Source of the DNA: an uncultured Lachnospiraceae bacterium
GTDB taxonomy: Bacteria; Bacillota; Clostridia; Lachnospirales; Lachnospiraceae
Length of the DNA: 34,470 bases
Direction of reading: 5' to 3'
NCBI GenBank assembly: GCA_947166015.1
Contig: CAMVCQ010000013.1
Coordinates: 1 to 34,470 of the forward strand
Made by a program: the position numbers and the translations under genes
Shown: positions 1 through 34,470 of the stretch, in pieces
Numbering within the stretch: position 1 is the stretch's first letter
Layout: each line of letters starts with the position of its first letter
The notes under the pieces: model-generated
What the model saw: only the letters and a program-made list of their open reading frames with translations
Told to the model about the DNA's origin: nothing
Databases searched by the model: none

Positions 1-2
1 GA

Positions 3-2390
3 GTAAATGTAGTCGCCGTAAACTGTTCTTTTGGTATGCAGCCTTCTGACGAAAAAGATAAAGGTCTTGATAAAAACATAAAAGCCATAGATGAAAGGAT
101 CATCAAGCTCGGAAAAGAGGGTGTACTTACGGTATTTGCAGCCGGAAACGAAAGCATGGATATAGACGAAAACCCCTACGGTATGCCTTTTGAAAATGAC
201 GATACATATACGATACTTACCGGTGCGGTTGATTACAAAGGAGAGGTATCCTGTCTTTCAAATGTAGGAAAAGATCACGTCGATCTGATGGCTCCGGGCG
301 CTTCGGTTCTGACCACCACGCATCACAGCAATTCGATCGATGGATTGGATCAGACATTTAATCCATCAATCTATCCAAAAGAAATGATAAACAGCCTGTG
401 CAGAGTATATGATGATTTTTCAAATGGAATAAACAGAGTAAAAATCATAGACGACATTGTCGAAAACGGAAACAATGCTATGGTCTTAAGCAAAGGTGAA
501 GAAGACATCCATGGAGATAAAAATAACGGCTGTCTGAAGATCCACATCAATACTGCCGAAGAAAGAACAAATGCACTACCGAGATTTAACTACAAATTAT
601 TTTTCGATGTGAGCAACTTGAGCTTCAATTCCGATGAGGATGTATATATATCATTTGCTCTATCAGACAGCGGATATTCGAGGTCCAGCTGGTATGTTGT
701 GAATCGTACACTCGATGATGACTCAGATGCCCAGCTTGTAAGGGCAAAGGACGGAAAGGTGTATATCTCGGTAAGCCTGATACCATTTGTAAACAGCATA
801 TCCGACCACTACGGAAAAGATATCTATCTTGATTCATTGGCTATATCAAAAGATATCAAAGACCCAAGTGTTTTCGGCAAGTATGACAATGTATCCGGAA
901 CATCGTTTGCCGCACCTATGGTTACGGGAGCTATCGCAAGACTTGCATCCCTGTATCCTGACGACAACGCACTTACCCGCAAGGCAAAGCTTTTGGCCGG
1001 AGTAAAAAAACACGATAAACTGACTGATGCCTGTCGAACCGGAGGAACACTTGATGTATCAACATTTGCAGACTTAAAAGATATAACAATTCCCGACAAG
1101 CAGTACAAAATAAAGAGCATCACTCTCAACAAAACAAAAGCTACATTGGAATACGGAAGCACCCTGACGCTAAAAGCTACCGTCAATCCTTCATACGCTG
1201 ATGATACTTCGTGTACATGGAGTGTAAATAATGCCTCCTACGCTTCTGTTTCATCCGCGGGCAAAGTAAAAGCAAAGAAAAAAGGAATCGGTCATACCGT
1301 AAAAATCACCTGCAAGGCAAATGACGGATCGGGCAAAAAATCAACCTGCAAAGTAAGCATCAAAAAAGCTTCAAAAACAAAGTCAGTTAAGGCAACTAAA
1401 AAAGCAGTGTATGACCTTGCAAAAGAAAAAAGCGATGATAAATACAACAGGGTTACCATCAGCAAAGTCAAAGATATAATCGATCTTGATACAAGATCAG
1501 ATCGCGAGATATGTACGGCGTACGTCAACCAAAACATATTTGAAAACCCTGATATAAGCTCGATCGACGGGCTCAAGGTGATACACGAATTCATGTCAAA
1601 AAATGAAACCAGGCACTATGATACATTGGCAAGAATGATCTCCATAAGAAGAACGGAAAAAACACAAAAGTATAATTATTATGATATAAACGGTGACGGA
1701 TGCAAAGAGATGTTTTATATGGCATCAAATGGAAAAAAAGCAGAGATCGATGTCTTTTGGTTTGAGAAAGAAACAAGCTTTGTGAAGGATTCGGGAATCT
1801 TCAAAAACGTAACCGGCATTTACAAAAACCCCAAGAAAAAAACAATAGTAATTGTTTCAAAAAAAGGTAAAAAAACAACATATACAGAAGCGAAGCTTGA
1901 CTCAAAAAATGCATTAAAAACAGTTTCAACATACGAAAAAAACAACAATAAATACGCAAAAAATACTAAGTCTGTCAAGAAAGCAACCTATGATAAATAT
2001 ATTAAAAACATCAAGAAACTAAAGAAGCTTTCCTACAAAAAAATAACCCTTGATGGCACGTCTGCAGCTGATTCCGAAACCGCAAAAACAGCGCCATGGG
2101 TTCTATCCATAGAAGACGGCAAGCCTGTTTTTGATCCGGAAAAAATAAATGATATAATCGGTGAAACAGAAGCCATGGAAATAGAAATTGAATCGGAGGG
2201 CGTTCCGCAAAAAGCCGTTACCTTCCAGATGTACTATGATAATAAATACGAAATTCTCATAGACGTTTTCACCGACGGTCCAAGAAAAGGAAAAATATCA
2301 ACTATAAGTGTGTCCTACATTGAATGCCCACCGGGAAACTCCGGTTTTATCGAAAGGTGGGATTTCAAATACGGCAAGGACGCTGAATGA
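3..2390 (+). CDS. Secreted subtilase (S8) with Ig-like domain, 5' end outside the window
   Basis: The reading frame is open to the left edge, and the codons before the first ATG (36) still read like subtilase (VVAVNCSFG), so the true start and the catalytic Asp and His lie outside. Numbering from Met36, the oxyanion Asn is N38 (FAAGNE) and the nucleophile is S290 in GTSFAAP. These two are about 252 residues apart, against about 66 in subtilisin, so a domain of roughly 185 residues is inserted between them. Residues about 365-445 form a Big_2-type Ig-like domain. The lysine-rich tail has a calcium-loop-like DINGDG near residue 548 and is otherwise unrecognised. The protein is probably extracellular or wall-attached and processes proteins. 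The gene overlaps the downstream hydrolase by 4 bp (ATGA), suggesting co-translation. Confidence 0.88.
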   Translation, partial: VNVVAVNCSFGMQPSDEKDKGLDKNIKAIDERIIKLGKEGVLTVFAAGNESMDIDENPYGMPFENDDTYTILTGAVDYKGEVSCLSNVGKDHVDLMAPGASVLTTTHHSNSIDGLDQTFNPSIYPKEMINSLCRVYDDFSNGINRVKIIDDIVENGNNAMVLSKGEEDIHGDKNNGCLKIHINTAEERTNALPRFNYKLFFDVSNLSFNSDEDVYISFALSDSGYSRSSWYVVNRTLDDDSDAQLVRAKDGKVYISVSLIPFVNSISDHYGKDIYLDSLAISKDIKDPSVFGKYDNVSGTSFAAPMVTGAIARLASLYPDDNALTRKAKLLAGVKKHDKLTDACRTGGTLDVSTFADLKDITIPDKQYKIKSITLNKTKATLEYGSTLTLKATVNPSYADDTSCTWSVNNASYASVSSAGKVKAKKKGIGHTVKITCKANDGSGKKSTCKVSIKKASKTKSVKATKKAVYDLAKEKSDDKYNRVTISKVKDIIDLDTRSDREICTAYVNQNIFENPDISSIDGLKVIHEFMSKNETRHYDTLARMISIRRTEKTQKYNYYDINGDGCKEMFYMASNGKKAEIDVFWFEKETSFVKDSGIFKNVTGIYKNPKKKTIVIVSKKGKKTTYTEAKLDSKNALKTVSTYEKNNNKYAKNTKSVKKATYDKYIKNIKKLKKLSYKKITLDGTSAADSETAKTAPWVLSIEDGKPVFDPEKINDIIGETEAMEIEIESEGVPQKAVTFQMYYDNKYEILIDVFTDGPRKGKISTISVSYIECPPGNSGFIERWDFKYGKDAE

Positions 2391-3163
2391 TTGGAAGAAG
2401 CATGAAACTAAAAATAGACGGTCACACCCTGGATGCAGTACTAAATAAGCCATCCCTATGCCCTGAAATACAGATCGAAAGGGAAAAAAAATCTCCGATA
2501 CTGATCATTATTCATGGATTTACAGGAGAAAAAAATGAACCGCATCTGATAGCTATAGAAAAAGCTGCAATCAACCTCGGATTTGCCACTCTGAGAGTTG
2601 ACATGTTTGGTCACGGCGCAAGTGAGGGACAGTTTTGTGATCATACACTCTATAAATGGGTGACTGATCTGGTTGAGATAGTCGACTATGTAGCATCACT
2701 TGATTTCGTAGGGGACATTTTTCTGTGCGGACACTCACAGGGTGCTCTGTGTGCAATGATGACAGCGGGTATAAAGCACGATATGATACGCGCTCTTCTT
2801 CCATTGTCACCGGCTTGGACTATCCCGGAAAACGCCAGAAAAGGCGATCTGCTGGGGATCAGATTTGATCCGGATGATATACCTGACAGGATCTTTCTTT
2901 GGGATGATTATTGTATCGGAAGCAATTACCTTCGTATAGCTCAGACTATCTATGTCGAGCCTATGATTGAAAAATACACAGGGCCTGTATTTATCGCTCA
3001 CGGCGAAGAGGATGCCACTATCCCGGTTGAAAAATCGCACGAGCTTTCAAAAAAATACGGGGATTGTACACTCGTTACAATCCCCGGAGATACTCATTGC
3101 TTTGACTTTCATACAGACCTGATGGCGACTGCGCTACACGACTGGCTGAAAACCGTATCATAA
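2387..3163 (+). CDS. Alpha/beta hydrolase, cytoplasmic esterase/acylhydrolase type
   Basis: A 258-residue serine hydrolase without signal peptide. The oxyanion-side motif HGFTGEKN is at residues 43-50, the nucleophile elbow GHSQGA gives S117, the acid is D209 in HGEEDATIP, and the base is H237 in GDTHCF. This layout matches the small Hydrolase_4/BAAT-like esterases. The substrate cannot be read from sequence. The ATG at 2387 overlaps the subtilase stop and has AAGGA six bases upstream; a second ATG at 2402 also has a GGAAG site, so the product may be five residues shorter. It is the last gene of the subtilase transcript, and no clear terminator follows before the next promoter at 3241. Confidence 0.85.
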   Translation: MIGRSMKLKIDGHTLDAVLNKPSLCPEIQIEREKKSPILIIIHGFTGEKNEPHLIAIEKAAINLGFATLRVDMFGHGASEGQFCDHTLYKWVTDLVEIVDYVASLDFVGDIFLCGHSQGALCAMMTAGIKHDMIRALLPLSPAWTIPENARKGDLLGIRFDPDDIPDRIFLWDDYCIGSNYLRIAQTIYVEPMIEKYTGPVFIAHGEEDATIPVEKSHELSKKYGDCTLVTIPGDTHCFDFHTDLMATALHDWLKTVS

Positions 3164-3240
3164 ATATACTCTTCTCCCATCCGCACTTTCTGTTAATACC
3201 TGCACAACATCCTTTTCTGTCAAGTCTTTTTTTTCTTTTC

Positions 3241-3269
3241 TTGACAAATGCCCTAATATAGAGTATTAT
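3241..3269 (+). promoter_or_regulatory. Sigma-A promoter of the metal-ATPase operon
   Basis: TTGACA (3241-3246), 17-bp spacer, TATTAT (3264-3269). It lies about 90 bp upstream of the 84-residue ORF. The 77 bp between the hydrolase stop and this promoter hold only pyrimidine-rich sequence. Confidence 0.75.
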
Positions 3270-3277
3270 GATATAAG

Positions 3278-3291
3278 TTAGATATAGCTAA
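3278..3291. promoter_or_regulatory. Possible operator, TTAG-N6-CTAA
   Basis: TTAGATATAGCTAA lies around the expected transcription start, just after the -10 box. Its half-sites resemble TTAG/CTAA half-sites of DtxR/MntR-type metal regulators, which would fit a metal-ATPase operon, but the site is short and the assignment is inference. A second small inverted repeat (CCAAT/ATTGG, 3322-3339) lies further down the leader. Confidence 0.35.
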
Positions 3292-3361
3292 TAATAGAGA
3301 GGTTCTACTAATCACAGAGAGCCAATGCTAACAAATTGGTCACAAAGGAGGCGCATTTTTT

Positions 3362-3616
3362 ATGTTGAAACATATTGTTCTTTTTGCCGGGGGCGCATTG
3401 TTCGGGTCTGCAGGCATCAAAATTCTTTCAAGTCGTGACGCAAAAAAAGTCTATACACATTGCACTGCAGCAGCACTTAGGGTTAAAGATGCCGTGATGG
3501 ATCAGGCAACTATTCTTCAGGAAAACTGCGGAGACATCTATGAGGAGGCCAAAGCTATCAATGAGGAACGCGCAAAAAAAGATGCCGAGGCTGAGGTAAA
3601 TGATGTGGAGGCGTAA
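3362..3616 (+). CDS. Small membrane-anchored DUF6110/DUF1490-like protein, putative P-ATPase partner
   Basis: An 84-residue protein with an N-terminal hydrophobic, glycine-rich segment (about residues 3-22), then SSRDAKKVYTHCTAAALRVKD and an acidic/basic helical tail. AAAGGAGG (3344-3351) sits ten bases before the ATG. It ends 3 bp before a P1B-ATPase gene. The arrangement and sequence style resemble DUF6110 of Firmicutes and the mycobacterial DUF1490 (PacL) proteins, which are membrane-anchored partners of metal-exporting P-ATPases. The histidine/aspartate-rich tail of PacL1 is not present here; only one Cys and one His (THC) are seen. A role as scaffold or metallochaperone for the neighbouring pump is inferred from context. 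Confidence 0.7.
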   Translation: MLKHIVLFAGGALFGSAGIKILSSRDAKKVYTHCTAAALRVKDAVMDQATILQENCGDIYEEAKAINEERAKKDAEAEVNDVEA

Positions 3617-3619
3617 AAG

Positions 3620-5707
3620 ATGAAATTTGTCATCAGGCACGAAATGAAGGACAGGCTGAGGGTTCATTTTTCCACTCCACGGATGACCTTCCGTGAAGCT
3701 GATACCCTGCAATATTATCTTCAGAGTTCTCCCGAAATAACAGAAGTAAAAGTCTATGAGCGTACGGCCGATGCGGTGGTACGCTTTTGTTGTGCAAAGG
3801 AGAAGGTCATTGATCTGCTTCGGATGTTTCACTTTGAGGATGTGGATGTTCCGGAAAGCTTTTTTGATTCCTCGAGCCGCGAGGTAAATGCAAGGTATTT
3901 TGAAAAGATAGTAAACTCTGTTTTGTTTCGATATGGAAGAATGCTCTTTTTGCCTTCATTTTTGCAAAAAGCATGGGTAGTCATCCAGGCGGGTAAATAC
4001 ATAGTGCGTGCGCTTAAGACTATTCCTCACAAAAAGCTTGAGGTGCCTGTACTTGATGCGGCGGCTATCACAGCGTCTATCCTGACGGGGGATTTCTCAA
4101 CAGCGTCCTCTGTGATGTTTTTGCTTGATGTCGGAGATATGCTTGAAGACTGGACGCACAAAAGGTCTGTAGACGATCTGGCAAGACGGATGTCATTGAA
4201 TGTAAACCGCGTTTGGATCGAGGTTGACGGAACCGAAACACTCGTCGATACAGCATCGGTAAAAGCGGGCGACAGAGTTGTGATCAGAGTGGGAAATATA
4301 ATTCCATTTGACGGAGAGGTTGCAGCCGGTGAAGCTATGGTAAATCAGGCCTCTATGACCGGTGAAGCTATCCCTGTAGTGAAAGACATCGGAAAAGCGG
4401 TGTTTGCAGGAACAGTTGTAGAAGAAGGCGAGATAACTATCACTGTGACCAAGGTCAGTGGTGACGGAAGGTTTGACAAGATCGTGCGCATGATAGAGGA
4501 TTCGGAAAAGCTCAAATCTTCGGTCGAAAGCCGTGCTGAGCACCTGGCGGACAGACTTGTTCCCGCGACATTTATCGGAACAGCCGTCACCTGGCTTCTC
4601 ACTCGCAATGTGACAAAAGCTGTTTCTGTCCTGATGGTTGATTATTCCTGTGCCATGAAGCTTTCCATGCCGCTTTCCGTGCTCTCTGCAATGCGCGAAG
4701 CAGCCAGATATGATATCACTGTCAAGGGCGGGAAATTTTTGGAGGCGATAGCCGATGCCGATACTATAGTGTTTGACAAAACAGGTACGCTTACAAAAGC
4801 GGAACCGACTGTAGCAGGCGTTGTTTCGGTAAACGGAGAAGACCCGGATGAGCTGCTCAGACAGGCAGCGTGCTTAGAAGAGCATTTTCCGCATTCGATA
4901 GCAAATGCCGTAGTAGCGGCTGCAAAAGAACGAGGGCTCGACCACGATGAATTCCATACAAAGGTCAAATACATCGTGGCTCACGGCATTTCTACTTCGA
5001 TAAATGGAAAAAAAGCTGTCATAGGCAGCTATCACTTCATTTTTGAGGATGAAGGCGTTGAGCTTACAGATGAGACCAAAAACATGCTTTCCGAGTATCC
5101 CGAGGAATACTCGCGACTATACTACGCAAAGGAAGGCAGGCTTGCCGCTGTGATCCTGATACAGGATCCTCTCCGTGAAGAAGCACCTGCAGTTTTGGCA
5201 GAGCTCAAAAAACTTGGGATCAAAAAAACAGTTATGATGACCGGCGACAGCGAAAAAACAGCCGCTGCAATCTCGGCAGCAGTCGGTGTCGACGAATACT
5301 TTTCTGAAGTTTTGCCGGAAGAAAAAGCCGAATTCGTAAAAAAATGCCACGAAAACGGCTCAAAAGTAATAATGGTTGGAGATGGTATAAACGACTCCCC
5401 CGCCCTATCAGAGGCTGATGCCGGAATTGCTATCAATGAAGGAGCAGAGATAGCAAGGCAGATCGCAGATATCACGATGGGAGAGGGAGACCTGCATCGT
5501 CTGGTTATTTTGAAAAAAATCAGTGACCGGCTGATGAAAAGGATCGGATCAAATTATCGTGGAATAGTGGGAGTCAATACCGCAATTATACTCCTTGGCG
5601 CTTTTGGACTCCTTCCACCGCAAACATCCGCATTATTGCACAATACCTATACGGTTGGTCTTGGATTAAAAAGCACTACTGACCTTCTCGAACCCGATCA
5701 ACATTAA
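3620..5707 (+). CDS. P1B-type heavy-metal-translocating ATPase, CtpC-like, atypical metal motif
   Basis: A 695-residue P-type ATPase. The N-terminus (about 1-60) looks like a degenerate HMA fold without CxxC. Then follow hydrophobic segments, the actuator (PFDGEV, TGEAIPV), the phosphorylation site D386 in DKTGTLT, the HP-like motif HFPHSIA (422-428) and the hinge GDGINDSPAL (from residue 587). The intramembrane site that is normally CPC, SPC or CPH reads DYSCAMKLSMP, with S343-C344 and no proline between them. Together with HFPH this points to the CtpC/CtpG-like branch rather than a CopA copper pump. Likely substrate is a divalent metal such as Zn or Mn; the direction is presumably export. 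The gene forms an operon with the small protein just upstream. Confidence 0.9.
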   Translation: MKFVIRHEMKDRLRVHFSTPRMTFREADTLQYYLQSSPEITEVKVYERTADAVVRFCCAKEKVIDLLRMFHFEDVDVPESFFDSSSREVNARYFEKIVNSVLFRYGRMLFLPSFLQKAWVVIQAGKYIVRALKTIPHKKLEVPVLDAAAITASILTGDFSTASSVMFLLDVGDMLEDWTHKRSVDDLARRMSLNVNRVWIEVDGTETLVDTASVKAGDRVVIRVGNIIPFDGEVAAGEAMVNQASMTGEAIPVVKDIGKAVFAGTVVEEGEITITVTKVSGDGRFDKIVRMIEDSEKLKSSVESRAEHLADRLVPATFIGTAVTWLLTRNVTKAVSVLMVDYSCAMKLSMPLSVLSAMREAARYDITVKGGKFLEAIADADTIVFDKTGTLTKAEPTVAGVVSVNGEDPDELLRQAACLEEHFPHSIANAVVAAAKERGLDHDEFHTKVKYIVAHGISTSINGKKAVIGSYHFIFEDEGVELTDETKNMLSEYPEEYSRLYYAKEGRLAAVILIQDPLREEAPAVLAELKKLGIKKTVMMTGDSEKTAAAISAAVGVDEYFSEVLPEEKAEFVKKCHENGSKVIMVGDGINDSPALSEADAGIAINEGAEIARQIADITMGEGDLHRLVILKKISDRLMKRIGSNYRGIVGVNTAIILLGAFGLLPPQTSALLHNTYTVGLGLKSTTDLLEPDQH

Positions 5708-5711
5708 ATAA

Positions 5712-5740
5712 TTGACATTTTTTTTAAAAAAATGTACAAT
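5712..5740 (+). promoter_or_regulatory. Sigma-A promoter of the C_GCAxxG_C_C gene
   Basis: TTGACA (5712-5717), 17-bp spacer, TACAAT (5735-5740). The spacer is an A/T palindrome (T8 then A7) that could also fold at the 3' end of the ATPase transcript. Confidence 0.7.
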
Positions 5741-5775
5741 ATGCGATGATATGCAGGTAAAAAATGGAGGATTAA

Positions 5776-5834
5776 TGATGGCAGACGCGAATTGGACATT
5801 TGCATCGCCACTCCGTCGCTTCGTTCCGGAATGG
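5776..5834 (+). repeat. Dispersed 59-bp repeat, copy A
   Basis: This 59-bp segment aligns without gaps to 16948-17006 with nine mismatches (about 85 percent identity). It contains a stem (GGC-A-GACGCGAAT, loop TGGAC, ATTTGCATC-GCC) that is imperfect here and perfect in copy B, followed by an invariant tail CGCCACTCCGTCGCT. It lies between the strong SD GGAGG (5766-5770) and the weaker GGAG used by the next gene, as if inserted into an RBS. Confidence 0.75.
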
Positions 5835-5855
5835 AGATACCATGAAACACGATGA
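5778..5855 (+). CDS. Possible 25-codon upstream ORF read from the repeat
   Basis: ATG at 5778 has GGAGG seven bases upstream and opens a 25-codon frame ending at TGA 5853-5855. It overlaps the start of the following gene (5842) in another frame. The encoded peptide is simply the repeat read in one frame (MADANWTFASPLRR...), so a function as peptide is unlikely. Its translation could compete with or couple to the next gene. Confidence 0.3.
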   Translation: MADANWTFASPLRRFVPEWRYHETR

Positions 5856-6282
5856 AAAGGCAAAAGAATTATTTAGAGAAGGTTATAACTGCTCACAGGC
5901 AGTTTTGTGCGCTTTTGATGATGTAACGGGGCTTGATGTCAAAACTGCGGCCAAAATCTCATCTTCATTTGGCGGTGGTATGGGAAGAATGCGTGAGGTC
6001 TGCGGTTGTGTGAGCGGAGCGCTAATGGTCCTCGGACTTGTAAAAGGGTATGATGACCCCAAAGCATCTACGGAGAAAAATGAACACTATAGACTAATCC
6101 AGGATTTCGCATCCCGTTTCCGTGAGGAAAACGGATCGATCATATGCCGCGAGCTGCTTGAGGGTGTAACGGTAACTCCCGGACCTGACGCAGAAGAGCG
6201 CACCGAAAAGTATTATAAAAAAAGACCCTGCCCCGAGCTGGTTGCCTGCGCGGCAAGGATAATAGACGAAATGCTTGGCTGA
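5842..6282 (+). CDS. C_GCAxxG_C_C family redox-active protein
   Basis: A 146-residue protein with the cysteine pattern of the C_GCAxxG_C_C family (PF09719): C17 and C23 in YNCSQAVLC, C54/C56 in REVCGCVSGA, C102, C130 and C136, plus the glycine-rich FGGGMGRM. Members are often found near redox or metal genes in anaerobes and are proposed to bind a metal or cluster; the reaction is not established. The start at 5842 is chosen because GGAG lies five bases upstream and family homology begins there; an in-frame ATG at 5800 would only add residues read from the dispersed repeat. The gene is convergent with the MFS gene, 10 bp apart. Confidence 0.85.
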   Translation: MKHDEKAKELFREGYNCSQAVLCAFDDVTGLDVKTAAKISSSFGGGMGRMREVCGCVSGALMVLGLVKGYDDPKASTEKNEHYRLIQDFASRFREENGSIICRELLEGVTVTPGPDAEERTEKYYKKRPCPELVACAARIIDEMLG

Positions 6283-6292
6283 CAGTTGTCAA

Positions 6293-7522
6293 TTACGCTT
6301 CAAGACTTTTTACGCTTTTTAATCTCAGAAGAATAAGCGATATGATTATAAGCAAAACACCTGAGCCCTCAACAACAAGCGCTGCTCCTCGTCCGACTCC
6401 TATCTGCAGAGCTTTTCCGAGAAGGTCCGACAAAATACCTGAAACGCCGAACGCCACCACATATCCAATCTGTGACAAAAATCCAATAAGTCCCCACGCG
6501 CGTCCCTGAAGCTCATCGGGGATATTGGTGCGGACAAGGTAATCGAGACAATTATTTGCAAACGGAAGCATCAGGAAAAATCCAAATCCGAACATTGCGA
6601 TCAAAGCTATGTTTTCCCACAGACCAAATCCGAAAATAAACACTCCCGCAATCGCCAGCGAAAACGACAGTACTCTGACATAGTGCTTTTTGATCCCGAA
6701 AATCCCAAGAAAAATGCTTGATACAAGCATTCCGCTCGCACATATGGTTTCTACTATTCCAAGTGTTTTTGCATCTGAAAAGGCGAGTACCATCGGCTCT
6801 GCAAGGATCTGAAAAACTCCCATAAAAAGCGTGATCGCTGAGGAAACAAGGATAAGCACAAACACTCCTTTTTTTCCATGAACTGCTTTCCAGCCCGTTT
6901 TGAAACTCGCAAAAAATGATTCTTTTTCTTGTTGTTTTTTTGTTTCAATTCCCCGTTTAACAACAAATGTTGAAGTCAGTGTCAGGAAAAATGTACAGAT
7001 ATCAATGATCATCAAAAGCTTGACATCACTCACGCTCAGCAAAAAGCCGGCGATCATTGGAGATATGAGGTATCTGGAGCTACCGGCGATATTTACAAGC
7101 CCGCTTGCTCGGGAGTACTCTTCCTTTGTGAGGAGGTCGGTAACAGTAGCACGATAAGCAGGCTCTAAAAGCGCCTGGAAAGTTGAACTGAAAAATACTC
7201 CGACACCGATCTGCCATATAGCGGCTTCGCCCTGCATCATGCATATCAGGATATAAAGGATTCCGAAAGCGGAAAACCCGTCTCCCACCATCATCAGGAC
7301 TCTCCTGTCATATCTGTCCGCCAGTACCCCTGCCGGAACGCTGAAAAGAAATGTCGGTAAAAATCCCAAAAGAGTGATAAGTGCCATCCCCGCCGCACTT
7401 CCGGTCCTGTTAAACACATATACGCCAAGTCCGAAGCTCGTCAGACCTCCTCCGATCGAGGATACGAGCTCACCCGCCCAGAGCAGCATAAATTTTCCGA
7501 AATTGCCTTTTTTTGCCTCCAT
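6293..7522 (-). CDS. MFS transporter, drug/macrolide-efflux type
   Basis: A 409-residue, strongly hydrophobic protein with about twelve transmembrane segments. It has the MFS loop 2-3 signature GVLADRYDRRVLM near residues 65-77 and a duplicated second half. The sequence style (FNRTGSAAGMAL, SRYLISPMIAG) is that of the MFS_3 / MefA-like exporters that expel drugs or other small molecules by proton antiport. The substrate is unknown. GAGGAGG lies about ten bases before the ATG. It is a single gene with its own promoter (7599-7627). Confidence 0.85.
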   Translation of the reverse strand: MEAKKGNFGKFMLLWAGELVSSIGGGLTSFGLGVYVFNRTGSAAGMALITLLGFLPTFLFSVPAGVLADRYDRRVLMMVGDGFSAFGILYILICMMQGEAAIWQIGVGVFFSSTFQALLEPAYRATVTDLLTKEEYSRASGLVNIAGSSRYLISPMIAGFLLSVSDVKLLMIIDICTFFLTLTSTFVVKRGIETKKQQEKESFFASFKTGWKAVHGKKGVFVLILVSSAITLFMGVFQILAEPMVLAFSDAKTLGIVETICASGMLVSSIFLGIFGIKKHYVRVLSFSLAIAGVFIFGFGLWENIALIAMFGFGFFLMLPFANNCLDYLVRTNIPDELQGRAWGLIGFLSQIGYVVAFGVSGILSDLLGKALQIGVGRGAALVVEGSGVLLIIISLILLRLKSVKSLEA

Positions 7523-7598
7523 CTCTTTTCAGCCTCCTCAAAATATCAGTACGGTTTTTGTTTTATCTTCGACACAACCACACCTGACTATGTATCAA

Positions 7599-7627
7599 AT
7601 TATATACAATGCATCGCATCTTTTCAA
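7599..7627 (-). promoter_or_regulatory. Promoter of the MFS gene
   Basis: On the minus strand: TTGAAA (7627-7622), 17 bp, TATAAT (7604-7599), about 75 bp upstream of the start codon. Confidence 0.65.
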
Positions 7628-7682
7628 TTATTTTTTTCTATGATAGAATTATACCACTTGAATATTAAATAATCCTTAAATC

Positions 7683-7907
7683 GTTACTATTCACGGGTAA
7701 CCAAACCATTCGGAATGTCCGTTCTTCTCGCTTTGACCTTGCAAGCAAGCTTGCAGATTCAAAGCTTCGTAGAACTCTATCGTGTCTTTCAGACACACAT
7801 TCCTCATGCGGTTTGGTTACCGTACACGGTTTGCATGTAATATATATGAGCACTTCAGAGCAAGCTCTAAGTGCTCATATATATTACATACACCCGTGAA
7901 TAGTAAC
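7683..7907. mobile_element. 225-bp MITE-like element with 16-bp TIRs and 8-bp target duplication
   Basis: The ends GTTACTATTCACGGGT (7683-7698) and its exact reverse complement (7892-7907) are perfect 16-bp terminal inverted repeats. They are flanked by the direct repeat CTTAAATC at 7675-7682 and 7908-7915, a textbook target-site duplication. Inside are two more nested inverted repeats: GTAACCAAACC (7697-7707) with 7810-7820, and a perfect 21-bp pair at 7835-7855 and 7869-7889 whose loop forms a further AGAGC/GCTCT stem. No transposase or other coding sequence fits inside, so movement would need a transposase supplied in trans. The right end lies 20 bp from the -35 box of the amt promoter. 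The parent IS family cannot be named with confidence. Confidence 0.88.
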
Positions 7908-7935
7908 CTTAAATCAAAAAATATTAAATTTCCTC

Positions 7936-7964
7936 TTGACACGAAAAAAAAACTGTGCTATGAT
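7936..7964 (+). promoter_or_regulatory. Promoter of the amt gene
   Basis: TTGACA (7936-7941), 17-bp spacer, TATGAT (7959-7964). Transcription would start near 7971, just before the leader terminator. Confidence 0.8.
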
Positions 7965-7981
7965 GCATAGCGTTGAGGCAA

Positions 7982-8018
7982 GGGCGTCTCGGAGAAATCC
8001 GGGGCGCCTGTTTTTTTT
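7982..8018 (+). terminator. Leader terminator / attenuator upstream of amt
   Basis: A 12-bp stem (7982-7993 with 7998-8009, nine Watson-Crick and three G-U pairs) closes a GAAA tetraloop and is followed by eight T (8011-8018). It sits between the promoter and the amt RBS, so it can stop transcription after only about 45 nt. That is a premature termination site, suggesting regulated readthrough of the ammonium transporter gene. Confidence 0.75.
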
Positions 8019-8082
8019 GCAAAATAATATGGAGTGTAAGCAATACTGCCTCGCCTATCACTCCGGATTGGGGGAAAGATTT

Positions 8083-9840
8083 ATGGAAGAATTGATGTCA
8101 ACATTAAACGGCAACCTGTTTGCCGTGTGGTTCCTGATAGGAGCCGCGCTGGTATTCTGGATGCAGGCAGGCTTCGCAATGGTGGAGTCGGGATTTGCAA
8201 GAGCGAAAAACGCAGGCAACATCCTTATGAAAAATCTGATGGATTTTTGTATCGGATGTGCGGTGTTTATCCTCATAGGTTTTGGACTCCTTTTGGGAGA
8301 AGACCTGTTTGGGTTTATCGGAAAGCCCGGTTTCGACATTTTTACATCATATCAGAACTTTGACTGGTCAAACTTCATTTTCAACCTTGTGTTCTGCGCA
8401 ACAACTGCTACCATCGTTTCGGGAGCGATGGCAGAAAGAACCAAGTTTTTGAGCTACTGTGTCTACTCAGGAATCATTTCCGCTCTGATCTATCCGATCG
8501 AAGCACACTGGATCTGGGGAAACGGCTGGCTGGCACAATGGGGATTCCACGATTTTGCAGGGTCGTGCGCAATCCATATGGTCGGCGGTATCTCAGCTCT
8601 GATCGGTGCAAAAATAGTCGGAGCGAGGATCGGTAAGTTCGAAAAGAACAAAGAAGGCAAAGTCACAAAAGTCAACGCCTTTCCAGGTCACAACCTGGTG
8701 ATCGGAGCACTTGGTGTATTTATCCTGTGGCTCGGCTGGTATGGTTTTAACGGAGCAGCCTGTACTTCTACAGATCAGCTGGCTTCGGTATTTGTAACAA
8801 CTACAATCGCACCATCGATCGCAACAGTTGTATGTATGGTATTTACCTGGATCCGCTACGGTAAGCCCGATGTTTCGATGTGCTTAAACGCATCACTTGC
8901 TGGACTCGTGGCTATCACCGCACCCTGCGATGTGACGGATGCTACAGGATCTATCATAATCGGTGCTGTTGCAGGACTTCTGGTAGTATTCGGAGTATGG
9001 TTACTTGATTACAAGCTTCATATCGATGACCCGGTTGGCGCCGTGGCAGTACATATGATGAATGGTATCTGGGGAACTATCGCAACCGGACTTTTTGCAA
9101 CAACTACTGCTCCGGGAAATGATACTTTGACAGGGCTTTTCTACGGAGGAGGATTTGACCTTCTCATCAAACAGTGTGTCGGAGTACTTACCGTAGGAGC
9201 TTGGACAGCGGTTTGTATGACAGTAGTATTTTTGATCATCAAAGCTATCTTTGGACTTCGCGTTTCCGAAGAGGAAGAAATCGAAGGACTTGATCTCACA
9301 GAGCACGGTCTTGCATCTGCTTATTCGGGATTTAGTATAATGGATGTTTCAAACTCAGCTATGCTTGCAAATGAAAACACAAGCCTCGGAACAGAGGACT
9401 ACGAGCAAGCGAGTGAGGCGAAGATAAATGCCTCCGTCCCTGTTGAAAATGTCGCCAAGGAGATGGCGGGAACATCTCTTGATACAGGAATATATAAGGT
9501 TGTTATCATCACAAAACTGTCCCGGTATGACAAGATGAAAAGAGCACTCAATACTCTGGGCGTAACCGGAATAACCGTTACTCAGGTAAGCGGCTGCGGT
9601 ATCCAAAAAGGAGCCGGAGAAATGTACCGTGGAGTTGAGATGGATATGACCCTTTTGCCAAAGATCAAGTTAGAGGTGGTAGTAAGCAAAATCCCTGTTG
9701 AAAGCGTGATAGAAACTGCCAAAAAAACTCTGTATACCGGCAAGATCGGAGACGGAAAAGTATTTGTTTATCCTGTCAGCCGTGTAGTTAAGATAAGAAC
9801 AGGTGAAGAGGATTTTGCTGCATTGCAGGATGTGGAATAA
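8083..9840 (+). CDS. amt: Ammonium transporter with C-terminal P-II domain (Amt-GlnB fusion)
   Basis: 585 residues from ATG 8083, which has GGGGGAAAG just upstream. Residues about 1-410 are an Amt channel with about eleven membrane helices, the DFAGSCAIH segment (first pore His) and DPVGAVAVHMMNG (second pore His). After a linker of roughly 55 residues, residues about 465-585 are a complete P-II domain (YKVVIITKLSRYDKMKRAL..., TGKIGDGKVFVYPV). The T-loop reads MYRGVEMDM: the equivalent of Tyr51, the uridylylation site of enteric GlnB/GlnK, is Met. Control by nucleotide or 2-oxoglutarate binding to the fused domain, rather than by uridylylation, is the likely mode. Expression is probably attenuated by the leader terminator. 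ATG 7936, seen further upstream, lies in the promoter and was not used. Confidence 0.93.
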   Translation: MEELMSTLNGNLFAVWFLIGAALVFWMQAGFAMVESGFARAKNAGNILMKNLMDFCIGCAVFILIGFGLLLGEDLFGFIGKPGFDIFTSYQNFDWSNFIFNLVFCATTATIVSGAMAERTKFLSYCVYSGIISALIYPIEAHWIWGNGWLAQWGFHDFAGSCAIHMVGGISALIGAKIVGARIGKFEKNKEGKVTKVNAFPGHNLVIGALGVFILWLGWYGFNGAACTSTDQLASVFVTTTIAPSIATVVCMVFTWIRYGKPDVSMCLNASLAGLVAITAPCDVTDATGSIIIGAVAGLLVVFGVWLLDYKLHIDDPVGAVAVHMMNGIWGTIATGLFATTTAPGNDTLTGLFYGGGFDLLIKQCVGVLTVGAWTAVCMTVVFLIIKAIFGLRVSEEEEIEGLDLTEHGLASAYSGFSIMDVSNSAMLANENTSLGTEDYEQASEAKINASVPVENVAKEMAGTSLDTGIYKVVIITKLSRYDKMKRALNTLGVTGITVTQVSGCGIQKGAGEMYRGVEMDMTLLPKIKLEVVVSKIPVESVIETAKKTLYTGKIGDGKVFVYPVSRVVKIRTGEEDFAALQDVE

Positions 9841-9858
9841 TTCTGAATTCTTTTTTAG

Positions 9859-9890
9859 AAATGCTTCGCGCTTTTTTGCGCGGAGTATTT
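9859..9890 (+). terminator. Hairpin between amt and purF, possible terminator or processing site
   Basis: AAATGCTTCGCGC pairs over 13 positions (two G-U) with GCGCGGAGTATTT around a T6 loop. The downstream T-tract is poor (CGGTTTGTA), so it may be a weak terminator or an mRNA-stabilising structure. It lies 22 bp before the purF ATG; no separate purF promoter was recognised. Confidence 0.5.
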
Positions 9891-9911
9891 CGGTTTGTAT
9901 AGGAGGAAAAA

Positions 9912-11330
9912 ATGATTCATGAAGAGTGTGGCGTTTTCGGAGTGTATTCAGACACTCCTTACGCTGTTGCAAAGGATGTTTACTACGGGCTGTATGCCCT
10001 CCAGCACAGGGGTCAGGAAAGCTGCGGAATAGTTGTAAACGACGACGGGGTATTTTTCGCGAGAAAAGATCCGGGCGAGGTACATACTGTTTTTGACGAA
10101 GAAACACTCGAAAGCCTTCCCGACGGCAATATGGCCGTAGGACATGTGAGGTATTCGACAACGGGTGGCGACAACAGAAACAATTGTCAGCCGATGCAGG
10201 TCAACCACCAAAAAGGAAAAATGGCTCTCGCGCACAACGGAAATATAAGTAATGCTTATCGATTGAGAAGCGAGCTTGAGCTCAGTGGGGCCATATTTCA
10301 CTCCACATCCGACACAGAAATAATAGCGTACCTGGTTACGAGAGAGCGCCTTGTACACCCCACTATAGAGGACGCTGTTTTGGCAACCATCCCCCATCTT
10401 GAGGGTGCTTTTTCAATTGTCCTGATGTCTGCAGCAAAGCTTATCGCCGTACGCGATCCCCACGGATTCAGACCGTTGTGCTATGGAAAAACCGATGACG
10501 GAAAGTACATCGTAGCGTCGGAAAGCTGTGCATTGGAAGCTGCGGGAGCATCATTTATCAGAGATTTAAAACCGGGAGAGGTACTTGTTTTTTCCAAAGA
10601 AGGGATCAAAAGTCTCTCTGCACATATCGAGAAAAAAGAGAAAAAAACATGCATTTTTGAATATATATATTTTGCGAGACCGGACTCTGTTATAGACGGA
10701 ATTTCAGTACACGAAGCCAGGACAAAAGCCGGAAGGATACTTGCAAGGAATGACAAAAAAGACATAGCGGATGTGGTTATAGGTGTACCTGACTCGGGAC
10801 TTGATGCTGCTCTCGGATACTCATACAGCTCAGGTATCCCATACGGGATCGGACTTATAAAAAACAAGTATATCGGAAGAACTTTTATCTCGCCCACGCA
10901 GTCTGAACGCGTAAATCAGGTTCGCATCAAGTTAAATCCTATACGATCAACGGTTGAGGGAAAAAGGATCATCCTGATTGACGACTCTATAGTAAGGGGA
11001 ACGACAAGCGGCCACATAGTCAAGCTTCTTCGTGAGGCAGGAGCAAAAGAAATCCATATGAGGATATCTGCACCTCCGTTTACTCATCCGTGCTACTACG
11101 GGACAGATATCGACTCTACCGAAAACCTGATCGCAAACAAGCACAGCGTAGAAGAAATTGCAAAAATAATAGGCGCCGACTCGTTGGCATTTTTGCCGGT
11201 CGACGCTCTGAGTGAAATGGTCGGAGGAACGGGTTACTGTGACGCTTGCTTTACCGGCAAGTATGCAACTCCCATCCCGGAGATCACTTCAAAAGATCGT
11301 TTCGAGGCTAAACTGTCACAACGACAGTAG
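9912..11330 (+). CDS. purF: Amidophosphoribosyltransferase (PurF), Fe-S type
   Basis: 472 residues. It catalyses the first committed step of purine synthesis, transferring glutamine amide nitrogen to PRPP. The class-II glutaminase nucleophile is C6 after a short propeptide (MIHEE), followed by GVFGVYSD. The PRPP loop reads IILIDDSIVRGTTS. The four cysteines that bind the 4Fe-4S cluster in Bacillus PurF are matched: one in TCIFEYIYFARPDS, one in FTHPCYYGTD and two in GYCDACFTGKY. AGGAGG precedes the ATG. The gene stands apart from other purine genes and follows amt, so ammonium uptake and a glutamine-consuming step are adjacent. The stop codon lies inside a hairpin. Confidence 0.96.
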   Translation: MIHEECGVFGVYSDTPYAVAKDVYYGLYALQHRGQESCGIVVNDDGVFFARKDPGEVHTVFDEETLESLPDGNMAVGHVRYSTTGGDNRNNCQPMQVNHQKGKMALAHNGNISNAYRLRSELELSGAIFHSTSDTEIIAYLVTRERLVHPTIEDAVLATIPHLEGAFSIVLMSAAKLIAVRDPHGFRPLCYGKTDDGKYIVASESCALEAAGASFIRDLKPGEVLVFSKEGIKSLSAHIEKKEKKTCIFEYIYFARPDSVIDGISVHEARTKAGRILARNDKKDIADVVIGVPDSGLDAALGYSYSSGIPYGIGLIKNKYIGRTFISPTQSERVNQVRIKLNPIRSTVEGKRIILIDDSIVRGTTSGHIVKLLREAGAKEIHMRISAPPFTHPCYYGTDIDSTENLIANKHSVEEIAKIIGADSLAFLPVDALSEMVGGTGYCDACFTGKYATPIPEITSKDRFEAKLSQRQ

Positions 11331-11335
11331 CCTCG
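11303..11335. terminator. Hairpin containing the purF stop codon
   Basis: CGAGGCT-AA-ACTGTC (11303-11317) pairs with GACAGT-AGCCTCG (11323-11335), a 13-bp stem with a two-base bulge and loop ACAAC. The TAG stop (11328-11330) is in the 3' arm. No T-run follows, so it is a structured 3' end rather than a clear intrinsic terminator. Confidence 0.5.
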
Positions 11336-11380
11336 GGAACCTCGCTGCTACCGCCCAAAAGCAAGGCGCCAAAACTCAGT

Positions 11381-12649
11381 TTACATATCAGCTTTTTTCT
11401 CAAGATCATTCTCCTTTTTCTTAAATCCAAGTGCGCTTCCAATGGCCGCTGCCAAAAACAGGAAGAACAACATTTTTACAGGGAAACAAAGCAGGCACAG
11501 CACCGCAACTGCTATAGGCTTTTTCATCTGTGCACCAAGGCAGGCTGCCGTGACCATCCCCGCAGCAAACACAAGGTGAGGCAGGTCATAACCGAAGATA
11601 AAAATGCCCACACCAAAGCCCATACAAACGCAGGCAAATATCAACGGGAAAAAATGCCCTCCTTTTAATCCAAGTTTGATACACATACTTGTAAGTATCA
11701 GTTTAACAACTGCAATTCCTATCAAGACAAGCGGCAAAAATGTTTTGAATGTCCCTGTCAGTTCACCCATCTGCTCCTCACCGGAAAAGGCTGCCATAGG
11801 CACAACAGTGATGACCGCTCCCAAAGCAACACCGCAAAGCGTTTCTTTGATAATGCCCGGAACAACTCCGGAAATTTTTTCAAATATAAACTCACAACCC
11901 ATAAAAATATAAGCCATTATAATGCCTATAATTAAATAAAGAATAATTGCTACAAAATCAGGGATCGTAAATGAAACTACATCAAACGAAGGAAATCCTT
12001 CCATCGCCGCTCCGAAAAACTCTCTCAAAAGATAGAATGCGATCAACCCTCCGGCCACCGCACTTCCGTAGAGAACAAGCTTCATAGGCTTTGGCAGCCT
12101 GATCCCCAGAGCTTCTTCTTTGGCGAGCTCAACCTCGGTTTCCTCAACTGCAAAAATACCAAACAAGGGAACATGAAACAGGACACCGAGCGTGACTGCC
12201 TCACCAATCTCGGAATACTCTTTTTCATGTTCTTTTGCGTACTTGACATTGTCTCCAACCCAATAGCAAAGACCTACGATCACGCCTGTAAGCCCTGCCT
12301 CCGGTCCGACACTCGATGCAAAAACAAGTGGAAGAAATGCAGCTATGAGCATCACTAACATTTTTGAATAATCATAGTGTCCGTCTTTTTTTACCTTTGT
12401 CATGACGGTTTCAAGCTCTTCAGGATAGTCTCCGAAAAACTTCCTGACAATGCCTATTATCAGTCCACCGATCGCACACAGAGCGATAGCATAACCCGGA
12501 AACTGAACTGCTTCGGGAAGCTTTTCCCACAAAAGTCCGGTCACATAGCTAACCGCTTTCAAAAATCCCCAAATAACAACTCCTGTCACAGCTCCCAAAA
12601 CTACTGCAAAAGCTATGAGCTTGACATTATTTAATATCCTTTTAAACAT
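11381..12649 (-). CDS. ClC-family chloride channel/antiporter
   Basis: A 422-residue membrane protein with about ten helices. The selectivity segment SSVGPEAGLTG (near residue 113) corresponds to the GxxGPE anion-binding motif of ClC proteins, and VPLFGIFAVEETE near residue 160-170 is a further ClC-like conserved segment. No CBS domains are present, so it is a short prokaryotic form. It moves chloride or a similar anion across the cytoplasmic membrane, possibly coupled to protons. AGGGGG lies eight bases before the ATG. It follows the ParB-like/BMP gene after about 73 bp on the same strand, so co-transcription is possible. I found no fluoride-riboswitch-like fold upstream. Confidence 0.87.
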   Translation of the reverse strand: MFKRILNNVKLIAFAVVLGAVTGVVIWGFLKAVSYVTGLLWEKLPEAVQFPGYAIALCAIGGLIIGIVRKFFGDYPEELETVMTKVKKDGHYDYSKMLVMLIAAFLPLVFASSVGPEAGLTGVIVGLCYWVGDNVKYAKEHEKEYSEIGEAVTLGVLFHVPLFGIFAVEETEVELAKEEALGIRLPKPMKLVLYGSAVAGGLIAFYLLREFFGAAMEGFPSFDVVSFTIPDFVAIILYLIIGIIMAYIFMGCEFIFEKISGVVPGIIKETLCGVALGAVITVVPMAAFSGEEQMGELTGTFKTFLPLVLIGIAVVKLILTSMCIKLGLKGGHFFPLIFACVCMGFGVGIFIFGYDLPHLVFAAGMVTAACLGAQMKKPIAVAVLCLLCFPVKMLFFLFLAAAIGSALGFKKKENDLEKKADM

Positions 12650-12722
12650 AAAAAAATGCCCCCTGTACCAATTTAAATATAATTACTCCTTTGCAAGCAT
12701 ACTGCTTACATCGAAGCATTGA

Positions 12723-14573
12723 TCACCCAATTTCTATATTAGCATTTATCCAATCCATATTCAATAGTTTTTCCGTTGTGATTTTTTCCATGGACGATGT
12801 CTGCAGTGGTCCGTCCTTTGTATATATCTCTCCGTCAAATGGATCGTACCCGTTCACGATACTGTTTTTGAGCATCGATATAAGCTTCGCCGTAGTGTGC
12901 GGGATCCTCGGAGCTCTCAGTTCCACAACTCCCATGTTCAGTCCAAACCAATAGTTTGCCGCATTTCTGTTTTTCAAAAGCTCATTGATATCCCAAGCAC
13001 CACTTAGCACCGCCTGGACTATTATTACATAAAACTTACCCCAAGAATAATACGGTGTCGCGATATGGACATTTTTGCCGTCTGCAATCTCATACAGACC
13101 GGACCTTGGCAGTGCACCTTTTTGGGCAGGATACTCGATATCGGCGTAGAATCGTACACCTCTTTCGGTCCATTTTTGTGTTGATATATCATCTTCTCCG
13201 GAAATGGCGATAACCCTGCAGTCAGGAGCGATCATAGATACTCCTATCGCAAAAGCGTTTAGACTTGCGTTTTCTGATGTGCGGCGGACATAGCCTATTT
13301 TTCGCTCATTGCCCGCACTGTGGTTGAGCATCAGATCCGCTGCCAAAACTCCCGTCAAAAATGTCGCCTCGTATATCCTTCCTTCATAGCACCTCACTGA
13401 CGGCGATATCTGACCGGCAGAGCAGTTCAAAAGCTTGAGACCGGGGTTTTCCACAGCTACCCTTTTGGCATCCGCGAGCATATCCTGTGTCACGGTAAAT
13501 ATAACCTCGCATTTATCTGCCACCGCGAGGTCAAGAGCATCCTTTACGCCTGTGCTCTCATCAGCCACATAGCAGGAAGTGACTACATTGTCATCCATCA
13601 TCTCCTCTACATAAAGGCGCCCTGCCTCGTGCGAATCGATCCATCTGGATTGCTCGATATCACAGTCATAGACAAACCCAACACGAAGCGGTTTTGATGA
13701 AGTATATTCTTTTTTTCCGGTGAGAAGTTTTTTGAGTCCCGACACGGTCTCAACGGCTTCAGGTGCCTCGAACAGAGTCAGCAGATCATCGAAGTTCATA
13801 TGAACTTGCAGCTCCGCAGAGGACATTTTTATATTACTGCTGATCTGGTCGTCTGTATCGCCGAGTATCGTTTTGAACGGGAAGATCATCAAATACAGGA
13901 AAAATGCACTGCTCGACTCCTTTTCTCCATCTGTCGGAAACAACTTGAGGTATTGTTTTCTGAAACGATAGAAAGCGAATTTCAAATCTCTTTTTAAGTC
14001 CTCGGGCCACTGCGAATCCAGATCGTGACCTATCAGGTCGGCAAGCTTTTGGTATGAGCCCGGTTCGGAAAGTACGATGATATAGTTGCCGGTTGCCTCA
14101 TAGAATTTCAGATATTCCTGATAAACCTTGTATTCTTTTGTATCGGACTCCACAGGGATCAGACGTGTCACATCACAGGTGAGAAACTCGCTCTCGCAGT
14201 ACAGCGAAACCGAAACCCTTTTGTTGCCCTCCTGTACATAATAATCATTCATGTATTCGTAGACTTTGATCGCGTCACGAACTCCCTCCTGCATCACGGA
14301 ATCATGCAGATTTGACCACTTGATCGCAAATTCCGTGCCATCATCAAAAAGAGGCATGAAGTTGTTTGCAAAAGCATTGTTGCGGCCACGTTCTTTGTTT
14401 CCGACGATACGCGAAATAGGAAGCTCTATCAGACCGAGAGACACCTCATTTTTGATCTGCGCCTGACTTACTATCTCATCAAGTACAGGCAAATAAGGGT
14501 CCACCCCTTCACGGTTTGCCTTTCTCACGGCGTCCTCCGCCCTTTTTTTTGCCTCTCTGTACGCTTCCCTCAT
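12723..14573 (-). CDS. Cytoplasmic ParB-like / BMP (nucleoside-binding) fusion protein
   Basis: 616 residues with no signal peptide or lipobox: it begins MREAYREAKKRAEDAV, a charged helix. Residues about 35-125 resemble the ParB/sulfiredoxin N-terminal fold (ELPISRIVG..., DAIKVYEYMNDYYVQEGNKRVSVSLY). A helical stretch follows to about 285. Residues about 290-530 match the BMP/PBP1 ligand-binding fold (LRVGFVYD, RIYEATFLTGVLAADLM, KIGYVRRTSENASLNAFAIG), which in secreted relatives binds nucleosides for ABC uptake. No permease or ATPase of that type is adjacent. A cytosolic ligand sensor or nucleotide-dependent regulator is therefore inferred. RBS GGGGGA lies nine bases before the ATG. It is divergent from the GntR operon and may be the first gene of a transcript with ClC. 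Confidence 0.75.
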   Translation of the reverse strand: MREAYREAKKRAEDAVRKANREGVDPYLPVLDEIVSQAQIKNEVSLGLIELPISRIVGNKERGRNNAFANNFMPLFDDGTEFAIKWSNLHDSVMQEGVRDAIKVYEYMNDYYVQEGNKRVSVSLYCESEFLTCDVTRLIPVESDTKEYKVYQEYLKFYEATGNYIIVLSEPGSYQKLADLIGHDLDSQWPEDLKRDLKFAFYRFRKQYLKLFPTDGEKESSSAFFLYLMIFPFKTILGDTDDQISSNIKMSSAELQVHMNFDDLLTLFEAPEAVETVSGLKKLLTGKKEYTSSKPLRVGFVYDCDIEQSRWIDSHEAGRLYVEEMMDDNVVTSCYVADESTGVKDALDLAVADKCEVIFTVTQDMLADAKRVAVENPGLKLLNCSAGQISPSVRCYEGRIYEATFLTGVLAADLMLNHSAGNERKIGYVRRTSENASLNAFAIGVSMIAPDCRVIAISGEDDISTQKWTERGVRFYADIEYPAQKGALPRSGLYEIADGKNVHIATPYYSWGKFYVIIVQAVLSGAWDINELLKNRNAANYWFGLNMGVVELRAPRIPHTTAKLISMLKNSIVNGYDPFDGEIYTKDGPLQTSSMEKITTEKLLNMDWINANIEIG

Positions 14574-14617
14574 TTGATCACATCCCCCTGATATAGATCA
14601 CTTTTCGTTATACTGTT

Positions 14618-14653
14618 CGCGGATACTCCCTTTTCATAATTTGAAAGTCCGCG
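14618..14653 (-). other. Hairpin in the leader of the ParB-like/BMP gene
   Basis: CGCGGA (14618-14623) pairs with TCCGCG (14648-14653), with an inner CTTT/AAAG stem (14630-14633 with 14644-14647). It lies between the promoter and the RBS, so it would fold in the 5' UTR. No T-run follows on the minus strand. Confidence 0.4.
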
Positions 14654-14676
14654 CTCGAGCACGCTTTTTTCACATT

Positions 14677-14705
14677 ATTATACAATTATTCTGAATTTTT
14701 GTAAA
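14677..14705 (-). promoter_or_regulatory. Promoter of the ParB-like/BMP gene
   Basis: On the minus strand: TTTACA (14705-14700), 17 bp, TATAAT (14682-14677), about 100 bp upstream of the start codon. Confidence 0.7.
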
Positions 14706-14791
14706 GAGCTCGGAACCGCTAAAAATGCACATCCTGTAGCTCCTTTTTGGTTTTTTTCACGGATAGCCAAAATATTTTTTTAAAAAATGTG

Positions 14792-14820
14792 TTGACAAAT
14801 CAAAAGTCATGTTGTATAAC
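14792..14820 (+). promoter_or_regulatory. Promoter of the GntR-ABC operon
   Basis: TTGACA (14792-14797), 17-bp spacer, TATAAC (14815-14820). The operator palindrome begins at the last base of the -10 box. Between this promoter and the minus-strand promoter (14706-14791) no other feature was recognised. Confidence 0.75.
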
Positions 14821-14841
14821 TGTATTAAGCACTTAATACAG
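14820..14841. promoter_or_regulatory. Perfect 22-bp operator palindrome, probable GntR/YtrA site
   Basis: CTGTATTAAG, two-base centre CA, then the exact reverse complement CTTAATACAG. It covers the expected transcription start, where a bound repressor would block initiation. YtrA-type GntR proteins repress their own operons through palindromes of this kind, so autoregulation by the adjacent regulator is likely. Confidence 0.75.
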
Positions 14842-14861
14842 CAGTACAAAAACAGCTGTGC

Positions 14862-14879
14862 TTGGAATGACGATTCCAA
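14862..14879. repeat. Inverted repeat in the GntR leader
   Basis: TTGGAAT, spacer GACG, ATTCCAA: a perfect 7-bp inverted repeat between the operator and the RBS AAAGGAGG (14921-14928). It could be a second protein site or an mRNA hairpin. Confidence 0.4.
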
Positions 14880-14936
14880 ATAGTGCTTATCGCGCGAAGA
14901 AACAGATAATTACACATATCAAAGGAGGTACAGCCT

Positions 14937-15320
14937 ATGGCGTGGGACTTATCCGGCGAACGACCGATCTACATCCAGCTGGTCGAGCGCATCTCAAGAC
15001 AGATCGCATCAGGCGCCTATAAGCCCGGAGACAAATTTCCGTCGGTGAGAGAGCTGGCGCTCGAGGCCGCGGTAAATCCAAACACTATGCAAAGGGCAAT
15101 GGCTGCTTTGGAGGCTGATGGTCTGTTGATCACAAGCAGAACTTCAGGCCGCACGGTCACAGAGGATATGACGCTGATCGAATCGGTGAAAAAAAATATC
15201 GCAGTGAGCGAATACAATAGTTTCTACAATTCCATGAAAGAACTCGGTTACAGCGACGACGAGATACTACGGTTTGTCAAAGAAACCAAACCGGAAGCAA
15301 AGGAAGGAGGAAGATCATGA
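14937..15320 (+). CDS. GntR-family repressor, YtrA subfamily
   Basis: 127 residues: a winged helix-turn-helix at about 8-75 (PIYIQLVERISRQIASGAYKPG, PSVRELALEAAVNPNTMQRAM) and only a short C-terminal helical tail instead of an effector domain, which is the hallmark of the YtrA subfamily. Such regulators repress an adjoining ABC transporter operon and usually respond to cell-envelope-acting antibiotics or stress. AAAGGAGG is eight bases from the ATG. The stop overlaps the ATPase start (ATGA), so the three genes form one operon behind the perfect palindrome at 14820-14841. Confidence 0.93.
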   Translation: MAWDLSGERPIYIQLVERISRQIASGAYKPGDKFPSVRELALEAAVNPNTMQRAMAALEADGLLITSRTSGRTVTEDMTLIESVKKNIAVSEYNSFYNSMKELGYSDDEILRFVKETKPEAKEGGRS

Positions 15321-16012
15321 ATATATTGAATACGGATTCACTTTCAAAAAGCTATGGACAGCAGGTTGCCCTGAACAACGTAAACCTGACATTGGAAACC
15401 GGAAAAGTCATCGGGCTTCTCGGTCCAAACGGCTCCGGAAAGACAACATTTTTGAAAATAATTGCAGGGCTACTCACACCGTCATCAGGAAGTGTTATGA
15501 TAAACGGAATGGCACCCGGATTTGAAACAAAAAAAATCGTATCATTTCTGCCGGACACAGTGTTTTTTCCAACCTGGATGAAGGTAAAGGATACATTTAA
15601 TCTTTTTGAAGATTTTTATGATGATTTCAACAGAGAAAAGGCTATGGAAATGCTGAAAAACCTGGATATATCTGAAAACATGCAGCTCAAAAAAATGAGC
15701 AAAGGAACTCTCGAAAAGGTTCAGCTCATCACCGCTATGAGCCGTGAGGCAAAGCTCTACTGTCTCGATGAGCCGATCGGGGGCGTCGATCCGGCAACGA
15801 GAGATTATATCCTGCGCACTATCATTAGTAATTATGCTGAGGACTCATCCGTGCTGATCTCCACACACCTTATTTCGGATGTTGAAAATGTCCTCGACGA
15901 GGTTATTTTTCTACAAAACGGAGAGGTCAAAAAGCATTCATCTGTCGATGATATCAGAGAAATAGAAGGCAAGTCGGTTGACTCACTTTTCAGGGAGGTG
16001 TTCGCATGCTAG
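15317..16012 (+). CDS. ABC transporter ATP-binding protein
   Basis: A 231-residue ATPase subunit. Walker A is GPNGSGKTT near residues 35-43, Walker B is LYCLDEP with GGVDP after it, and the H-loop is ISTHLI. The signature is degenerate (MSKGTLEKVQL instead of LSGGQ), as is common in YtrB/EcsA-like exporters. It pairs with the ABC-2 type permease downstream, overlapping it by 7 bp. It probably powers export or removal of an envelope-active compound; the substrate is unknown. Confidence 0.93.
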   Translation: MNILNTDSLSKSYGQQVALNNVNLTLETGKVIGLLGPNGSGKTTFLKIIAGLLTPSSGSVMINGMAPGFETKKIVSFLPDTVFFPTWMKVKDTFNLFEDFYDDFNREKAMEMLKNLDISENMQLKKMSKGTLEKVQLITAMSREAKLYCLDEPIGGVDPATRDYILRTIISNYAEDSSVLISTHLISDVENVLDEVIFLQNGEVKKHSSVDDIREIEGKSVDSLFREVFAC

Positions 16013-16836
16013 GAAAAATGATAAAACACGAGTTTAAAGCGTCCGGAAGACTTTTGATCCCGCTTTTTTTGATCGTAATTGTAATGACTCCGGTGCTCTC
16101 TTTGCTAAACAAACTTGCTTCAAACATCGGAAATGAATCACTCGTAGGGAAGATTCTTTCCGGTCTGAGTATGGGAAGTTTTGTACTTATGATAATCGGT
16201 GCCAGCGTGGCTGCATTTATTTACATCATGGTGCGATTTTACAAAACTATCGCAACCTCTGAGGCTTACCTGACATTCTGCCTGCCGGTAAACTCGCATC
16301 AGGTGGTACTGTCAAAGCTTGTAGTCGCTATCGTTTGGCAGTTGGCTACGATCATTATTGCTGTAGGTTCAGTGTACTCGATGCTGATAATAACCGGTAC
16401 CATCGAACCCGGCGAGGTGTATAATTTCCTTGATAAAATGATCATTTTTGCAGGCGGAGGATCGGGCACTCTGCTCGGTTATCTGATAAAGATCAGTATC
16501 ATCATTTTTATCTCGATGATAACTTCAACTCTTTCGTGGTTTTTGGCTGTCTGCCTCGGACAGATGTCCAAGGAAAACCGCGCACTTATGAGCATCGCTA
16601 TGTATATGGGGATATATATGGCTTCCCAGATAGTATATACCATTGTACTGCTGCCTTTTATCTTCGCAAACGCATCCGATATAAATTTCGGAGAGGCAAA
16701 GGCACTAAACCTGGATATGAACACAAACATTCCAACGGGGATATTATTAACAGTCGGAATAGTTAACGTAGTGCTTGCTATTGTCTACTATATCGTGAGC
16801 ACACGGACACTGACGAAAAAAACAAATGTAAAATAA
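16006..16836 (+). CDS. ABC-2 type transporter permease
   Basis: 276 residues with about six hydrophobic segments (for example LLIPLFLIVIVMTPVLSLL at about 16-34, and a last helix ILLTVGIVNVVLAIVYYIVS). The start MLGKMIKHEFKASGR is typical of permeases encoded next to YtrA-type regulators. It is the membrane partner of the ATPase just upstream. The gene ends in TAA followed by repeated TAAA; no terminator is seen before the leader of the M13 peptidase, so readthrough is possible. Confidence 0.88.
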   Translation: MLGKMIKHEFKASGRLLIPLFLIVIVMTPVLSLLNKLASNIGNESLVGKILSGLSMGSFVLMIIGASVAAFIYIMVRFYKTIATSEAYLTFCLPVNSHQVVLSKLVVAIVWQLATIIIAVGSVYSMLIITGTIEPGEVYNFLDKMIIFAGGGSGTLLGYLIKISIIIFISMITSTLSWFLAVCLGQMSKENRALMSIAMYMGIYMASQIVYTIVLLPFIFANASDINFGEAKALNLDMNTNIPTGILLTVGIVNVVLAIVYYIVSTRTLTKKTNVK

Positions 16837-16870
16837 ATAAATAAATAAGTTTCTCCGTTTCACTTAGATT

Positions 16871-17023
16871 GGAGGTAGTGTGAAAAATCACACTGATATG
16901 CTGATTTTTCACACGGCTATTTGTGCCGGAGCGTCACAAATAGCCACTGATGGCAGACGAGAACTGGATGTTCTCGTCGCCACTCCGTCGCTACGCTCCG
17001 GAATGGGAGGTAGTATGAAAAAT
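16871..17023 (+). repeat. Hairpin-rich leader with duplicated RBS and start codon
   Basis: GGAGGTAGTGTGAAAAAT (16871-16888) recurs as GGAGGTAGTATGAAAAAT (17006-17023), 135 bp (45 codons) apart and in the same open frame. In between lie a 13-bp perfect inverted repeat (16878-16890 with 16902-16914), an 11-bp one (16915-16925 with 16935-16945) and a 13-bp stem with one bulge (16951-16964 with 16970-16982). The 9-nt loop of the second hairpin (CCGGAGCGT, 16926-16934) is the exact complement of 16993-17001, directly before the second RBS. This looks like an insertion that rebuilt the translation start. Confidence 0.75.
16948..17006 (+). repeat. Dispersed 59-bp repeat, copy B
   Basis: Gap-free match to 5776-5834. 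The stem GGC-A-GACGAGAAC, loop TGGAT, GTTCTCGTC-GCC is perfect here apart from the single bulged A. Changes relative to copy A fall mostly in the stem and largely preserve pairing. Confidence 0.78.
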
Positions 17024-19783
17024 TCAAAAAAAATCGCAGCTGTGGTCCTTACATTGTCATTGTTGTGCTCTGTCATTGGAACTCCGGCGACCGACAGGGC
17101 AGTGGCAAAAAAACAGGAAGTATCGCTGAAAAAAACAAGTGTTACACTTAGCATTATTCAAAACAAAAAAAAGATCACCCACGAATCTGCAAAGATCAAG
17201 GTGAAAAAATCAAAAGGCGTCAAGATCAAAAAGATCACTTATTCTGTTGCAAAAAGCAAGATTGCCAAGGTCAGCAAAACCGGAAAGGTGACCGCCAAAA
17301 AAGCCGGCGCAACAAAGATCACAGTCAAGGTGAAATATAAATACAAGAACAAAACAAAAACAAAAAACCTTGTCTGTAAGGTAAAGGTTCAAAACAAATA
17401 CAAAAATGTCCTGTCCGGATTAACCCTGAAATACAAGTCTTACGCTACATTTGTCGGTGGCAGCAACAGTATCAATCCACTCTACAATACAACCGTAAAG
17501 ATGACCGCACAGTTCGATGCGTGGGATTGCCTGAAAATGACGGTGAAAAACCCATCTATCGCTACAGTTGGGCAGGACGGCTACATTGAAGGCAAAAAAG
17601 CCGGTACCACAACGGTGACTATCGCTTCTACTGACGGGACCGGACTCAAGGTTACCGCGAAGCTGATCATTTTTCCTACAAGAAAAGATATGACAGAAAA
17701 AGACGACCTCTACAATAGCGTCCGAGAGGATTATCTCGAAAAGCTCCAAAGCGGTTGGGACGAGGAAGACAAAAAGCGATTTATCCATCCTGACGGTACT
17801 ATAGAATGGAGCCAAGATAGCCAGAGGGAAATCCAATATGAGGAAGATATCGAAGCAATATGTGAAGAGTATGCAGAGCTTGGAAAGCAAGAGGACAATA
17901 CTCCTGAGGATGCTCTGGTTTCTATTTTGTCCACTACAAGAAAAATGATCGAGGATGAAAACGGAGATGAAGAGAATGAATTTATAAATATCTTGCGCGA
18001 AAAGCTGATCGCGCCGATCAAAGCTGCCCAAAATCTGGACGAGTTGATGGACGTCAGCGAAGAATTTGTAAAAAATGGTCTTCCGGGATTCATCTTGGGA
18101 GAAGGCTTTACGAGCGAATTGCTCGGTGATACCAAAGAATTGCTTGATAATGTCATGAACGGAAAGGCTGAACCACCGAAAACACCTGTAGATGTCAGAG
18201 AGACATACCTTCCTAAGCTCAAATTCCAATCGTATATGTCCGTAACAATGGGTGGCTCCGCAAAAGATATAAAAGCAGAAAAAGATCAGATCAAAAGAGA
18301 GATGAAAGTACTTGGTATGGAAGATGTGCTTCAATCCTCTTTGGATTCATATCACAGTATGCTTTTAGATATCTCAAAGCATGCCTTGGATCAGGAGGAA
18401 GACCCGACGAAAAAGCTTAAATTGTCTGAGATTGAAGACAGTCTTCCTCATCTGAAGCCGGCGGAACACTACCGAAATAAAGGATACAAGCTTACCGATG
18501 AAGACTATGTATTCTGCCCAAATATCAGCCCGTATAAGTGCCTTGATAAGTACATGAAGGAAGAAAACCTAAACGATCTCAAGCTGTATTTGTCAGTTGC
18601 TGTTACTGCTCCTTTTATGCAAAACATCAGGAGTAGTCTCAGGATATCAAATCCTGCAGAGGTTTCCGAAGACGGGAAGCTTTCAGAAATGTATGAGGAG
18701 CAATATCAAAAAGGATTGTCAGAAATGGAAAACCTGATCCCATTTGACCTGGATCAGATCTACACAAAAAAGCACTACTCAAAAGAATTCAGAGATAGCT
18801 TCCAAAAAGTTATCAATGAATTTCACAGTGAGTACAAAAAAGCCATAAATACCTGCGGTTACGGTCCTACAGTCCGTGCCAACATGCTGAAAAAATTAGA
18901 CAAAATGAAAGTCTATAGCCTGTGCCCGGATGATAAAACCTATGAAAAACTCCGGATTCCCTACGATCTGACAACGGCAGAGGAAGGCGGTAACCTCGCA
19001 GATAACCTGTTGAAAGTATATGCTTATTGTGCCGATATGGAGCGAATGACTATAGGTGCCAAAGAAACCAGCATAGATTGGTGGTATCCGGATGAGAAGG
19101 TATTTGACAGCCTCTTGCCAAAGGAGAATAACGCATTTTTCTATCCTTACACAAATATAGCTGTATTCTTTCACGGAGGCATCGGTACAGATTCATTATT
19201 CACTTCGAATCCTGAAGAGGATCCGGAAATCGATACAAAAAATCTGGCGTATTTGGCCTGCACTATCGGACACGAACTGGGTCACGCTTTTGACTTCCAG
19301 GGATCGTGCTTCGATGAGGATGGTTATCTGGTCGATATCTGGGGAGATGATGATAAATCAGTCTATCAGCAAAAAGTAGACAAACTGGCAGATATATATG
19401 ACTCGATCAATGTGTGTACGATACCGTCCAAGAAAAAAGCATACTACCAAGACGGCCACACTGTTGTCGGTGAAGCCATGGCAGATCTGGGAGGAACGGA
19501 AATCGCTCTTCGAATACTAAAAGAAAAATACCCCGATCGCGACGACCTCATCCGAAAGTTCTACATTTATACAGCGGAGCAGTGGATCGATACCTCCTGG
19601 GATGATTATTCTGAATGGCAGGTCGAGGCAGTTCAGGAAGACGTTCACCCAAGTTCGCGCGCCCGTACCAATGGAGTATCATCAATGATGGAGGATTATT
19701 ATCGAGTGTTTGATGTAAAGGAAGGCGATCCGATGTTTATATCGCCTGAAGACAGAGTCACTCTTTGGGAGAAATCCAATTAG
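17015..19783 (+). CDS. Secreted M13-type (neprilysin-like) metallopeptidase with Ig-like domain
   Basis: 922 residues from ATG 17015, which has GGGAGG upstream and begins a signal peptide (KK, then AAVVLTLSLLCSVIG). Residues about 35-125 and 125-215 are lysine-rich Big_2-like Ig domains. The C-terminal part is an M13 peptidase: NAFFYPYTNIAVFF, zinc motif H753-E754-xx-H757 (GHELGHAFD), third ligand E820 with D824 in GEAMADLGG, and the tail HPSSRARTNG. The H753-E820 spacing (67) is close to that of neprilysin (63). It probably cuts extracellular peptides. A GTG at 16880 is in frame and would add 45 residues read from the repeat element ahead of the signal peptide; I regard it as the relic start. 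Confidence 0.88.
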   Translation: MKNSKKIAAVVLTLSLLCSVIGTPATDRAVAKKQEVSLKKTSVTLSIIQNKKKITHESAKIKVKKSKGVKIKKITYSVAKSKIAKVSKTGKVTAKKAGATKITVKVKYKYKNKTKTKNLVCKVKVQNKYKNVLSGLTLKYKSYATFVGGSNSINPLYNTTVKMTAQFDAWDCLKMTVKNPSIATVGQDGYIEGKKAGTTTVTIASTDGTGLKVTAKLIIFPTRKDMTEKDDLYNSVREDYLEKLQSGWDEEDKKRFIHPDGTIEWSQDSQREIQYEEDIEAICEEYAELGKQEDNTPEDALVSILSTTRKMIEDENGDEENEFINILREKLIAPIKAAQNLDELMDVSEEFVKNGLPGFILGEGFTSELLGDTKELLDNVMNGKAEPPKTPVDVRETYLPKLKFQSYMSVTMGGSAKDIKAEKDQIKREMKVLGMEDVLQSSLDSYHSMLLDISKHALDQEEDPTKKLKLSEIEDSLPHLKPAEHYRNKGYKLTDEDYVFCPNISPYKCLDKYMKEENLNDLKLYLSVAVTAPFMQNIRSSLRISNPAEVSEDGKLSEMYEEQYQKGLSEMENLIPFDLDQIYTKKHYSKEFRDSFQKVINEFHSEYKKAINTCGYGPTVRANMLKKLDKMKVYSLCPDDKTYEKLRIPYDLTTAEEGGNLADNLLKVYAYCADMERMTIGAKETSIDWWYPDEKVFDSLLPKENNAFFYPYTNIAVFFHGGIGTDSLFTSNPEEDPEIDTKNLAYLACTIGHELGHAFDFQGSCFDEDGYLVDIWGDDDKSVYQQKVDKLADIYDSINVCTIPSKKKAYYQDGHTVVGEAMADLGGTEIALRILKEKYPDRDDLIRKFYIYTAEQWIDTSWDDYSEWQVEAVQEDVHPSSRARTNGVSSMMEDYYRVFDVKEGDPMFISPEDRVTLWEKSN

Positions 19784-19817
19784 AATTATAATTATAATTA
19801 GCAATAATAATTTCTCA

Positions 19818-19858
19818 AAAACAGGCTTGCAAACGCAGGCCTGTTTTCGTACTTTTTT
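19818..19858. terminator. Terminator of the M13 gene, probably bidirectional
   Basis: AAAACAGGCTTGC (19818-19830), loop AAAC, GCAGGCCTGTTTT (19835-19847): a 13-bp stem with one G-U pair, followed by CGTAC and T6 (19853-19858). On the minus strand the stem is also followed by T5, so it can end the acyltransferase transcript as well. The remainder up to 19969 holds a small TATGAC/GTCATA hairpin and no credible gene. Confidence 0.75.
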
Positions 19859-19969
19859 GTCAGATCGATCGTTTTTAAAATTGTATCCATCTCGCCACTC
19901 CATTTCTTTAAAAGATATGACTTTTGTCATACCCGTTAATCTCCTTTACTCTAAATCTATAAATCTACT

Positions 19970-21046
19970 TCACCTCCGGATCGTACATCCCAAGAAGAAT
20001 CCGAGCGCCGGCACCGCCAGTGCTATCTGACTACAGATAATTGTCGCAGCGTATGACAAGACAACCGGTACTGCATATAGTAAAACCGTGTTACCTTGAA
20101 AAACATTCGCAAATACAGATTGAAACAAAACGACAAACAAAAAATGAAAACTAAAAAACGGATACGATATATGCGTCAAATATCGTGTTACCTTGTTGTT
20201 TTGATTGAAGAATGTTTCTCCTATTCCGATCAGTCCGAGTACCATAAACCACTTACCTATATTTGTTATGAGAGAATAGATCACAGGGATACTCATATCT
20301 GCAAATACAAAAAGGTATACATTTGCTCCACAGGCAACTATGCCTATGATCAGAAAAATAATACCGTATTTCTTTACTTTTTCCAAAACGGTTTCTATGG
20401 TAAAAACATAATAACCGATCAAACGAAAATAAAAGAATTCAACAAAGCTTGTGCCGCCCACCGACAACAGTTCACTAAATATCGGCAATGGCAGTCCGAG
20501 AATAATAACCACACAAAACGGGATTTCCCGATTCGGCGATGTAGTCGATCGTATTTTTTTCAATAATACGATCACACCCAGCAAAACAAATGAAAGAATA
20601 AACAGATACAGCAAAAACCAGAATTGTCCAAAGGAAAACCCACCGTCCGCTCCTGACATATCTGTAAAAACAGTAAAAAACTTTCCGTAATGCTCGATCA
20701 AAGATCCACTGTATCCGTTATGAAACCGATCTGCCATATAAGTCATCGGCGGAACCAGCACAAGCAACCCAAATACAAGAGGAACTAAAAGGCGCTTTAT
20801 TCTTTCAACCACAAATGCAGCATAACTCCTTTTTTTAAGTGCATATCGCATACTCATGCCGGCAAACAAAAAAAGCAACTGCATCACAAAAGGTCCGAAA
20901 AAAACGATGATACTGCTGATCATCTTGTTCGGGCCGAATTCGATATAATTCGGTTCTGTCCAGGATTTAAATGCCTGAGCAGCATGAAAAGGTATAAGCA
21001 GGAGAATTATGCTCCATCTCAGATTATCAATATAATGCTTTCTCAT
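19970..21046 (-). CDS. Membrane acyltransferase (Acyl_transf_3 family)
   Basis: About 358 residues with roughly ten membrane segments. The start MRKHYIDNLRWSIILLLIPFHAAQ is typical of the acyltransferase-3 family (Arg/Asp-Asn-Leu-Arg then a catalytic His). These enzymes acetylate or acylate cell-surface polysaccharides, peptidoglycan or antibiotics; the acceptor here is unknown. ATG 21046 has GGAAG five bases upstream; an alternative TTG at 21058 with AAGGAG would add four residues. Its 5' end overlaps the tail of a decayed GNAT-like sequence. Confidence 0.82.
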   Translation of the reverse strand: MRKHYIDNLRWSIILLLIPFHAAQAFKSWTEPNYIEFGPNKMISSIIVFFGPFVMQLLFLFAGMSMRYALKKRSYAAFVVERIKRLLVPLVFGLLVLVPPMTYMADRFHNGYSGSLIEHYGKFFTVFTDMSGADGGFSFGQFWFLLYLFILSFVLLGVIVLLKKIRSTTSPNREIPFCVVIILGLPLPIFSELLSVGGTSFVEFFYFRLIGYYVFTIETVLEKVKKYGIIFLIIGIVACGANVYLFVFADMSIPVIYSLITNIGKWFMVLGLIGIGETFFNQNNKVTRYLTHISYPFFSFHFLFVVLFQSVFANVFQGNTVLLYAVPVVLSYAATIICSQIALAVPALGFFLGCTIRR

Positions 21047-21158
21047 TGTCTCTTCCAATATACTCCTTCAAATCTCTATATACTACATAAGCCTCGTGCC
21101 TATACCTCGTCCACGGTACTCCTTTTTCACATAATGCATCTGCGAAACTATGACTTTC
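21030..21158 (-). pseudogene. Remnant of a GNAT acetyltransferase
   Basis: On the minus strand the frame that starts just behind the ATPase stop reads QMHYVKKEYRGRGIGTRLM, then a stop. HYVKKEYRGRGIGTRLM is an almost perfect GNAT motif A (acetyl-CoA pyrophosphate loop R-G-x-G-I-G). A neighbouring frame continues YRDLKEYIGRDNEKALY, which looks like the usual GNAT N-x-x-A-x-x-LY ending. The parts are in different frames and no start codon is left, so this would be a frameshifted fragment of about 40 residues. It is short, and the second part overlaps the acyltransferase start, so part of the likeness may be chance. Confidence 0.42.
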
Positions 21159-22502
21159 TTACAAAAGCATTGTCATATATATTGGAATATACATAACCCC
21201 TTCTTTTTGATCAAGATCTTTTGTGTAAATTATATAACGATCATTCATCTTAAGCTGGTATTTTTCTTTAAAATAATCAAACGACTTGTGACTTTTATAT
21301 CCTGATGATTTAACTTCAATCGGAGACAGTCTCTTGCCTTTCACAGTCAAAAAATCGACCTCATATTGTTTGCTTGAAGTATTTCCTTCAGGGCAATACT
21401 CAAACTCGTGAAAGAATAGCTTATGTCCATTCGCACATAACATCTGCGCAACCATGTTTTCAAATATCATGCCTTGATTTATTCCAAGATCATCGATGAT
21501 CATCGATTTGTACATCTTATCAGCATCTCCACCATTGTCTAAGATATGAGATACAAGCAAACCTGTATCACCCATGAACATCTTGAATTTTGTCCGGTCT
21601 GCGTACAATCCAAGAGCTACTTCCGGCTTAGTCACATTAATACAGTTGTTTACGATCATTGACTCGCTCAAAAAATCAATTGCGTTTTCACAGTTTCTTG
21701 TCCGGGCATTTTCGGAAACAACTGAGAGTCTGAATACAGAGTTGTGATTCATCAATTGATCCGGCAAGGACTTAAATACAACCTCAGCTCTGTCACCTTC
21801 TTCACTATCATGTTTTTTTAGGTCATTAGTGTACAATCTAAGTATTCTTTTCTTTACCCTGTCAATTTGCTCATATGATTCACCGGCAACATAAGCCTCT
21901 ACTGCCTGCGGCATGCCACCCACAGCCATATACTCCCGGAATTTCCTAAGAATTACTCTATGTATATCATTCCCAAGAGGTTTTCTCTTTTCAAATGCAT
22001 CTTTTATCGGATCCATAAATGCATTGTTTCCTGTTGCCCAAAGAAATTCTTCAAAATCCATCGGATACATTTTTATACTTTCTTCCTCTGATGGAATAAG
22101 AATATCTTTTACATTCTTCTTGATTGATATCAGAGATCCCGTTTCAATATAATCAAACCTGCCATCTTTAACCAATTGTTTGATTGACTGTCTTGCTTTT
22201 GGGCAAAACTGAACTTCATCAAAAATAATAACGCCTTTTCTTTTCTCAAGCGTCTTGCCGGTTAAAATGAATAGATTTCGAAAAAAAGTATCAATATCCC
22301 GGATATTATCAAAGTTTTCTTTGATCGCCTGATCAGCAATCGAAAAATCAATCAATATATAATCATCATATTCAGATTTTGCAAACTCTTCAGCAGTGGT
22401 ACTTTTACCCACACGCCTTGCACCCTCTATCAAAACAGCCGATGCCCCGTTTGACCCTTCTTTCCACTTTTTTAGGTAGTTATATACTTTTCTCTGAAAC
22501 AT
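21159..22502 (-). CDS. DUF4143-type AAA ATPase
   Basis: 447 residues. Residues about 20-135 are an AAA_14 ATPase with Walker A GARRVGKST (27-35) and Walker B GVIIFDEVQ. The middle carries the winged-helix part, and the C-terminal DUF4143 domain has the PD-(D/E)xK-like segment YEVDFLTVKGKRLSPIEVKSS. These ATPases are abundant in anaerobes, often in many copies, and their cellular role is not known; defence or toxin-antitoxin roles have been suggested. The start has a pyrimidine/purine leader AGGGGGAC eight bases upstream. Its promoter (22526-22554) abuts 33-bp tandem repeats. Confidence 0.9.
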   Translation of the reverse strand: MFQRKVYNYLKKWKEGSNGASAVLIEGARRVGKSTTAEEFAKSEYDDYILIDFSIADQAIKENFDNIRDIDTFFRNLFILTGKTLEKRKGVIIFDEVQFCPKARQSIKQLVKDGRFDYIETGSLISIKKNVKDILIPSEEESIKMYPMDFEEFLWATGNNAFMDPIKDAFEKRKPLGNDIHRVILRKFREYMAVGGMPQAVEAYVAGESYEQIDRVKKRILRLYTNDLKKHDSEEGDRAEVVFKSLPDQLMNHNSVFRLSVVSENARTRNCENAIDFLSESMIVNNCINVTKPEVALGLYADRTKFKMFMGDTGLLVSHILDNGGDADKMYKSMIIDDLGINQGMIFENMVAQMLCANGHKLFFHEFEYCPEGNTSSKQYEVDFLTVKGKRLSPIEVKSSGYKSHKSFDYFKEKYQLKMNDRYIIYTKDLDQKEGVMYIPIYMTMLL

Positions 22503-22525
22503 CTTCAGTCCCCCTTTTCACGGCT

Positions 22526-22554
22526 ATTATACACCTTGGAGCCGGAAAAGTCAA
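22526..22554 (-). promoter_or_regulatory. Promoter of the DUF4143 ATPase gene
   Basis: On the minus strand: TTGACT (22554-22549), 17 bp, TATAAT (22531-22526), ending 23 bp before the ATG, so the 5' UTR is very short. Confidence 0.72.
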
Positions 22555-22559
22555 CCGAA

Positions 22560-22636
22560 ATTACGATTTGTTAAGTGCATAATCTGCACGAGATCACGAT
22601 TTGTTTTGTTTGAGTTCTGCACGAAATCACAAAATT
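22560..22636. repeat. 33-bp tandem repeats next to the DUF4143 promoter
   Basis: Unit 1 (22560-22592) and unit 2 (22593-22625) share ATYACGATTTGTT at one end and TCTGCACGA at the other, separated by a divergent 10-bp core. A third partial unit (ATCACAAAATT) follows to 22636. The array begins five bases upstream of the -35 box, where an activator or repressor could bind cooperatively. Confidence 0.7.
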
Positions 22637-22656
22637 ATTGAAGCTCTTAAATATCT

Positions 22657-23130
22657 TCATTTTATCTTTCCTATAAACTCACCAAGTTTTGCATTATTAT
22701 CCATGGAATCCTTATGTTTTCTGTCTAACAAGGATACAGTATTTTTCAAATTAGGAAGCAGTTTCGTGATTGCGTCCAAACCTTTTTTTACATCTCCACC
22801 GCCACTTGAGAAAAACAGCGCTGTGACTTTTGCTGCCGAGGCTTCATCCTTCAAAAATGCATTCACAGCAGGCACTCCCTTGCTATTCCAAATCGGAGAG
22901 CCCAGTATGATCTCATCATAGGAGGCCACATCCACATCGAACGGCTTTAGTTCAGGAATACGATTAAACATAACCTGTCCACCACCTACAAGCATACGCG
23001 CAGCGAAGTTTTTGGGCATATCTTTGACAGTTTCCAGCTTCAGCAGATCGGCGTTCAGTTCCTCAGAGATTTTTTTTGCAGCTTCTTCTGTATTTCCTGT
23101 TAATGAATAATAAACAACCAGTCTTTTCAT
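22657..23130 (-). CDS. Flavodoxin-like protein
   Basis: 157 residues from the ATG at 23130, which has GGAGGG about nine bases upstream. The FMN phosphate loop is SLTGNTEEAAKK (residues 9-20), followed by the flavodoxin pattern DEIILGSPIWNSKGVPAV and a serine/glycine-rich FFSSGGGDVKK. It resembles Flavodoxin_4-type proteins, FMN-binding electron carriers or quinone/nitro reductase relatives. It stands alone, with no redox partner beside it. The upstream 23131-23403 region holds no gene; it is A+T-rich with no clear promoter. Confidence 0.85.
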   Translation of the reverse strand: MKRLVVYYSLTGNTEEAAKKISEELNADLLKLETVKDMPKNFAARMLVGGGQVMFNRIPELKPFDVDVASYDEIILGSPIWNSKGVPAVNAFLKDEASAAKVTALFFSSGGGDVKKGLDAITKLLPNLKNTVSLLDRKHKDSMDNNAKLGEFIGKIK

Positions 23131-23403
23131 ATGAACCATCCCTCCAATCCTGTTTATGCTCGCACAGTTAGCTAACAAGCAAAAATGACTTCTTCGATCC
23201 TCGTTCACTTACTATGATACACGATAAATCTTAAATAATCATTAAATCCATATGGCACTCCGAAAGATTAATTAACCGACTTGCGTTTTTCTCGATGCTT
23301 ATAAAACCATCATCACTTTAGAATAATGATTTCATCCCGAGTCCACTGAATAGTTAATCAACATCTCTGAAGTTCTGGGCTATTGATAACCGATATGATG
23401 TAC

Positions 23404-23435
23404 AAAAATGGGTATAACTTTTGTCATACCCATTT
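23404..23435 (-). terminator. Terminator of the secreted-protein operon
   Basis: On the minus strand AAATGGGTAT-G-AC, loop AAAA, GT-T-ATACCCATTT gives a 12-bp stem with one mismatch, running into T5. It lies about 45 bp after the stop of the Ig-like secreted protein and ends the five-gene directon. Confidence 0.7.
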
Positions 23436-23481
23436 AATATATGTTGTCTTTTGGCAGATCGTCCCTGCACACATAGATCTG

Positions 23482-24930
23482 TTAGTGCTCGATACGGTCG
23501 GTTCTCAAGTCAACTGTATTGTAAACCACCTTTACCTTGTCATATTTGCCGTTCCAGCGCTCTTTGGAAAGACCGCTTATCTTGCGCTGATTGACCGTGC
23601 CTCTGAAGCCTTTTGGAATATAGTATTTTTCGAGTCCGAAGGCCGACTTGGCTATATCGTAATCGTACAACTCGATAGCGCTGACCAGCTTTTTATTTTT
23701 GTAAAAAAGTGCATACGCGTTGTACGGCATCGTCCACCATACCCCGTAAGGAAGCTTATTGGTGATCTTCACATCGGCAAACACTGTATTGTAGGTGGTA
23801 TTGCCGGAGGTGACTTTTTCCACCTTCAGATTGGAGTATCGTATGCTGAATTGCTTGCTTGTGACCGGTTGCATCTCGGCAAATCCGTAGCAAAAAACCG
23901 TTGTTTTTTCGTATTTGTCATAATGTCCGTTCAGCTTGGAAGGGCCACCGCCCCCGGTGAATCCTATTTCCGTCCGGTAGTGTTTGACCTTTGCTTTTGG
24001 CTTCCATTTTCGGATATAGTGCTTGACAGTCTTTTTCGCCGGAACAGCACCTTCATATGTCCAATACGATTTGGCGCCTGCCTCATCCAACCAATATGAA
24101 ACATAAACCGGAACGCTCATCTTGTTTTTGATAGTCATCGTGATGACGCCTTTTTTGTTGTCCTTGTAGGAACATTTGACATGCTTTTTTATGTAAGATT
24201 TGGAATAAGCATACGCTTTTTTTACTGTCACCTTGCATTTGTATTTTTTTGATCCCACCTTTGCAGTAACAGTGCACTTGCCGGGCTTGACCGCAGTAAC
24301 GACACCACTGCTGTTTACGGTGGCTACTCCGTAATTACTTGAGGAAAAAGTTGTTTTTGACTTTGCGTTTAAAACGAACAATGTCATATGTCCGCGAAAC
24401 TGATTTATGATCGTTTTCGACACAAGCTTTTTTGCTTTTTTGTTCAGGTAAAACAGTGTGACCTTGCTCTGGTTCAACTTGACTTTTTTGCTATATGAAC
24501 CGATCTTGTACTTCCCGGCAGGTGTGGCGGAAGGCGTAGCTGTCGGTTCTGCAGTAGCTGTCGGCGTCGGTGACACCTCAGGAGTTTCTGATTCTATCTT
24601 GAATTGTTCCGAGATACGATCTTCGTACTCACCGGCACCATCGACAATAATCAGTCCCCAGCCAGGCTCGGTGTTATCACGGATCATATAATCGTAGTCA
24701 ACTCCCGCCGTCAGCACAGTTCCTTTGTAGATAACCTGAAAATCAGGTTCTATAGGCTGTCCGGTGTAACTATATGATTCTTTGTCCAAAACAATGGATA
24801 CTTCACCGTTCATCTGGGCTTCCCCGAGATTAATCCTCGCAGCGGATGCACGCTTTGTCTCCGTCGTAACCCCCAGCATTCCGATGATAAGTGACAATAC
24901 AAGAATCAGTGACATTTTTCTTTTACTCAT
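23482..24930 (-). CDS. Secreted lysine-rich protein with Big_2-like Ig domain
   Basis: 482 residues from ATG 24930, with AGGGGGAA upstream. It starts with a signal peptide (MSKRKMSLILVLSLIIGML). Residues about 35-110 form a first beta domain, then a Pro/Thr-rich linker (SPTPTATAEPTATPSATP), a Big_2-like Ig module (about 150-240, ending GVVTAVKPGKCTVTAKVGSKKYKCKVTVKK) and a tyrosine/lysine-rich C-terminal half with two possible beta-sandwich repeats (KGVITMTIKNKMSVPVYVSY and NTVFADVKITNKLPYG). The function is unknown; it is probably a cell-surface adhesin or scaffold. It follows the two transglutaminase-like genes by 45 bp on the same strand. Confidence 0.78.
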   Translation of the reverse strand: MSKRKMSLILVLSLIIGMLGVTTETKRASAARINLGEAQMNGEVSIVLDKESYSYTGQPIEPDFQVIYKGTVLTAGVDYDYMIRDNTEPGWGLIIVDGAGEYEDRISEQFKIESETPEVSPTPTATAEPTATPSATPAGKYKIGSYSKKVKLNQSKVTLFYLNKKAKKLVSKTIINQFRGHMTLFVLNAKSKTTFSSSNYGVATVNSSGVVTAVKPGKCTVTAKVGSKKYKCKVTVKKAYAYSKSYIKKHVKCSYKDNKKGVITMTIKNKMSVPVYVSYWLDEAGAKSYWTYEGAVPAKKTVKHYIRKWKPKAKVKHYRTEIGFTGGGGPSKLNGHYDKYEKTTVFCYGFAEMQPVTSKQFSIRYSNLKVEKVTSGNTTYNTVFADVKITNKLPYGVWWTMPYNAYALFYKNKKLVSAIELYDYDIAKSAFGLEKYYIPKGFRGTVNQRKISGLSKERWNGKYDKVKVVYNTVDLRTDRIEH

Positions 24931-24975
24931 AAGCAATTCCCCCTATTCTACGGTGTGCTGTATGTTTCGACCATC

Positions 24976-25968
24976 TCATCCCTTTGTACCCGGATAGTCG
25001 TCTATATCGATTCCGTTGATCAAGGTGATCCTGTCATGATTACTATCCGCTGCAAATGCTACAGTACTCGGATTATAGAACTTTTGTGTAGAGTCGATCC
25101 ATATCCATTTTTTATTGACTTTGACAGCATTCCATCCATGCCATCCCGGCTTACTGTAAACATACACATTGGTAATTCCCGCACAGTCAAGAAGGCATAG
25201 CATCATGTAAGCATGTCCGACACAATCCGTACAAGCCTTTCTGCCATTATGTTCAGACTTTTTCCATTTGATCAGATTGTACGGGTTTTGCTCGAGTGGC
25301 TTGGAGCTATCAGCCCTCCACTCCATATCATATGGAATAGCTGCCACCCATTTGTATACCGCCTTGACCTTCTGTGCATCGGTTTTGCAACCTTTCGTTA
25401 TGCTGTCAGATTTTGCTTGGATCACTTTCCACTGATTATCAGTAAGATTTTTAATTATCCACGGCGCGCGCACACTATCCCTGATAGTCTGATCATCAAT
25501 ACTCTTAAGCTTTTTCAAGGTACTGTTCAGACTTTTTATTTTCTTTTTCCAGGTTTTATTTGGATTATTTTTAACTGTCTTTAGTTTTTTGCATTTTGTA
25601 AATGATGTTGAAGCAATCTTTATCTTTGAGTTCTTTTTGAAAGTAACAGTCTTTAGTTTGTTACATTCATAAAAAGCGCAATCCTCAATTTTGGTTATAT
25701 TTGAGGGTATAGTCAGATTCTTGACTTTTTTATTTTTGCTATAGCTGTATTTTGCCAGAATCTTTACTTTTTTTCCTGCAATTTTTTTGGGAATATAGGA
25801 TATTCCTGCAGACCAGGTAAGCTTGGACTTTGACTTGTCAAATCCAACCCATTTTCCACTTATTTTATAATACTTTACAGCAGCCTTTGAGTTACTACTG
25901 GAGCATATGATCGGGCATGAGAAGAGTAATAAAAATAACAAAACTACAAAAAAAGATTTTTTCTTCAT
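24976..25968 (-). CDS. Secreted LRR / transglutaminase-like protein 1
   Basis: 330 residues from ATG 25968, preceded by AAGGAGG five bases upstream. Signal peptide at 1-29 (KKKSFFVVLLFLLLFSCPIICSSSNSKAA). Residues about 30-132 carry a shared VKYYKISGKWVGFD module and BspA-type LRR_5 repeats (LTIPSNITKIEDCAFYECNKLKTV). Residues about 165-300 form a transglutaminase-like fold with Cys249 (CTDCVGHAY), His277 (GWHGWNAV) and Asp292 (WIWIDST), the classic triad. It may crosslink or hydrolyse surface proteins or peptidoglycan peptides. It is a paralogue of the gene directly upstream. Confidence 0.83.
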   Translation of the reverse strand: MKKKSFFVVLLFLLLFSCPIICSSSNSKAAVKYYKISGKWVGFDKSKSKLTWSAGISYIPKKIAGKKVKILAKYSYSKNKKVKNLTIPSNITKIEDCAFYECNKLKTVTFKKNSKIKIASTSFTKCKKLKTVKNNPNKTWKKKIKSLNSTLKKLKSIDDQTIRDSVRAPWIIKNLTDNQWKVIQAKSDSITKGCKTDAQKVKAVYKWVAAIPYDMEWRADSSKPLEQNPYNLIKWKKSEHNGRKACTDCVGHAYMMLCLLDCAGITNVYVYSKPGWHGWNAVKVNKKWIWIDSTQKFYNPSTVAFAADSNHDRITLINGIDIDDYPGTKG

Positions 25969-25978
25969 GACAGCCTCC

Positions 25979-27106
25979 TTAATCTCCAAAACTACTCAGT
26001 TGTGTCCTATTGATCTGATCTATCCTGGAATGATCATCATCACATACTATACCGGCAGTTCCGGCATCAAAAAATGATCTTCCGTTTTTTGTTTCTGTTG
26101 CGTCTGTCCATATCCATTTGCCATCACAGCATATAGCGTTCCAGGCGTGTCTAACCCCGCCGGCATCTGATATATAATAAAGGATCACACTAGGTACATT
26201 GACTTCCCTCAAAAGGGCATAAGTTAAGATCGAATACCCTATGCAATCAGTACATACATCTATCTGATGGTGCTCTGATTTTTTCCATGTAAGCAGCTTG
26301 TATGGGTTTTGTTCCCGTTCCCCATCGTTTGCTTTTTTATCATAATCATAGCATAGATAGTTCTCCACCCACTTGTCAACTGCCTTGGCTTTTTCATATT
26401 GAGTTTTGCAACCCTTTGTGATTTTTTCAGCCTTTGTTTTTATCACATCCCATTGTTCTTTGGTAACTGAGCTGATATCATAAACCGCACTTACAGCTCT
26501 CTCGCTTAAAAAATACTCCGGGGTATTTTTGTATATTTTTTGCAATTTTTTCAATGCTTTTTTTTCGGAAGTAATCCTTTTTTTCCACGTCGAGTTTGGA
26601 TTATTGCTGACTGTTTTGATCTTTGTCGATCCGAAAAATGCCTCGTTGCACTTAAACTTTGCTTTTGATCCTTTTTTAAAAATCACCTTTGAAAGCTTTT
26701 TACAGTAACCGAACGAATACTCACCTATGGATTTCACCTTCTTCGGAATAGTAACTGATTTTATCCCGGAACACTTGTAGAAGGCTCCATTTTCTATCTT
26801 TTTTACTGAGCTCGGAATCACAGCTTTTTTTAGTTTACTGCACCCCTGAAATGCATATCTTCCTATGATCTTAACCTTTTTCCCACCTACAGTAGATGGA
26901 ATTTTGCCTATTTTTTTGGGGACACTTGTTATCCTGCCTTTTGATGCATCAAATCCTACATAGCCTCCGCTCATCAAATAGTATTTGACCGCCGCTGATG
27001 ATATCATCGTTTGACTTATCTGACTCCTGATGAATAATGACATGATCACCAAGCACGTCGATAACACAATTGTTCGTGCGACTTTCTTCAGTAAGATCAC
27101 CTCCAT
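25979..27106 (-). CDS. Secreted LRR / transglutaminase-like protein 2
   Basis: 375 residues, same architecture as its downstream neighbour with one more LRR_5 repeat: signal peptide at about 1-38, VKYYLMSGGYVGFD module, LRR_5 repeats (about 75-165), then transglutaminase triad C288 (CTDCIGYS), H320 (VRHAWNAI) and D335 (WIWTDAT). The common core suggests tandem duplication. The ATG lies inside its own GGAGG (ATGGAGGTG); it has GGAAG six bases upstream, but a start at the CTG eight bases after GGAGG (giving MKKVARTIV) is also possible. Its stop is 10 bp from the next start. Confidence 0.82.
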   Translation of the reverse strand: MEVILLKKVARTIVLSTCLVIMSLFIRSQISQTMISSAAVKYYLMSGGYVGFDASKGRITSVPKKIGKIPSTVGGKKVKIIGRYAFQGCSKLKKAVIPSSVKKIENGAFYKCSGIKSVTIPKKVKSIGEYSFGYCKKLSKVIFKKGSKAKFKCNEAFFGSTKIKTVSNNPNSTWKKRITSEKKALKKLQKIYKNTPEYFLSERAVSAVYDISSVTKEQWDVIKTKAEKITKGCKTQYEKAKAVDKWVENYLCYDYDKKANDGEREQNPYKLLTWKKSEHHQIDVCTDCIGYSILTYALLREVNVPSVILYYISDAGGVRHAWNAICCDGKWIWTDATETKNGRSFFDAGTAGIVCDDDHSRIDQINRTQLSSFGD

Positions 27107-27151
27107 ATAATTCTTCCGATCTTGTTGTTAACTCGTTGTTTCTCACTTTTC

Positions 27152-27763
27152 TTATTTTGGTAAAACCCATCCAAGTTGGCTGTAAAGCTGCGAAGCGTTC
27201 GGCAATCCAAACATATAGCCTGCGATGTCGCTGTAGGCGATGTCGACTATGATAATCACGCCCAGAACCACAAAAATTCGAGAAAATGCCTTTTCACCGA
27301 TCTTTTTTTGTAGCCACCCGAGCCCGGGAAGAATCAAATAAAACAATATGCAGCCGGACACCGCAAATACAATAATAGACCGCAGGCAGATATAACCATC
27401 CAGATTGCCGAAGTTCAACTTTTCAGTGTTGTAGTCCCAACCCCAATAGCCACCGTTAATGCGATCCAGTATGAATCCTGCAACATACTCAAGCGTCCCG
27501 CAGAGCACACCGCTCATCAGGAATACCAGCCACGGCCATTTCGTCAGCTTTCGGCAGGAAAAGTATATAAGCAAGCCACCCAGACAGTAGATGTCAATCC
27601 ATGGTCCGAAACCTGAGCCTCTCATGATGAACAGACCATTATAGTTATACATATAAAACAGTGTCTCGTAAATCCAGCCGAAGATGCCCGCGCAAACGAT
27701 GATTCCCATAATCGTTGCAACATCATTCATTTTGTCGTTTTTCGGCTTACTCTGATCTTTCAT
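27152..27763 (-). CDS. CmpB-like membrane protein (ABC_trans_CmpB family)
   Basis: 203 residues from ATG 27763, four bases after the stop of the peptidase gene, with GGAG nine bases upstream, so translation is probably coupled. About six membrane segments, with the conserved FGWIYETLFYMYNYNG near the N-terminus and the motifs GPWIDIYCLGGL and GYWGWDYN. These are typical of the PF06541 family (putative ABC-transporter type IV). No ATPase is adjacent, so transport is not proven. It separates a peptidase from the secreted-protein genes and could belong to the same transcript. Confidence 0.75.
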   Translation of the reverse strand: MKDQSKPKNDKMNDVATIMGIIVCAGIFGWIYETLFYMYNYNGLFIMRGSGFGPWIDIYCLGGLLIYFSCRKLTKWPWLVFLMSGVLCGTLEYVAGFILDRINGGYWGWDYNTEKLNFGNLDGYICLRSIIVFAVSGCILFYLILPGLGWLQKKIGEKAFSRIFVVLGVIIIVDIAYSDIAGYMFGLPNASQLYSQLGWVLPK

Positions 27764-27767
27764 ATTT

Positions 27768-28742
27768 TCAATCTCCAGTAATTTCATTAGCAGATGGAAA
27801 GCCATATGCGGATTTTGCACTGTAAACCGCACGAGTAATAGCTTCACTCATGACTTCTGCCGCAAGCGTTCCGACCAAATCCATATCAGCGTTCACATCT
27901 CCCGTCGAGAGCGCATATATACTGTCTCCGTCTGCCGTTGTGTGAACCGGCCTGATAGACCTGGCAAATCCATTGTGTGTCATCCCTGCAATCTTACATA
28001 GCTGCGATTTCGTAAACTTCGCATTTGTTATGATCGCACCAATGGTTGTGTTATCCACAAACTTGTTCTCACGAACATCTATGCTCCCCTCCATGAGAGT
28101 GACAGTATCGCGAAATCCTTTTTTATCTTCCGTGAGCAGCCCGGCGATCTTTTTCCCTGTCCTCCAATCATAGATATCACCGAGTGAATTAACCACAACG
28201 ATAGCACCTATCTGAAGCGGACCTATCTCTATCGCATAACTGCCTATGCCTGTTTTCATACAGGTATCCATACCGGATATCTTTCCTACTGTGGCACCAC
28301 AACCCGCACCATAGTTACCGTCTTTATAGTTTGGGCTCTCCATCGCGTTTTTGGCCGCCTCATATCCCATATCAGGATCCGGACGCACATCCTTATCTCC
28401 TACCGTCAGGTCAAAAATGTCCGACTGCACGACCAAAGGCACCTTGGTCACTCCTACATCAAAACCGATGCCTCGCTTCTCTAAGTACTCCATAACTCCA
28501 TTTGAAGCACCAAGACCAAATGCACTTCCACCACCGAGAACTACCGCATGGACGACATCAGCTGCTGTCAGTGGATCTAAAAGCCCACTGTCCCTGGATG
28601 CCGGCCCTCCTCCTCTGATATCGAGTCCTGCTCCCATTCCCTGCTCACTGATGATGACCGTGAGTCCGGTCGCAGCCTCGACATTTTCAGTCTGACCGAT
28701 ATGTATTCCTTTGATATCAGTTATACTTATTTCTTTTCTCAT
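27768..28742 (-). CDS. P1-family (S58/DmpA-like) peptidase
   Basis: 324 residues of the DmpA / peptidase S58 fold, an Ntn-type aminopeptidase/amidase that matures by self-cleavage. The N-terminus is ITDIKGIHIGQTEN; GGGSAFGLGASNGVMEYLE (71-89) is the substrate-side glycine loop; NTTIGAIITNA (231-241) contains the candidate scissile Asn231-Thr232 bond, Thr being the nucleophile after cleavage. HNGFARSIRPVHTTADGDS completes the family pattern. Length agrees with family members (about 320-370). Substrate unknown (D-amino-acid amides or peptides in relatives). RBS AAGGAG lies eleven bases before the ATG. It is the first gene of a five-gene directon driven from the repeat promoter at 28904-28932. 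Confidence 0.87.
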   Translation of the reverse strand: MRKEISITDIKGIHIGQTENVEAATGLTVIISEQGMGAGLDIRGGGPASRDSGLLDPLTAADVVHAVVLGGGSAFGLGASNGVMEYLEKRGIGFDVGVTKVPLVVQSDIFDLTVGDKDVRPDPDMGYEAAKNAMESPNYKDGNYGAGCGATVGKISGMDTCMKTGIGSYAIEIGPLQIGAIVVVNSLGDIYDWRTGKKIAGLLTEDKKGFRDTVTLMEGSIDVRENKFVDNTTIGAIITNAKFTKSQLCKIAGMTHNGFARSIRPVHTTADGDSIYALSTGDVNADMDLVGTLAAEVMSEAITRAVYSAKSAYGFPSANEITGD

Positions 28743-28789
28743 TGTTTATTATCTCCTTATGTACAAAAATATTAACGAAAGAATGATAA

Positions 28790-28894
28790 TTACAAAGCAG
28801 GAGCAGGAAAATCTCTTCCGTCATCTGCTTCGATGATCGTTTTTGCAAACACATTCTGTCCTATGATGTGACCATCCTTTTCCTTATTATTCAT
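28790..28894 (-). CDS. Hypothetical 34-residue ORF under the repeat promoter
   Basis: A 34-codon frame (MNNKEKDGHIIGQ... ending GRDFPAPAL) begins at an ATG about three bases after the expected transcription start, so it would be leaderless, with no SD. The sequence looks protein-like. The second repeat copy lacks the ATG and keeps only the final GRDFPAP part. It may be a small peptide gene or a gene-end relic. Confidence 0.25.
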   Translation of the reverse strand: MNNKEKDGHIIGQNVFAKTIIEADDGRDFPAPAL

Positions 28895-29012
28895 TTATTT
28901 TTAACAATATCACGCTTTCCCTTCCTTGTCAATCTGCAAATCCGTCATTTTTTGTGTAGTTGAAGTGACAAAAGCAAATCTTTTGTCTTTTTCGGATATC
29001 ATTTTTAAAAAA
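28881..29012. repeat. 132-bp intergenic repeat, copy 1
   Basis: A gap-free match to 33149-33280 with about 8 differences. It carries a minus-strand promoter and an inverted repeat GACAAAAG-CAAAT-CTTTTGTC, and ends four bases before the TetR promoter. A further 22-bp match (28798-28819 with 33014-33035) lies on its minus-strand downstream side. The rest of 28743-29085 holds the peptidase RBS and the TetR promoter. Confidence 0.8.
28904..28932 (-). promoter_or_regulatory. Minus-strand promoter in repeat copy 1
   Basis: TTGACA (28932-28927), 17 bp, TATTGT (28909-28904). It is the only clear promoter for the peptidase and the four genes behind it. Confidence 0.65.
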
Positions 29013-29015
29013 CGC

Positions 29016-29044
29016 TTGACAGCTAATTGAAATTAGCTTATAAT
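29016..29044 (+). promoter_or_regulatory. Consensus promoter of the TetR-flavoprotein operon
   Basis: TTGACA (29016-29021), 17-bp spacer, TATAAT (29039-29044). The first operator fills the spacer exactly. Confidence 0.85.
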
Positions 29045-29064
29045 AAGGCTAAATCAAATTAGCC
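29021..29064. promoter_or_regulatory. Two tandem TetR-type operators
   Basis: AGCTAATT-GA-AATTAGCT (29021-29038) is a perfect 18-bp palindrome between -35 and -10. GGCTAAAT-CA-AATTAGCC (29047-29064) is the second site with one mismatch, at the expected transcript start. Centres are 26 bp apart. Binding would block RNA polymerase, so autorepression by the adjacent TetR protein is likely. Confidence 0.78.
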
Positions 29065-29085
29065 AACACGGGAGGGGATAATCGG

Positions 29086-29700
29086 ATGACAACCAGAGAG
29101 CGAATCCTGGACGAAGCGTTGACGCTGTTTTCCGAAAGCGGGTATGGCGACGTGTATGTTGGAGACATTGCGGATGCGGTCGGCATCAAGGCACCATCGC
29201 TATACAAGCATTTCAAGAATAAACAAGAGATCTTTGATGCCCTGATACTTGAGATGTCCGAGAGGTATTCAGAAGGTGCGGCAAACCTCGGAATCAATGG
29301 CTCTGATACACAGGCAGACGCATCAATATATGAAAACATCAACGAGGATGCACTCATCGAAGCCGGAAAGGGATTATTTTTATTCTTTCTGCATGATTCA
29401 TATCAATCCCGGTTTCGAAAGATGCTTACTCTGGAGCAGTTCAGAAATGCTGAACTGGGTAGCGTATATACGAAGCTTTTTTATCAGGATCCTATTGAGT
29501 ATCAAACGGGACTTTTTGAACTATTGATCAAATCCGGAAAGATAAAAAATGTAGATCCGAAGCTGTTGGCGACGGAGTTTTATTCGACTATATACACCCT
29601 GCTAACCGTATGCGACAGGGATCCGAATTATGAACCGGAAGCAATTATTCTTTTGGAAAATCACATAAAACAATTCAATAAAAATTATGGAAAGGGATGA
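29086..29700 (+). CDS. TetR-family repressor
   Basis: 204 residues. The N-terminal helix-turn-helix (RILDEALTLFSESGYGDVYVGDIADAVGIKAPSLYKHFKNKQEIFDAL) is complete and typical. The C-terminal half is a helical ligand-binding domain; the ligand cannot be read. A GGGAGGGG stretch lies before the ATG. It overlaps the flavoprotein gene by 4 bp (ATGA), and the operon is led by two palindromes that suit a TetR dimer. It probably senses a toxic or redox-active compound removed by the flavoprotein. Confidence 0.93.
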   Translation: MTTRERILDEALTLFSESGYGDVYVGDIADAVGIKAPSLYKHFKNKQEIFDALILEMSERYSEGAANLGINGSDTQADASIYENINEDALIEAGKGLFLFFLHDSYQSRFRKMLTLEQFRNAELGSVYTKLFYQDPIEYQTGLFELLIKSGKIKNVDPKLLATEFYSTIYTLLTVCDRDPNYEPEAIILLENHIKQFNKNYGKG

Positions 29701-30395
29701 AAAAAATGAAGGTTACTATTATTCACGGACAGGACCACAAGGGAAGCTCATACAACATCGGAAAAATGCTCTCGGAGAAAATTTCGAACGCTGAGATAAC
29801 AGAATTCTTTTTGCCACGAGCGCTTAATCATTTTTGCAAAGGATGCTATACATGCACAAAAGATGAAACCAAATGCCCTTACTATGAGGAGAAAAATGTG
29901 ATAATGCAAGCGGTCGAGGCAGCGGATGTACTTATTTTTACTACGCCTACGTACTGCATGCGTGCGTCAGCACCTATGAAGGCATTTATTGATCTGTCTT
30001 TCACTTACTGGATGCCACACAGACCGAGAAAATGTATGTTTTCAAAAAAAGCAGTGGTGATTTCCACAGCTGCAGGATCCGGTGCAAAATCAGCAACAAA
30101 AGATGTTGCAACAGCACTTCAGTATTGGGGAGTGCCATATGTAAAACAATACGGGATCGCTGTACAGGCCGCAAGCTGGGATCAGGTGTCGGAAAAGAAA
30201 AAAGAAAAAATAGAAAATAAGATAAATAAGCTTGCAAATGGGCTTCAAAAATCAAAAGTACATGTTGGATTAAAAATCAAATTTTTGTTCAGCCTCATGC
30301 GACTAATGCAAAGTAAAGGCATGGGATCAGATGAATCCGAGCGCGTTTATTGGGAAGAACAGGGCTGGCTCAAGAAAGCCCGACCGTGGAAATAA
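29697..30395 (+). CDS. NAD(P)H-dependent FMN reductase-like flavoprotein
   Basis: 232 residues (229 if started at ATG 29706, which has GGAAAGGG nine bases upstream). Residues about 5-20 (VTIIHGQDHKGSSYNIGK) form the FMN-binding loop of the flavodoxin/FMN-reductase fold. CKGCYTCTKDETKCP (from about residue 48) is the cysteine cluster of iron-sulfur-flavoprotein relatives, and FTTPTYCMRASAPMKAFIDL is the usual second FMN motif. The C-terminal third is basic, with a hydrophobic stretch near 195-205. It likely reduces quinones, nitro compounds or other electrophiles. It is regulated by the TetR protein upstream. Convergent with hipA, 43 bp apart. Confidence 0.85.
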   Translation: MKKMKVTIIHGQDHKGSSYNIGKMLSEKISNAEITEFFLPRALNHFCKGCYTCTKDETKCPYYEEKNVIMQAVEAADVLIFTTPTYCMRASAPMKAFIDLSFTYWMPHRPRKCMFSKKAVVISTAAGSGAKSATKDVATALQYWGVPYVKQYGIAVQAASWDQVSEKKKEKIENKINKLANGLQKSKVHVGLKIKFLFSLMRLMQSKGMGSDESERVYWEEQGWLKKARPWK

Positions 30396-30438
30396 CGAAA
30401 CGGGATTATACAAAACACTATAGTAAACAGGATGTCAA

Positions 30439-31716
30439 CTATGATATCATACCTCTTTCCATTATGCGGTCATAAACCTGCTCCGCTGTGTTATAACCGG
30501 CTCTTATAAGATCGTTTTTTGACTCTTGCAACGCTGTTTTTATTTCTTTTCTTAAACGATCATATCTTTGTATGGCAAGTTTTTTTCCAATACCCACCTC
30601 GGAAGCTGCCCGTTCCAAGCAAGCACTATTAATCCTGTCGAGTGATTTTTCTCCCCCTATAAAAAATGACATATCTCTTGTGCTTTCATCATATACAACA
30701 GTACTGATCATATCATAAGCCGGGGCAAGTTTTTTTCGACAGAGATTCTTATCATATATGATTGAAAAGTTTTTGATATGTGCATCTGTATTTCCAATAA
30801 GATAGTTAAAAATAATTCGATCCCATAATTCGTTTTGATCTTCTATTGGAGAATAAGAATTCTGTCTGATAATATCAAAAATGTTTTTTAAGTATCCCAT
30901 GTTTTCTTTTTCATATTTGTCATCAGAAGAAATGCCCATCATTTGAGAAAAATCCTCCTGGTGAAGCCGATACGGTCGGATATGATCTCCTATTTTTAAC
31001 AATGACTTGTCCATTGTTCTATCATATCGTTTTGTTGAAAAAAGCAGAGTATTATCATTGTTTTCCTCAGGTTTTATTACATCAGATGCTGCTGTTTTGA
31101 TTCCGAGTTTTTTTGCGGTCAACATTACAAGCTGTTCATTTATTACTATATTGTCTAACCTAACATGGCTTTGTTTTATTATATGTGTGCTGGGAGCTTC
31201 ACCATGGGGAAGAAACCATTTTTTTGAAATATCATCGTAATACAATCCAACTTTACCTGAAGCTCCGGTTAGTGAAATATGTGTTTTAGTTAATATCCCT
31301 GCAGCGTGCGTAGCTCCTTCTTTTGCCAGACGCTTGATTTGATCAATAGACAATTCTTCATATGAAGCCGGTTCGAGCGATGACCCTTCTTCAAGAATCT
31401 GAATCGCGCCAATGCATTCTCTTCCAAGTACAGAAATAATGCTTAAATAATCATCCTGTTGAAGTTTAAGTTGTCTTGCCACCTCTCGTTTAATAAAACC
31501 TTCAGGAAGCAAACCGGAAAAATACACTTGAGTTTTTTCCGGAGAAAAGCATTCTTTTTGAATCGGAAGCGAAACAGAAATAGGCGCATTATCGCTCTTT
31601 ATATATGTTTCATCATACGAAAATACTGCATCCTCAGAGGAGTCGCCGGAGATTTTTCCCACAAGATGCTTTTTTCCGTTTATTTCAATATATACAGACA
31701 GATTTATATCACTCAC
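30439..31716 (-). CDS. hipA: HipA-type serine/threonine kinase toxin
   Basis: 425 residues covering the whole HipA fold. The N-subdomain (about 1-110) has the typical YFSGLLPEGFIKREVA. The flexible P-loop reads THISLTGASGKVGLYY (S148 near the autophosphorylated Ser150 of E. coli HipA), KQSH follows, the catalytic loop is NTDAHIKNFSII (D311, N316), and the metal-binding Asp is D335 in LAPAYDMIST. All key residues are present, so the kinase is probably active. Known HipA toxins phosphorylate glutamyl- or tryptophanyl-tRNA synthetase; the target here is unknown. It overlaps hipB by 4 bp (ATGA) and is co-expressed with it. Confidence 0.92.
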   Translation of the reverse strand: MSDINLSVYIEINGKKHLVGKISGDSSEDAVFSYDETYIKSDNAPISVSLPIQKECFSPEKTQVYFSGLLPEGFIKREVARQLKLQQDDYLSIISVLGRECIGAIQILEEGSSLEPASYEELSIDQIKRLAKEGATHAAGILTKTHISLTGASGKVGLYYDDISKKWFLPHGEAPSTHIIKQSHVRLDNIVINEQLVMLTAKKLGIKTAASDVIKPEENNDNTLLFSTKRYDRTMDKSLLKIGDHIRPYRLHQEDFSQMMGISSDDKYEKENMGYLKNIFDIIRQNSYSPIEDQNELWDRIIFNYLIGNTDAHIKNFSIIYDKNLCRKKLAPAYDMISTVVYDESTRDMSFFIGGEKSLDRINSACLERAASEVGIGKKLAIQRYDRLRKEIKTALQESKNDLIRAGYNTAEQVYDRIMERGMIS

Positions 31717-31922
31717 CTCGTTTCAAGAATAATATCCATAGCTAAAAGCTGCGCTACTCTGATTGCCTTACCAAGTTCAACTGTCTCCTTGCCATTCTCG
31801 AGATTTGACAAAAAGCTCGCTGAAAGTCCGCTACATTCGGATAAGTATGCCTGAGTGTAGCCAAGCTCTTTGCGCCTGTTTTTCACTGCTTTCCCAAAAG
31901 AGGCAGTATCACTAATCTTCAT
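31713..31922 (-). CDS. hipB: HipB-like antitoxin, XRE family
   Basis: 69 residues: one Cro/C1-type helix-turn-helix (FGKAVKNRRKELGYTQAYLSECSGLSASFLSNLENGKETVELGKAIRVAQLL). The end is short, so the C-terminal tail of E. coli HipB is absent. It should bind and neutralise HipA and repress the operon through the palindromes at 32030-32083. RBS AGGA lies six bases before the ATG. The leader from the promoter to the ATG is about 130 bp and contains no other recognised element. Confidence 0.92.
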   Translation of the reverse strand: MKISDTASFGKAVKNRRKELGYTQAYLSECSGLSASFLSNLENGKETVELGKAIRVAQLLAMDIILETR

Positions 31923-32023
31923 ATAGTTTCCTCACTCTCATAATATGTTTCCTTCTATTCCTACGTGACCCAAGTAAATCACTATGTTATGGGCTTTTCA
32001 TGGATGCACCGACTTAAAAAATA

Positions 32024-32083
32024 CAAAAAATAGCCGTACGACTATATTGATCCAACAACATTATAATATAGTCGTACGGCTAT
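32024..32083 (-). terminator. Terminator of the radical-SAM gene that also forms two hip operators
   Basis: A perfect 19-bp inverted repeat (32030-32048 and 32065-32083, loop 16 bp). On the minus strand it begins with the radical-SAM stop codon (32082-32080) and is followed by T6 (32030-32024), a typical intrinsic terminator. Each arm contains TAGYCGTACGRCTA, itself a near-palindrome, with centres 38 bp apart; one arm lies in the hip promoter spacer and the other around +20. The same bases therefore serve transcript ending and HipB binding, the second by inference. Confidence 0.7.
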
Positions 32084-32088
32084 GTCAA
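32060..32088 (-). promoter_or_regulatory. Consensus promoter of hipBA
   Basis: TTGACA (32088-32083), 17-bp spacer, TATAAT (32065-32060). The -35 box is formed by the last coding codons of the radical-SAM gene (AAC TTG ACA), and the spacer is the right arm of the inverted repeat. Confidence 0.85.
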
Positions 32089-32982
32089 GTTCCTCTTAAA
32101 ACAAATAGGGCTTATCTCTAAACGAAGTCGATTTAATACTCTCTTTTTATCTGCACTCCAAAGTGGTGCGATTAGTAACTTTTTATCACCATCACCGGTG
32201 ATGCGATGTATAACTACCCGTGGAGGTATCAACGCGACACATTCTTTTACCAGGTCAACATATTCCTCCAGTTCAAGTACATCTATATGTCCCTGATGAA
32301 ATTCTTCTGCAAGATCTGTCCCTTCAAGTATATGTAGAAGCTGAAGCTTGATACCGTTCACTCCACTATCTACAACATAAGACACGGTTTCTTTGATATC
32401 ATCTTTTGTTTCCCCCGGAAGGCCGATTATCACGTGAGTGATCACTTCGATCTGTCTTTTTTTCAATTCTTTTACTGCCCGGTCATAATCAGATAACGGA
32501 TAACCCCGACGTATGTAGTTAGCAGTCCGCTCGTGAATAGTCTGAAGTCCCAACTCCACCCAAACCGGTTTTATCTTGTTTATTTCATCCAACAGATCAA
32601 GCACATCCTCCGGCAGACAGTCCGGTCGCGTCGCTATGGAAAGAGCCACGATATCCGGGTGGGAGATAGCTTCTTCGTATAATCTTCGGAGTCTGTCAAC
32701 CGGGGCGTAGGTGCCGGTAAACGCTTGAAAATAAGCTATATACTTTCCATTTTTATTCTTTTTTTCGACGAGCTTTTTACCCTGCTCGATCTGCTCAGTC
32801 ACGGAAAGTTTTGGATCACCGGCGAACTCGCCTGATCCACCTTGCGAACAAAATATACAACCATTTTCACCTTTGGTTCCATCGCGGTTCGGACATGTAA
32901 AACCGGCATTGATGGAAACCTTATATACCTTGCATCCAAATCTGGTCCGATAATATGAATTAACAGATGTATAAGTAAGCAT
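32080..32982 (-). CDS. TIGR01212-type radical SAM protein (YhcC-like)
   Basis: 300 residues. The cluster-binding cysteines are C30, C42 and C45 (FTCPNRD..., GCIFCSQGG), the Elp3/TIGR01212 spacing rather than CxxxCxxC. Further motifs are YFQAFTGTYAPVDRLR, VWVELGLQTIHERT, THVIIGLPGET and GIKLQLLHILEGTDL. Length matches the family, which uses a 4Fe-4S cluster and SAM; a precise reaction is not assigned. AAAGGAG lies six bases before the ATG. The stop codon is the first base triplet of the terminator/operator, and the promoter is in repeat copy 2. Confidence 0.92.
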   Translation of the reverse strand: MLTYTSVNSYYRTRFGCKVYKVSINAGFTCPNRDGTKGENGCIFCSQGGSGEFAGDPKLSVTEQIEQGKKLVEKKNKNGKYIAYFQAFTGTYAPVDRLRRLYEEAISHPDIVALSIATRPDCLPEDVLDLLDEINKIKPVWVELGLQTIHERTANYIRRGYPLSDYDRAVKELKKRQIEVITHVIIGLPGETKDDIKETVSYVVDSGVNGIKLQLLHILEGTDLAEEFHQGHIDVLELEEYVDLVKECVALIPPRVVIHRITGDGDKKLLIAPLWSADKKRVLNRLRLEISPICFKRNLT

Positions 32983-33012
32983 ATCCAGCTCCTTTATTAT
33001 TTCAAACGTAAC

Positions 33013-33044
33013 ACAGGAGCAGGAAAATCCCTTCCCGCTCCTGT
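33013..33044. repeat. Hairpin between repeat promoter 2 and the radical-SAM gene
   Basis: ACAGGAGC-A-GGAA pairs with TTCC-C-GCTCCTGT (12 pairs, one mismatch). There is no T-run. The left part is shared with 28798-28819 near copy 1, where the stem is broken. Confidence 0.5.
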
Positions 33045-33148
33045 CTGTTTACAACGCTTCGCTTAAAAAATCTGGTTTGTACGATCATCTTCAAACCTCC
33101 CGGTTATCCGACAATCTCCAGTGTGTTGTACTTTTTCAAACAGCACTC

Positions 33149-33280
33149 TCCTTATTATTTATTTGTTTTTAACAATATCACGTTTTCCCTTCCTTGTCAA
33201 TCTGCAAATCCTTCATTTTTAGTGTAGTTGAAGTGACAAAAGCGAATCTTTTGGCTTTTTCGGATATCATTTTTAAAAAA
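33149..33280. repeat. 132-bp intergenic repeat, copy 2
   Basis: Same length as 28881-29012 and without gaps. It lies in the 401-bp gap between the radical-SAM and EamA genes. Upstream (33045-33148) only unconvincing short frames are seen; downstream (33281-33383) is A/T-rich with a possible weak plus-strand promoter and the RBS of the EamA gene. Confidence 0.8.
33172..33200 (-). promoter_or_regulatory. Minus-strand promoter in repeat copy 2
   Basis: TTGACA (33200-33195), 17 bp, TATTGT (33177-33172), the same elements as in copy 1; here it would drive the radical-SAM gene. Confidence 0.65.
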
Positions 33281-33383
33281 ACTCTTTAAGGTTTACGTTT
33301 TTTTAATATAAATTATTATTCTTTACAATTGCAGGAAGAAGTGATAGACTTACGGATAGATTAATTCTGACGGAGGTATCTCG

Positions 33384-34307
33384 TTGAGCGTTAAAGTAAA
33401 AACAATGCTTGTAGCTGCTTTTTGCTGCATTCTTTGGGGAAGTGCATTTCCTATAATAAAGATCGGATATGAGTACTGGGGGATCGCAGGCTCGGATACG
33501 ATGGGGATCATAGAGTATGCCGGACTACGATTCTTTTTGGCGGGTTTTCTTGTGATAGTGTTTGGAAGTATACAGAGAAAAAAGCTCATCCTCCCCACAG
33601 CTAAAGAGATTCCATTATTTATAGTTTTAAGTTTATTTCAGACGATAGGACAGTATATATTTTTTTATGTTGGACTCGCACATACTTCCGGAGTTAACGG
33701 AGCGATCATCAACTCGCTAAATACTGTTTTTGCGATAATTGTAGCCAGCCTTGTTTTCAAATCAGAAAAGCTAAACTCAAAAAAAATAATAGGTTGTATT
33801 TTGGGAGTGATAGGAGTATTTTTGATCTCGTTTGATGGAAAAGATATCACGTTCAATCTCCTGGGCGACGGCTTGATCATCCTTACTGCCCTCAGCTATG
33901 GTGTTTCATCAAATCTGATAAAAAAGTTTTCAAAAGATCATGATACGGTCATGCTCAGCGGATATCAATTTATGTTTGGTGGATTGGTTATGACTGTTGT
34001 CGGAGTGATCGGAAGAGACGGGATTGTTTTGTATGATTTTTCCAATCTGGGACTTGGGATCATCGTACTGATTTACTTAGCACTTGTTTCCAGTGTAGCA
34101 TATACACTTTGGGGGCTGCTTCTGAAGAAAAATGATGTGTCAAAGATTGCTGTATATGGCTTTGTAACGCCTGTAGCGGGAGTGATTCTTTCAATGATCA
34201 TTCTTGGCGAATCATCGATAGTAGGGTGGATTTATATCCCGGCTTTGCTGCTTGTTTCGTTGAGTATCATTGTTGTGAATCATACCGGTACCGATTCCCG
34301 AGTTTGA
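33384..34307 (+). CDS. EamA/DMT-family transporter
   Basis: 307 residues with ten predicted membrane segments arranged as two EamA repeats, each with the usual start (LVAAFCCILWGSAFPIIKIGYEYW and GLIILTALSYGVSSNLIKKFS). These drug/metabolite transporters export amino acids, amines or other metabolites; the substrate is unknown. The start is TTG at 33384, chosen because GGAGG lies seven bases upstream and no ATG fits. The stop is followed by no clear terminator. Confidence 0.85.
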   Translation: MSVKVKTMLVAAFCCILWGSAFPIIKIGYEYWGIAGSDTMGIIEYAGLRFFLAGFLVIVFGSIQRKKLILPTAKEIPLFIVLSLFQTIGQYIFFYVGLAHTSGVNGAIINSLNTVFAIIVASLVFKSEKLNSKKIIGCILGVIGVFLISFDGKDITFNLLGDGLIILTALSYGVSSNLIKKFSKDHDTVMLSGYQFMFGGLVMTVVGVIGRDGIVLYDFSNLGLGIIVLIYLALVSSVAYTLWGLLLKKNDVSKIAVYGFVTPVAGVILSMIILGESSIVGWIYIPALLLVSLSIIVVNHTGTDSRV

Positions 34308-34346
34308 TATAAAGCTCGCAAAAACTTCTCAGCCTTCGCCGTTTTG

Positions 34347-34470
34347 TCACATTACTTCGCTGCTTACCTCCTCAACGATCGGATCAATATAGGATATATC
34401 CGTCCAGTCAGCCCTCTCATCATCGCGAGCTTCCATCAATCCCTTTTCCCATACCTCATACTCGTTGGGA
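34347..34470 (-). CDS. 3' end of an unidentified gene, cut by the window edge
   Basis: A frame open to the right edge ends at TGA 34349-34347. The visible 40 residues (NEYEVWEKGLMEARDDERAD..., then DIVEEVSSEVM-like acidic tail) are rich in acidic residues and lack a recognisable motif. The 39 bp to the EamA stop hold nothing else. Confidence 0.5.
   Translation of the reverse strand, partial: PNEYEVWEKGLMEARDDERADWTDISYIDPIVEEVSSEVM

Follow-up and report, generated by a model that had tools for sequence, protein, structure and literature searches.

The ParB/Srx-BMP fusion and its locus

The window, that is, the whole stretch of DNA analyzed here, comprises 34,470 nt of contig CAMVCQ010000013.1 (GCA_947166015.1) from an uncultured Lachnospiraceae bacterium, and all positions are given in forward-strand numbering. 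Positions 12723..14573 of its minus strand (ATG start, stop included) encode a 616-aa protein that joins a ParB/sulfiredoxin (Srx)-like N-terminus to a BMP domain. The ParB/Srx fold, identified with VIA-align and Foldseek, spans residues 46-141 (14151..14438, minus strand) and contains the sequence EGNKR (residues 115-119; 14217..14231, minus strand), a GxxR phosphate-binding (P) motif with an acidic residue before it. A helical region matching the DUF4032-like part of BMP-free relatives follows (residues 146-260; 13794..14138, minus strand), and the remainder is a ligand-binding BMP domain of the PnrA/AtzT type, recognized by PF02608 and by structure, at residues 293-616 (12726..13697, minus strand), in agreement with the domain border near residue 290 proposed in the original prediction. 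Upstream of the start codon, the same strand carries a Shine-Dalgarno-like AGGGGG (14584..14589), read from the sequence, and a putative promoter, TTTACA-17-TATAAT (14677..14705; 11/12 positions), picked up solely by a consensus scan. A gene resembling CLC-type chloride channels lies 73 bp downstream of the fusion gene on the same strand (11381..12649, minus); the comparison of neighbors revealed that it is not kept beside fusion homologues, so it is probably outside the system.

Because 31 full-length homologues could be aligned with 51 invariant columns, the reading frame at 12723-14573 is not a chance ORF. The residues invariant across this 31-member alignment include EGNKR (115-119), R64, F68 and M73-P74 in the N-terminal half, and W311, H315, C384, S385, Y396, W511-G512 and Y515 in the C-terminal half, with residue 120 nearly so. 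Structural models built with AlphaFold from 31-sequence alignments reached a pLDDT of 87.6 and a pTM of 0.80 for the full-length fusion, and a pLDDT of 86.9 for its N-terminus.

Elsewhere in the window, an ammonium transporter whose C-terminus resembles a fused PII (GlnB) domain is encoded at 7936-9840 (plus strand), next to purF (9912-11330), and 16880-19783 (plus strand) encodes a secreted protein of 967 aa in which bacterial Ig-like repeats at the N-terminus are combined with an apparent M13-type metallopeptidase (HELGHAFD).

The N-terminal domain adopts a predicted ParB/Srx fold

Superposition of residues 46-141 with VIA-align yielded a Z score of 9.3 against ParB (7bnk; 80 residues, rmsd 2.7), followed by Noc (8.8), Srx (6ky4, 8.7), SerK (5x0b, 6.8) and SbnI (6nr6, 6.4), and a Foldseek search recovered Noc (7ol9, E 1.5e-5). 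The GxxR motif (G116-N-K-R119) is invariant in 31/31 fusion homologues, and the EGNKR of the fusions aligns with DGNHR in BMP-free relatives, DGHHR in SerK and GERR in Spo0J, which supports the earlier designation of EGNKR as a nucleotide-type motif. Helices are predicted for the region of residues 146-260 in the AlphaFold model; PF13224 matches the corresponding region in relatives and returned no match in the host genome.

The Pfam ParB_N model (PF02195) matched none of the 31 fusion members even at E 1, the window protein had no NCBIfam match at E 1 (and hence none to TIGR00180 or to the SerK model NF053625), and the profile of the fusion N-terminus retrieved a single weak match in the PDB, to Srx (E 0.78). 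Given this weak direct match, the sequence link was made through the BMP-free relatives. Alignment of the two profiles with hhalign (fusion N-terminus, A2; BMP-free relatives, A4) covered 203 columns with a probability of 98.8 and an E-value of 8e-17. All 19 PDB matches of the A4 profile at E<=1 were to ParB/Noc, Srx, SerK (or its Pyrococcus homologue) or SbnI, and in genome searches the same profile recovered its own family first and then proteins that are clearly Spo0J/Noc-like. The AlphaFold model, the fold searches and the sequence profiles thus place the fusion N-terminus, as far as prediction goes, in the ParB-CTPase/Srx fold superfamily, the sequence relationship being an indirect one through the BMP-free relatives. 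The ParB/sulfiredoxin-like character proposed for this region is accordingly borne out by structure prediction, with which the profile bridging agrees.

The fusion is a cytosolic BMP protein

The C-terminal domain of the window protein exceeds the cut-off of the Pfam Bmp model PF02608 (25.5 bits, cut-off 24.1), which matches 31/31 fusion members. Residues 293-613 match AtzT (1.8e-18) and 3s99 in sequence searches of the PDB, and AtzT matches the profile of the fusion family with an E-value of 1e-62. The structural matches follow the same pattern, with Z scores of 30.6 for AtzT (6pi5), 29.7 for 3s99, 22.5 for PnrA (2fqw) and 21.4 for Med (2hqb).

In AtzT, guanine is stacked between Tyr45 and Trp194 and is bonded by Ser97, the Phe98 N, Glu165, Asn218 and Asn220 (PMC6834077). 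The position of Tyr45 is occupied by Trp (Trp311) in 101/101 fusions, retaining an aromatic stacking position, and that of Ser97 by Thr in the window copy, retaining the hydroxyl. In contrast, Glu165, Trp194, Asn218 and Asn220 are not retained in the alignment of the fusion family, leaving the class of ligand uncertain. On these sequence comparisons, a flat ligand is plausible for the BMP domain. Guanine itself is unsupported as the ligand, with most of its contacts in AtzT not conserved, and the sensing of a nucleoside put forward originally is for the same reason a conjecture, as is the proposed nucleotide-dependent switch.

Over their first 45 residues, the 31 fusions have a maximum 12-residue hydropathy of at most 1.44 and no lipobox, and a signal peptide was found in none of the 31 homologues. 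With a ParB-like fold predicted as well, neither of the two outcomes named beforehand as refuting the original prediction occurred. Nearly all ordinary BMP proteins of the related genomes, by comparison, score between 2.98 and 4.11, and several of them present a lipobox and adjacent ABC genes; the lone low value among them (1.15) belongs to a protein read from an internal ATG, which may lack its signal region. There is no transporter partner of the fusion within the window, and the BPD_transp_2 permease model (PF02653) has no match in the 98.5%-complete host genome, whereas the identical search matches 12 of 14 control genomes. The sole other Bmp protein of the host genome is a second fusion. 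The fusion is a cytosolic protein without an export signal, as had been predicted for this BMP fold together with the lack of a transporter. It shares its C-terminal fold with the BMP/PnrA family (Z of about 30 to AtzT 6pi5 and 3s99) and the aromatic residue at the position of Tyr45, and departs from that family in its location, in its lack of signal peptide and transporter, and in the AtzT residues listed above (PMC6834077).

Paired membrane-anchored BMP proteins were also observed in three loci from relatives (L161 1111-3361, L162 1377-3558 and L167 6231-8415), where their neighbors are large membrane ORFs that resemble sensors and not ABC genes, which hints at a further role of BMP outside transport.

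The fusion family is paired with a metallophosphoesterase

Most fusion genes are directly followed by a gene encoding a metallophosphoesterase (MPE) of about 205 aa, and in a few cases this gene lies beside the fusion gene on the opposite strand. With neighbors called on stop-to-stop frames, the MPE is found within 400 bp of the fusion in 84 of the 101 rows of the tree, and 2 more rows end at contig ends. The two reading frames are usually abutting or overlapping, with a 4-bp overlap in the Collinsella genome from RefSeq; Collinsella WP_320677882.1 (fusion) and WP_320677883.1 (MPE) exemplify a typical pair. Among 98 related genomes, the fusion and the MPE occur in the very same 35; Fisher's test gives 2e-27, a value that takes no account of kinship and overstates independence, since this strict co-occurrence is partly inherited. 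The co-presence also holds where the two genes lie apart (e.g. G051, G067, G088 and G097). Across the phylum, the ParB-like domain was detected in 19/299 genomes and the MPE in 19/299, with both in 18; for each of the two single-gene exceptions (one with the MPE only and one with the domain only), a congeneric sister species has both. The genomic pairing of the fusion family with this MPE is thus strongly supported. The survey of gene neighbors proposed with the original prediction brought out a near-invariant MPE partner that the prediction had overlooked.

The partner MPE scores above the PF00149 cut-off and shares the GD, GNHD, H and GHxH metal motifs with calcineurin-like MPEs, including the YfcE group. 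It nonetheless forms a family of its own, with only 19-21 bits against the YfcE model TIGR00040 (cut-off 56) and with a first motif in which D is invariant and DxE replaces DxH in 80/95 sequences.

The remaining neighbors (CLC channel, ABC exporters, sugar permeases and cobW-like genes) recur in only a handful of related loci and were set aside.

A probable conserved core and its C-terminal additions

Phylum-wide, BMP-free relatives of the N-terminal domain either stand by themselves or bear a 4Fe-4S tail, and the majority adjoin the same MPE. Those of 318-401 aa are all in MPE-bearing genomes and every one examined adjoins the MPE, as does one of 208 aa, while those of about 125-170 aa amount to hardly more than the ParB-like domain and do not adjoin the MPE. 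In four loci (L142-L145), BMP-free ParB-like partners with C-terminal 4Fe-4S ferredoxin motifs stand beside the same MPE. The conserved core therefore appears to be the ParB-like domain plus the MPE, to which BMP is one among several domains added C-terminally; that an iron-sulfur tail can take the place of BMP suggests that sensing is modular.

Distribution of the family and origin of the window copy

Among the 99 relatives searched, 45 had some match, 35 of them with a full fusion and the remaining 10 with ordinary BMP proteins only. At least 569 stretches of public genome contigs encode relatives, and the best 80, which were kept, stem from Lachnospiraceae, Oscillospiraceae, Coriobacteriaceae, Erysipelotrichaceae and a few bins labelled otherwise. 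The fusion family is large: its loci number in the hundreds across Clostridia, Coriobacteriia and Erysipelotrichia, and its carriers likewise number in the hundreds among bacteria of the gut and rumen, with Collinsella as an example of a human gut genus.

The second fusion of the host genome, on contig 35, is 33% identical to the window copy, and the typical fusion-MPE pair of the host lies on a contig other than that of the window. In the tree, the window copy has a long branch (0.7 changes per column) and falls in a starred 21-row clade made up mostly of metagenome bins, several of them from rumen, and within it in a starred 5-row clade without MPE. Every genome with a window-type copy (G000, G002, G007, G011, G012 and G027) also encodes a typical fusion and one MPE, and hence the window protein is a fast-evolving, derived second paralogue without an MPE of its own, a point that the original prediction also overlooked.

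One fusion gene of a relative (G043:C25:1109-2865) is apparently broken, with split frames and two TGA stops, and the same relative has an intact copy.

A putative regulator of the MPE

About as much speaks for as against our preferred reading, in which the fusion would be a protein of the cytosol that regulates the adjacent-type MPE in response to a ligand and to NTP. The GxxR motif of the N-terminal ParB/Srx-fold domain would hold a nucleotide, and the BMP domain would close around a small metabolite, probably a flat or aromatic one, that stacks against the invariant Trp311. In a typical member, ligand and nucleotide state would together control the MPE of the neighboring gene, which would hydrolyze a phosphoester in a messenger, a nucleotide or a phosphoprotein; we infer from this arrangement a physical contact between the two proteins and control running from the fusion to the MPE. 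The window's own protein, with no adjacent MPE, fits this reading less well, and may have as its target the MPE encoded alongside the host's other fusion copy, or may have acquired a new partner. Further points weigh against it: the ParB/Srx fold includes enzymes such as SerK and Srx, so that the domain could be catalytic; its GxxR motif reads EGNKR instead of the GERR of ParB; the loss of AtzT's guanine-specific residues leaves the ligand class uncertain; and the co-occurrence with the MPE is in part inherited.

The main rival, possible though clearly the less probable of the two, is that of a kinase-phosphatase pair, in which the ParB/Srx domain would be a phosphotransferase like SerK or SbnI with a metabolite or protein as its substrate, the MPE would remove the phosphate and the BMP domain would sense or present the substrate. 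SerK is an ADP-dependent free serine kinase (PMC5120207); SerK and SbnI belong to the same superfamily, and their acid-G-x-H/K-R type of motif recurs in the fusions and in the BMP-free relatives. The P motif is of the SerK type (acid-G-N/H-H/K-R), the BMP-free relatives match SerK chains in the PDB as well as the NCBIfam SerK model (E 5e-5 to 6e-4), and a phosphoesterase partner in nearly every genome would suit such a pair. However, the NCBIfam scores, at 19-22 bits, lie below the cut-off of 380, the similarity to SerK and SbnI is weak and covers about 55 residues, the partner domains differ, and a kinase role is hypothetical here. The window protein itself has no NCBIfam match at E 1, the VIA-align Z scores rise from SerK (6.8) through Srx (8.7) to ParB (9.3), and ParB and Srx have the same fold. 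Regulator and kinase both predict nucleotide binding and coupling to the MPE, and it is phosphotransfer that sets them apart.

It is unlikely that the fusion is a DNA-binding transcriptional or chromosome-organizing regulator akin to ParB, Noc or LacI with a BMP domain binding the inducer. Foldseek aligns about 230 columns of Noc/ParB, helical region included, but VIA-align superposes only residues 46-141 on ParB and leaves the helical part out. The C-terminal fold class is common to LacI-type regulators, and Med (2hqb), which has the BMP fold, is designated an activator of comK transcription; against this, Pfam HTH families are absent from the window protein and from all 31 homologues, no ParA neighbor was noted, and the minimal partners of 125-170 aa leave little room for an HTH.

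A misannotated or vestigial substrate-binding protein, whose BMP domain would serve an ABC importer despite the fusion, accords with the BMP fold and with the RefSeq name of the Collinsella member ('BMP family ABC transporter substrate-binding protein'), but was rejected as highly improbable given the missing signal peptides, the missing PF02653 permease and the separate ordinary BMP lipoproteins with ABC genes in relatives; as a name for a cytosolic ParB-fold/BMP protein, a transporter part is wrong.

Relationship to described systems

The almost constant tie of the fusion family to one MPE suggests that the two proteins are a bacterial regulatory pair not described before; no literature on the fusion or its MPE pair was found in the open-access papers searched, including searches for DUF4032 and for BMP with metallophosphoesterase. 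More broadly, it is an even call whether a ParB/Srx-fold NTP-binding protein and its dedicated MPE make up a so far undescribed signalling system of two proteins in Bacillota and Coriobacteriia, in which the sensor on the ParB-like partner can be exchanged (no sensor, a 4Fe-4S tail or BMP). The near-perfect pairing makes this a concrete, testable two-protein system.

The ParB-CTPase fold has newly been recognized as a general NTP-binding module, its members being described as binding CTP, ATP or GTP in a 2025 survey whose search model was PF02195, applied at its gathering cut-off (PMC12704722). The fusion shares with this superfamily (ParB, Noc, Srx, SerK, SbnI) the fold of residues 46-141 and the GxxR P motif, and differs from the proteins described there in being missed by PF02195, and thus by the search model of the survey, and in having no HTH family match. 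The main text of the survey makes no mention of a BMP fusion, a 4Fe-4S/ferredoxin fusion or an MPE pairing (PMC12704722). A further ParB/Srx-like branch is possibly represented by a 234-aa protein with a DDGSHR motif, encoded at 1360-2061 (minus strand) of locus L190.
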